Source of the DNA: Lachnospiraceae bacterium 10-1
Lineage (GTDB): Bacteria; Bacillota; Clostridia; Lachnospirales; Lachnospiraceae
DNA: 47,479 nucleotides
Reading direction: 5' to 3'
Assembly (NCBI GenBank): GCA_000403495.2
Contig: KE159800.1
Location: 1 to 47,479, forward strand
Shown here in pieces: positions 1 to 47,479 of the stretch. The notes beneath the pieces are model-generated. The model was not told the origin of the DNA. It made no database searches and saw only the letters and a list, made by a program, of their open reading frames with translations. A program made the translations under genes and the position numbers. Position 1 is the first letter of the stretch. Every line of letters begins with the position of its first letter.

Positions 1-10
1 CACAAAAATA

Positions 11-51
11 CCAGAGATAAACCTTTTTTGAACATAAAAATTTATCTCTGG
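11..51. repeat. 11-bp inverted repeat with 19-nt loop
   Basis: Positions 11-21 (ccagagataaa) are the exact reverse complement of 41-51. On the minus strand the hairpin is followed by a short T-rich run (TATTTTTG), so it may be a second, weaker terminator beyond the tRNA-Ser terminator. Function is otherwise unknown and the feature sits at the window edge. Confidence 0.5.
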
Positions 52-151
52 TAGAAGTTACACTTACAAGGTGGAAGTTACCTTTTCATTTCACCAGTTT
101 TTTGTTACTTTATGTTTTATGTTTGTAAAAATAATGGTTCTGTTTTTTGTT

Positions 152-187
152 AAAAAAACAGAAGTGTTATTTTTTTTAACACTTCTG
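152..187 (-). terminator. Rho-independent terminator of tRNA-Ser
   Basis: Arms 159-169 (cagaagtgtta) and 177-187 (taacacttctg) form a perfect 11-bp stem with a 7-nt loop. Read on the minus strand the stem is followed by seven T residues. It lies about 20 bases downstream of the tRNA-Ser 3' end and fits as its terminator. Confidence 0.85.
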
Positions 188-207
188 CATCTTATTAGTA
201 GCTGAAA

Positions 208-295
208 CGGAGAAAGAGGGATTTGAACCCTCGCGCCGCGTGAACGACCTACACCCTTAGCAGGGGCGCCTCTTCAGCCTCTTGAGTATTTCTCC
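208..295 (-). tRNA. tRNA-Ser (anticodon GCU)
   Basis: Read on the minus strand the gene begins GGAGAAA and ends TTTCTCC followed by discriminator G, giving a 7-bp acceptor stem. The anticodon loop CTGCTAA, flanked by CGCCC and GGGTG, gives anticodon GCU (Ser, AGC/AGU codons). A long variable arm between the anticodon stem and the GTTCAAAT T-loop is typical of a class II tRNA such as tRNA-Ser. No CCA is encoded. A consensus promoter lies about 60 bases upstream and a terminator follows. Confidence 0.95.
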
Positions 296-352
296 ATAAT
301 CTGAATTACACCGCTACCAACATTTTATTATACGTTTTGCAACGCAGATTTT

Positions 353-381
353 ATTATACATAAGCTAATTTTATTTGTCAA
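353..381 (-). promoter_or_regulatory. Consensus sigma-A promoter of tRNA-Ser
   Basis: On the minus strand TTGACA (376-381) and TATAAT (353-358) are separated by exactly 17 bases, a perfect match to the vegetative consensus. Transcription should start near position 346 and run through the tRNA-Ser gene. A second TATAAT (327-332) lies downstream without a good -35 box. The promoter sits between plsC and the tRNA, so the tRNA is expressed independently of the upstream operon. Confidence 0.88.
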
Positions 382-406
382 TATTTTTAATGTATCTTCT
401 TTTAGA

Positions 407-1129
407 CTAATTTTCTTTTAAATTTACAAAATATTCTTTAATGGTTTCTTCGATTCGCTTTTTAACCTCCGCTGCTATTTCCACAGTTTTCATATTTTTA
501 TATTCTTCATAATAAATAGGCGGCATATAAAATAGTTTAACGGATACCGGACGAATTGAATTTTCATCAAATGGTTTATACGAATCTATTAAAGCACATG
601 GAACAATTGGGCATTTAGCCTTTGTTGCACTTTTAAAACTTCCACCCTTAAATTCAATCAACTGATTGCCTGTTCTACTCCTTGTTCCCTCTGGAAAAAT
701 CAAAAAATTCTTTCCTTTTTTCACTTCTTCTGTCACAGCACAAATTACCTTCATTGACTGCTTAAGATCTTCTCTATCCATTGCATAAGCACCCAATGCT
801 CTAATGATCTGCTTCAAAAGGATAATATTACTGGCTTCCTTTTTTGCCACAAAAGAAAAAGGTCTGGGGCATGAATCCAAAAATACAAGTACATCAAATA
901 ATCCCTGATGGTTCGGAAAAAAAATAAATCCATCTTCCTCAGGAATGTTTTCAAGTCCATATGCCTCAATAGTTACCCTTCCGGCACGATTTGCTTTTTG
1001 GGTTACTTTTTTAATTATTGCAAAAGATTCTTCATAAGAAACTTTGCTGCTTATACTGCACCACCATATTTTTAAAAAATAGTAGGGTCCCCTCCAGAAA
1101 AGTCTGATTATCATTAATGCAATTCTCAT
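407..1129 (-). CDS. plsC: 1-acyl-sn-glycerol-3-phosphate acyltransferase (PlsC family)
   Basis: A 240-residue membrane-associated acyltransferase expected to add the second acyl chain to lysophosphatidic acid in phospholipid synthesis. The protein shows the family motif I NHQGLFD (H-x4-D, about residue 73), the FPEGTRSR motif III and a basic, hydrophobic N-terminus starting MRIALMIIRLFWRG. Length is normal for the family. It is the last gene of the minus-strand operon, 19 bases after the fumarase beta gene. The ribosome site is weak (GGATG upstream of ATG), so translation may depend partly on coupling. Exact acyl-donor preference (ACP or CoA) cannot be read from the sequence. Confidence 0.9.
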   Translation of the reverse strand: MRIALMIIRLFWRGPYYFLKIWWCSISSKVSYEESFAIIKKVTQKANRAGRVTIEAYGLENIPEEDGFIFFPNHQGLFDVLVFLDSCPRPFSFVAKKEASNIILLKQIIRALGAYAMDREDLKQSMKVICAVTEEVKKGKNFLIFPEGTRSRTGNQLIEFKGGSFKSATKAKCPIVPCALIDSYKPFDENSIRPVSVKLFYMPPIYYEEYKNMKTVEIAAEVKKRIEETIKEYFVNLKEN

Positions 1130-1148
1130 AATTTATATCATCCGCTTC

Positions 1149-1709
1149 TTAAGCTGATCCATCCTCCATATACTCCTTAATTGCTATTTCATAAAGGTTG
1201 TTCCCTTTAGAATCAATTACAACAATTACAGGAAAATTTTTCACCTGAAGCTTACGGATCGCTTCTGTCCCCAAATCATCATATGCAATTATCTCTGAGC
1301 TGACAATTGATTTTGAGAGTAATGCTCCTGCACCTCCTACTGCAGCAAAATACACAGCACCATTTTGAACAATTGCATGTCTAACCTCTTCTGTTCTTTT
1401 CCCTTTTCCTATCATGCCCTTTAACCCAAGGTCTAACAATGCCGGAGTATACTTATCCATTCTACTGGCCGTTGTTGGTCCTGCGGAGCCGATCGGACGC
1501 CCTTTCCTTGCCGGAGAAGGTCCCATATAATAAATAACATTGTTCTTTATATCAAAGGGAAGTTCTTTACCCTGCTCTAATGCTTCATACATCCTTTTAT
1601 GGGCCGCATCCCTGGCAGTGTAAATAGTGCCTGTCAAATACACATAATCTCCACTACAAAGCTGTTTTACCGTTTCTTCATCATAAGGAACCGTAATTGT
1701 TTTTTTCAT
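1149..1709 (-). CDS. Fumarate hydratase class I, beta subunit
   Basis: The C-terminal (beta) half of the two-subunit iron-sulfur fumarase that interconverts fumarate and malate. Diagnostic segments are the GDYVYLTGTIYTARDAAHKRM start, the GPSPARKGRPIGSAGPTT substrate-binding stretch and the GKGKRTEE segment. The reading frame is open further upstream to 1772, but the ATG at 1709 (MKKTITVPYDEE) follows AGGAAGG and avoids a 40-base overlap with the alpha gene; it leaves a 23-base gap. Paired tightly with the alpha subunit gene. The closely related L-tartrate dehydratase beta subunit is the main alternative, and sequence alone does not fully separate the two. Confidence 0.88.
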   Translation of the reverse strand: MKKTITVPYDEETVKQLCSGDYVYLTGTIYTARDAAHKRMYEALEQGKELPFDIKNNVIYYMGPSPARKGRPIGSAGPTTASRMDKYTPALLDLGLKGMIGKGKRTEEVRHAIVQNGAVYFAAVGGAGALLSKSIVSSEIIAYDDLGTEAIRKLQVKNFPVIVVIDSKGNNLYEIAIKEYMEDGSA

Positions 1710-1732
1710 AACGATTTTTATATCCTTCCTCT

Positions 1733-2575
1733 TTAAAGTACTCGCACACAATGCCTGTTTACATGACAGCAAATATTAACAGCTACCGGAAGTCCGGCAA
1801 TATGTGTAGGATAAGTATTAATGTTTACAGCCAAGGCAGTAGTACTTCCTCCTAATCCCCCTGGCCCTATTCCCAATTGATTAATTTTTTTCAATAGCTC
1901 CTCCTCCAACTCACTTATGTATGAAATTGGAGAATACTCGTTTACAGAACGTGTAAGTGCTTTTTTGGCAAGAAGTGCACATTTTTCAAACGTACCTCCA
2001 ATACCCACACCTACTACCATAGGAGGACAGGCATTAGGCCCGGCATCCTTAACCGCAGTAAGGATTGCATTTTTAACACCTTCTATTCCATCAGCAGGTT
2101 TTAGCATAAAAATTCGGCTCATATTTTCGCTTCCAAAGCCTTTAGGCGCAAGTACTATTTTAATCTGGTCACCAGCAACTATATCATAATGTATTACTGC
2201 AGGGGTATTATCATTCGTATTTTCTCTGAATATGGGATCCTTCACCACAGATTTACGAAGATATCCCTCTACATATCCTTGCCTTACCCCTTCATTTACA
2301 GCATCTGTAAGAATTCCTCCTTCTATATAAACCTCCTGCCCTATTTCTATAAAAATAACAGCCATACCTGTATCCTGGCAAGTTGGAATCATATCCTCCG
2401 CAGCAATTTTTAAATTATCTTCAAGTTGAGCCAATATCTGTTTTCCCAAGGGTGATTTTTCTTTCTTTTCTGATTGTTTCAAAGCTTGCTTCATGTCATC
2501 TGTCAGGTAATGGTTAGCTTCAATACACATTTCCTTTACATTTTCTATAATTTCTTTTACATGAATTGTTTTCAT
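1733..2575 (-). CDS. Fumarate hydratase class I, alpha subunit
   Basis: A 280-residue alpha subunit carrying the [4Fe-4S] cluster of class I fumarase/tartrate dehydratase. Three candidate cluster cysteines sit in the expected places: IPTCQDTGMAV (near residue 66), GPNACPPMVVG (near 183) and the C-terminal VNICCHVNRHC. The GIGPGGLGGSTTALAVNI segment is also typical. The oxygen-sensitive two-subunit form suits an anaerobe. Lies 21 bases after the HIT gene and is followed by the beta subunit. Substrate (fumarate versus tartrate) is assigned by likelihood. Confidence 0.88.
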   Translation of the reverse strand: MKTIHVKEIIENVKEMCIEANHYLTDDMKQALKQSEKKEKSPLGKQILAQLEDNLKIAAEDMIPTCQDTGMAVIFIEIGQEVYIEGGILTDAVNEGVRQGYVEGYLRKSVVKDPIFRENTNDNTPAVIHYDIVAGDQIKIVLAPKGFGSENMSRIFMLKPADGIEGVKNAILTAVKDAGPNACPPMVVGVGIGGTFEKCALLAKKALTRSVNEYSPISYISELEEELLKKINQLGIGPGGLGGSTTALAVNINTYPTHIAGLPVAVNICCHVNRHCVRVL

Positions 2576-2596
2576 TATTAAGTTATCTCCCCAGTA

Positions 2597-3022
2597 TTAC
2601 TCCGTAATTGTCTTTCTGATTCGCTCTAATTCCTCTGCTCCAGGTTCTCCGGCAATATATTTCAATATTTCTCCATCCTCTTTATATCTGGGAATCAAAT
2701 GCATATGAAAATGAAAAACTGTCTGTCCTGCAACTTCTCCATTATTTTGAATCACATTAAATCCATCACAATGTAGTTTTTCCGTCATTTTAATCATTAA
2801 TTTTTTAGCAAGTTTCATTGCATCTGCTGCCATTTTTTCAGGAAGTTCATAAAGATTAGTAAAATGATTCTTTGGAATGATAAGTGCATGCCCTCTTGTT
2901 GCCGGACCTACATCAAGGATCACCTTAAACTGCTCATCCTCATAAATTGTATGAGATGGAATCTTACCTGCAATAATTTTACAAAAAATACAATTATCCT
3001 GCGAAATCATTTCTTTTTTCAT
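2597..3022 (-). CDS. HIT family nucleotide hydrolase/transferase
   Basis: A 141-residue histidine triad protein. The triad reads HFHMHLIPR near residues 103-111, preceded by GQTVFHFH. The N-terminal CIFCKIIAGKIPS, including a CxxC, is typical of the bacterial HinT-like branch, which hydrolyses purine nucleoside phosphoramidates. ATG at 3022 follows AAGGAG. It sits between the flavodoxin/SCP2 gene and the fumarase genes in the same operon; no functional link is evident from the sequence. Confidence 0.92.
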   Translation of the reverse strand: MKKEMISQDNCIFCKIIAGKIPSHTIYEDEQFKVILDVGPATRGHALIIPKNHFTNLYELPEKMAADAMKLAKKLMIKMTEKLHCDGFNVIQNNGEVAGQTVFHFHMHLIPRYKEDGEILKYIAGEPGAEELERIRKTITE

Positions 3023-3037
3023 TTACATGCTCCTTAT

Positions 3038-4045
3038 TTATAATGTTTTTTCCATAAATGCAAAGATCTGATCTAATGTCCTTAAAACTTTAAAATCACC
3101 TTTCATCTTCATAGCACCTCCCATAAAGGCCCTTTGAAATGTCATTCTGGCAGATATAATATCATTCATAGTTTCTCTGCTCACTTGCATATCTACATCT
3201 GAATGTTCCACACTTCCATAGTAATAATCATTTTCCGATCCGTTTACTTCTATAATCAAAGGTTTTTTCTTTCCTTCTATCTGTATTTTATAAACAGCCT
3301 TAAATCCTGCTTGTGGTACAAAATGCTCTTTAAATTCTTTGATAAATTCTTCATTGCCATCTTCCTGGTCACTATTATCCATTAAATCCCTAAATAAACT
3401 GGTTAACTCCTGAATATCCTGTTTTTGTCTTTTTACATAACTGTCATCAGCAGCATATTGAGATAATTGTTCCGATTCCTGCGGAGTAAGATCAATATTA
3501 GGAGTCAAAGACACCATTTGTTTTACGGCCTGATTGCTTGCAGGAAAACATGCTATCTTTTGATTAATGGTGCGATACATATTCTCTGCTTTTTTCTCGA
3601 TAATTCTGTTATAATCCTCGTTGCGTTCTAAATCCGTACTATCAGCAATATAACCACAAATTCCGCTGCAGGGAAGGCCTCCTAACATCTCCCATGCGCC
3701 TGTAAGCGTCAGCTTTCCTTCTCTTTCGCCATAAGTTGTTGACATTACAATAGGGCACATATAGATTTTTGAAATTATTTCCTTATCTCCATATAACCAA
3801 CAGGAATCTAAAAACTGATGCATATAGCCACCTATACCAAACCATTCCACTGTAGATGCCAGTATAATTCCATCTGCAGTTTTTAAAGTCTGAGGCAGTG
3901 TGGTAATATTGTTTTTCAACTCGTAAAGATTAAACATCTCAACCGTAACACGCAATTCCTCCAGCACTGCCTGCATCTTATTAATTACGTATAAAGTTGG
4001 ATCATCTATAAAACCTCTTCCGCCATAATAAATATTTATCTTCAT
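3038..4045 (-). CDS. Flavodoxin-like NAD(P)H:FMN oxidoreductase fused to SCP2 domain
   Basis: A 335-residue two-domain protein. Residues 1 to about 165 resemble the NADPH-dependent FMN reductase/flavodoxin fold: MKINIYYGG start, the TADGIILASTVEWFGIGGYMHQFLDS segment and MSTTYGEREG as an FMN-contacting loop. Residues from about 235 to the end match a sterol-carrier-protein-2 style lipid-binding domain, ending in the typical DVDMQVSRETMNDIISARMTFQRAFM...GDFKVLRTLDQIF pattern (quoted in parts). First gene of the operon, with its own promoter. A plausible role is reduction of a hydrophobic substrate held by the SCP2 domain; that is inference. Confidence 0.75.
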   Translation of the reverse strand: MKINIYYGGRGFIDDPTLYVINKMQAVLEELRVTVEMFNLYELKNNITTLPQTLKTADGIILASTVEWFGIGGYMHQFLDSCWLYGDKEIISKIYMCPIVMSTTYGEREGKLTLTGAWEMLGGLPCSGICGYIADSTDLERNEDYNRIIEKKAENMYRTINQKIACFPASNQAVKQMVSLTPNIDLTPQESEQLSQYAADDSYVKRQKQDIQELTSLFRDLMDNSDQEDGNEEFIKEFKEHFVPQAGFKAVYKIQIEGKKKPLIIEVNGSENDYYYGSVEHSDVDMQVSRETMNDIISARMTFQRAFMGGAMKMKGDFKVLRTLDQIFAFMEKTL

Positions 4046-4078
4046 ATTGCCCCTGCCTTTCTGTAAACTACTATATTT

Positions 4079-4107
4079 AGTATAAAGCGGTTTCTTTTAT
4101 CTGTAAA
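4079..4107 (-). promoter_or_regulatory. Promoter of the flavodoxin/HIT/fumarase/plsC operon
   Basis: On the minus strand TTTACA (4102-4107) and TATACT (4079-4084) are 17 bases apart, each one or two changes from consensus. The -35 box overlaps the last codons of the FHA gene, so this promoter separates the Tad operon from the operon downstream of it. The -10 box lies in a small palindrome, TACTAAATATAGTA. Confidence 0.65.
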
Positions 4108-5209
4108 CAAATTTTAATTTTCCAAGGCGAATTTCATCTCCCGGTTCTATTATTTCCGAGGCATTAGGAGAAAGGCGTATACCGTTTCGGAAGGTACCAT
4201 TAGTTGAATTTAAATCCGTAATAAATATTTTATTTCCATTTCGTGAAAATTTAACATGCATTCGGCTTATACTGTTTTCATTAATTACCATATCTACTGC
4301 ACCGGCAAGTTTACCTACAGTAAGGGGAAGCTTTTCCAAGTCAATATGACATTTGTTTTTTTTATTCATGCTGTATAGTTTGTTTTCACAACTTTCTGTC
4401 CAGGGAATAAAAACTGTATTTCCTGCATCTAACTTCTGTTCATATATTATATCTTCACTGGTTTGGGCATATTGATATACTTCTTCTCTCTTTCCTGACA
4501 CTTTTTTTCTTTTTATTTTCTCTAAAAATGCTGAAACAATTCTGTCAAACCAATTTAGCCTTTCTTCTTCTGTTTCCTGCTCAACTGTTTCTTTAGTTTG
4601 GTTGGTATAGATAATTTCATTTTTCTCCTGATCTTCCCATGTGGGATTTTCGGAAATGTTATATACATTTTCTTCTTCCTCTTGAAACCATTTTAGAATT
4701 TCATCCAATACAAACCGGTCCTGATGAAATAAATCTGCTATTTTATACACAATTTCAATTGCTTTCATATCCTCACTATTTACCCTTGCAATTAGAAAAT
4801 CAATTAACTTTTCAAATCCTCCTTCTTCCGGATCAGGATAATATAAAAAGTAAAATTCTTTTGTCTCCAAATCTTGAAAAATATATTCAGGCAGCAAAAG
4901 CAGACAGCTTCCATCCAATAAATAATTCAGCAGCATGTCATTTACAAGCTTTAATTGCATAAATAATTCCCGTATTTGACTCATATAAATACATTTGCCA
5001 TCATAAATACTAAACAAGCTCTGTTTTGAAGTTATCTCATAATATAGCAATACTTCTCCATTTATATTTCTTTCCTGACTGGATAGCAGCCCCTTAATCT
5101 GGTTTTCCGTAATCATTTTTCGCTGGTATGTATTTTGTAATAAACAGCCATTATCTTTTATAATTAGATAATTATGCCTGTAATCCCTAAAGTATTTTGT
5201 TTCAAGCAT
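4097..5209 (-). CDS. FHA domain protein of the Tad locus (DUF6382-like N-terminus)
   Basis: A 370-residue protein. The C-terminal part from about residue 290 is a forkhead-associated phosphothreonine-binding domain: LTVGKLAGAVDMVI, NENSISRMHVKF, DLNSTNGTFRNGIRL and PGDEIRLGKLKF. The N-terminal 200 residues resemble a domain common in clostridial FHA proteins (DUF6382, by recollection). No transmembrane segment is visible. It is the last gene of the Tad operon and overlaps tadE by 8 bases, so it is probably coupled. It may link a Ser/Thr kinase signal to pilus assembly; no kinase gene is in the window. Confidence 0.8.
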   Translation of the reverse strand: MLETKYFRDYRHNYLIIKDNGCLLQNTYQRKMITENQIKGLLSSQERNINGEVLLYYEITSKQSLFSIYDGKCIYMSQIRELFMQLKLVNDMLLNYLLDGSCLLLLPEYIFQDLETKEFYFLYYPDPEEGGFEKLIDFLIARVNSEDMKAIEIVYKIADLFHQDRFVLDEILKWFQEEEENVYNISENPTWEDQEKNEIIYTNQTKETVEQETEEERLNWFDRIVSAFLEKIKRKKVSGKREEVYQYAQTSEDIIYEQKLDAGNTVFIPWTESCENKLYSMNKKNKCHIDLEKLPLTVGKLAGAVDMVINENSISRMHVKFSRNGNKIFITDLNSTNGTFRNGIRLSPNASEIIEPGDEIRLGKLKFVYR

Positions 5210-5630
5210 TATTCTTTCTCCCTTCCTGAATAATTTTTATGGGATTTATTCTTTGTACCTGTTTTATGATTTCTTTATTTGATCCCTTTTGCACCACCTT
5301 AATTGTTATTGTTTTATTATCTATCTGACATTGCACTTTTTTCTGGGGATAAAATGGATAACTTTCCTTGCGGGAAGAAAATCTTTCCTGCACATAATTT
5401 TCAATCGGCCAAAAAGCTTCCGCCTCACTGCCATAAATAGCCTCCCCATATTTTTCTTCTCCTAAAGTTAACCTCCCACCCCGCATGCTTAATAAAAACT
5501 CATCCTGGGAGATTACACATCTGCAATATAAAAACATGGCAGAAAGAATAATTACCAGATATATGAATAATACAATTGGCAAAATAAAAGCTGCTTCTAT
5601 TGTAAAATATCCATTACATTTTTTACGCAT
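5202..5630 (-). CDS. tadE: TadE-family pseudopilin
   Basis: A 142-residue minor pseudopilin of the Tad/Flp pilus. The N-terminus reads KCNG followed by YFTIEAAFILPIVLF: cleavage after Gly would leave Glu at +5 of a hydrophobic helix, the rule for prepilin peptidase substrates. The helix extends to about residue 31. The gene overlaps the prepilin peptidase gene upstream and the FHA gene downstream by 8 bases each. TadE proteins act at the membrane in pilus assembly. Confidence 0.85.
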   Translation of the reverse strand: MRKKCNGYFTIEAAFILPIVLFIYLVIILSAMFLYCRCVISQDEFLLSMRGGRLTLGEEKYGEAIYGSEAEAFWPIENYVQERFSSRKESYPFYPQKKVQCQIDNKTITIKVVQKGSNKEIIKQVQRINPIKIIQEGRKNNA

Positions 5631-6033
5631 ATAGTAACACCACCTCCATTCCTATTAACAAAAACGGGATCAACGGTATTGTTTCTCCCTTTTTTTTGAC
5701 TAAATATATAGCTGCGTAAACACCGGAAAGCATTAATCCCGCACAAAGAACATAAAATGTAAACCAAATACCTGTCCACAATCCTAAAACTATAACTGTC
5801 AATCCATCCCCATATCCAATATTTTCTTTTGTAATAATCGACAGCAGTAAAAGCATTACGCCGGGTATTGCATTCCATAGAAGTTCCTGCCAGCTAAACT
5901 CTCCTTTAAAAATCCAGTAAATAACAGCCATAGCTGCAGAAATAAGAAGTTTATATATTGAAACCTTTTTCTCTTTTATATCCTGAACTGCCAATACAGC
6001 CAGAAATAATAGTCCCCCAATGTAATGAATCAT
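5623..6033 (-). CDS. tadV: Prepilin peptidase TadV/CpaA (A24 family)
   Basis: A 136-residue polytopic membrane aspartic protease. The two catalytic Asp motifs are visible: AVQDIKEKKVS (Asp near residue 18) and IGYGDG (Asp near residue 98). Short length without an N-methyltransferase domain is normal for TadV/CpaA. It would cleave the Flp pilin and the two TadE-like pseudopilins encoded beside it. Overlaps tadE by 8 bases. Confidence 0.9.
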   Translation of the reverse strand: MIHYIGGLLFLAVLAVQDIKEKKVSIYKLLISAAMAVIYWIFKGEFSWQELLWNAIPGVMLLLLSIITKENIGYGDGLTVIVLGLWTGIWFTFYVLCAGLMLSGVYAAIYLVKKKGETIPLIPFLLIGMEVVLLYA

Positions 6034-6068
6034 ATTTCAATAGCTCCTGCTAATATTTCCTTAAACTG

Positions 6069-6938
6069 TCATTCTCCACATTTACTGCAGGGATCATATT
6101 CCGCCACTTCTTTTAAAGGAACCATATAAATAGTTCTTTTAAGAGACGAACAGTCTGCCTGTCCATGATAGCTTCTCCCTTCAGAAGTAATATAAACAGT
6201 TCCTGCTTTTAACGGTCTGCACCTTTCACAAGCATAATATTTTCCACCAGAAAAATTTCTTAAATCTTCGATCTGCTCATACTTTACCGCCTCTATCTCG
6301 ACACACAGGTATGTACATTCCCGCAGCAAATGATATTTTCTTCCTGTTTGCGTTATATATACATATATTTCCGTCTCCCCCTCTTTTTCCTGCTCTGAAC
6401 CATTTACATAGCCAATCCACCCATGACTAAAAAACCTGTCATTAATTATAATCTTTCCAATCGGAATCCAATTGATAAATGGCTTTAATTCATAGCTGAT
6501 TTTATATTCAATTTTTCCTTCTTTTAGAACTGAAAGATCCTGTAAGTAAATTCCTTCCTCTCCTCCCTGAATGCAAAGATAAGGGGACAACTGGCTATCC
6601 AGGTAAGTTTTTACTTGTTTTGGCACATTTTCTTTGATTCCCCCCAAATATTTCACCTGATATTCCAGAAATGCATTTTTATTTCCTGTCTGATGCAGAG
6701 CTTCCTGAACCTGAGATTGAAACCGAACAGCCTCAAGACTAAGAAGAATTGTCATAATAAAAAACAAAAATACGGGAAATACCATGCTTCCTTCAAGTGC
6801 CATTCCTGCTTTAGCCTTTACGGAAGAAAGAAAAAATGCTCCCTTATAAAACGAAACATTTATATATTTGAAAACCTTGAGAGAAGGGACCTTTACCTTT
6901 TGCATTTTATAGTTACTCTGCCCGTCTAAAGAGAGCAT
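6069..6938 (-). CDS. TadE-like pseudopilin with duplicated Cys/His C-terminal module
   Basis: A 289-residue protein with a basic leader and a pilin-like segment, AKAGMALEGSMVFPVFLFF, around residues 42-60. The C-terminal 95 residues hold two tandem copies of a module: VYIT-x-x-GRKYH (His203) then C208 and C237-x-x-C240; and VYIT-x-x-GRSYH (His258) then C263 and C284-x-x-C287. This H..C..CxxC pattern is known as a tail in various secreted proteins and looks like a metal site, but its role is not established. Start ATG follows AAAGGA. The Tad-operon position supports a cell-surface or pseudopilus role. Confidence 0.7.
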   Translation of the reverse strand: MLSLDGQSNYKMQKVKVPSLKVFKYINVSFYKGAFFLSSVKAKAGMALEGSMVFPVFLFFIMTILLSLEAVRFQSQVQEALHQTGNKNAFLEYQVKYLGGIKENVPKQVKTYLDSQLSPYLCIQGGEEGIYLQDLSVLKEGKIEYKISYELKPFINWIPIGKIIINDRFFSHGWIGYVNGSEQEKEGETEIYVYITQTGRKYHLLRECTYLCVEIEAVKYEQIEDLRNFSGGKYYACERCRPLKAGTVYITSEGRSYHGQADCSSLKRTIYMVPLKEVAEYDPCSKCGE

Positions 6939-6959
6939 TTTTCCTTTCTTCCGTTTTAG

Positions 6960-8348
6960 CTAAAAATATCCATATTTCCTTGTTAAAGAATAAATATTTC
7001 CACTGCCATCTTTTGCTGACATGTTTGCTTCATATCTTTCAATACACCAATCCATTGCAAAATACTTGTTTCCATCCTGAAAGCGTATATCCATTTCCAT
7101 AATATCCATTGCCCTCAAATTTACGTTTACTTCATTTTCCAACAAAATCATACAGGCAAGATATTGATCATATGTAAATCCGCCTTCACTTCCAACAGAA
7201 TATAAATTGCCGCCTAGCACATGGAATACTGACATTTGATGATTTGATTTTCTAACAGGCACCATACCTCCACTGTAAATTACCCGAAGATCTCCAATAC
7301 TCTCCATAAATGCGCAGGCATATAAAATACTTTGGACTACCGGATCTTTAAATTCTTCTTTTAACTGAACTGCCAAAAGATCTTCTGCCGCTGCAGATGC
7401 CTGCGCTTTTAAATCTCCGTCTCCAGCAGCGCATAAGAAATTATCTGCAAATCTCCAATTAAACAGCTTTTTTGCTACTTCTCTTACATTTTCCAGGTCG
7501 GAATCCTTTCCTCCTACAATGTATTCTAGCTGGCAGTCAAGCAAAGAGGCATTCCTTACATTTCCCAAGCAACCCATTTGTTCAAATAAATAAGAAAGAA
7601 AGTCTTCATTGCCGCACTCAAATTTTCTGTCTTTAGTTTCCTTATTATTTATTCCTCTGTGGGAAATATAATCCTCAAGAAAAATATGCGCCGGATTAAC
7701 AGACTGGAAATCTGCCTGACTCAAATAGAGAATATCGCTTCCTAACATTCCATAAGCCCAGTCTGCAGGGTTAGATAAAGGAACCTCTTCCCATAAGCCT
7801 TTTTCATTTTGAATCACAGGAAGTTCAATTCCACACAGCTGCTCCATAATCCGGCTCCAATCTCCTACAGGATCCATCTCATTTAAAATCTGTATTTCTT
7901 CCATAAAATCAAAGGCTTCTTTTTCTCTGCCGGCAATGCCCTTATCCCGAATATAATTTACTGCCTGATTTCTCATAGATGCACCCATTTGTGCTGCTGC
8001 TGTGTCAAAAGAAGAAATTTCTGTCTGAATATGGTTAAGAGATCCCCAGGGTGCATTTTTCTTTCCTAAAATTTGTACAGTATTTTCTTCCACATAATAC
8101 TTGAGCCTGGCTTCAACATTAGCAATCGAGGGCTTACTTCCCAGATAAGAAGCATCCACATAAATCAGCCCATATCTTTCTAAAAGTCCTATATGAAATT
8201 CTGAAAGAACTGCATTCATTCCTGTATCGACAGCACTTTCAAATCTGACCTTTTCCGCATTTTTAACAGCACTCCCTGTCAGCAGTAAAATAAACCCTGT
8301 AAGTATAGATAAAGACATTGCAAGAAAAACCGTCAGATATCCTTTCAT
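6960..8348 (-). CDS. DUF5702-like Tad-locus membrane-anchored protein
   Basis: A 462-residue protein with one N-terminal hydrophobic segment, KGYLTVFLAMSLSILTGFILLL, resembling the TadE/TadG-type anchor, and a long extracytoplasmic part. In clostridial Tad loci the protein at this position is usually assigned to DUF5702; I match it from its start and position, not by a search. Its ATG overlaps the Flp pilin stop codon (TAATG), so translation is coupled. It probably plays the TadG-like part in pilus assembly. No catalytic motif is seen. Confidence 0.7.
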   Translation of the reverse strand: MKGYLTVFLAMSLSILTGFILLLTGSAVKNAEKVRFESAVDTGMNAVLSEFHIGLLERYGLIYVDASYLGSKPSIANVEARLKYYVEENTVQILGKKNAPWGSLNHIQTEISSFDTAAAQMGASMRNQAVNYIRDKGIAGREKEAFDFMEEIQILNEMDPVGDWSRIMEQLCGIELPVIQNEKGLWEEVPLSNPADWAYGMLGSDILYLSQADFQSVNPAHIFLEDYISHRGINNKETKDRKFECGNEDFLSYLFEQMGCLGNVRNASLLDCQLEYIVGGKDSDLENVREVAKKLFNWRFADNFLCAAGDGDLKAQASAAAEDLLAVQLKEEFKDPVVQSILYACAFMESIGDLRVIYSGGMVPVRKSNHQMSVFHVLGGNLYSVGSEGGFTYDQYLACMILLENEVNVNLRAMDIMEMDIRFQDGNKYFAMDWCIERYEANMSAKDGSGNIYSLTRKYGYF

Positions 8349-8530
8349 TAGGCTAAAATAGCAGAGCTGTCTGCTGAAATCTTTTCAAATATCGTTCCTG
8401 CCAGTCCTTGAATCTGGGTTTTAAATATGAGCACCAGACCAATTAAAACTACAATAATCAATATCATTTCCACAGTTCCCATGCCCTTGTTATTTTTGTT
8501 AAATTTAAAAGTATTAGTTTCTTTTTTCAT
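8348..8530 (-). CDS. flp: Flp-type major pilin precursor
   Basis: A 60-residue pilin precursor. The segment NNKG followed by MGTVEMILIIVVLIGLVLIFK places Glu at +5 after the Gly cleavage site, before one hydrophobic helix, as in Flp pilins. A longer frame begins at 8542, but GGAG six bases before the ATG at 8530 favours MKKETNTFKF as the start. It lies in mid-operon, which is less usual than an upstream strongly expressed pilin gene. The short C-terminus (to ...SADSSAILA) is typical. Confidence 0.88.
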   Translation of the reverse strand: MKKETNTFKFNKNNKGMGTVEMILIIVVLIGLVLIFKTQIQGLAGTIFEKISADSSAILA

Positions 8531-8559
8531 TCTTTTCTCCATTTCTCATTTGCACAATT

Positions 8560-9921
8560 TTAAATGTCTCCAAAATTAAAGTAGGCAGGCAGTAAAATAA
8601 GAGCCATAACCACAAGCATCATAAGCATCATGGGAAAAAGAAGTTTTGTTCCTGCCTCTTCTCCTGTCCTTTTTGCAAACTGCCTTCTGTCCTCTAATGC
8701 ACTGTCAGCTTCTTCTTCCAATAGTTTTAGAAGCTGGCTGTTACCTTGTTTTAAATGTACAGATAATAAAAAGGCAAGCTTTTTGTATCTCTTTTCCTCA
8801 CATCGTCTGCCAAATTCCTGATATACCTTTTCCTCCATCATTCCATTTTCAAGCTGATAACAGGATCTTTTCATTTCCTCATATAAATAATTTTTACTTT
8901 TAGAGCTTTTTTTCTTGTCATAATCATTTCTTATTCTGATAAATGCATTTTTTACGGTAAGGCCAGCCGATAAATACAACTGGAGCTTACTGACAAACCC
9001 TGAATAATCAGCAAGTAATTGTTTTCTTCTCTTTTCACAGCTTTTTTTAAGATCCCTGTCCATTCCTCTGCATATCATTATGCTTCCTAAAACAGCAGCC
9101 CATATGAAAACTATACTTCCTTCTGATTTAACCTCCTTCCATTCGATTTCTTTTCCATACAAACTTACAGGCAAATTAATAAATGTACTTTGTTTTTCAT
9201 TTTCTTCTGCTGCATTAAGTTCATTTTCCAAAAGCCAGAAAAATTCATCTTCCTCCTTAAAATCTTTTGGCAGCACCCATACATCATAGGAAAAATCAGC
9301 TTTTTCTCCTTCATATGTCAGTATTGCAGTAAGCATTATCTGTTCCCTGTCTTTTGTCATCAAGGATCGCTCCACTTTTCCACTAGAACTGATTTTCTCA
9401 TCATCACTGCTTTCCCATCTAATCTGAAAAGGATATCCTGATACAAAAGATGGTAAATATAAATCACTTATTATATTCTGCAGATCCTGATTATCCTTTT
9501 TTATAATCTCAGGCAGCTCTGTCTGCAAATTTTTCAGCAATAAATTTATTTCTCTTTCTGTCAGTTTACGTTCTTCTATAAAGAGCGGTATATCTCTTCG
9601 CCAGTCCTTGGTTACTGCCTGCAGCTTAATTGTATAGTCTCCTTCCCCCCACTCATTTCTTTTTACCTGCATTCCTTCTACTAAGTTTCCTTCCATCTGG
9701 CTGCTGACATGAAAAAGGACCACAAATACTATTCCTATAACCAAAAAAGAGAGAACTGCTGATATCTTTTTAATCAAATAACCATCGTACAATTTTTCCA
9801 CGTTGGCAGAAGGAGATAGCTGTATCAAATCTTTAATTACTTTTTGATTACGTCTTTTAAAAATTAATGGTTTTAAAATTTGATAAAACTTAACTGCAAA
9901 AATACGGAACGGATTTTCCAT
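8560..9921 (-). CDS. tadC: TadC-like T2SS-F membrane protein with Ig-like insert
   Basis: A 453-residue inner-membrane platform protein. A TM segment at about 51-71 precedes an extracytoplasmic region (about 75-265). Within it, residues 158-218 (RWESSDDEKIS, GKVERSLMTKDREQIMLTAILTYEG, DYDVWVLP-like end) look like an atrophied bacterial Ig (aBig) domain. A second TM at about 269-285 leads to a T2SSF cytoplasmic domain and a terminal TM, MMLMMLVVMALILLPAYF. Usual TadC proteins are near 300 residues, so the extracytoplasmic insert is the odd part. Start ATG has AAAGGAG. Follows tadB by 13 bases. Confidence 0.82.
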   Translation of the reverse strand: MENPFRIFAVKFYQILKPLIFKRRNQKVIKDLIQLSPSANVEKLYDGYLIKKISAVLSFLVIGIVFVVLFHVSSQMEGNLVEGMQVKRNEWGEGDYTIKLQAVTKDWRRDIPLFIEERKLTEREINLLLKNLQTELPEIIKKDNQDLQNIISDLYLPSFVSGYPFQIRWESSDDEKISSSGKVERSLMTKDREQIMLTAILTYEGEKADFSYDVWVLPKDFKEEDEFFWLLENELNAAEENEKQSTFINLPVSLYGKEIEWKEVKSEGSIVFIWAAVLGSIMICRGMDRDLKKSCEKRRKQLLADYSGFVSKLQLYLSAGLTVKNAFIRIRNDYDKKKSSKSKNYLYEEMKRSCYQLENGMMEEKVYQEFGRRCEEKRYKKLAFLLSVHLKQGNSQLLKLLEEEADSALEDRRQFAKRTGEEAGTKLLFPMMLMMLVVMALILLPAYFNFGDI

Positions 9922-9934
9922 ACATACTCCTTTT

Positions 9935-10678
9935 TCAAATTTCTATGGAAACAATATGAATTGACATTACATAAGCTGCCAGATACACCAAAAGACAAAT
10001 ACTCATAAGAACAACACCCGGTACACAATGGTAAAGACTTTTAAAATATCCCTGAGAGGTTAAACTGATATATGCCATAATCAGAAAAGGCGTTATATTC
10101 ATTATTTTTTGTTCAAATCTTCTTGCACTTAATAAAATTTGGATTTCCTTATCTGTTTCAATTTTATGAACAATAATTTCTGCTGTTTTCTCCATAATTA
10201 ATGACATATTTCCGCTGCTTTTATATGAAATTTCATAGATGCTGGCAAACTCGCTTATTTCCGTTATTTTCAGCTGATTTCCTATTTGTTTCCATAAATC
10301 AGTAAATGGTACATTGTTTTCTCTGCCCGACTTAAGAATTTGTATTATATGACATATGCTGCTGTCTTTTCCGTATAATGCTTTCATATCTCCATAACTT
10401 GATAAAAAGGCGTTTTCTACGGAATATCCTGCTTTTAATCCGGTAGACACAAGCAGCATTAACTCTTTAAACTGTTCTCGCACCTGCTGCCTTTTGTTAG
10501 TTTCAAGAAGCTTCTTCTCCATCTGATAATACAAATATCCAACCACTAAAAGTGGAAAAAGTGCCCACATAGATTGATAAAAAAAGAAATTCAGTAACAG
10601 CATAATTCCTATGCTTTTTCCAAGTAATATTCGTTTTTCTGCAGGTGTATAAAATAAAAGCTCATAAGAGTTTTTCAT
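9935..10678 (-). CDS. tadB: TadB-like T2SS-F membrane protein
   Basis: A 247-residue membrane platform protein of the Tad secretion machine, partner of TadC and the TadA ATPase. The T2SSF core is seen as FKELMLLVSTGLKAGYSVENAF, then FASIYEISYKSSGNMSLIMEKTAEII and KEIQILLSARRFEQKIM, with TM helices near the N-terminus (about 22-48) and at the C-terminus. Overlaps tadA by 17 bases; its AGGAG site lies inside the end of tadA. Confidence 0.9.
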   Translation of the reverse strand: MKNSYELLFYTPAEKRILLGKSIGIMLLLNFFFYQSMWALFPLLVVGYLYYQMEKKLLETNKRQQVREQFKELMLLVSTGLKAGYSVENAFLSSYGDMKALYGKDSSICHIIQILKSGRENNVPFTDLWKQIGNQLKITEISEFASIYEISYKSSGNMSLIMEKTAEIIVHKIETDKEIQILLSARRFEQKIMNITPFLIMAYISLTSQGYFKSLYHCVPGVVLMSICLLVYLAAYVMSIHIVSIEI

Positions 10679-11855
10679 AGGAATGCTCTCCTGTCTTTCT
10701 CAAACTTCCCATTACTTTTCCATCTACAGAAATCCCCTTTTTTTCAAATTGATAAATTGTCTGCATTTTAATTTCTCCTTCTGAAAATTTAACTGGTTCC
10801 GCAATTTCCAACACTTTTCTACTGCCATCCTTTAATCTTCCCAAGTGAACCAAAAGATCAAATCCGGATGCAATTTGTTTCCGTATTGCAGAAATAGGCA
10901 TTTCCATTCCCATAAGCACCATTGTTTCCAACCGGCTGACTACATCCCGTACACTGTTGGCATGGACCGTAGTCATGGCACTATGTCCAACATTAACGCT
11001 CTGCAGCATATCTATGGCTTCTTTTCCCCGTACTTCTCCTACAATAAGCCTGTCCGGGCGCATACGTAATGATGCTTTGATCAAATCACGTATGGTAATT
11101 TCCTTACAGCCTTCCACATTGGCATTTCTGGTTTCCAGACGAACCAGGTTAGAAATATTTTTTATCTGCAGCTCCGCACTGTCCTCAATTGTAATTACCC
11201 TTTCCGTGTCTGGAATAAACTCGGATAATACATTTAAAAATGTTGTTTTGCCGGAGCCTGTCCCACCGCATACCAGGATATTTCTGCCTGCCCTGACAAG
11301 CTCTTTCAACCAATCTTTACATTCCTTTGAAATTGACTCTGTATCAATAAGCTGTTCCATCGTAATTGGTGTCTGTGGAAATCTTCTGATGGTAAGAATC
11401 GGACCATTAACAGCAATAGGATTTAATACAACACTCACTCTTGCACCATCTGGAAGTCTGGCGTCCACGATAGGAGAAGCATCATTTACTACCCTGTTAC
11501 AGCCTGCAGTGATCTGCCAGATTACATGCCGAAGTTTTTCAACAGAATCAAAACAAATATCAAGCTTTTGTAATCTGCCATTTTGTTCTATAAAAATTCC
11601 CTGAGTACCATTTACCATTATTTCCGTAATATCAGGATTTTCAATTAATTCCTGCAGTATGCCCAGCTGTCTGATGGAATGATAAATTTCCTTTCGCAGA
11701 TGCTCTCTTTCAGAAACTTCCAAATGTCTTTTCTTGCTTTCCTGATTAATCTGTTCATCAATGATTTCCTGAACCTGCTCCTTTGTCATTTCTTTTGACA
11801 AATCCAGCCTTTCTAAAATCAGTTCCTGCAAACTGCTTTCCTTATTTTGTTTCAC
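10662..11855 (-). CDS. tadA: Tad pilus assembly ATPase TadA/CpaF
   Basis: The secretion ATPase that powers Flp pilus export. Walker A is GGTGSGKTTFLN, followed by TIEDSAEL, the LRMRPDRLIVGEVRGKEA Walker B region and TTVHANSVRDVVSRLE, the usual CpaF/VirB11-like order. The frame is open to 11918 and has an ATG at 11861, but AAGGAGG (11862-11868) abuts that ATG with no spacing; the GTG at 11855 sits six bases from it and is the more likely start (MKQNKESSLQEL). It overlaps the tadZ-like stop by 14 bases. Confidence 0.92.
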   Translation of the reverse strand: MKQNKESSLQELILERLDLSKEMTKEQVQEIIDEQINQESKKRHLEVSEREHLRKEIYHSIRQLGILQELIENPDITEIMVNGTQGIFIEQNGRLQKLDICFDSVEKLRHVIWQITAGCNRVVNDASPIVDARLPDGARVSVVLNPIAVNGPILTIRRFPQTPITMEQLIDTESISKECKDWLKELVRAGRNILVCGGTGSGKTTFLNVLSEFIPDTERVITIEDSAELQIKNISNLVRLETRNANVEGCKEITIRDLIKASLRMRPDRLIVGEVRGKEAIDMLQSVNVGHSAMTTVHANSVRDVVSRLETMVLMGMEMPISAIRKQIASGFDLLVHLGRLKDGSRKVLEIAEPVKFSEGEIKMQTIYQFEKKGISVDGKVMGSLRKTGEHSYEKLL

Positions 11856-12867
11856 CGCCATCCTCCTTAAAAAGATCGGGATATACCTTTGACCGTATAA
11901 AAGCCGATAATTCTCCATAAGTTAATTCTTCAAATTTTAAAGGAAGCTGTTTAAACATCGGTAATTTCCATTTAACAGTTTTTACGTTAATGTCTCCGTA
12001 TCCCACACTTTCCAATACTCTTTCATACTGTTCTATTTTTGCCATGGATAAACCATCTTCCCTGGCAATGGTATAAATGTAATCACATCCGCGCAAAACC
12101 TCCCATAGATCCATAATTCCATCCGTCAAATCTAAAATTAAATATTCATATTTTCCTGTTTTTTCTATTTCCCGAAACAAATCCAGCCATTGCTCCCCTC
12201 TAATGCCTGCCAGGTTCTGATAAATTTCCGTAGGAGGGATAAAATCCAAACCATTTACAGTTTCTACCATGCTTTCTAATCGATATAACAATTTTTCTCT
12301 GGCACAATTGAAATAGTACATTAAGTCAGAAATATCACTGCTGAAATTTTTGCACAACATTCGGGAAAATCCTGAGTAAATTTCAAAATTTAAGTACAGA
12401 ACCTTCTGCTTCCTTGCAAGCATTTGTCCTAACGTTAATGAAAACGTTGTCTGCAAACACCTTCCTATCGGGGTATAAATGCCAATCACATTCATCCTTT
12501 TAAGTCCTGTGCCTATGACTGATAAAACATTTTCTGATTTGTCCGTATAATACGCCATAATTTGATGGAAAATGGTTTCACACGATTGATACTTATTGAT
12601 ATGATGCAGAGCCTTGTTTAGATTTTCTCCGCTTTCGCTGAGAATGATGATATGCGGAATTTGTAAAGTATCCACTTCCTTTTTATAAACACTTTCCGAA
12701 ATGAGAAGGCACTCAATATCCTTAACTTTAGCACAGGAGTAAAATTTACTTCCTTCTGTGAAAATATAGATTTCAAAAGGCAGGTTTGTTTTTCCACTAA
12801 TGAAATCCATCAACCGATAAGCATATCCCTCCTCGCTGTCAAAAATTGCAAGGATCTTTTTATCCAC
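11842..12867 (-). CDS. TadZ/CpaE-like MinD-family protein, degenerate P-loop
   Basis: A 341-residue protein with an N-terminal receiver-like domain (KKILAIFDSEEGYAYRLMDF) and a MinD/ParA-like domain, the TadZ/CpaE layout used for polar placement of Tad systems. The expected KGGxGKTT region reads IGIYTPIGRCLQTTFSLTLG: the P-loop lysine is replaced by Gln. LILDLTDGIMD is a Walker-B-like strand. The first ORF codon is TTG at 12891; the GTG at 12867 (MDKKILAIF) follows AAAGGGGG by about six bases and is preferred. First gene of the Tad operon. Confidence 0.75.
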   Translation of the reverse strand: MDKKILAIFDSEEGYAYRLMDFISGKTNLPFEIYIFTEGSKFYSCAKVKDIECLLISESVYKKEVDTLQIPHIIILSESGENLNKALHHINKYQSCETIFHQIMAYYTDKSENVLSVIGTGLKRMNVIGIYTPIGRCLQTTFSLTLGQMLARKQKVLYLNFEIYSGFSRMLCKNFSSDISDLMYYFNCAREKLLYRLESMVETVNGLDFIPPTEIYQNLAGIRGEQWLDLFREIEKTGKYEYLILDLTDGIMDLWEVLRGCDYIYTIAREDGLSMAKIEQYERVLESVGYGDINVKTVKWKLPMFKQLPLKFEELTYGELSAFIRSKVYPDLFKEDGGETK

Positions 12868-13201
12868 TAATAACCCCCTTTCCAATTGCAAAATTACATT
12901 GTCCCTGTTAAAACATTGTAAAAATTAAAAATTTGATACCTGAAGGAATCCTTCTTATGAAACCAGAATCAGCATTTTCACTGTATATATGCTGATAGAA
13001 ATAAATGAATCTAAATGATAAATAAGAACGTTCTTGTTTGTAAAATGAATTATAAATAAAATATTTTTAAATGTAAAGTAGCTTCAGCTAATTTTTTTAA
13101 GTTTGGCAGTATTTCACAAATCCTTACGAAAATTTGCCTCTATGATTCCTCCAATCCCTGTAAAATACAGGGATTAAAGGTTGTCAATAAACTAATTTCC
13201 G
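12868..13201. other. Tad-operon promoter region and bofA downstream region, no gene
   Basis: No credible coding frame lies in this stretch. It holds the putative Tad promoter (13015-13044), a roughly 140-base leader with two inverted repeats (12942-12954, gaagga-a-tccttc; arms 12968-12975 and 12989-12996, atcagcat/atgctgat), and a perfect 10-bp hairpin (13153-13162 with 13166-13175, aatccctgta/tacagggatt) just past the bofA stop codon. The last hairpin lacks a T tract on either strand. Confidence 0.7.
13015..13044 (-). promoter_or_regulatory. Putative Tad operon promoter with palindromic operator in the spacer
   Basis: On the minus strand TTTACA (13039-13044) and TATCAT (13015-13020) are 18 bases apart. 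The spacer holds a perfect 12-bp palindrome, aagaacgttctt, at 13024-13035. An operator between -35 and -10 suits a repressor or a MerR-like activator. Predicted start is near 13008, leaving a leader of about 140 bases before the TadZ-like GTG. Confidence 0.5.
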
Positions 13202-13477
13202 CTACCACATAAGCATATAAAAATTAATTCCGTAAAGAAGCGCCACCCCAGGTATTCCAAGAAAACCACCTGCTAAAAAAGTGATGGTATTATACCCAAT
13301 CCTCATATCCGGCATCAAATCTACAAACATAAAATTTAAAAAGTATACCAGCATCATTCCCATAATGCCTCTTAGCACAAAATTAATCAGCCATTCTGTC
13401 CGGCTTTTCATAGCGCCAATAAAAAGAACCAGGACTAATATTCCTAATATTAAAAAAACACCTGCATAGGTATCCAT
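13202..13477 (-). CDS. BofA family pro-sigma-K processing inhibitor-like protein
   Basis: A 91-residue membrane protein with three hydrophobic segments. The C-terminal IGYNTITFLAGGFLGIPGVALLYGINFY is the BofA family signature (quoted as IGYNTITFLAG and FLGIPGVALLYG). In Bacillus, BofA holds the SpoIVFB protease inactive until the mother cell is ready to activate sigma-K. ATG follows AAAGGGGG. It is divergent from yaaL; in many Firmicutes these two genes lie side by side in one direction, so a local inversion is suggested. Confidence 0.85.
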   Translation of the reverse strand: MDTYAGVFLILGILVLVLFIGAMKSRTEWLINFVLRGIMGMMLVYFLNFMFVDLMPDMRIGYNTITFLAGGFLGIPGVALLYGINFYMLMW

Positions 13478-13525
13478 AAAATCTAAACCCCCTTTTGTTC
13501 AATATATGTCCCATTTTTTTGCCAT

Positions 13526-13535
13526 ATACCGGTAT
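13526..13535. promoter_or_regulatory. 10-bp palindrome in the bofA/yaaL divergent region
   Basis: The sequence ataccggtat is a perfect palindrome in the 169-base region between the divergent bofA and yaaL genes. Its position about 50 bases upstream of bofA would suit an operator. No clear promoter boxes could be paired with it. Confidence 0.3.
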
Positions 13536-13646
13536 AAATCAAAAATTTTATGCTTATACTCATTAAAGACAGGTAATTATTGGATATTTACGGAATAGTA
13601 TGTAAAGAGGTTATTTCGCTTTTGTGGGAAAGGAATAGGTACCAAT

Positions 13647-13949
13647 ATGAAAATGTTTTTTAGTCAAAGCTCTCGCGTAAACCGCACTTTAACAGAAAAG
13701 GAAATTGAACGCAATGCACTGTTATCTGATCTGGAAAAAACAAAAAAAGCGTTGGAAATTGCATATGCCGGATTTGACAATGTGACCGAACCTGATCTAA
13801 TTGATTGTTATATTTATGAAGTAAACTCTGTAATGAAACGGTATAAATTTTTATTAGAACAGGCAGCGGCCTTAAGCCTGCTGCCTGAAGAAAGTATGCA
13901 TCGTACACCTTTAAGCACGGAAACCCCTGCTACTACCCTGATCGGATAA
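13647..13949 (+). CDS. DUF2508 family protein (YaaL-like)
   Basis: A 100-residue cytoplasmic protein. The segment EIERNALLSDLEKTKKALEIAYAGF and DLIDCYIYEVNSVMKRYKFLLEQA matches the YaaL/DUF2508 pattern of two helices with a conserved DP(L)IDxYIYE-like turn. Function unknown; the family is found near bofA and recombination genes in Firmicutes. TAGG is about seven bases from the ATG. The 3' end overlaps fliS on the other strand by 39 bases. Confidence 0.75.
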   Translation: MKMFFSQSSRVNRTLTEKEIERNALLSDLEKTKKALEIAYAGFDNVTEPDLIDCYIYEVNSVMKRYKFLLEQAAALSLLPEESMHRTPLSTETPATTLIG

Positions 13950-14387
13950 ATTTTCAGTAAGGGTGTGTTTTCCATAGGTAAGACCTGCATATACGGTTTG
14001 CGTATTTACCATAACCGGTTGGGATGTATCCTGTTCGCTTACTTTTTGATATGCTTCATGAAGCTTTGTCATAACTGCTTTTACATGATCCAGCTCTTTG
14101 GTATCGTTGTGTATGTCGGCTCTTGCCAGTTCTCTATTCACATAAAGATATAATTGCAAAAGATTCATTGCCGGTTCATATTCAAAATGCAGGGATGCCA
14201 TTAGTTCTTTCAGGCATCCTCTGGATTTTCTGATTCCTTCACGGAAGCCTTTTCTGTCTTCTTTCTCATGAGCGCATTTAGCTTCCTCAACATAAATCAG
14301 AAACATCTCATATAAAATAACTACCAGCTGAGTTTTATTTGCCTGTGTTATTTTAAGAGTGTACTGTTGTTTTAGTTCCTTTGTCAT
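13911..14387 (-). CDS. fliS: Flagellar export chaperone FliS
   Basis: A helical protein that binds the C-terminus of flagellin and keeps it soluble before export. Family features are the N-terminal YTLKITQANKTQLVVILYEMFLIYVEEA, the central SLHFEYEPAMNLLQLYLYVNRELARA and HVKAVMTKLHEAYQKV. At about 158 residues it is longer than the usual ~130; the last 30 residues are a polar extension. The frame starts at 14399 (MGARM), but GGGAG lies five bases before the ATG at 14387. It follows flagellin by about 60 bases. Confidence 0.87.
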   Translation of the reverse strand: MTKELKQQYTLKITQANKTQLVVILYEMFLIYVEEAKCAHEKEDRKGFREGIRKSRGCLKELMASLHFEYEPAMNLLQLYLYVNRELARADIHNDTKELDHVKAVMTKLHEAYQKVSEQDTSQPVMVNTQTVYAGLTYGKHTLTENLSDQGSSRGFRA

Positions 14388-14449
14388 CCTTGCTCCCATC
14401 TGCCTGCTTTAGCAGACACTCAAATTAGAGTTACCTCCCATATGAATTA

Positions 14450-15547
14450 CTACTGTAATAACTGTAGTACCTGAGAAGGCCTCTCGTTAGCCTGTGCCAG
14501 CATAGAGGTACTTGCCTGGGCTAATACCTGTAAAGTTGTGTATTCTGTCATTTCTTCTGCCATATCCGCGTCCATAATACGTGAATAAGCGGCAGTCATA
14601 TTTTCATTTGTAATGTCAAGACTACTGATGGTATGCTCTAAACGATTCTGATAAGCTCCAAGGCCGCTTCTTACAGATGAAATGAATACAACTGCATCAT
14701 TCATTTTGCCAAGCGCCTCGCTGGCTCCATCTGCGGTTCCTAAATCAATGGAAGAAATTCCAATGTTTTCAAGAGAAATTTTAGGGATTCTAATACCTAG
14801 CTGCTGCCCTTCATTTGCACCAATCTGCATATCCATAGAGCCGAATCCTTCCAAACTGATTTCTACCATCCCTGCAATAGGATTGGAACCTACAAGGCTC
14901 AGCTTCAGTTCAAAATTATCACTTCCTTTTACTGTCACAACATTTCCGTCTACTTTTGCAATTTCAGCGTCCGCCGGAAAACCTCCATTTCCTGTAACGG
15001 TAACCGTATCAATTGTGCCATCTGCTTTAAAAGTGGCATTTACCGTTGCTTCGTAGGTTCCACTTATCATCTGGTCATCATAATAATTTACCTTAACATT
15101 TTCATTATCCGTATAGCCCTTAAGGTCAAAGGAGCCATCTAATATCTTTTGCCCGTTAAACTCTGTTTCAGAAGAAATCCTTGTAATTTCTTCTTTTAAC
15201 TGTTTTACCTCATCATTTATCATCTCCCGGTCGCCATCTGTAATTGCTCCCGTACTGGCTTTTACACAAAGTTCATTAATTCTCTGAAGCATATCATGTA
15301 TCTCTGCCAAAGTTCCGTCAGCAATTTCAATTATAGAGATGCCGTCACCTGCATTTTGTGTTGCCTGATTAATTCCTTCTATCTGCGCATTCATACGCTT
15401 TGACATGGCAAGACCGGAAGGATTATCTTTAGCATTAACCAATTTTAAGCCGGAAGATAATCTTGCTAAAGAATCCTTTAATCGATTGTCATTTCTGGTT
15501 AACGAGTTGTTTGCAATAACTGCTGATGCATTAAAATTAATTTTCAT
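14450..15547 (-). CDS. hag: Flagellin
   Basis: A 365-residue filament protein. The N-terminal D0/D1 half has RLSSGLKLVNAKDNPSGLAMS and the C-terminal half has SGLGAYQNRLEHTISSLD, ENMTAAYSRIMDADMAEEM and VLAQASTSMLAQANERPSQVLQLL. The middle (about 150-270) is a short, variable surface domain that includes a GSFDLKGYTDNENVKVNYYD stretch. The ATG lies inside the last codons of the upstream gene (11-base overlap) with AAAGGAAA at good distance, so it is unusually coupled to the large protein gene instead of being monocistronic. Confidence 0.95.
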   Translation of the reverse strand: MKINFNASAVIANNSLTRNDNRLKDSLARLSSGLKLVNAKDNPSGLAMSKRMNAQIEGINQATQNAGDGISIIEIADGTLAEIHDMLQRINELCVKASTGAITDGDREMINDEVKQLKEEITRISSETEFNGQKILDGSFDLKGYTDNENVKVNYYDDQMISGTYEATVNATFKADGTIDTVTVTGNGGFPADAEIAKVDGNVVTVKGSDNFELKLSLVGSNPIAGMVEISLEGFGSMDMQIGANEGQQLGIRIPKISLENIGISSIDLGTADGASEALGKMNDAVVFISSVRSGLGAYQNRLEHTISSLDITNENMTAAYSRIMDADMAEEMTEYTTLQVLAQASTSMLAQANERPSQVLQLLQ

Positions 15548-18500
15548 AAACTGTATTTCCTTTCTGTATTCCTATTTCCTGTGCAAATCCAATAAATGCT
15601 CTCGCCGCCCGATAAAGCGTTTTTGAGCTGTCACCTGACTGTCTATTATGACTTTCCTTTAAAGAAAATTCTGTCAAATCAAGTTTTTCGCTGGTTGCAA
15701 AATAAATTTCGCCATAGCTTATTTGCTCTTCATTCAACTTTGCTTCAAACAGTTCTTTGTTTTCGTTAAAAAGCTGACTTCCTTCATTGGAAGAACATAC
15801 ACAAAAACCTGATAACTTTTCATCTGCCAGCTTAAATTCCGCTGCTGTCTTTCCTATTCCATTTCCATCAAAGGTGATTGTCACTTTGCTTTCTTCCTGA
15901 CTGTTATGTATCAGCTTAAGGTTAATGGAAGTTAAAGAACCGTTAATATTAACAGGTATTTCATAATTCTCTTCCCTGGCCATATTTCCCATAAACGTCA
16001 TTTGTTTATATAAAGTGCTCATAGCTTTCACATCAATGGCTGAGTCTATATTTGTAGCTGCTCTTTCTTCAATCAGGCTTTGAACGGTTTCCTTTAATTC
16101 TTCATATGCATCTGCTGCTTCCTTACCGTCCTCTAAAGCATCTAACACCTTTTCGCCGGCTTTTTCCAGATAATTTTCATCCTTTTCCTTCAACCTTTTC
16201 GCCTGATCCCAGATATCCCCAGGCGTTTTAAGGAAACTGCCCGCCGATAAAAGATTATCTGCTGTAACCGGCTGCTCATAATCATTTAAATGCTGGAAAA
16301 CTGCCTCTTCTGATTTTACCGCCCTGCGCACCTGTTCATATACCATATGGTCAAATTCTTCGCCTGCCTTTTGATCTCCCATCTCTTCAAGGATATTTTC
16401 AAGCTCTTTTTTTCCTGCTGCAGGACTTAAGGCAAAGGCTTTTTCAATCTGGCTGGTTATATTCTCTATACCTGTGTCACGGGCATTCATTCCGCCAAAA
16501 CTGTCATCTACTTTATAATCCATTGGTTTATGTCTGGCACTTCTAAGACTGCTTAATAAATTCCCAAAGGTAAATTCAGCTCCGCTTTGCCAAATAGCAC
16601 CTACTGCCGCATCATCCGCCTTTTCAATTTGATGCACCATTCTGTAAATTCCAATATAAGCGCTTCTCTCTTCTTCTGATATACCATTTTGCTTCTCCAG
16701 CTTATATAAAAACTTACTATAAGATTCTATCTCTTCGGCGGGGTTTGTCTGTTCATTGAAATATTGCTTCAGCTCCTCAAGAGACATATTTAAAGGATTA
16801 ACTCCATCCCTTATCATATTTAAAACCCGTCCTGGTTTCATTTCCCTGATCACGCCGCAAAGCAAATCATCTTTTTCCTTGATTTGTTCTATATTCTCTT
16901 CCGTAATTTCCAGACCATTTCTTCCAAGAATACGTACTGCTTTTCTGTTCTCTTCAGAGGGCTCCATACCCATATCCGTTAAGATTGCATCCACATTGCG
17001 GAAAGCTTTTTGAATGGAATCTCCCATATCGCTTCTGGGAGCTGTCATAAGTGTTTCATAGCTTTCTCCCGCCTTTTCATAAGCCATACGGGTAGTGCTG
17101 CCATAAGCATATACTTCTCTTAAAGTGTTTTCTGTAGATATTCGAACTAAAACTGCCGCAGGTGATGAGCGAATGCCTTCCACTGTTTCCAGTGTTTCCT
17201 GATATAATGAAGCTTTTTCCTTTGCCTCTTTTTCATCTATCTGCCCCATCAAACCCTTGGAAAGACTATCTTCTGCTTCTTTTAATTTTTTAACCAGCTC
17301 TTCTAAAGGTGCAGTTTCTATTTGGTAACCACGTTTTAAAAGACGTAAGTTTGCTTCCACGCTCATACTTAATCTGATTTCTTCAAGAAGCCTATGGCCT
17401 TTAACAATTAATCCTGCATTTTTCTGATCTGGTTCCTGTCTTTTATTTTCACTTAGCCAATCCTGTGCAGCAAAAATATTTTTTAATGTAAGTGGTAATT
17501 CCCTGGAAATAATAAGATCTACTGCCCTATCTTCCAAAAGACCTACTTTTTCGTTAATTTCCACCGCTTTTTCTACATAAGTATGATCTTTACCTAAATC
17601 TGCTTTTACCGGATTAACGCCATCCGCCACCGCACAGGCTGCTGCAGACACAAATTCCTCATAAGACACCGGAAAATGCTGCTGCCTGATTGATCTTAAC
17701 AAAGAAAATGTATCTTCATTTAAGGGAATTCCTTTTTCAACCAGCCACCTAGAATCTGCAAGGCTTTCTTCATTTACTTCATATCCTGCTTCGCCGATCA
17801 CCTTTTCCATCTGAGGCTTTAACTTTTCAAAGTCTATTTCTTCCGGCTTTTTGGCATAATAGCCAGCTACTCCGCCTGCCGCATAATAACCTTTTCCCTG
17901 ATTGTTTCCATCACTAATAGAGGAATATTTTGCTGTATATACATTTTCCGGCGTAGGTTTCAGATCATTTTCAACCATATATTTTATACTGCCATCTGTC
18001 ATGTTATCTGTTCCTGAAAGCATATTCCATGCTTCCGTTACAGCAGCAACATTTTCCTCCGTAAGGGGAATATCTCTTTCGGCAAATTGTTTTTTTAATT
18101 CCTGCGCATAGGCTTCGCTCCCTGTAATATTCTTAAGTACCTCATCACTCATGGTATCCGTATAGCCCACTACCTGAGTTCCGCCTTTTAAAAGAGCTGC
18201 CTTAATATGATCAATAATGGTTACAACTGTCTCTATATCCGTACTACCGGGATGAAAACCTTCTTTCTGCAATTTTGCAAAATCTTCATCTGACATAGTA
18301 TTAGACATTACTGCCATATAGTTCCGGCGGGCGGTAATATCCTCCTGCCCTGCCTCAAGCATAACTTCTTCTGCGGTCCGTCCATGACCTGCGTAAGCGC
18401 TGTTATCCATAACTGTGCCAGAAATGTCTAATGCAAAACCACTGTTTTCTGATTTTTCAGTACCATGTGGTGTACGATGTGAAGTTGTCTCCCTGCCTAC

Positions 18501-18554
18501 ATTTGTATACGTCCGGACAGCCTTTGTTTCTGTCCCTTCAAGTAATACATTCAT
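15537..18554 (-). CDS. Large flagellar-locus repeat protein (DUF6240-like, FliK-like C-terminus)
   Basis: A 1005-residue protein, no signal peptide or TM segment. It is built of repeated helical units with a core like IPLTEENVAAVTEAWNML: other copies read LKPTPENVYTAKY, IPLNEDTFSLLRSI, LPLTLKNIFAAQDWL, LEITEENIEQIKE and QPVTADNLLSAGSFL. The last ~150 residues (INGSLTSINLKLIHNSQEESKVTITFDGNG onward, in parts) resemble the C-terminal domain of hook-length control protein FliK. The family label DUF6240 is from memory. Its gene runs into flagellin with an 11-base overlap, which supports a flagellar role such as hook length or export control; that is inference. Start ATG has a weak ribosome site. 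Confidence 0.6.
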   Translation of the reverse strand: MNVLLEGTETKAVRTYTNVGRETTSHRTPHGTEKSENSGFALDISGTVMDNSAYAGHGRTAEEVMLEAGQEDITARRNYMAVMSNTMSDEDFAKLQKEGFHPGSTDIETVVTIIDHIKAALLKGGTQVVGYTDTMSDEVLKNITGSEAYAQELKKQFAERDIPLTEENVAAVTEAWNMLSGTDNMTDGSIKYMVENDLKPTPENVYTAKYSSISDGNNQGKGYYAAGGVAGYYAKKPEEIDFEKLKPQMEKVIGEAGYEVNEESLADSRWLVEKGIPLNEDTFSLLRSIRQQHFPVSYEEFVSAAACAVADGVNPVKADLGKDHTYVEKAVEINEKVGLLEDRAVDLIISRELPLTLKNIFAAQDWLSENKRQEPDQKNAGLIVKGHRLLEEIRLSMSVEANLRLLKRGYQIETAPLEELVKKLKEAEDSLSKGLMGQIDEKEAKEKASLYQETLETVEGIRSSPAAVLVRISTENTLREVYAYGSTTRMAYEKAGESYETLMTAPRSDMGDSIQKAFRNVDAILTDMGMEPSEENRKAVRILGRNGLEITEENIEQIKEKDDLLCGVIREMKPGRVLNMIRDGVNPLNMSLEELKQYFNEQTNPAEEIESYSKFLYKLEKQNGISEEERSAYIGIYRMVHQIEKADDAAVGAIWQSGAEFTFGNLLSSLRSARHKPMDYKVDDSFGGMNARDTGIENITSQIEKAFALSPAAGKKELENILEEMGDQKAGEEFDHMVYEQVRRAVKSEEAVFQHLNDYEQPVTADNLLSAGSFLKTPGDIWDQAKRLKEKDENYLEKAGEKVLDALEDGKEAADAYEELKETVQSLIEERAATNIDSAIDVKAMSTLYKQMTFMGNMAREENYEIPVNINGSLTSINLKLIHNSQEESKVTITFDGNGIGKTAAEFKLADEKLSGFCVCSSNEGSQLFNENKELFEAKLNEEQISYGEIYFATSEKLDLTEFSLKESHNRQSGDSSKTLYRAARAFIGFAQEIGIQKGNTVYEN

Positions 18555-18604
18555 ATATAATACCTACGTCTTTCCTTTATCCTTCTTTTGACTCACATAT
18601 GTAA

Positions 18605-18634
18605 AAAGGGTAAATGCTTTTGCATTCACCCTTT
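18605..18634 (-). terminator. Rho-independent terminator of the glgB operon
   Basis: Arms 18605-18617 and 18622-18634 form a 13-bp stem with a 4-nt loop. The one non-Watson-Crick position is G-U in minus-strand RNA but A-C in plus-strand RNA, so the hairpin works only for minus-strand transcription. The stem is followed by TT and an A/T-rich stretch. It lies between glgB and the large flagellar gene. Confidence 0.8.
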
Positions 18635-18684
18635 ATTTCGGCATATACTTATATTTTCTTAACGTCTTTACTTTTTAAAAAATT

Positions 18685-20604
18685 TTAGAAAATGAAAACT
18701 GCTGCCGCATAAGGAGGAAGATCTAGTGTAATACTGTAATCCTTATAATCACAATTTTCTTTGACCGCAGTTATTTCACCTGGGATAGTTCCGCCGGCTC
18801 CTCCAAATCTTTCTTCCGCACTGTTTAAAAGCAATTTATATTTTTTCTTCTTCGGCACGCCTAATTTATAATTTTCCCAACGAATAGGTGTCATGTTAAT
18901 AATAAACAAAAGATTGTTTTTTCCATTGGATGATTTTCTGAAAAAGCTGTATGTGCTTCTATCCTTATCATCACAGTTAATCCACTCAAACCCATCCCAG
19001 CAGTTGTCAAATTCATACAGGCAGGGATATTTTCTATAAATCTTTAAAAGCTCTTTTACATATTCATGAAGACCTTTATTTAAATCCTCACCTAACAGAT
19101 ACCAGTCAAGCTCTCTTTCTTCGCTCCACTCCCGCTCCTGTCCAAAGTCCTGCCCCATAAAGAGAAGTTTTTTCCCTGCATGGCCAAACATATATGTATA
19201 TCCGCAGCGCAGATTTGCATATTTATCGATTTGATATCCAGGCATTTTATTTACCATAGAACATTTCAAATGTACTACCTCATCGTGAGAAAGAGGCAGA
19301 ATATAATTTTCACTGTCATTGTAAGACATTGCAAAGGTCATGGCATAGTGGTTATTTTTCCTGAAATATGGATCCAGTTTCATATACTCACAGAAATCAT
19401 GCATCCATCCCATATTCCACTTAAAGGAAAATCCAAGACCATCTTCTTCCACATTTCCTGTTACCTTAGGCCATGCGGTAGACTCTTCCGCTATGGTTAA
19501 AAATCCCGGATAGGTGCCCAGTACAACAGAATTTAAATGCTTGAAAAACTCAATTGCCTCCAGATTTTTATTTCCGCCATACTTATTTGCCACCCATTGT
19601 CCATCCTTTTTGCCATAATCCAAATACAGCATGGAAGCTACTGCATCTACACGAATTCCATCAATATGATATTCCTTAATCCAAAACAGCACATTGGCAA
19701 TCAGGAAATTTTTAACCTCTGTTTTTCCATAATTAAATATCTTCGTTCCCCAATCAGGATGCTCACCTTTACGGGGATCCGGATCTTCAAAAATGCATTG
19801 CCCGTCAAACCGTCCAAGTCCATGTGCATCTGTTGCAAAATGAGCCGGAACCCAGTCAAGAATAATGCCAATTTTATTTTTATGAAGCAGATTAACCAGA
19901 TACATAAAATCTTCTGGCTCTCCATAACGTGAAGTAGGCGCATAGTAGCCGGTTACCTGATATCCCCATGAGCCGTCAAAAGGATATTCTGCAATTCCCA
20001 TAAGCTCAACATGGGTATATTTCATTTCCTTTAAGTATTCCACAATCCTGTCTGCAAATTCCCGGTAATTATAAAAACCCTGTTCATCAGGTCTGGGATG
20101 TCTCATCCAGGAACCAATATGACATTCATAAATCGCCAATGGCTCATGATTATAATCCTTTTCCTGTCTTTCTTTCATCCATAAATCGTCTGTCCATTTA
20201 AACCCTGAGATATCAACTGTTTTGGATGCCGTGCCGGGACGAAGTTCAGCACTGTTGGCGAAGGGATCTGCCTTATAAAGCTTTTCGCCTGAAGGAGTTA
20301 TAATTAAAAATTTATACAATTCATTAACTCCCACTCCGGGAATAAACGTTGTGTAAATTCCTCCCGGACCTAATTTAGTCATGGGATCTGCAGTTTCATT
20401 CCAACCGTTAAATGTTCCTATCACATGCACACTTGCAGCATTTGGCGCCCACACGCCAAAAAACATTCCTTTCTCTCCATTTTGTGTGGAAGGATGCGCA
20501 CCCAGCTTCTTATAAATGTCGTAATGAGTCCCCTGTGCAAACAAATACTGGTCTGCTTCTGAAATAAATACTTCATTTTCTAATTTTTTTTCTGCTTTGC
20601 CCAT
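18685..20604 (-). CDS. glgB: 1,4-alpha-glucan (glycogen) branching enzyme
   Basis: A 639-residue GH13 branching enzyme that forms alpha-1,6 branches in glycogen. An N-terminal CBM48 (GVWAPNAASVHVIGTFNGWN) is followed by the TIM barrel with DWVPAHF, GIRVDAVASMLYLDY (nucleophile Asp), FLTIAEEST (acid Glu) and LPLSHDEVVH (third Asp). The frame is open to a TTG at 20625, but GGGGGG eight bases before the ATG at 20604 sets the start (MGKAEKKLENE). It follows the TPR/AAA-like gene by 17 bases and ends at a terminator. No other glycogen gene is nearby. Confidence 0.95.
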   Translation of the reverse strand: MGKAEKKLENEVFISEADQYLFAQGTHYDIYKKLGAHPSTQNGEKGMFFGVWAPNAASVHVIGTFNGWNETADPMTKLGPGGIYTTFIPGVGVNELYKFLIITPSGEKLYKADPFANSAELRPGTASKTVDISGFKWTDDLWMKERQEKDYNHEPLAIYECHIGSWMRHPRPDEQGFYNYREFADRIVEYLKEMKYTHVELMGIAEYPFDGSWGYQVTGYYAPTSRYGEPEDFMYLVNLLHKNKIGIILDWVPAHFATDAHGLGRFDGQCIFEDPDPRKGEHPDWGTKIFNYGKTEVKNFLIANVLFWIKEYHIDGIRVDAVASMLYLDYGKKDGQWVANKYGGNKNLEAIEFFKHLNSVVLGTYPGFLTIAEESTAWPKVTGNVEEDGLGFSFKWNMGWMHDFCEYMKLDPYFRKNNHYAMTFAMSYNDSENYILPLSHDEVVHLKCSMVNKMPGYQIDKYANLRCGYTYMFGHAGKKLLFMGQDFGQEREWSEERELDWYLLGEDLNKGLHEYVKELLKIYRKYPCLYEFDNCWDGFEWINCDDKDRSTYSFFRKSSNGKNNLLFIINMTPIRWENYKLGVPKKKKYKLLLNSAEERFGGAGGTIPGEITAVKENCDYKDYSITLDLPPYAAAVFIF

Positions 20605-20621
20605 ACTTTTAACCCCCCAAA

Positions 20622-23210
20622 TCAATTGTGCATAAAATCTTTTTCTCTAAGGACGATCATGTCCTCTTCATCATATCTCTTTCCTACCAGAATATCAAGG
20701 AAATGCTTTGGCGTCTTTCTGTCTGCATAATAAATGGCTTCATCAACAAGTTCTTCTATTTCCGCTAATGTAACCTCATGATCACTTGTCTGCATATCTG
20801 CAATTCTTGTATGCAGTGCTAAAACTCCCAGTTCATCAATAGAATACTCCTGATCCAATGCATATTTCTTTGCATATTTTACAAGTGTCTGATCATCCAG
20901 CGCCTCAATATCTATTCTCAAGTTAAATGCATTTTTCATTTCGGGATTCTTTTTTAGTAATTCATTCATGGCAGATTTGGTATCTTCCATGAGAATGATA
21001 AGGCCTTTTTCTTCCTGATTCAGTTCTTTTAAGAGCTTTTCCACCGTAGCTTTTTTCATGGAAGCAGCGGTCTCGATGATCAAAGCTCCATTTATAAGCT
21101 TGGACAAAGTTGTCCCAATTTCTTTCTTGTTTAAAGTTGCACCGGAAATCTTGGCTACCTTTCCGGAAAAATTACTGTCAGAAAGTTGTATTTCCTTTAC
21201 CAGCAGCTTAGCCAGCGCAATTGCTCCTGTTCCTTCTTCACCAGTAATGATTACATTGCCGGTATATGACGCCATACTGATATTGTCAATTGCTTCCACA
21301 ATCTGCTTTCTGGTTTTTTTGTGATGAATAAACGGAGCAAACTGTTCTCTTTCACTATTTGACATTTCTCTGACCACATACTTATCTTCACTTTCTTTTC
21401 CATCAGGATGTTCTGATTTTTCTGCCTCTTTATTTTCTGATGTTTCTTCTGGAAGAACTGTCTTTTTCTCTTTTGCAGTATTTTCTGTATTCTCTGATAA
21501 ATCTTCTTCTGTTGTCTCTAAAACAGAGTCTTCTTCGTCCTCCTGTAATGCTGTATCCAATTCTTCTGTCATCTCTGATATTTCATCTTCTAAAACCAAA
21601 TTTTCCTCATCCGGACTTTCAACTAATTCCGGAACAGGATCTTTATCCTGATTTTCCTCATTTTCTATATCCGCTACTTTGATTACTTTTGGACGTTCTA
21701 ATGTGGTTTTCTGTTTTTCTTCTTTAATGGCTGCCTTTACCATAGCCTCTTCCAGATTCTCTAAAAGGCCGGACTTGGTAGATTCATCAAAATCAGCAAA
21801 AAGTGTATCCGTCTGCTGACGAACGCGCTGACGGATCGTCTCCATCCTTTTGCGCTCATTTTCCTGCTTCATTCTTTCCCACTCAGCCATAATATCTTCT
21901 ATACTAAGCTGGCCGGTAATTTGTTTTTCAACCTTTTCTGCTTCAGGTACCACCAGAGAAATTTGACCGTCATATTCCTGTGACAACATATCATCATAAC
22001 CGGACTTTTTTGTAAAAGTTTTAATTACGCCCGTATTGCTGACGGAAGAAACCGGACTTGCTTCCGGAAGCGGCGTCTCCTGTACTTTCACCTGCTCATT
22101 TACAGGCGCAAAAGGTGATATCACATTACTTTTCAGCATCAGCTCAGAAACCACATCCTGAATATTTACTTCCTCCGTATTTCCAAAGAAAACCTCCTGA
22201 TCTAAAAAAGTATTTTTATCTTCCACTAACTCACTTTCGGCATCATTAATCTCCGGTTCAAATTTACTACCATCGGTTTTCAAAGGTTCCTCAACCTTTT
22301 CATCTAATGAAGGCTGCGTATTTTCCACAGGCATATCCTGTGATTTACCCTGATCTAAAAATTCCTTCATACTTTCTGCTAATTCTTTTTGAAGATTGAT
22401 CGTATTATACTGACTGACATCCACTGTTTTCACTTGAATATCAATCTCTTCTTTTGCCGGCATTTCCTTAGTACTGTCTGTAAGAATATTTTCTTCTAAA
22501 CTAAACTCATCATCTTCTTCGTCTTCCGTCTCCTCGCCGGCTTTTTCCATAATCGATTGCTGGTCAGCCATATATTCTGACTGGATAAATCCACCAGTTA
22601 ATTTCATCTGATCATACTTGGCCTGTTGATCAGCGTTAAGAGGTTCATGCAGCATTTTAAGCTCTAATGCTTTTAAAACATGCCTGCCCTCTCCAAACCA
22701 TAAAAACATTTCATCGCATTCTTCAATACATTTTGAAGCAAGCCCCACACGATGATATAAATACGCAAGTTCATATGCCCATTTCTCACGGTAATCTCTC
22801 TGTTTCAGTTCTTCTAATACTTCAATTCTTTCTTCTAAGCTGACTTCCTGGGCTTCGTATAATTTATACAAAAGAACGTATCTTCCACTATCCTTTGGCG
22901 CTAACTGTACAAACTCCTTATAATATTCAAGTGCCTGAACAAGCTCCCCCAATTTAATAGAAAGTTCACACAAAGAATAGACAATAAGACGTCCTCCCGT
23001 ATGCTTTTCATATGCAAGAAGGAGAATATCCTTACTGTCTTCGTATCTTCTGTTAATTTTATATAAATCACTAATGGTGCATAGCATCATAACGCTTTTT
23101 ACCCTGCGCCAGTCAATTGAATCTGCTATTTTAACCGCTTCGGCATATTCCCCTTCTGAAATCAGGGATTTAATTTCATCCGCACGTACTTTATATTCAT
23201 ATTTATCCAA
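20622..23210 (-). CDS. TPR protein with acidic linker and degenerate AAA+-like domain
   Basis: About 862 residues. The first ~200 are TPR-like helical repeats ([35 protein letters not shown]). A long acidic, low-complexity linker follows (about 230-620). The last ~220 residues resemble an AAA+ domain of the CbxX/CfxQ kind, but Walker A reads [12 protein letters not shown] near residue 660 (no GKT) and the Walker B region reads GALIIETA. It is likely a scaffold or regulator that has lost ATPase activity. The first ORF codon is GTG at 23219; a TTG at 23210 lies at good spacing from GAGGTGG and may be the true start. Co-transcribed with glgB. Confidence 0.65.
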
Positions 23211-23264
23211 GGATGCCACCTCATATTTTGCCCTAAAGCATACTTATCCTATTTTCATTTTTTA

Positions 23265-23293
23265 AGTTTACCATATGCTATTTCATCTGTCAA
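23265..23293 (-). promoter_or_regulatory. Promoter of the TPR/glgB operon
   Basis: On the minus strand TTGACA (23288-23293) is 17 bases from TAAACT (23265-23270), which carries an extended -10 TGG just upstream. It lies about 55 bases before the TPR gene start. Confidence 0.65.
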
Positions 23294-23304
23294 AAAATAT
23301 GGAA

Positions 23305-23352
23305 AAAAACCTCAATATATGGTCATGTTTTGGGATTTTTACCCATATATCT
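23305..23352 (-). terminator. Probable terminator after rsmA
   Basis: Read on the minus strand, ATATATGG and CCATATAT form an outer stem around GGGTAAAAATCCC. A run of seven T residues follows after five bases. It lies downstream of the rsmA stop and just upstream of the TPR gene promoter. The gap between stem and T run weakens the call. Confidence 0.5.
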
Positions 23353-23379
23353 TGTAGTTGTCCAAAAAGAAAGCCTGCT

Positions 23380-24258
23380 TTACAAAATGTTGCTAAGATG
23401 CGCAAATTGTTCTAAAGTAAGAGCTTCTCCTCTTATAGTCTGGTTGAGCCCCATTTGATCAAGCACACTGCATACATGTTCTCTGGTTACCTTCATTCCG
23501 TTTCCTTTTTCATCAACCAATGAAATGGAATTTGTAAGAGCATTTGCAAGGGTTTTTCTCCTTTGATTAAACGCTGCCCTGATAATTGAAAAAAATTTCT
23601 TTTCACTTTCTACCTGCACCGGCGGCTCCGTAAATTTGGTTAGACGTATTACTGCACTTCCCACATTTGGCCTGGGGATAAAACAGGAGGGAGATACCTT
23701 TAGCATAATTTCCGGTTTGGCATAATACTGTACTGCAAGGCTTAAAGCACCGTAATCCTTTGTTCCAGGCCCCACCTGCATTCTGTCCGCCACTTCCTTC
23801 TGCACCATAATTGTAATACTTGATAAAGGCACCTGGCTTTCAAACAACCCCATAATAATGGGTGTGGTAATATAATAAGGCAGATTCGCTACAATTTTTA
23901 CAGGCCGTCCACTGTTTTTTTCCTGTACCAGCCTGCCTATGTCTAATTTCAAAATATCTTCATTCAGAACCATTACATTTTTATATTCTGAAAGCGTCTC
24001 ATTTAGAATCGGTATTAAATTTTTATCTATTTCCACTGCAGCAACCCACTTGGCATGTTCTGCAAGGTACTGAGTCATTGTACCAATTCCCGGTCCAATT
24101 TCAATAACGCCGTCTTCCCTTGTAATTTCTGCTGCCTCTATAATCTTTTCCAAAATATTAGCATCTATCAAAAAGTTTTGTCCGTATTTTTTTTGAAAAT
24201 GAAATCCGTACTTGTTTATAACTTCTAATGTTGCTGCGGGCGCCGCTAAATAAGTCAT
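23380..24258 (-). CDS. rsmA: 16S rRNA (A1518/A1519-N6) dimethyltransferase
   Basis: A 292-residue SAM-dependent enzyme (KsgA) that dimethylates two adjacent adenines near the 3' end of 16S rRNA. Motifs: KKYGQNFLID, EIGPGIGTMTQYL (SAM site), EDILKLD, ANLPYYITTPIIM (catalytic NLPY) and RPNVGSAVIRL. Length is normal. Starts three bases after the tatD stop, so the two genes form a coupled pair, an arrangement common in Firmicutes. Confidence 0.96.
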   Translation of the reverse strand: MTYLAAPAATLEVINKYGFHFQKKYGQNFLIDANILEKIIEAAEITREDGVIEIGPGIGTMTQYLAEHAKWVAAVEIDKNLIPILNETLSEYKNVMVLNEDILKLDIGRLVQEKNSGRPVKIVANLPYYITTPIIMGLFESQVPLSSITIMVQKEVADRMQVGPGTKDYGALSLAVQYYAKPEIMLKVSPSCFIPRPNVGSAVIRLTKFTEPPVQVESEKKFFSIIRAAFNQRRKTLANALTNSISLVDEKGNGMKVTREHVCSVLDQMGLNQTIRGEALTLEQFAHLSNIL

Positions 24259-24261
24259 TTT

Positions 24262-25035
24262 TCAAAACCTTTCTTTCCCATAAAATTCTTTTGCATTCTG
24301 CATTGTCTGAGCCAGCACCTCTTCCTTACTGATCTGTTTAATTTCGGACAGCTTTTGTGCCACAAAATCAATATAGGAAGACTGGTTACGCTTTCCACGA
24401 TAAGGCTCCGGCGCAAGATAAGGGCAGTCTGTCTCTAATAAGATCCTGTTCATAGGAATATATTCTGCCGCTTCTATCAGTTTTCTGGCGTTTTTAAAAG
24501 TAAGAACTCCTCCAATGCCAAAATAAAAATCTAAATTAAGAAATTCTGCCGCCATCTCCTTTCCATAAGAATAACAATGAATTACCACCTGCGTCAGCTC
24601 TTTTCTTTGTTCTTTTAACAAATCCAAAGTATCTTTTGCCGCATCACGAGAATGCACAATAACCGGTAGTTTTACTTCTCCGGCTATTTGAAGCTGCCTT
24701 GCAAACCATTTTTTCTGAACTTCCTTATCCGGATCCTTCCAATAATAATCAAGGCCAATCTCACCTATGGCAGCCACTTTATCACATGACGCCATATCTT
24801 TTATCCATTTCATGTGCTTTTCAGACAACATTTGTGAATCTGAAGGATGTACACCCACTGCCGCATAAATAAATGGATATTCTTTTGCAAGGGCAAGTGT
24901 TTTTTTAATGGAATCTATGCTGGCACCTACATTTACAATATAATCTATTCCCTGATTGTGAAGACTTTTAAGCAGACCTTCTCTATCGGGATCAAATGCT
25001 TCATCGTCATAGTGTGCATGTGTATCAAAAATCAT
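24262..25035 (-). CDS. tatD: TatD family metal-dependent DNase
   Basis: A 257-residue TIM-barrel hydrolase. Metal ligands are visible in MIFDTHAHYDDEAFD, AIGEIGLDYYW, PVIVHSRDA, VVIHCYSYG and LLETDCPYLAPEPYRGKRN. TatD enzymes have 3'-5' exonuclease or deacylase-type activity in DNA repair. First gene of the tatD/rsmA pair, with its own promoter overlapping that of tRNA-Lys. Confidence 0.95.
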   Translation of the reverse strand: MIFDTHAHYDDEAFDPDREGLLKSLHNQGIDYIVNVGASIDSIKKTLALAKEYPFIYAAVGVHPSDSQMLSEKHMKWIKDMASCDKVAAIGEIGLDYYWKDPDKEVQKKWFARQLQIAGEVKLPVIVHSRDAAKDTLDLLKEQRKELTQVVIHCYSYGKEMAAEFLNLDFYFGIGGVLTFKNARKLIEAAEYIPMNRILLETDCPYLAPEPYRGKRNQSSYIDFVAQKLSEIKQISKEEVLAQTMQNAKEFYGKERF

Positions 25036-25080
25036 ATAAATCCTTTCTTAAAAAAACCTTAAAAATTTTTAAAAAAATAC

Positions 25081-25109
25081 TTGCAAACTAAAAGACATTA
25101 TACTATAAT
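25081..25109 (+). promoter_or_regulatory. Promoter of tRNA-Lys
   Basis: TTGCAA (25081-25086) and TATAAT (25104-25109) are 17 bases apart. Predicted start is near 25116, about 35 bases before the tRNA. Confidence 0.75.
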
Positions 25110-25126
25110 AACTCTTGCGTTGTAAA
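25097..25126 (-). promoter_or_regulatory. Promoter of tatD/rsmA, overlapping the tRNA-Lys promoter
   Basis: On the minus strand TTTACA (25121-25126) and TATAAT (25097-25102) are 18 bases apart. Its -10 box lies one base from the -10 box of the plus-strand tRNA-Lys promoter, so the two cannot be occupied at once. Confidence 0.65.
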
Positions 25127-25150
25127 TTAAACGTTAAATAAATGTCATAC

Positions 25151-25223
25151 GCGTCTTTAGCTCAGTTGGTAGAGCACCTGACTCTTAATCAGGGTGTCCA
25201 GGGTTCGAGCCCCTGAAGACGCA
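25151..25223 (+). tRNA. tRNA-Lys (anticodon CUU)
   Basis: Acceptor arms GCGTCTT and AAGACGC pair over 7 bp with discriminator A. D-arm TAGCTCAGTTGGTAGAGCA, anticodon loop CTCTTAA (anticodon CUU, Lys) and T-arm GGGTTCGAGCCCC are all standard. Total 73 bases; CCA is not encoded. Confidence 0.96.
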
Positions 25224-25229
25224 TTTGGG

Positions 25230-25275
25230 AGTACCATTTTTGAGGACATGTGTGCCTTGGGGATGGTGCTTTTCT
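25230..25275 (+). terminator. Terminator after tRNA-Lys
   Basis: AGTACCAT (25230-25237) pairs with ATGGTGCT (25263-25270), eight pairs including one G-U, and is followed by TTTTCTT. The loop is long (25 nt), so this is a moderate-strength call. It lies between tRNA-Lys and the convergent transporter gene. Confidence 0.55.
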
Positions 25276-25318
25276 TATGTGATAAATCTTTATCAGTCTG
25301 TTTGAAATACATGTTTCT

Positions 25319-26179
25319 TTATAGCATCACCCCTATGCCTTCTATTAAAATTCCAAATACCAATCCCACTATATAAAGTACTAATGTAATTTTTACATTT
25401 TCTTTTATATTATCATTCACTCTGTAAAGCACTAAAAGCCCAATCCCTGAACCTGATAAAAGTCCGGCTATCATAGCGCCTGCACCCAGAACTCCTTCCA
25501 GATAAAGCTGTGTCAGCACTACAGAAGAAGCACAATTGGGAATTAAACCAATGAGGCTGGATATTACAGGCCCCAAAACAGGCTTATTGGAAATAACTGC
25601 TGCCATCTGCTCCTCCCCTGCAAAACCAATTGCAAAATTAAGAACAAAAGTAATAATAATTATAAATATAAAAATCTGCAGTGTATGACTGAGTGCAGAT
25701 TTCATTATTTTTCCTTCTCCACAATGGCAATGCTGATGGTCACACAAATGCTCTATCCGAAGTTCTTCTTTTTTATATCCTCTCCTGCTGCGGATCAAAA
25801 AATCTATCAGCAAACCTGCTATTATGCCAATCACTGCTTTTAGCACAAGAATTCTGATAATCGTAACTGGATTTACCTGCTCAGACACCAAGATAGGAAG
25901 CATTTCGTCGGAAGTAGATAAAAATACGGCAATTAATGTTCCAAGGGTAATAATACGTCCTGCATATAAATTAGAGGCTGCTGTTGAAAATCCACACTGA
26001 GGCATAATTCCAAGCATCCCTCCTAAAACCGGCCCCCACTTCCCGGATTTTTTCATAACCTGTTCTGTTCTTTGGCTGGTTTTATGTTCAATGTATTCCA
26101 TGACCAGATAAGTAATAAATAAAAACGGAAGCAGTTTTAACCCATCCAGCAAGGTATCTGATAAAATATCAAACATCAC
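25319..26179 (-). CDS. Putative heavy-metal/manganese exporter (10TM, PF11449-type)
   Basis: A 286-residue polytopic membrane protein. Two related halves each carry a proline/cysteine motif: GIMPQCGFSTAASNLYAGR (near residue 58) and GLIPNCASSVVLTQLYLEG (near 214). A cytosolic loop rich in Cys/His, CDHQHCHCGEG, lies between them and looks like a metal-binding site. The family has been annotated both as arsenic efflux and as manganese export; I cannot tell which. It probably starts at GTG 26179 next to ATG 26176, with AAAGGAG upstream. A single gene, flanked by terminators. Confidence 0.72.
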   Translation of the reverse strand: MMFDILSDTLLDGLKLLPFLFITYLVMEYIEHKTSQRTEQVMKKSGKWGPVLGGMLGIMPQCGFSTAASNLYAGRIITLGTLIAVFLSTSDEMLPILVSEQVNPVTIIRILVLKAVIGIIAGLLIDFLIRSRRGYKKEELRIEHLCDHQHCHCGEGKIMKSALSHTLQIFIFIIIITFVLNFAIGFAGEEQMAAVISNKPVLGPVISSLIGLIPNCASSVVLTQLYLEGVLGAGAMIAGLLSGSGIGLLVLYRVNDNIKENVKITLVLYIVGLVFGILIEGIGVML

Positions 26180-26255
26180 TTTTACATACTCCTTTAATTA
26201 ATCCTAAAAAACACATAGTCACAGTATATCATTCTTTTTTGCCAAGATACAACAA

Positions 26256-26295
26256 CTAAAATGAGCATGTATACAAATTTATGTACCATGCCCAT
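26256..26295 (-). terminator. Terminator after the chemoreceptor gene
   Basis: Arms 26261-26269 (atgagcatg) and 26287-26295 (catgcccat) pair; the single mismatch is G-U only in minus-strand RNA. Minus-strand T-rich run TTTTAGTTGTTG follows. It ends the KAS III/chemoreceptor operon. Confidence 0.7.
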
Positions 26296-26345
26296 TTAAT
26301 ATAAGGATGCTCTTTAAAGTAGGTATCTGTTGTTTTACATAGAAT

Positions 26346-27908
26346 TTATTCTTCAGCTTTCAATAAAGTATTTATTTCATCTACCATTCCATTAATCAGA
26401 TTAATCTGTTCTGTCATTTCCGTTATATCCTTTACATTACTTTCAACCATAGCGTTAATAGAAACAAATTGATCATTTTCCGTTTGGATGCTTTCAGCAA
26501 TATCTCTGTTAATTAATACGGTGTTTCGGATAACTTCCGCCTGATTATCATGAGCTTTACCCATCGTACTAATAGACTCCACGGAAGAATTAAGAAATCC
26601 TGTCATATCCTGTATGCTCTTAAACACATGATTGAAATACTTGTTTTGTTCTTCCAGCTTTTGAGAATTTTCTTCCACATGCAAAGTTATTTCACCTACG
26701 TTGCTCTGCACTCTTTCAATGACAGTTTCTACTTCTGCCAGAGAATTCTTAGTGTTGTTTGCCAGATTGCCTACTTCCTGTGCTACTACGGCAAAACCCC
26801 TGCCAGCTTCACCAGCTCTTGCCGCCTCTATAGATGCATTCAATGCCAGCAAGTTAGTAGACTCTGAAATTTCATTAATTAAATTTAAAGTAGCGCCAAT
26901 TTCCTTAACAGCTTCAGACAACTTTTTGGTTACATCAATAGTTGAACGCATAGAATGTGATACTTCACTGTTAATAGAATGCAGGCTGTTTAATAATTTT
27001 TCATTTTCTTTTGACTTATCCAGCAGATCCTTTGATGTAACTTCTACTTTTCCTACATTATCAGCAACTACTTCCTTCCACTGATCCAGCTCGCTTAAAT
27101 TAGACATACTTTCCTCTGTCTTTACTTCAAGTAAATTACTGCTTTCTAATAATTGCTCACTTGTAGCAGATAATTCTTCTGCAGAAGCACTTTCATTTGC
27201 TGAAATTTGGGAGAGCATCATGCCGGCAGAATATAACTTTTCTGATACGGATTTTACGGAAGTCAAAACATTATTTACATGTTCATTGTTACGTTCCATT
27301 TCATCCTTTTTGGCATTGATAAGAAAGCGGTGGACAAAGAAAGTCAACAACACTGTTGTAGGCAGGGAAAGTGCGATACAAATAACACGGTCAAGCAAGT
27401 TTACCATAAAATATTCATTATTTATCGGCAGATGTATTTCGCTGTAAAGAAGCCACGCTGCAATTACCGATCCTCCGATTTCTATGGATGTAACAGCAAC
27501 CATTTTATAATCCAGGAAAAAAGTTGTTAATAATACAAAGAAAAAAGCAAATCCCCAAAAATCCGTAGCGGGAATCATATAAAGTATAAAATTAAACTGT
27601 ATGAACATAATTACAGTTAAAAAGATTTTGCCCCCCCTAAGTTTGCCCTGAGTGACCAGACCATCTTTAATTCCGGTCAGTACAAAATAAATTCCTATGA
27701 TAAGATAAATCAGACAGGTTACATCAAATAAAATCAGCAAAGTCCAACTAACCGAAGGAAGCCATCCCATAATCTTTTCAAAGGTATAGGCAAGACCGGC
27801 ACATTGACATGCCCCCGGCACTAATATTAAAACAAGTTTGTATACCTTGTTTATATATTCATCCAATGCTGTCAAATTATGATTAATAGTTTTTTCTGTT
27901 GTTTTCAT
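26346..27908 (-). CDS. Methyl-accepting chemotaxis protein with an all-membrane sensor
   Basis: A 520-residue chemoreceptor. The first ~210 residues hold about six TM helices (for example [54 protein letters not shown]) with only short loops and no periplasmic ligand domain. The cytoplasmic part is a signalling coiled coil with the hairpin tip [30 protein letters not shown] (quoted in part: [20 protein letters not shown]). No HAMP domain is obvious. Frame is open to 27968, but AAAGGGG seven bases before the ATG at 27908 ([11 protein letters not shown]) sets the start. It lies 16 bases after the KAS III-like gene, in one operon. Confidence 0.88.
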
Positions 27909-27924
27909 ATATTTCCCCTTTACC

Positions 27925-28926
27925 TTAAAATTCATATAACTGTACAATAATGGAATACCCTGCTCCAACCGTACAAATAATAATTTTATTTCCTTTTTTT
28001 GAATAAATGTCCCATAATCTGTTTAAACACATAATCGGACATGTGTTTCCTGTATATCCGTACTCCTTTCCCACAAAATAATATTTATGATCTTCCGCTG
28101 ATATACCCAGTAACTCCAGCGTTTTCACATTAAATTCATCGCTAAGTTGTGAAAAAATATAATAATCCACATCCTGTGAAGTTAAATTATTTCTTTCTAA
28201 AATCTGATGAATTCCGTTGTACCATTGTTCCGGAATAAAATCCATGGGGAAAGGATTCCACTCCAGCCTTTTTTTATTTGGCTCAATGGCCTTCAATGGA
28301 ACCTTTGACATACCACATTTGGGATAAGTAATATAGCCATGATAACTTGCATCCGTAAATAGGTAAGTATCCAAAAATCCTCCAGGTTCCTGCGCATCCT
28401 CCATGCATAATGCAACACAGGCAGCAGCGTCGGCAAAGGTTGCATAAACCACCGTATCAGACCATAGTGCAATTGGAGTAATACAAAAACATCCAACCAC
28501 CAGAGCACTACGTATATTTGATGCTTTCATATATTTATAAACAACATCCAGCCCGTGAATCATACCTGTACAATTGCTGTTTATATCAAAAGCTACACTT
28601 ACATTTTTAAGCCGCTCCCCATATAGTCCTACAATCTTAAGTGCATTTGTAGGAAATAAATATTCAGGCGTGTCCGTACAAACTACAAGCATTTCACAAT
28701 CTGTTAAATTTAACTTGTTTTTGGACATACATGCATCAATTGCATTTTGACACATGGTAATAGTGTTTTCTCCTTCAGAAATAAAATAGCGTTTTCTTCT
28801 TCCCAGGTGATTCATAAGATTATGTGCACTAAGTCCACGCTTTTCAAAATGTTCATCTAACTGTTCGTTATAAACCTTATTTGCAGGTGTATATACGCCG
28901 GTTCCCTTGATCATCACGTTCTTCAT
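27925..28926 (-). CDS. KAS III (FabH)-like ketoacyl synthase, catalytic His absent
   Basis: A 333-residue thiolase-fold protein. The nucleophile is in [15 protein letters not shown] (Cys119), the C-terminal Asn motif is YGYTGNTCP (Asn294), and the end [11 protein letters not shown] matches the FabH GAG end. The usual His of the xHQAN motif is replaced: [14 protein letters not shown] has Ser259 at that place. Such a change suggests an atypical condensing or acyl-transfer enzyme, not housekeeping FabH; no other fatty acid gene is near. ATG has GAGG upstream. It is first in an operon with the chemoreceptor. Confidence 0.8.
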
Positions 28927-29008
28927 ATGTACTTACCTCATATTAAAATGCCTGATAATTATTATGTTTAACATACTATTTTCAGATTATAGATTTAATT
29001 TAAATGAG

Positions 29009-29038
29009 TTGAAATATGTTAACATAATATAGTAAATA
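29009..29038 (+). promoter_or_regulatory. Divergent KAS III/MFS control region with ATGTTAACAT palindrome
   Basis: A perfect 10-bp palindrome atgttaacat occupies 29016-29025, inside a possible TTGAAA (29009-29014) / TAAATA (29033-29038) promoter for the MFS gene. The same decamer occurs upstream of the LacI-family gene at 34584-34593. It may be an operator. Confidence 0.35.
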
Positions 29039-29230
29039 TTTCAAGGAATTATTAGTTCATTTCTATAGAACTTTAAATACATACTTTTTCCGCAACCGAT
29101 ATTTTATTACTTGAAACCAAAAGTTGCTATGGTGAAAACCAAACTAGGTAGCCCGCAACTGTATGCAAATGTTATATCTATTAAACAATCTACAGCAATT
29201 TTAAAATTAGGAAAAAGAAAGGATAAATTT

Positions 29231-30496
29231 ATGCTGGAAAAAAACTTTATACTTATTGTCATAGGACAAATTATTTCCTTGTTTGGAAACGCAATACTCC
29301 GATTTGCCCTGCCTCTTTATCTTTTAAATGAAACAAACTCTGCCATGCTCTTTGGCCTGGTATCAGCCTGTTCCTTTATCCCAATGATACTTTTATCCCC
29401 CATTGGAGGTATGATTGCTGACCGGATAAACAAAAGAAATATTATGGTTGCCTTAGATTTTCTTACAGCCATTATTACCTTATTATTCACTTTGTATTTT
29501 AGTCAAATTAATTTGACTGTGATTATTCTTGTTATGCTGACTCTTCTTTATGGAATACAGGCTGCCTATCAGCCTGCCGTACAAGCCAGCATTCCCCTTC
29601 TTATGTCAAAAGAAAACTTAATAAAGGGAAATGCCATAATTAATTTAGTCTCATCTCTGGCTTCTTTATCAGGACCAATTGCAGGAGGCGCTGTTTTTGG
29701 TTTTTTTGGAATATATCCTATTTTGTACATCAGCATTCCATGCTTTGTTTTTTCTGCAATTATGGAACTTTTTATTAAAATTCCTTACAAGCAGCATACC
29801 GTCTCAACTTCTATTATTGCAACATTCAAAATGGATTTAAAAGAAAGTCTGGATTTTATTAGAAATGAAAGACCTGTTATCTGGAAATTATCTATTGCCG
29901 CAGCCTCTGTAAATTTATTTTTCAGCTCCCTTATTATTATTGCTTTGCCGGTTATTATTACACAAACTCTTGGTTTTCCTGTAATAACCGGAAATCAATT
30001 ATATGGATATGCACAGGGAGCACTGGCTGCCGGAAGCCTGCTTGGTGGACTGCTGGCAGGCATTTTATCCAAAATAATATTGCCCCGGCATCAATACCTG
30101 CTGCTTATTCTTTCCTCCTTATCACTGCTTCCCATTGCAGCAGTATTACTTTTTGCTCCGCCGGCTATGGTTATTTATTATGTTATCATCACTTGCTGTT
30201 TTTTTATGATAACTCTTTCCTCCCTGTTTTCTATTGTAATGATTTCTTACCTGCAAATGCTTACACCTGAACATATGCTTGGAAAAGTTACATCTTGCGT
30301 TATGTGTATATGTATGTGTTCTCAGCCTATAGGCCAGGCTGTTTATGGATTGCTGATTGAGCAGTTTAAAAATCAAATGGCATTTATTTTTATAGCAGCT
30401 TTTATCATTACTACATTAATTACTTCCACTTGCAAAAAAATATTTAATGAAATTTATCAGACATTACATGAATCAAATAACAACAATATTCCATAA
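29231..30496 (+). CDS. MFS exporter (DHA3/MefA-EntS type)
   Basis: A 421-residue, 12-TM major facilitator. The loop 2-3 motif is GGMIADRINKRN, and the N-terminus MLEKNFILIVIGQIISLFGNAI (in part) is typical of the branch with macrolide and siderophore exporters. Substrate unknown. The frame begins with a TTG at 29111 that would add 40 polar residues; the ATG at 29231 with AAAGGA seven bases upstream is the clear start. Divergent from the KAS III operon and overlapping the convergent HGSNAT-like gene by 40 bases. Confidence 0.85.
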   Translation: MLEKNFILIVIGQIISLFGNAILRFALPLYLLNETNSAMLFGLVSACSFIPMILLSPIGGMIADRINKRNIMVALDFLTAIITLLFTLYFSQINLTVIILVMLTLLYGIQAAYQPAVQASIPLLMSKENLIKGNAIINLVSSLASLSGPIAGGAVFGFFGIYPILYISIPCFVFSAIMELFIKIPYKQHTVSTSIIATFKMDLKESLDFIRNERPVIWKLSIAAASVNLFFSSLIIIALPVIITQTLGFPVITGNQLYGYAQGALAAGSLLGGLLAGILSKIILPRHQYLLLILSSLSLLPIAAVLLFAPPAMVIYYVIITCCFFMITLSSLFSIVMISYLQMLTPEHMLGKVTSCVMCICMCSQPIGQAVYGLLIEQFKNQMAFIFIAAFIITTLITSTCKKIFNEIYQTLHESNNNNIP

Positions 30497-31230
30497 ATTA
30501 CAGGCTGATGTAGCATATAGATGAACAGAGAGTGCCTTCCCAAAAAAGTAAGGGGTTTGATTCCCCGAATGAAATATTTATTCAGTATTTTTCCGTCTCC
30601 TGATCTATCCAATAATCTATAAAGAAAGTATCCCGACAAAAATAAGAAAAACCAGGGAAATAAGGAAAAGTAATCTGTCGAATAAAAACCTGGGGATGGA
30701 AACCCAAGAAATGTCATAACCGGTCCTTTATATAAACCGGCCGGTAAATTAAATTCACATAAACCTTTTAATCCTATATAGCCATAATTTATCTTCTTTG
30801 TAATGACAAAAAGCAATATGGAAGTCAAAAAACCTATGGCAGAAGGTATATTTTTTAAAACTTTGTGAAACAAAATTATAAGCAGCATACAGCTTCCAAT
30901 TAATGTAAGGACACCAAATACCACTCTATCCTCAGGAAGAAACAAAACAGTGACTATAGAAATTACTGCTCCTCCTAAAAAAACAATTAGTCCGCGTTTT
31001 GCTGGTTTTTTTCCTAAAGACCAGCAAAATCCGGACAATAAAATAAATGTCTGACATATGCTCTGCTGCCAGAGGTAAGCACCGGTTCCCTGATACCAAC
31101 TCCAGTTCTTTCCAAACAAATAAACCAGATCCCAGCAGGCATGATATAAAATCATACTGATAAGCACCAATCCTCTTATACTGTCTAAAAGTTCATACCG
31201 GCTTTTTTTGCTTTTATCTGTCATTTCCAT
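30457..31230 (-). CDS. HGSNAT/DUF1624-type membrane acyltransferase-like protein
   Basis: A 257-residue membrane protein with about seven TM segments. The N-terminal RYELLDSIRGLVLISMILYHACWDLVY (RYELLDSIRG, ISMILYHACWDLVY) is the signature of the family related to the human lysosomal heparan-alpha-glucosaminide N-acetyltransferase. The C-terminal FLGRHSLFIYMLHQPVIYG also fits acyltransferase families. In bacteria its substrate is unknown; it may acetylate a surface glycan. ATG follows AGGTGAG. Confidence 0.75.
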   Translation of the reverse strand: MEMTDKSKKSRYELLDSIRGLVLISMILYHACWDLVYLFGKNWSWYQGTGAYLWQQSICQTFILLSGFCWSLGKKPAKRGLIVFLGGAVISIVTVLFLPEDRVVFGVLTLIGSCMLLIILFHKVLKNIPSAIGFLTSILLFVITKKINYGYIGLKGLCEFNLPAGLYKGPVMTFLGFPSPGFYSTDYFSLFPWFFLFLSGYFLYRLLDRSGDGKILNKYFIRGIKPLTFLGRHSLFIYMLHQPVIYGILLLFDSCNV

Positions 31231-31308
31231 ATAAGTTTCTCACCTCTGGATTTATCTTAATGTATATCTTTATCAACTTTATCACAAGAAATCTTTATTT
31301 CCAATTAT

Positions 31309-32013
31309 CTACGCAAAAAATTCTTCTAAAAGATTTTCCAGTTCATCCTGATGATTATTGGGAATCCGTTCTACATCTGCCTTGGGTTTTTCTTCAGGTA
31401 TTGTCGCATTTTCCGTTTGTGGTTCTTTGTCAAATAACAATTCCTTGGCATATTTTTCCCGTTTTTTTATTCCTTCCTCCAAAGCGTTTTCCCTTTCCGT
31501 TTCCAACCTTGGCGCATAATGATTTTCAAGATAGTCTATCAGGTTTATTTTAAGCGCTTTTCTCTTTTCCAACACATCTACAATTCCTGAAACAGAAAAA
31601 TATAAATATAATCCCAGTATACTGATCAAATAATAGGGTATGATCTGAAATAAAGTGCTTCCTGCTGCCAAAGAAAGGCAGATAGAAACCCCTGTGGTAA
31701 GCACAGATAACATCATCATCTGACCTGCTATGTAATTTAACCGGTTAAGACGGATTCCCAGAACACGGATTTTTTGAAGAAACTTGTCCACAAATACTCC
31801 CGTATTAACCATTTTACCGTTTAACTTGTAATAATTAGCATATTTTTGTTTACACTGTTTTAAAAACCTGTTTTCTGTTGCAGACATATTTTCCGATTCT
31901 GAAATCATTTTTTGATATATAATGCCGGAAATAATCTGACATATCATACTGGATAGCAGAAAAAAAGAAATCAAACCTGTAAGTATTTTGTGTTCATAAA
32001 TAATTGTAAACAT
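31309..32013 (-). CDS. Conserved membrane protein of unknown function
   Basis: I do not recognise this 234-residue protein. It has an N-terminal TM (about 10-33), a soluble stretch, two close TM segments (MMMLSVLTTGVSICLSLAAG and YYLISILGLYLYFSVSGIV, about 98-145), then a charged cytoplasmic tail rich in Glu/Lys. The tail ends in ELENLLEEFFA. The ATG has a strong AAAGGAGG. It stands alone, divergent from the TSCPD/murG genes. Confidence 0.7.
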   Translation of the reverse strand: MFTIIYEHKILTGLISFFLLSSMICQIISGIIYQKMISESENMSATENRFLKQCKQKYANYYKLNGKMVNTGVFVDKFLQKIRVLGIRLNRLNYIAGQMMMLSVLTTGVSICLSLAAGSTLFQIIPYYLISILGLYLYFSVSGIVDVLEKRKALKINLIDYLENHYAPRLETERENALEEGIKKREKYAKELLFDKEPQTENATIPEEKPKADVERIPNNHQDELENLLEEFFA

Positions 32014-32137
32014 ATTTCCTCCTTTCCTTACTTATATTATAGAGGAAGAGGTTTTTTCTCTCAATAAGGCAGGGCTTGTAATTCCTCGCCAAATTTCGTC
32101 AAAATATCTTTTCATACTGGAAAAAATCTTAATTTTC

Positions 32138-32146
32138 TGCTATACT
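32138..32146 (+). promoter_or_regulatory. Extended -10 promoter of the TSCPD/murG genes
   Basis: TGC-TATACT gives an extended -10 element (TG at 32138-32139, TATACT 32141-32146). No strong -35 is seen, which extended -10 promoters do not need. Start would be near 32153, about 20 bases before the TSCPD ATG. Confidence 0.55.
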
Positions 32147-32173
32147 TATCCATTAAAGAAAGGATGAGAAATT

Positions 32174-32422
32174 ATGAAATATCAAACAAAAGGCACCTGC
32201 TCCACCTCTATTGATGTTGAAGTGGAAAATGGCAAAGTTAAATTTGTAGAATTTTTTGGAGGCTGTAACGGTAATTTAAAGGGCATTGCTAATCTGGTAA
32301 CAGGCATGTCTGTGGACGAAGCCATCACGAAACTAAAAGGAATTCGATGCGGTTTCAAGACTACTTCATGTCCTGACCAGCTTGCCCATGCCCTTGAAAT
32401 GCTGAAAAGCGAAAACAATTAA
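32174..32422 (+). CDS. TSCPD domain protein (TIGR03905 type)
   Basis: An 82-residue protein of the TSCPD family, named for a TSCPD tetrapeptide; here the C-terminal region has TTSCPDQLAHALEML. The GTCSTSIDVEVENGKV start and FFGGCNGNLKGIANLV also match. A similar domain caps some ribonucleotide reductases, but free-standing copies have no proven function. The four cysteines may bind metal. Located 17 bases before murG. Confidence 0.9.
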   Translation: MKYQTKGTCSTSIDVEVENGKVKFVEFFGGCNGNLKGIANLVTGMSVDEAITKLKGIRCGFKTTSCPDQLAHALEMLKSENN

Positions 32423-32439
32423 AACCGGAGGCTTTATTT

Positions 32440-33528
32440 ATGAGAGGTCATTCTATCTTAAATAAAAAAATAGTTCTTACAGGAGGCGGAACAGCAGGTC
32501 ATGTTACGCCTAATATTGCTCTTTTGCCTTATTTAAAAGAAGCCGGATATGAAGTCTCTTATATTGGATCTTATGATGGAATTGAAAAAAAACTGATTAC
32601 CGACTTTGACATTCCTTATTATGAAATTGCTACCGGTAAATTCAGAAGATATCTGGATCTTAAAAATTTAACAGATCCTTTTCGCGTCATAAAAGGATTG
32701 GCACAGGCCCGAAAGTATTTAAAAAAAATAAAGCCTGACGTGGTTTTTTCTAAAGGCGGATTTGTAAGCGTACCTGTTGTACGAGCAGCAGCATCCCTGC
32801 ACATTCCCTGTATTATCCATGAGTCTGATATGACTCCGGGACTTGCAAACAAACTATGTATTCCTGTGGCAAAAAAAATCTGCTGTAATTTTCCTGAAAC
32901 TTTATCCATGCTTCCAAAAGAAAAAGCAGTCCTTACAGGTTCTCCAATCAGGGACGAATTGACAAAAGGTGATAAGATTTCAGCTCTTGACTTATGTAAT
33001 TTTACTGTCAATAAGCCTGTAATTTTAGTAATTGGAGGAAGTTTAGGTGCTGCTTCCGTTAACAAAGTTGTACGCGAAGCACTTCCAAAACTTTTAAATG
33101 ATTTTCAGATTGTTCATATTTGTGGAAAAGACAAAATAGACAATATGTTTCTTCATATGGAAGGATATATACAATTTGAATACGTAAAAAATGAACTAAA
33201 AGACCTCTTCGCTATGGCAGATATAGTAGTTTCACGTGCAGGGGCCAATTCTATTTGTGAACTGTTAGCACTAAAAAAACCTAATCTTCTGGTTCCGCTA
33301 TCTGCAAACAGCAGCCGCGGCGATCAGATTTTAAATGCCAAATCCTTTGAATCACAAGGATTTTCCATGGTGATTGATGACGATTATCTTTCTGCCGATC
33401 TTCTCACGGAGAAAGTCACTGAATTATATTTTACAAGACAAACTTACATTGATGCTATGGGAAAAAGCAATCAGCTAAACTCCATTAAAACTATTATGAA
33501 TTTAATTGAAGATGCTTCTTGTGCATAG
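32440..33528 (+). CDS. murG: Lipid II synthase MurG (GlcNAc transferase)
   Basis: A 362-residue GT28 glycosyltransferase that adds GlcNAc to lipid I at the inner face of the membrane in peptidoglycan synthesis. Motifs: LTGGGTAGHVTPNIALLPYL (N-terminal G loop), KGGFVSVPVVRAA, HESDMTPGLANK, LVIGGSLGA and SRAGANSICELLALKKPNLLVPL. The ATG follows GGAGG by eight bases. It is away from the usual mur/fts cluster, so it could be one of two copies in the genome. It overlaps the convergent LacI-family gene by 35 bases. Confidence 0.95.
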   Translation: MRGHSILNKKIVLTGGGTAGHVTPNIALLPYLKEAGYEVSYIGSYDGIEKKLITDFDIPYYEIATGKFRRYLDLKNLTDPFRVIKGLAQARKYLKKIKPDVVFSKGGFVSVPVVRAAASLHIPCIIHESDMTPGLANKLCIPVAKKICCNFPETLSMLPKEKAVLTGSPIRDELTKGDKISALDLCNFTVNKPVILVIGGSLGAASVNKVVREALPKLLNDFQIVHICGKDKIDNMFLHMEGYIQFEYVKNELKDLFAMADIVVSRAGANSICELLALKKPNLLVPLSANSSRGDQILNAKSFESQGFSMVIDDDYLSADLLTEKVTELYFTRQTYIDAMGKSNQLNSIKTIMNLIEDASCA

Positions 33529-34537
33529 GCGTTTTTCCGCCTCTTATACAGGTAGATTCACGTTCAATGATTCTACCTTGAAGTACTTCAATTTTACCTG
33601 TTTCTTCCTTTTTAATTAATCTCATTAAATATTCAACTGCCAAAGATCCCTGTTCTTCAAATGAGGTTCTTATGGTTGTAACAGAAGGCCTTACTAACTG
33701 TGAAATCTCTATATCGTCACATCCAATTATATTAACCTGATCTGGAATTTTAATTCCTTTATCTAAAAAGGCTTCTATGGTACCAATAGCGCTTAAATCA
33801 TTACTTGCAAATATTGCTTCAGGCAAAGGTTTACCTGATTCTATGAATTCTGATACAGAATGATATGCGGTATTTTTTTCAAATTTTCCCTGTAAAATAT
33901 AATCATCTGCAAGAGTTATGCCTGATTTTCCTAACGTATCCTGAAATCCTTTCAGCCTTTCTATATTGTCAAAACTATTTCCGGAACCATATATATAAGC
34001 AAAAGTGGTGTGCCCTAATTTAAGCAGATATTTTCCAGCCAGTTCACCTTCATAATACGGATCAAAAACCACACTGGATAAATACTTCCCCTTTTCCTTT
34101 CTGTCAATAAAAACAACAGGTATATCATTTTCTGACAAAAGTTTAACTTCCCTGTCCTTTATAAATTTATTCATAATAATAGCGCCATCTACCCGATGTC
34201 CTAAAAGATTGATCATAGCATTATCAACCTTATCACTGATAAATATATTAAGCTCATAACCATAGGTTTGACAGCATTTATAAATAGAATCTGCCAGCAT
34301 GCCATGATAAGAACCTGTCAGACATGTGATAAATAATCCGATTACTTTCGTTGCCTGCGATTTCAAATTTCTCCCGTTTAAATTGGGAACATAATGAAGT
34401 CTTTCTGCTACCTCCAGGATATGCTGCTTGGTAAATGGATGAAGTACATCCACTCCATTTAGAGCATTAGACACTGTTGAAATGGAAACACCTGCTTCTC
34501 TTGCTACGTCTTTAATCGTTACTTTTCGTGAGGTCAC
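33494..34537 (-). CDS. LacI family transcriptional regulator
   Basis: About 347 residues. The helix-turn-helix is VTIKDVAREAGVSISTVSNALNG, followed by the hinge ERLHYVPNLNGRNLKSQ and a periplasmic-binding-protein-like sensor domain (VIGLFIT, IFASNDLSAIGTIEAFLDKGI, VNIIGCDDIEISQLVRPSVTTI). Frame is open to an ATG at 34558 without a ribosome site; GGAG is seven bases before the GTG at 34537, the more likely start. No sugar-use genes are adjacent, so its target is unknown; a palindrome in its own upstream region may be its operator. Confidence 0.88.
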   Translation of the reverse strand: MTSRKVTIKDVAREAGVSISTVSNALNGVDVLHPFTKQHILEVAERLHYVPNLNGRNLKSQATKVIGLFITCLTGSYHGMLADSIYKCCQTYGYELNIFISDKVDNAMINLLGHRVDGAIIMNKFIKDREVKLLSENDIPVVFIDRKEKGKYLSSVVFDPYYEGELAGKYLLKLGHTTFAYIYGSGNSFDNIERLKGFQDTLGKSGITLADDYILQGKFEKNTAYHSVSEFIESGKPLPEAIFASNDLSAIGTIEAFLDKGIKIPDQVNIIGCDDIEISQLVRPSVTTIRTSFEEQGSLAVEYLMRLIKKEETGKIEVLQGRIIERESTCIRGGKTPMHKKHLQLNS

Positions 34538-34583
34538 TTTTTTTCTCCATCTTTGCATGATTTGTTTACGGATTTATAATTTA

Positions 34584-34593
34584 ATGTTAACAT
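34584..34593. promoter_or_regulatory. Palindrome atgttaacat upstream of the LacI-family gene
   Basis: The 10-bp palindrome is extended by TTTA/TAAA-like flanks and lies next to an ATTATAAAT -10-like sequence for the LacI-family gene. Autoregulation is possible. LacI-family operators more often centre on CG, so a different regulator cannot be excluded. Confidence 0.35.
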
Positions 34594-34638
34594 AAAGGGT
34601 ATGAAGTAATCAAAATAAATTTAAGGAATCATAAAATT

Positions 34639-34914
34639 ATGGATGAAAAAATTACAATTGACCTTCTATGGGAATTATTGATAAAGCATCAAAACGAAAC
34701 CTTCTATACTATGAAACGCCTTCCTTTTACATATTATGTTAAAGGAGGAGAAATTTTTGTGGACAGACGCTCCAAATCAATTACAAAAGCTACTTTTTCC
34801 CAAGCCCTTGAAAAAATAAAAAATGATCCGGAGCACATCACCGGCCCTAAATCTTTATGCGTTTTCGGCGCCCCTTATATATGGGCCATTTTAAAAACTT
34901 TTCAAATTGTATGA
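34639..34914 (+). CDS. Small conserved protein of unknown function
   Basis: I do not recognise a named family for this 91-residue protein. It reads as a real gene: ATG after AAGGA, globular composition, and features such as GETFYT-like NETFYTMKRLPFTYYVKGGE, FVDRRSKSITKATF and a C-terminal GPKSLCVFGAPYIWAILKTF. It has no TM or signal segment. Its stop codon directly abuts the stop codon of the convergent SGNH gene (TGATCA). Confidence 0.6.
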   Translation: MDEKITIDLLWELLIKHQNETFYTMKRLPFTYYVKGGEIFVDRRSKSITKATFSQALEKIKNDPEHITGPKSLCVFGAPYIWAILKTFQIV

Positions 34915-35994
34915 TCAATCATCATATAGATCTACCTTGATCTGATCCTCATAGGGTTTTATAAGTTCGTTTACTATCTCATAAGAAAGATCTCTCATTT
35001 CATTAATATTTTCCTTGTAATTATTCAGGTTTATTCTGTGACTGTTACTCATCATGCTGTCACAGATATAATGATTGATTTCTGGAGAAAAATGTAAAAT
35101 ATCCATATAATTCTCCAAATTGGTAATAACCTTCCTGTCGTTTTGAAAATAATAAAACTTTACATTTTCATAAGAAAGAAGTGTTTTCATTGTATATTCC
35201 ATATTATAAAGATAACTCTCCGTATCTCCCTCCCTGTAAATATTATCCCACCAAAGCATGGAATAGGGAGGAATAAATACATAAAATGTAGTGTCGGGAT
35301 GGGCCTTTATGCGGTCAGTCAGCAGTTTCAGATTTTGATTTAATATATCCTCATAATATTTTTCCGGTTTCATTTCTGAAATAGAAGGCTTGCGTATATA
35401 AAGCCCCAGTGCCATATCCGAATTAAATTGCTTCCACTGTGCCCAATTATAAGAATCATTTTCATCATAAGCTCCGTCTATCACGGAATTGGCAATCAAA
35501 TAAGGAATTTTTTCCATTAAAACCCCTTTGTTCAGCCAGTATTCTATATCATTTATATAATTATCATCATATAAATACATAGGACATCCTGTTAATTCAT
35601 AAGTAGTCTGCGCATCTGCTGTGAGTGCGGAAGGATCCAGATTATAAAAAACATATTTAATATCCTGATGTTCAAAAGCTATATCCAAAAGAAAGCATAA
35701 ATCTGCTGTAGCTCCGTAAGATCTTATTGCCTTAATCACAGTACAGTCAAATCCCTTGTTAAACCAGTCATTGTAATAATTTTCTGCTACGGAAGATCCT
35801 GCAATCACACTATCATAATCAAAAGTTTTAAGAGAACCTGTACATTGATATTCCTTGTCAGTCAATACTGCCTTAAACCCAGGAAGAGGTTTGTGATATT
35901 GAAAAAAAGGATCAAACAATACTACTGCCAGAATACATAAAAGCAGTAGAATGCCGCTCCATATACCAAAATGCTTTATAAAATTTTTTGACAT
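34915..35994 (-). CDS. SGNH/AlgX-like protein, partner of the MBOAT acyltransferase
   Basis: A 359-residue protein with one N-terminal signal anchor (IWSGILLLLCILAVVLF) and an extracytoplasmic domain. SVIAGSSVAENYYNDWF is a GDSx-like SGNH block I, and YMDILHFSPEINHYI gives the D-x-x-H block near the C-terminus. Such proteins finish O-acetylation of an exported polymer using the acyl group brought across by an MBOAT protein, here encoded 53 bases upstream. The polymer is unknown. Confidence 0.75.
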   Translation of the reverse strand: MSKNFIKHFGIWSGILLLLCILAVVLFDPFFQYHKPLPGFKAVLTDKEYQCTGSLKTFDYDSVIAGSSVAENYYNDWFNKGFDCTVIKAIRSYGATADLCFLLDIAFEHQDIKYVFYNLDPSALTADAQTTYELTGCPMYLYDDNYINDIEYWLNKGVLMEKIPYLIANSVIDGAYDENDSYNWAQWKQFNSDMALGLYIRKPSISEMKPEKYYEDILNQNLKLLTDRIKAHPDTTFYVFIPPYSMLWWDNIYREGDTESYLYNMEYTMKTLLSYENVKFYYFQNDRKVITNLENYMDILHFSPEINHYICDSMMSNSHRINLNNYKENINEMRDLSYEIVNELIKPYEDQIKVDLYDD

Positions 35995-36047
35995 AGTAAA
36001 TCTCCATTCCCGCCTATTTATAAATGCAGCCAGTCATTCAAATTTAT

Positions 36048-37544
36048 TTAGAAATTAAAATAAATAAAGGTGCTGACCTGTGAAAAAGAAATTACAGACC
36101 ATACAAAAATAATAGTAATAATGAAACAAAGCTTAGAATCCAGAGAATGTTCCTTTGTAATCTGAATTGCATTTTTTCTCGTAAGAATAAAAATACTGAC
36201 CACTAATATGAAAAGAAACAAAACCAGATATCCATACTTAAGTAAATCTGGCGCAGAAAGATTTATCAACTGCTTAATCAGATAAAATTCAGGAATATCC
36301 AGGACCGCCGTTACCTTATAAATATATCCCGTATTTTTAAAAGCAAAAATATTTTTTATCATCTGAAATGCATTTGTCATACTGTCGCTACGGAAAAAGC
36401 ACAGTGAAAGATTAAAAAATCCAAATGTAAATATCCAGCCCAGCCATTTAGGAATTGTAATCCTCGGAAAAGAATCTTTATCGTTTTCCTTTACTCCTAC
36501 AATTCCCAGGTTATCCCAAATCACTAAAAGTCCCTGCATAACACCCCACACGATAAACGTCCAGTTAGCACCATGCCACAGACCGCTTAAAAAGAATACA
36601 ATAAAAATATTTAAAATTGTTCTTATCTTTCCTTTTCTGCTGCCACCTAAAGGAATATAAACATACTGAATAAAAAAGCGGGATAATGTCATATGCCACC
36701 TTTGCCATAATTCTTTTACCGAACACGCCTTATAAGGCGAATTAAAGTTGACCGGCAATTCAATATTAAACATTTTCCCAAGTCCCAAAGCCATATCGCT
36801 GTAACCACTGAAATCAAAATAAATCTCAAAGGTATAAGCCAAAACCACCAGCAAAGCAGACGGTGTGTCTAAAAATATCGTATGATCAAATCCATAATTT
36901 ACGGGAATTGCCAGTACATCCGCAAGCAATACCTTTTTTCCAAGCCCTAATGTAAAAAGAGTAATGCCCCTGGCAAAATTTTCTGCCTGAAATCTTTTGT
37001 TTTTCAAATTCTCAAACTGAGGAATCATTTCCTTATAAAGAACAATCGGGCCTGCAATCAACTGTGGGAAAAAAGTTACAAAAATCAAATAATTATCAAT
37101 AGAATAGTGTTCCGCCTTACCGGTACACCTGTCAATAATAAAAGAAATCTGTTGAAAGGTAAAAAAGCTGATTCCTAAGGGAAGCAGAATATTCTTCAAG
37201 GTGAAATTAGTATGAAATGCTAAATTGATGTTTTCAAAGAAAAAATCATAATACTTAAAATAAAAAATCAATCCCAGATTCAATAAAATACCGGAAATCA
37301 AACCAAGCCGGTCTGTCAGTCTGGTACGGGAAAATTTCATCAGATAACTTAGAAAATAATTTCCAAGTATGCTGAAAATAATAACAAGAAGATAATTTAC
37401 ATTAAAGTATCCGTAAAACCAAAGTGACATACCAGCCAAAAAAAGCTTAGCCAGCCTATATGCTTTTAAATTATTAAAAAGATACCATCCTGCAAGTACA
37501 AGCGGCAAAAATAAAAATATAAATATATAGGAATTAAATAACAT
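36048..37544 (-). CDS. MBOAT family O-acyltransferase (AlgI/PatA type)
   Basis: A 498-residue membrane protein with about ten TM helices that transfers an acyl group across the membrane for O-acetylation of a surface polymer. Family marks: NYFLSYLMK, LPLGISFFTFQQISFIID, FFPQLIAGPIV, FDFSGYSDMALGLGKMF, WQRWHMTLSRFFIQYVYIPLGGSRKG and the catalytic His in FLSGLWHGANWTF. First of two genes with the SGNH partner. Confidence 0.92.
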   Translation of the reverse strand: MLFNSYIFIFLFLPLVLAGWYLFNNLKAYRLAKLFLAGMSLWFYGYFNVNYLLVIIFSILGNYFLSYLMKFSRTRLTDRLGLISGILLNLGLIFYFKYYDFFFENINLAFHTNFTLKNILLPLGISFFTFQQISFIIDRCTGKAEHYSIDNYLIFVTFFPQLIAGPIVLYKEMIPQFENLKNKRFQAENFARGITLFTLGLGKKVLLADVLAIPVNYGFDHTIFLDTPSALLVVLAYTFEIYFDFSGYSDMALGLGKMFNIELPVNFNSPYKACSVKELWQRWHMTLSRFFIQYVYIPLGGSRKGKIRTILNIFIVFFLSGLWHGANWTFIVWGVMQGLLVIWDNLGIVGVKENDKDSFPRITIPKWLGWIFTFGFFNLSLCFFRSDSMTNAFQMIKNIFAFKNTGYIYKVTAVLDIPEFYLIKQLINLSAPDLLKYGYLVLFLFILVVSIFILTRKNAIQITKEHSLDSKLCFIITIIFVWSVISFSQVSTFIYFNF

Positions 37545-37569
37545 AATTTTTCTCCTATCCCATACCGAT

Positions 37570-37599
37570 AGTTTATCATACCTCTACATATTTTGTCTA
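37570..37599 (-). promoter_or_regulatory. Promoter of the MBOAT/SGNH pair
   Basis: On the minus strand TAGACA (37594-37599) is 18 bases from TAAACT (37570-37575), which has an extended TGA upstream. Lies about 25 bases before the MBOAT ATG. Confidence 0.5.
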
Positions 37600-37627
37600 A
37601 TACATGGAAATACTTAGTAAATATAGA

Positions 37628-37644
37628 TCATGTATCAAACATGA
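37628..37644 (+). repeat. Small hairpin directly before the DUF4358 ribosome site
   Basis: tcatgt (37628-37633) and acatga (37639-37644) form a 6-bp stem with a 5-nt loop that ends next to the GAGGAGG ribosome site of the lipoprotein gene. It could tune translation; there is no other evidence. Confidence 0.3.
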
Positions 37645-37656
37645 GGAGGAATTACT

Positions 37657-38286
37657 ATGAAAAATTATCTTATTCTTGGTACAATAACATTATTCTGTAG
37701 CTCCATGCTTTTTTTCGGCTGTGGAAGAGATGAATCTGAAAACCATATGGAACATAACCAGGCATATATAAATGAGGGAAATGGTGAAGAAGATGCTGTT
37801 AACACTTTACAAGTAGGCACAAAATACAAAATTATCGGTCCAATGGATGACCTGAAAAGTGCTGTTGTAGAAATTCTAGGAGAAAACTACTGGCCCGATA
37901 CTCTTCTTAGTTCTGAAGAATTGGCAGAAAGAACTGGTATTTCAGAAAATATGTATGATGATTTTCTGGCTGAATACCAAAGAACAGAAGCAGGCATAGA
38001 CATGATGATTCTCATAAAATCCAAAGAAGGAGAAATGGATAACATCGAAAAATATCTAAATGATTATAGAGAAACTCTTCTTAAAATTTATGAACAGCAG
38101 CCTCAAAATAAAGCAAAGGTATTTGCATCACGAATAGAAATTATCGATTCTTATATTTGCTATATTCAGCTTGGAGCAGATATTTCATCTCTTGAAAGTA
38201 AGGGAAATGACGAAATGGTATCCTATTGCCAGGAAGAAAATGAACGGGCTTTAGACATCATTGAAAAAAGAATTCTGGCTTCCTGA
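37657..38286 (+). CDS. DUF4358 family lipoprotein
   Basis: A 209-residue lipoprotein precursor. The signal peptide has a hydrophobic core and a lipobox LFFGC with Cys22 as the lipidated residue. After a polar linker, the mature domain shows MDDLKSAVVEILGENYWPDT, EYQRTEAGIDMMILIKSKEGEMDNIEKYL (in part) and SRIEIIDSYICYIQLG, which match DUF4358 of clostridia. Function unknown. It is divergent from the MBOAT pair, so a cell-surface role is reasonable. Strong GAGGAGG before the ATG. Confidence 0.8.
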   Translation: MKNYLILGTITLFCSSMLFFGCGRDESENHMEHNQAYINEGNGEEDAVNTLQVGTKYKIIGPMDDLKSAVVEILGENYWPDTLLSSEELAERTGISENMYDDFLAEYQRTEAGIDMMILIKSKEGEMDNIEKYLNDYRETLLKIYEQQPQNKAKVFASRIEIIDSYICYIQLGADISSLESKGNDEMVSYCQEENERALDIIEKRILAS

Positions 38287-38327
38287 CATTTTTCTCCTTT
38301 TGTCTGTTTTTCAAACTTAAAATTTAG

Positions 38328-38333
38328 TATAAT
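38328..38333 (+). promoter_or_regulatory. -10 box of an exoA promoter
   Basis: A perfect TATAAT lies 34 bases before the exonuclease III ATG, after the lipoprotein stop codon. A matching -35 box is not clear. Confidence 0.4.
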
Positions 38334-38367
38334 GTAGCTACGACATTGTTTGGAAAGGACAAGATTT

Positions 38368-39126
38368 ATGAAAAAACTTATTTCATGGAATGTAAATGGA
38401 TTGCGTGCCTGTATGGAAAAAGGCTTTCCTGATTTTTTTAAAAATGAAGATGCAGATGTTTTCTGCCTGCAGGAAACCAAACTGCAGGAAGGACAAATAA
38501 CCATGGATCTGTCTGGCTATCACCAATACTGGAATTATGCGGAAAAAAAAGGATATTCAGGAACAGCTGTTTTTACAAAAGAAGAACCTTTATCAGTTTC
38601 TTATGGAATGGGAATAGAAAAACACGATCATGAAGGAAGGGTTATTACTCTGGAATTTCAAAATTTTTATTTGGTCACTGTGTATACTCCTAACTCACAA
38701 GAGGAATTAAAGAGACTACATTACAGAATGGAATGGGAAGAGGATTTTCTTGCTTATCTGAAAAAATTGGAAGAATGCAAACCGGTAATTATTTGTGGAG
38801 ATATGAATGTTGCACATAAGGAAATTGACTTGAAAAATCCTAAAACAAACCGCAAAAATGCAGGATTTACAGACGAAGAGCGAAATAAATTTTCCCTTCT
38901 TTTAGAAGCAGGATTCATAGATACTTTCCGGTATTTTTATCCTGATTTGGAAAGCGCTTATTCCTGGTGGTCTTACCGTTTTAAGGCAAGAGAAAAAAAT
39001 GCAGGCTGGCGTATTGATTATTTTCTTGTATCCAATAAATTAAATAATTCTTTAAAAGATGCTGTTATTTATAAAAATATTTTTGGATCAGACCATTGCC
39101 CGGTAGGGTTATTAATAGAGGATTAG
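38368..39126 (+). CDS. xth: Exodeoxyribonuclease III (AP endonuclease)
   Basis: A 252-residue Mg-dependent AP endonuclease/3'-5' exonuclease for base excision repair. Motifs: [41 protein letters not shown] (here [14 protein letters not shown]), [10 protein letters not shown] and [10 protein letters not shown]. The frame extends to a TTG at 38350, but AAAGGA precedes the ATG at 38368. Its last codons form one arm of an 18-bp palindrome shared with the convergent PII-like gene. Confidence 0.96.
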
Positions 39127-39151
39127 CTGTTATAGCTAATCCTCTATTAAT
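39111..39151. terminator. 18-bp perfect palindrome over both stop codons (bidirectional hairpin)
   Basis: Arms 39111-39128 and 39134-39151 are exact reverse complements with loop gttat. The left arm holds the exoA stop (39124-39126) and the right arm holds the PII-like gene stop (39136-39138). As a result both proteins end in LIED. There is no T tract on either side, so it may stop transcription weakly or protect mRNA 3' ends. Confidence 0.75.
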
Positions 39152-39813
39152 CTAAGACCTGCTGTATCTGTAACCGGAAGAGAAAATACAATAGATTTTG
39201 CCCGACTGTCCATACCTGCTTTTTCCATAATTGCACCCATGATTGCATTCTTTTGTTCTTTTTTAGTAACAATAAATATCATTTCTTTATCTGCTGCAAT
39301 GGACACTCCCATGAACTTTTCGGCTATTTCCATTCCGGTTCCTCTTGCATGAATCACCGTACCGCCATATGCTCCCGCTTCCCGTGCGGCATTCATAATT
39401 AAATCTATATTTCCCTGATTTGCAATTACAATAATAAGTTCATGTACCGTATCCTTCAAGGTTGATTCCTCCTCTTTCTGATATTCTTTACCTTCTAAAA
39501 GAAACTGTAATACTTTTTTTCCACCAATACTGCTTAAAGGAATTATAAAAGCAATTCCTCCGCCGGGAGCATCAATCTTTAATTTTTGTTGAAGCCTTTT
39601 CTTTATAAAGTACCATTCTTCTTCTTCGTGTATGGAAAACAAAACAAGCTTTTCTGCACCCTCCAAACCAAAATAATCCAGTATATCGCTGCTTGCAGTA
39701 CCTTTTCCCAAGCTTGCAAACATTACATGCTGCTCATTTTCCTTATAAAGCTCCTGATATTTTTTTCCTATTTTTCTGTCAACAATCGTTGTCATTAAAT
39801 ATAATTTACCCAT
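39136..39813 (-). CDS. Tandem PII-like (GlnB superfamily) protein
   Basis: A 225-residue protein with two ferredoxin-like PII-type halves. Half 1 (about 1-110) ends APGGGIAFIIPLSSIGG; half 2 (about 120-225) has LIMNAAREAGAYGGTVIHARGTG, KEMIFIVTKKEQKNAIMGAI and SIVFSLPVTDTAGL, the standard PII order including the GTVIHARGTG turn before the T-loop region. Half 1 is more diverged. PII proteins sense nucleotides and metabolites and gate transporters. The gene follows the DUF1538 membrane protein by 14 bases, so it probably regulates that protein. Which ligand binds is unknown. Confidence 0.8.
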   Translation of the reverse strand: MGKLYLMTTIVDRKIGKKYQELYKENEQHVMFASLGKGTASSDILDYFGLEGAEKLVLFSIHEEEEWYFIKKRLQQKLKIDAPGGGIAFIIPLSSIGGKKVLQFLLEGKEYQKEEESTLKDTVHELIIVIANQGNIDLIMNAAREAGAYGGTVIHARGTGMEIAEKFMGVSIAADKEMIFIVTKKEQKNAIMGAIMEKAGMDSRAKSIVFSLPVTDTAGLRLIED

Positions 39814-39827
39814 ATGTCATCCCATTT

Positions 39828-41375
39828 CTATAATTCGATAATTTCCATATCTCCATATGCTTCCAGTGGTGTATAATCTTCTCTTCCGGATGCTTTTTTT
39901 CTGAGACTGCTTTCCTTAAATCTATAAACCATACCCATTGTCTGAATGGTAATAAGCGGCGTCATGGCAACCATTGCAATAATTCCAAAAGCGTCTGTAA
40001 TGATGGTTCCTCCCAACGCTGCACATGCACCCATTGCAAATGGAAGAAGAAAAGTAGCAGTCATAGGACCAGATGCCACACCACCCGAGTCAAAAGCAAT
40101 TGCTGTAAATATTTTTGGCACAAAAAAGGTTAAAATTAATGCAATTGCATAACCAGGTAAAATAAACCACAAAATAGAAATACCGGTAAGCACCCGCACC
40201 ATAGATAATCCTACTGATACGGATACACCAATTGACAGACTAAGCCCCATTGCTCTGGCAGAAATGGCTCCTGAAGTTATTTCTTCTACCTGCTTTGTAA
40301 GGACAAATACCGCCGGTTCCGCCAAAACAATAAAATAACCGATTACCATACCAATGGGAACAATAATCCATCCATAAGAAAGTGCTGCTATGGTCTGCCC
40401 TAAGTAATTTCCGGCCGGCATAAACCCAACGTTGACACCTGTAAGAAATAGCACCAGACCTACATATGTATATACCAGGCCAATACCTATTTTAATCAAT
40501 GCTTTTTTACTGATATTTCTTGCAATAATTTGAAAAACACCAAATACCAAAATAATTGGAAGAAGAGAAATTGCCATTTCCTTTATGTAAGTAGGAATTT
40601 CTTTTGAAAATAATCTCCAAAGATCAACTGTATTATCAACAATTTTTATACTGTCAGAAACATATTCTCCCTGTCCCGGATGAAAGACCATTCCAAGAAT
40701 TAAAACTGCAAGAATAGGACCTATGGAACAAAGTGAAACCAGGCCAAAACTGTCATCTGCCGCATGTTTATCACTTCGTATCGCAGTAATACCAATACCA
40801 AAAGCCATAATAAAAGGCACTGTCATCGGACCTGTAGTTACACCACCGGAATCAAATGAAATAGAAAGAAAATCTTTTGGCACAAAAAAAGTAAGAATAA
40901 ATACAAGTACATAAAAAAACACAAGTAAATGAGATAAAGCAATCCCAAATAACATACGAAGTAATGCAACAACCAGGAAAACTCCCACTCCAACTGCCAC
41001 TGCCAAAATTAGAACCACATTAGGCACTGAAGGAACCTGCTGTGCTAAAACCTGAAGATCTGGCTCTGAAACAGTTATAATAACCCCCATTACAAAGCTT
41101 ATTAAAATCATTATTGGAAGATTTTTGGACTTTGTCATAATCGTTCCAACTCTCTCTCCCATAGAAGTCATTGACATATTTACACCAATATTAAAAAGCA
41201 GCATTCCCAATATCAGCAAAACTGCTCCCACTAAAAATGTCATTAATATACTGGGAGGAATAGGCGCAATTGTAAAACACAATAGCAAAACAATTGCAAG
41301 AATAGGAAAAACTGCTTTTAGAGTTTCATATAAACTTTCTTTGATTTTAGATCTGCTTACCTGCAAAAATATCAA
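39828..41375 (-). CDS. DUF1538 membrane protein with two homologous halves
   Basis: A 515-residue polytopic membrane protein. Three motifs occur twice: GVN near residues 63 and 313, a membrane-level EP (SEPDLQVLAQQV near 103; AEPAVFVLTKQV near 352), and FFVPKxF..I.FDSGGV..GPMT at about 163-185 and 417-439. This layout suggests an internal duplication forming a pseudo-symmetric transporter or channel. Substrate unknown. Start is uncertain: the frame begins TTG at 41375 with AAGGG only a few bases upstream, and no ATG follows soon. Co-transcribed with the PII-like gene. Confidence 0.8.
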   Translation of the reverse strand: MIFLQVSRSKIKESLYETLKAVFPILAIVLLLCFTIAPIPPSILMTFLVGAVLLILGMLLFNIGVNMSMTSMGERVGTIMTKSKNLPIMILISFVMGVIITVSEPDLQVLAQQVPSVPNVVLILAVAVGVGVFLVVALLRMLFGIALSHLLVFFYVLVFILTFFVPKDFLSISFDSGGVTTGPMTVPFIMAFGIGITAIRSDKHAADDSFGLVSLCSIGPILAVLILGMVFHPGQGEYVSDSIKIVDNTVDLWRLFSKEIPTYIKEMAISLLPIILVFGVFQIIARNISKKALIKIGIGLVYTYVGLVLFLTGVNVGFMPAGNYLGQTIAALSYGWIIVPIGMVIGYFIVLAEPAVFVLTKQVEEITSGAISARAMGLSLSIGVSVSVGLSMVRVLTGISILWFILPGYAIALILTFFVPKIFTAIAFDSGGVASGPMTATFLLPFAMGACAALGGTIITDAFGIIAMVAMTPLITIQTMGMVYRFKESSLRKKASGREDYTPLEAYGDMEIIEL

Positions 41376-41514
41376 ACGCCCTTCTTAAATAAATTTTTCT
41401 TGATAATATAATAACACAATTTTTTGTTTGTCCGATAAAAAAATATAGAATTAATAAAAAATTAAAATATCATATAATTTACCGATTAATAAAGAATATG
41501 GACATTCTAAAAAA

Positions 41515-42852
41515 TTATTCCTTCATTTCTTTTAAGACGCTTAAAGAAAGCGGAATAGATAAAATTAACGTACACACATCTGATACTGCCTGCGTCATCT
41601 GCACACCTAAAAGTCCAAAGCAATAAGGCAGAATCAGGATCAGAGGTATAAAGAAATACCCCTGTCTTGCTCCTGCCACAATAGATGCTTTCAAAGCTTT
41701 TCCTATGGACTGCAGCATCATATTGCTCATTACAATCCATGCATTTAAAGGAAAAGTAATACATTGCAACCTAAGTGCCACCGTACCTGTTTCTATTACC
41801 TTTGCATCTTCTTTTCGAAATAATGCCACAATATCCGGTGCAAAAATTCCACATAAAAGCGAAATGAATAGCAAAAATACAAATGCATACTTTACACAAA
41901 AATAAAATCCTTCTCTCACTCTGCTATAAAGCTTTGCTCCATAGTTAAATCCACATACCGGTTGAAATCCCTGCCCAAACCCAATCAATGCCGAATTTGC
42001 AAACATTGTAATTCTATTAACAATTGACATACCGGCAATGGCTGCATCTCCATGTAGACCTGCAGCATGATTTAAAAAGATAACTGCTATACTTCCAAGC
42101 CCCTGCCTGCATAAAGATGGAATTCCTCCCCTGAAAATTTCTTTAATAAAATGAAGGTTGATATTTAAATTTTTAAATCTTATAACAATGCTTCCACCTT
42201 TACTTACTAAAATTACAAGCAAAAGAAAACTGCAAAGCTGGCTGGTTATTGTTGCAACTGCTGCACCTGAAATTCCCATCTGAAATCCAAAAATTAAAAT
42301 GGGATCTAAAACAATATTAAGCACTGCACCAATTACAATTCCCACCATAGCAAGAGATGCCCGCCCCTGAAACCTAAGCTGATTATTTAATACCAGAGAG
42401 GACGTCATAAAAGGAGCTCCCAAAAGTATAATACTTAAATATTTTCTGGTATATGGAAGAATTGTAGGCGTAGAACCAAGAGCAACAGACAAAGGGTTTA
42501 TAAAAATTATTCCAAGTAAGGCAATTAGAATTCCACTAAAAAAAGACAAGAAAAACCCATTTGCCGCCATTGTTTCCGCTTCATCAAATTCCTTACTTCC
42601 CAGCTTTCTTGATATATAATTTCCAGAACCATGTCCGAAAAAGAAACCTACGGCCTGAATAATGGCCATAATGGAAAAAGCCACACCTACCGCTGCTGTT
42701 GACTGAGTGTCTAACTTTCCCACAAAAAAAGTATCTGCCATATTATAAAAAGATGTGACAAGCATACTGATAATTGTGGGTACTGCTAATGAACAAATTA
42801 GCTTTGGTATCGGAGTCGTAGTCATTTGTGTGTATTTTTCTTCCTGATTCAA
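41515..42852 (-). CDS. MATE family multidrug efflux transporter
   Basis: A 445-residue, 12-TM Na+/H+-drug antiporter. The N-terminus (LICSLAVPTIISMLVTSFYNMADTFFVGKLD, in part SMLVTSFYNMADTFFVG) and RAMVGIVIGAVLNIVLDPILIF-type loop are typical (here LAMVGIVIGAVLNIVLDPI). It starts at TTG 42852 with GGAGG nine bases upstream; the next ATG (42825) lacks a ribosome site and would cut the conserved EEKYTQMTTTPIPKL start. It follows the ABC-F gene by 24 bases, so both are likely under the leader attenuator. Confidence 0.9.
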   Translation of the reverse strand: MNQEEKYTQMTTTPIPKLICSLAVPTIISMLVTSFYNMADTFFVGKLDTQSTAAVGVAFSIMAIIQAVGFFFGHGSGNYISRKLGSKEFDEAETMAANGFFLSFFSGILIALLGIIFINPLSVALGSTPTILPYTRKYLSIILLGAPFMTSSLVLNNQLRFQGRASLAMVGIVIGAVLNIVLDPILIFGFQMGISGAAVATITSQLCSFLLLVILVSKGGSIVIRFKNLNINLHFIKEIFRGGIPSLCRQGLGSIAVIFLNHAAGLHGDAAIAGMSIVNRITMFANSALIGFGQGFQPVCGFNYGAKLYSRVREGFYFCVKYAFVFLLFISLLCGIFAPDIVALFRKEDAKVIETGTVALRLQCITFPLNAWIVMSNMMLQSIGKALKASIVAGARQGYFFIPLILILPYCFGLLGVQMTQAVSDVCTLILSIPLSLSVLKEMKE

Positions 42853-42876
42853 TCCAAAACGCCTCCCTGCAATATT

Positions 42877-44397
42877 TTATAGTTCTACAATCTTTGTTGC
42901 AACATGTTCCATAAACATTTTATCATGTTCTACAAGTATCATGGTAGGTTTAAATTTTAAAATTAATTCTTCTATCTGCATACGGGAAAATACATCAATA
43001 AAATTTAATGGTTCATCCCAAATATAAAGATGGGATTTTTTTAATAAACTACCTGCCAAAAGAACTTTCTTTTTCTGTCCTCCGCTATAATCTTCAATTC
43101 TTTTCTCAAACTGAACCCTGGAAAAATCTAATTTTCTTAAAATAGTCATAAAGAGTGTCTCATCAATAGAATTTTCTGCCGTATATTCTTTTATTGTTCC
43201 ATGAAGCATAGACGTATCCTGGGAACAATAAGATATAATCATTTGATTTGGTATCTCAATATGTCCATTTTTTAATGTAGGAAAAATATATTTCTTTTCC
43301 GTTTCTTCAACTGTACTTTGCATAATAGCTTTAATAATACTGGACTTTCCGCATCCATTTTTCCCTTTTAAAAAAATTCTGTCACCTTGATTTACTTCTA
43401 AATTAAAATTCTTAATGATCTCTTTTTCACCATATGCAATTATACAGTCTTCCATACAAACTAATTTTTCTTTATAATGCTTTAATGGTATAATTTTTAA
43501 ATCTTCTACTGTTTCAAAATTTTTAAGTAATTCAGATTTTTCTTCAATTTCCTTTTGTTTTCTCTTTTCTAAATTTTTACGCCTCATTTGCATTCTACGA
43601 GACTTTTCACCTATATAATCCCGATTGGCAATATGCTGTCCATTTTTAAATGATTTGGTTCCCAGCTTAGTATTTTCCACATGATCTGCCCATTGTCCGG
43701 TAGTTTTGGCAGCCTGTGTTAATCTGTAAATATTTTTTTTCAACTTTTCATTTTCATTCAACTCATAGGAATCCTGTCTTTTTTTATTTTCCCACCAGGA
43801 ACTAAAATTGCCCTGCTGCACTTCAATATCAGTTTTATTGATCACAAGCACGTGATCTACACAACCATCCATAAAAAATCTGTCATGTGAAATCAGTATA
43901 AAACCTTTTTTATTATTTAAATATCTCTTTAATATTTCTCTTGTATCAATATCAAGATGATTGGTAGGCTCATCAATCAATAAAAAATGATTTTCTTTTG
44001 TAAACAACAATGCTAATAAAACTTTTGTCTGCTCACCATTACTTAAAGTATAAAATGGTCTGTAAAAAATATCTGCATCCATTTGCAAAAAATTTAATTC
44101 TCTGCATATCTTCCAAAATTCATATTCAGGATAAATTTCTTCTATTACATCAATTGTATTTTTTTCTTTATCCTTTATTTCAAAAGGAAAATAATCAAAC
44201 ATTACAGAAGCACTTATTTTACCTTTATACTCATACTTTCCCATAAGAAGATTTAAAAAAGTAGTTTTTCCTTTTCCATTTCTACCGATAAATCCTAATT
44301 TCCAATCAGTATTCAATTGAAAAGATACATTTTCAAATATATTATCATAGCTTCCTTCATAATAAAAAGTTAAATTATTTACATTAATTTGTGACAT
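42877..44397 (-). CDS. ABC-F ribosomal protection protein (Lsa/CplR-like)
   Basis: A 506-residue soluble protein with two ATP-binding cassettes and no TM segments. Walker A motifs are FIGRNGKGKTTF and LKGKNGCGKSSI, signatures LSNGEQTKV and YSGGQKKKV, Walker B LLIDEPTNHLDI and YIWDEPLNFIDV. The basic interdomain linker (about 210-320) is where such proteins reach the ribosomal P site. The N-terminus NIFENVSFQLNTDWKLGFIGRNG is like the Lsa group giving lincosamide, pleuromutilin and streptogramin A resistance. Frame starts at 44403, but AGGAGG is seven bases from the ATG at 44397. Preceded by a terminator and uORFs. Confidence 0.9.
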   Translation of the reverse strand: MSQINVNNLTFYYEGSYDNIFENVSFQLNTDWKLGFIGRNGKGKTTFLNLLMGKYEYKGKISASVMFDYFPFEIKDKEKNTIDVIEEIYPEYEFWKICRELNFLQMDADIFYRPFYTLSNGEQTKVLLALLFTKENHFLLIDEPTNHLDIDTREILKRYLNNKKGFILISHDRFFMDGCVDHVLVINKTDIEVQQGNFSSWWENKKRQDSYELNENEKLKKNIYRLTQAAKTTGQWADHVENTKLGTKSFKNGQHIANRDYIGEKSRRMQMRRKNLEKRKQKEIEEKSELLKNFETVEDLKIIPLKHYKEKLVCMEDCIIAYGEKEIIKNFNLEVNQGDRIFLKGKNGCGKSSIIKAIMQSTVEETEKKYIFPTLKNGHIEIPNQMIISYCSQDTSMLHGTIKEYTAENSIDETLFMTILRKLDFSRVQFEKRIEDYSGGQKKKVLLAGSLLKKSHLYIWDEPLNFIDVFSRMQIEELILKFKPTMILVEHDKMFMEHVATKIVEL

Positions 44398-44419
44398 ATA
44401 CATTCCTCCTTATGTTAAC

Positions 44420-44450
44420 AAAAAGTGCAGAAGAAAACTTCTGCACCTTT
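44420..44450 (-). terminator. Attenuator terminator before the ABC-F gene
   Basis: Minus-strand arms GGTGCAGAAG and CTTCTGCACT pair around TTTT (arms 44438-44450 and 44421-44433), about 13 bp with one G-U, followed by a T run. It lies 23 bases before the ABC-F ATG, inside its own leader. Confidence 0.85.
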
Positions 44451-44547
44451 AATATACGTAGTTATACATAAAAATAAATTGAAATATACATTCACTTATA
44501 ATTAAAAAAGGATATAGATGTTCTTCTTCTACACACAACTTATGAAA

Positions 44548-44574
44548 TTAGTTATTAAGAAGAATAATAAACAT
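44548..44574 (-). CDS. uORF3 leader peptide MFIILLNN
   Basis: An 8-codon ORF with a GGAGG seven bases before its ATG. The start codon follows directly on the stop of uORF2 (TAGATG), so the two are coupled. Its codons form the 5' arm of the leader stem (44558-44577). Probably a sensor peptide for ribosome stalling. Confidence 0.6.
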   Translation of the reverse strand: MFIILLNN

Positions 44575-44607
44575 CTACACACCTCCATTACTTAATGTAA
44601 TAGCCAT
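44575..44607 (-). CDS. uORF2 leader peptide MAITLSNGGV
   Basis: A 10-codon ORF with GGAG eight bases before ATG. Its last codons (GGA GGT GTG) contain the ribosome site for uORF3 and its stop is followed at once by the uORF3 ATG. Confidence 0.5.
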   Translation of the reverse strand: MAITLSNGGV

Positions 44608-44632
44608 GAGCAAAACTCCACACATTCAGTAT

Positions 44633-44653
44633 TTATGCAGGTTTGCGAAGCAT
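44633..44653 (-). CDS. uORF1 leader peptide MLRKPA
   Basis: A 6-codon ORF with AGAGG five bases before ATG. It lies in a small imperfect hairpin (about 44640-44661). It is the least certain of the three because the promoter of the leader is not located and the edge of the neighbouring insertion element is unknown. Confidence 0.4.
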   Translation of the reverse strand: MLRKPA

Positions 44654-44701
44654 GGCAACCTCTTTTATCACTCCAAATTTATAGTAACAACCAGCTCCAA
44701 A

Positions 44702-44710
44702 TGGTATAAT
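44702..44710 (+). promoter_or_regulatory. Extended -10 promoter of the transposase
   Basis: TGG-TATAAT (TATAAT at 44705-44710) is a perfect extended -10 directly upstream of the transposase frame. No clear -35 was found. Confidence 0.5.
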
Positions 44711-44714
44711 TAAG

Positions 44715-46016
44715 TTGTCAGAATCAATTCACCGAAAGGAGCTGATTATTATCTACCGTCAGGAAATTTTAAAAGACATCCGTCTTTTTACTTCACAACC
44801 AGCTGCAAAGTTTTATGATTCGCTTTTTCTGAATCTTGATTTATCCTTTGTACCGCAATTCCCCAAAACCGGACGAAAAGGTTTTTCTAATCACGCCATG
44901 ATTTGTGCGTTTATTGTTATGAAATGTGAAGGCTTTTCCATGATTACAGACCTTCTTGATTATCTTAACAATAACCTTCTTATCGCCCATTACTGTGGTT
45001 TTGATATTTCTGCTTCGTTACCATCTTACTGGACTTTCGACCGTTTTCTAAAACAGATTGATAATGATATACTTTCCTCTATTATGATATCTCAGGTACT
45101 TTATCTTTCAAAACAAGGGATGATTGATGCCTCTTTTATTGGTTTGGATTCAACTCCGATCGCTGCCAACACTTCGCAGAATAATCCAAAATCTTTTTTC
45201 TCCAACAAATTTAAGCCTGATAACCAGCCCAAAGCAGATGCCGATTGTAAACTTGGTGTACATTCTGCTTCTAACCAAACAAATGAGAAAAATTATGAAT
45301 TCTACTGGGGTTACAAAAATCATGTTCTTGTTGACTGTATTTCAGGTCTTCCCATTTATGAACTGACCACTACAGCCAATGTCTGTGATTCTACTGTTGC
45401 ACTTGATATTCTTGCTGACACACATACCTTTTTGCCTATAACAGAATGTACTTTCCTTGCTGATAAAGGCTATGATGTTAAAAATATCTATAATCAGGTG
45501 CATGAACTCTACAAAGGTGAATGTATTATTCCTTTAAACAAACGAAATGCCAAAAATCCAACACTTCTTCCACAAGGAAATCCTATCTGTGAAGCTGGAC
45601 TTGCCATGTGGAAGGATGGTAAGTTCTCCGATAGTGGACGCACCCGTCAAAAATTCTGCTGTCCATTAAAATTAAGTAAAAATGCAGACTGTCCATGCCA
45701 TCACCAAAACTTCTACAATGGCAAAAAGCATCGCGGCTGTACAAAGTACATCACCATTCCCGATGATTTAAGACTCTCCATTGACAGAGACAGCAAATAC
45801 TTCAAAAATAATTACTCCCTTCGTACAGAATGTGAGCGATACAATTCCCGTTTCAAAAATACCGGGCAGAAACGTATGTGGGTAAGAAATAAATCATCTG
45901 TTACAAACTTGAATACACTTGCCCATATCAGTCTGTTAGCGGTTGCCGTTGCTGCAATCACCAGTGACACCAGGCAATCCTACCGTAAGCTCAAAGCTGT
46001 AAAACGAATCGCATAA
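44715..46016 (+). mobile_element. DDE transposase of an insertion sequence (IS4/IS1182-like)
   Basis: A ~430-residue transposase. An N-terminal DUF772-like region (KTGRKGFSNHAMICAFIVMKCEGFSM, in part) is followed by DDE residues in FIGLDSTPIAANTS, CTFLADKGYDVK and RTECERYNSRFKNTGQKRMW; a Cys-rich patch CCPLKLSKNADCPCHH lies between. The frame opens at TTG 44715, but no ATG is near and AAAGGAG (44735-44741) points to a rare ATT start at 44748. The gene looks intact. Terminal inverted repeats and target duplication could not be fixed by eye, so element ends are unknown. Confidence 0.82.
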
Positions 46017-46200
46017 TAAAGAGCAGTTCATACCCCCTTATTTGCGTAGGTTTTGGACTTACGTTAGCTTTGCTATGCCATAAATTCTCAATCTTTTCAA
46101 TTTACAGACACTAACTGCCAAATCCTATATTTAAATCAATGTGTTTTTCTCATCTCTATAATGTAATTAATCTACCAAACAAAAAACAAATTGTCAATCA

Positions 46201-47316
46201 TTAAAAAATAATAATATCTCTTCCTCTTTCTTTTCCAAGATATAATTTTTCGTCAGCTTCTTTAATTGTTGCTGTTAAACCATTAATATAATCATATTCT
46301 GCTATTCCAAAGGTCATTGTAACACCAATTTCAATTTCATTTTTCTTAATCCGCATTTCTTTAATCTTTCTACGGATCTGTTCAATTTTAATACAGGCAT
46401 TATCACCATTGCACTTGGGAAACAGTAATAAAAATTCTTCTCCTCCCCATCTTGCAGCAAAACCATCTTTTTTTGTTTCTTCTATAAAAATATCAGAAAT
46501 GGCCTTTAATACTTCATCTCCACAATCATGTCCATAATTATCATTTACTTTTTTAAAAAAATCTATATCACAGATACACAAACTAAATCCACCATAATCA
46601 GTCTGACCTTTTGTCAATTGTTCCATATATTCAATTGCTTTTCTTCTATTATAAAGTCCCGTTAAAGTATCTGTATTTGCCTGTTTTTCCAACATACAAT
46701 TGTAATCTATCAATTTTCCCTCAAGTTCCTGACTATCTTTGCTGAAAATAAATGCAATCACTGAAATACAAACAAAAATTGTAATTGTATTAATTATTTG
46801 CAGAATATTCTCTTCATCTGTAGATAATTTCCACATAGGTTGTTTGTAATGATAAATAAAAAAAAGTACAATTCTAAATGTGCATAAAAAAACCGCGTAT
46901 GATATTTTTTGTAAATATCTTTTATAACTGGAGAAAAAATATAAAATCAAAAGTACCATTAAGAAATGCTGAACTCCAATATTCCATCCAAACATATGTA
47001 CAATTGAACAAATCCATACAATCATTACTATATTAAACATCCATAAAGTGGATAAAGACTTACAATGGTATGACATATAAAAAATACTTATAAACACGGC
47101 AAAAAAGAATATAATATATAAAAACTTTTTAAAATCTAATTTTGGTATATAGAATAATCCATTAATAGAAAAATATACCATTATTAAAATAAGTAAAAAT
47201 CTGATCACTACAATCAGTTTTTTTGACTCATTTTTTGATTTAACATCTCTGCCAATAAAGTTTTTTATTTTATTAAATATACTTTCTTCATTTCGTTTTA
47301 ATATTGTTTTATCCAC
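46201..47316 (-). CDS. Membrane-bound diguanylate cyclase (GGDEF)
   Basis: A 371-residue enzyme that makes cyclic di-GMP. The first ~190 residues carry about six TM helices with short loops, no periplasmic domain. The GGDEF domain starts ANTDTLTGLYNRRKAIEYM, has CDIDFFKKVNDNYGHDCGDEVLK and the active motif ARWGGEEFLLLFP (GGEEF at 291-295), so it should be active. The I-site position reads TKKD, not RxxD, so product inhibition may be weak. GTG start at 47316 after GGGGGA. It stands alone with its own promoter. Confidence 0.9.
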   Translation of the reverse strand: MDKTILKRNEESIFNKIKNFIGRDVKSKNESKKLIVVIRFLLILIMVYFSINGLFYIPKLDFKKFLYIIFFFAVFISIFYMSYHCKSLSTLWMFNIVMIVWICSIVHMFGWNIGVQHFLMVLLILYFFSSYKRYLQKISYAVFLCTFRIVLFFIYHYKQPMWKLSTDEENILQIINTITIFVCISVIAFIFSKDSQELEGKLIDYNCMLEKQANTDTLTGLYNRRKAIEYMEQLTKGQTDYGGFSLCICDIDFFKKVNDNYGHDCGDEVLKAISDIFIEETKKDGFAARWGGEEFLLLFPKCNGDNACIKIEQIRRKIKEMRIKKNEIEIGVTMTFGIAEYDYINGLTATIKEADEKLYLGKERGRDIIIF

Positions 47317-47363
47317 AATATTCCCCCATATTATGCTAAAAATTCGCAGTTTCCGTTAATTTT

Positions 47364-47392
47364 ATAATACACTATGGTTACTTAAAAAGCAA
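47364..47392 (-). promoter_or_regulatory. Promoter of the diguanylate cyclase gene
   Basis: On the minus strand TTGCTT (47387-47392) is 17 bases from TATTAT (47364-47369). Start near 47357, about 40 bases before the GTG. Confidence 0.5.
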
Positions 47393-47394
47393 TA

Positions 47395-47427
47395 ATACAA
47401 AAAATTGCCACAATTCGAAATTGTGGC
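47395..47427 (-). terminator. Terminator of a gene beyond the right edge
   Basis: gccacaatt (47407-47415) pairs perfectly with aattgtggc (47419-47427) around a 3-nt loop; on the minus strand it is followed by AATTTTTTG. It would end a minus-strand transcript that begins outside the window. Confidence 0.75.
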
Positions 47428-47479
47428 CGGTAGTTTGACAGTTGAATAAAAGAAAAATTCTTGCAGGCCCGATAAAGCC

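Follow-up and report, generated by a model that had tools for sequence, protein, structure and literature searches.

PII proteins are widespread signal proteins, and the canonical ones (GlnB and GlnK) are homotrimers. GlnK and AmtB are encoded by a conserved gene pair, in which the T-loop of the PII protein plugs the ammonium channel. Known transporter targets of PII are few, namely AmtB, Amt1, NrtABCD, UrtABCDE and SbtA, and the relevant part of a review describes PII-gated transporters as trimers and PII control as restricted to trimeric ones (PMC10710835). As outlined in sections of two papers, SbtB is a PII-like protein acting on a Na+-dependent bicarbonate transporter, SbtA, which is trimeric (PMC10710835, PMC10117731).

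A pair of DUF1538 membrane proteins, UmpAB of Halomonas zhaodongensis, has been described as a heterodimeric Na+(Li+,K+)/H+ antiporter, and umpA and umpB subcloned alone were active in E. coli (PMC5484666, in part), so a PII protein is dispensable for UmpAB activity there. In these partial accounts UmpAB is a dimer, in contrast to the trimeric transporters known to be gated by PII (PMC5484666, PMC10710835). The available UmpAB text contains no occurrence of PII; since the cloned fragment has no listed open reading frame after umpB, a PII gene located further on may have gone unseen (PMC5484666). The original prediction for this locus held that DUF1538 had no assigned substrate, which in light of UmpAB was wrong. 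No paper among the open-licence matches listed joins DUF1538 or UmpAB with PII, although this does not prove absence in print.

Pairing of DUF1538 and PII genes across genomes

The window, a stretch of 47,479 nucleotides from Lachnospiraceae bacterium 10-1, encodes on its minus strand a fused double-DUF1538 membrane protein of 515 residues with a TTG start (39828..41375) and, 14 bases downstream (spacer 39814..39827), a tandem PII-family protein of 225 residues (39136..39813). The two open reading frames, their common strand and their spacing are as originally predicted. The locus shares with UmpAB the Pfam family, two homologous units and conserved acids, but differs in that its units lie in one chain and are followed by a PII gene, of which the UmpAB text, as far as available, makes no mention (PMC5484666). 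More generally, DUF1538 and a PII-family gene make up a conserved, near-obligate module.

PII adjoins DUF1538 in 210 of the 217 loci surveyed, the remaining seven stopping at a sequence edge. After removal of three copies of the locus in the window and of three duplicates, the first set comprised 179 loci; in 174 of these PII adjoins DUF1538 on the same strand, and the other five reach a contig edge no more than 127 bases past DUF1538. Loci were drawn from a sample of the class, with at least one from each of 88 genomes (L003-L031, L120-L176 and L178-L182), so that further loci within a genome may be missing; from the best 80 of at least 566 confirmed named-genome matches (L032-L111), which lean towards close relatives and among which the nearest loci, at 81-82% identity in the best segment, belong to Lachnospiraceae or uncultured bacteria; and from all 16 plasmid and phage records matched (L112-L119 and L260-L267). 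The two genome collections may share some species, which would then be counted twice. A phylum search found DUF1538 in 101 of 299 genomes, and among its 30 best-scoring loci PII is adjacent in 29, with one ending at the contig end; the last eight plasmid and phage records have PII in seven, with one stopping inside DUF1538. Four loci that hold both genes and were found via PII (L190, L191, L192 and L194) stand outside the count of 210 in 217.

Across 243 genomes of the class, both genes occur in 86, DUF1538 only in two, this special type of PII only in two, and neither in 153 (Fisher 7e-61, for species that are not independent). Each gene is thus found in 88 of the 243 genomes, the threshold of the PII-type profile search being E ≤ 1e-12. 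Both DUF1538-only genomes (G137 and G170) are contig-edge cases; the PII-only genomes are G154 and G241, and an orphan single PII gene is present in G124. The original prediction had staked itself on co-occurrence across genomes, and these counts uphold the pairing. When NhaC antiporter loci of the class were taken as a control, the special PII was beside none of 30 (about 1.5 kb per side). Two further comparison families were rare among 118 genomes, SbtA (PF05982) occurring in one and NhaA (PF06965) in none. DUF1538 and PII therefore form a conserved gene pair, as expected of a PII-gated transporter. Their divergence is correlated as well (r 0.88 over 132 loci, reached by 0 of 1000 permutations), but we give this little weight because shared ancestry alone could yield such a value.

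Seven phage records were matched: four are faecal and labelled 'Bacteriophage sp.', and three come from wastewater and bear the name Listeria phage. DUF1538 and PII occur together in six of them, and the seventh stops within DUF1538. In two wastewater records named as Listeria phage (L118 and L266) DUF1538 is followed by PII, L118 carrying a whole DUF1538-DUF1538-PII operon. Two scans of viral contigs returned no relatives, and the phage-labelled records look like stray bacterial DNA.

A riboswitch and RNA scan of the window returned two tRNAs and nothing 5' of DUF1538, and thus no riboswitch pointer to the substrate; in a riboswitch scan of nine of the 80 named-genome loci there was one T-box (L104), on the strand opposite DUF1538. 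Counts from a promoter and terminator scan were not above those in shuffles.

Gene architectures and DUF1538-PII fusions

The pairing takes several forms. One DUF1538 gene accompanies one PII gene in L124, L147, L160, L165, L174 and L191, and a DUF1538 pair accompanies one PII gene in L198, L202, L212, L221, L224 and alphaproteobacterial plasmids (Chelativorans, Methylocystis), the plasmid genes following the order DUF1538-DUF1538-PII and either overlapping by 4 bases or lying 5 bases apart. Both the DUF1538 pair and the fused DUF1538 gene also occur with two PII genes or a tandem PII, the window having the fused gene with the tandem form. In the Chelativorans plasmid (L112:2546-3094, plus strand) the first DUF1538 gene is shortened, with an open frame of 182 residues of which 90 are annotated, and PII is of the usual length.

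A PII domain is fused to the C-terminus of fused DUF1538 in seven loci (L142, L153, L155, L156, L157, L169 and L175), which form one clade with support 1.0. A separate fusion of PII to the same end of DUF1538, in L190, is nested among unfused relatives, again with support 1.0; the fusion arose in two independent lineages. The fused domains of the seven loci match the PII profile built here at E 2.5e-18 to 2.6e-25, and the call depends on this profile because Pfam P-II falls below its cut-off on all three of these proteins that were scanned (L169 at E 0.022, L153 and L156 with no match). All five of the seven fusion loci that have upstream sequence carry a tandem PII gene just upstream, while the other two start near a contig edge. 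The seven-locus clade thus has three PII domains per locus, and three is the domain number of a PII trimer; the count is not general, however, since L190 supplies only two. A rule whereby gene content fixes PII stoichiometry was considered and dropped, as one, two and three PII domains per locus all occur.

The genome of Lachnospiraceae bacterium 10-1 itself has a gene for an ammonium transporter with a canonical PII domain in the same chain (L226:2475-3995, minus strand; G000:C21), and the covalent joining of transporter and PII is therefore a design in use.

Because fusions occurred in two lineages, the DUF1538-PII link is probably physical, and we consider it very probable that PII is a dedicated partner in this physical sense. 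Neighbouring genes commonly share a promoter, and the two genes could be merely co-transcribed, with PII serving an unrelated cytosolic target; that reading is highly improbable given that the pairing holds across split, fused, single-gene and plasmid-borne forms in two phyla and that PII has been fused to DUF1538 twice. A second alternative accepts PII as a dedicated partner, but casts the membrane protein mainly as a sensor or anchor that captures PII and releases it to signal elsewhere, as has also been discussed for AmtB and GlnK. Two genomes have tandem PII genes without DUF1538, which suggests that PII may act without the transporter; covalent DUF1538-PII fusions, however, cannot let the fused PII domain go, and we regard capture and release as improbable. 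That PII instead regulates the activity of a transporter, as originally predicted, draws strong support from gene order, genome co-occurrence and the two independent fusions, and we consider such regulation likely.

The DUF1538 protein and its cargo

PF07556 matches the membrane protein over two stretches, the whole protein scoring 462.4 bits against a cut-off of 22.6 (E 1.9e-139), with 237.1 bits for repeat 1 (40686..41303, minus strand) and 238.3 bits for repeat 2 (39927..40556, minus strand). The two halves align to each other with 30% identity over 223 columns (E 5.6e-41, a single hhalign comparison). Three motifs, GVN, EP and FDSGGV, had been proposed to recur in each half, of which the latter two are highly conserved in the aligned rows. 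The EP motif (minus strand; E104 and P105 at 41061..41066 in repeat 1, E353 and P354 at 40314..40319 in repeat 2) is invariant in 126 of 126 aligned rows in both repeats, and the aspartate of FDSGGV (minus strand; 40839..40856 and 40077..40094) is retained in 120 of 126 rows at D175 and in all 126 at D429. By contrast, the first-half GVN is peculiar to the window protein: at that position 120 of 126 rows have D or E and only two, the window among them, have N, whereas the second-half position is N in 116 of 126.

Seven helices per half can be read from the hydropathy of the 126-row alignment, and UmpA and UmpB were published, in the part of the report available, as having seven helices each (PMC5484666). 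Charge bias was calculated as the K+R count in alternate loops, with loop limits set from the hydropathy profile, for 31 of the 126 fused rows (the window and 30 random draws) and for 25 split pairs, from which L112 and L199 were excluded for their shortened first genes. In the fused proteins, first halves have a bias of +8.7 (positive in 31/31) and second halves of -5.9 (negative in 31/31), repeat 2 of the window being inverted in the membrane by this measure. The split pairs gave +5.5 for first genes and -6.4 for second genes, 25 of 25 each way, and six single-gene forms gave +1.7 (range -1 to 4).

DUF606 and SMR, which are separate families from DUF1538, likewise comprise single, paired and fused antiparallel membrane proteins, and we know of no PII partner for either. 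Their bias, as given in part of a published analysis, is near 0 for single genes and about +/-6 for paired ones (PMC3962082), and the two DUF1538 units have the opposite biases of such antiparallel duplicated transporters. Because of this shared pattern, the two DUF1538 halves most probably insert in antiparallel fashion, which would put both termini of the fused protein on the cytosolic side, the expected location of a fused PII domain. The opposite bias backs the pseudo-symmetric transporter of the original prediction, and the series of single, paired and fused DUF1538 genes is a clear case of inverted-repeat evolution. The fused protein ends in a hydrophilic C-terminal tail terminating in IIEL (39831..39920, minus strand), and 47 of the 126 aligned rows finish in a similar way, IIEL- or IIDL-like. 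Other lineages carry a fused PII domain downstream of this same end of the membrane part, and the tail is a possible docking site for PII.

By analogy with UmpAB, we lean slightly towards a monovalent cation as the substrate of the window protein. The window protein scores 165.8 of 490 bits and 141.1 of 500 bits with the UmpA and UmpB equivalog models (NF041627 and NF041628), and because these scores are far below the cut-offs its substrate may differ from that of UmpAB. A PII-gated transporter of some other cargo, such as an anion, ammonium or a metabolite, would fit the shortfall against the UmpA model, and the sole functional study found concerns, in the part available, a halophile pair (PMC5484666). 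Against other cargo, the acids of the EP and FDSGG motifs vary little or not at all in either half, which fits cation exchange. Profile comparison with one SbtA sequence revealed no similarity (hhalign probability 0.4%, E 0.14), and a Pfam scan of 23 DUF1538 members gave nothing better than E 0.13 other than DUF1538 itself, with no match to Amt. On this evidence we consider other cargo rather unlikely. A search with the 126-row profile found no solved relative of DUF1538 at E ≤ 1, and the single sequence gave one at E 0.34.

The PII partner and its possible signal

The original prediction described the partner as a tandem PII protein with a diverged first half, and a profile-profile match bears this out. 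Domain 2 (residues 120-222; 39148..39456, minus strand) aligns to solved PII proteins and is recognized by PF00543 (residues 126-221, 38.1 bits against a cut-off of 25, E 2.1e-9). The diverged domain 1 (residues 1-110; 39484..39813, minus strand) has no P-II Pfam match of its own, but matches domain 2 with a probability of 99.5% and E 8e-23 in a single hhalign comparison.

Ligand positions were read in 117 rows by alignment to the Amt-PII protein of the same genome, which itself has K at R101. In canonical numbering, we take K90, R101 and R103 to be ATP ligands, Q39 to be a 2-oxoglutarate ligand and Tyr51 to be the T-loop residue that is uridylylated. The K90 position is I or V in 104 of 117 rows, R101 is G in 109 and Q39 is E in 65; R103 is retained as R in 54, including the window, and the K58 position as K in 107. 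Most canonical ATP and 2-oxoglutarate ligands are thus lost from the PII partner, which in this respect departs from canonical GlnB and GlnK. The T-loop is five residues shorter than that of the genome's own Amt-PII, and the window protein has no tyrosine there. With the ligand residues replaced and the T-loop shortened, canonical MgATP and 2-oxoglutarate sensing and uridylylation are unlikely.

The PII domains might instead have lost all binding of small ligands and act as fixed, purely structural components, as the replacement of K90 by I or V and of R101 by G and the shortened T-loop would allow. However, the base of the T-loop is kept and nearby residues are strongly conserved over the 117 rows (G150 and T152 in 117, G151 in 111, G160 in 108 and K176 in 107, with B-loop glycines in many), which suggests a retained pocket, and a purely structural role seems quite improbable. 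A ligand other than MgATP and 2-oxoglutarate is suggested by the extensive loss of the residues for these two. SbtB, whose reported ligands include AMP, cAMP and c-di-AMP as well as ATP and ADP (PMC10117731), offers a functional precedent.

The locus resembles GlnK-AmtB in having a dedicated PII gene adjoining a transporter, and in the existence of PII-transporter fusions, but here PII is tandem and lacks the tyrosine of the T-loop tip and most ATP and 2-oxoglutarate ligands. It resembles SbtB-SbtA in combining a non-canonical PII-like partner with a Na+-linked transporter. PII-regulated transporters are a known kind; the transporter family and the type of PII are new.

On balance, we propose that the pair is a PII-regulated secondary transporter, probably a monovalent cation/H+ antiporter of the UmpAB type that is gated by the tandem PII. 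The computed basis comprises near-obligate pairing, fusion, inverted-repeat charge bias and loss of ligand residues. In the proposed mechanism, two halves of putatively seven helices each would be inserted antiparallel and would place their conserved acids (E104/E353 and D175/D429) close to the ion path. As a dedicated cytosolic subunit, the tandem PII is predicted to dock close to the C-terminus on the cytoplasmic side, and would open or block transport depending on a small ligand, probably of adenine type rather than MgATP or 2-oxoglutarate. If this is so, the fused PII domain and the tandem gene of the seven-locus clade could together give rise to an obligate heterotrimer that docks on a single antiparallel transporter. 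More tentatively, such pairs may represent widespread, undescribed PII-gated monovalent cation/H+ antiporters in which the homeostasis of cations and pH is coupled to a non-canonical signal of adenine type. In anaerobes, a PII protein dedicated to a cation/H+ antiporter would make the homeostasis of ions and pH depend on nucleotide state. To our knowledge, PII control of a cation/H+ antiporter, or of a non-trimeric transporter, has no earlier example, and this would be the first. A PII-gated DUF1538 protein would thus test the trimer-only view of PII control expressed in part of the review (PMC10710835), and the natural DUF1538-PII fusion proteins are material for structural work.

Special PII genes, tandem or single, were also seen in three stretches that hold no DUF1538 (L186, L187 and L193), the one in L187 near a molybdate-type ABC transporter operon. 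In a further stretch (L189:2853-3680, plus strand), two tandem PII-like open reading frames, matching the PII profile built here at E 5.3e-9 and 7.8e-19, directly precede an apparent ZIP-type metal transporter gene, possibly another pair of a PII-like protein and a transporter.
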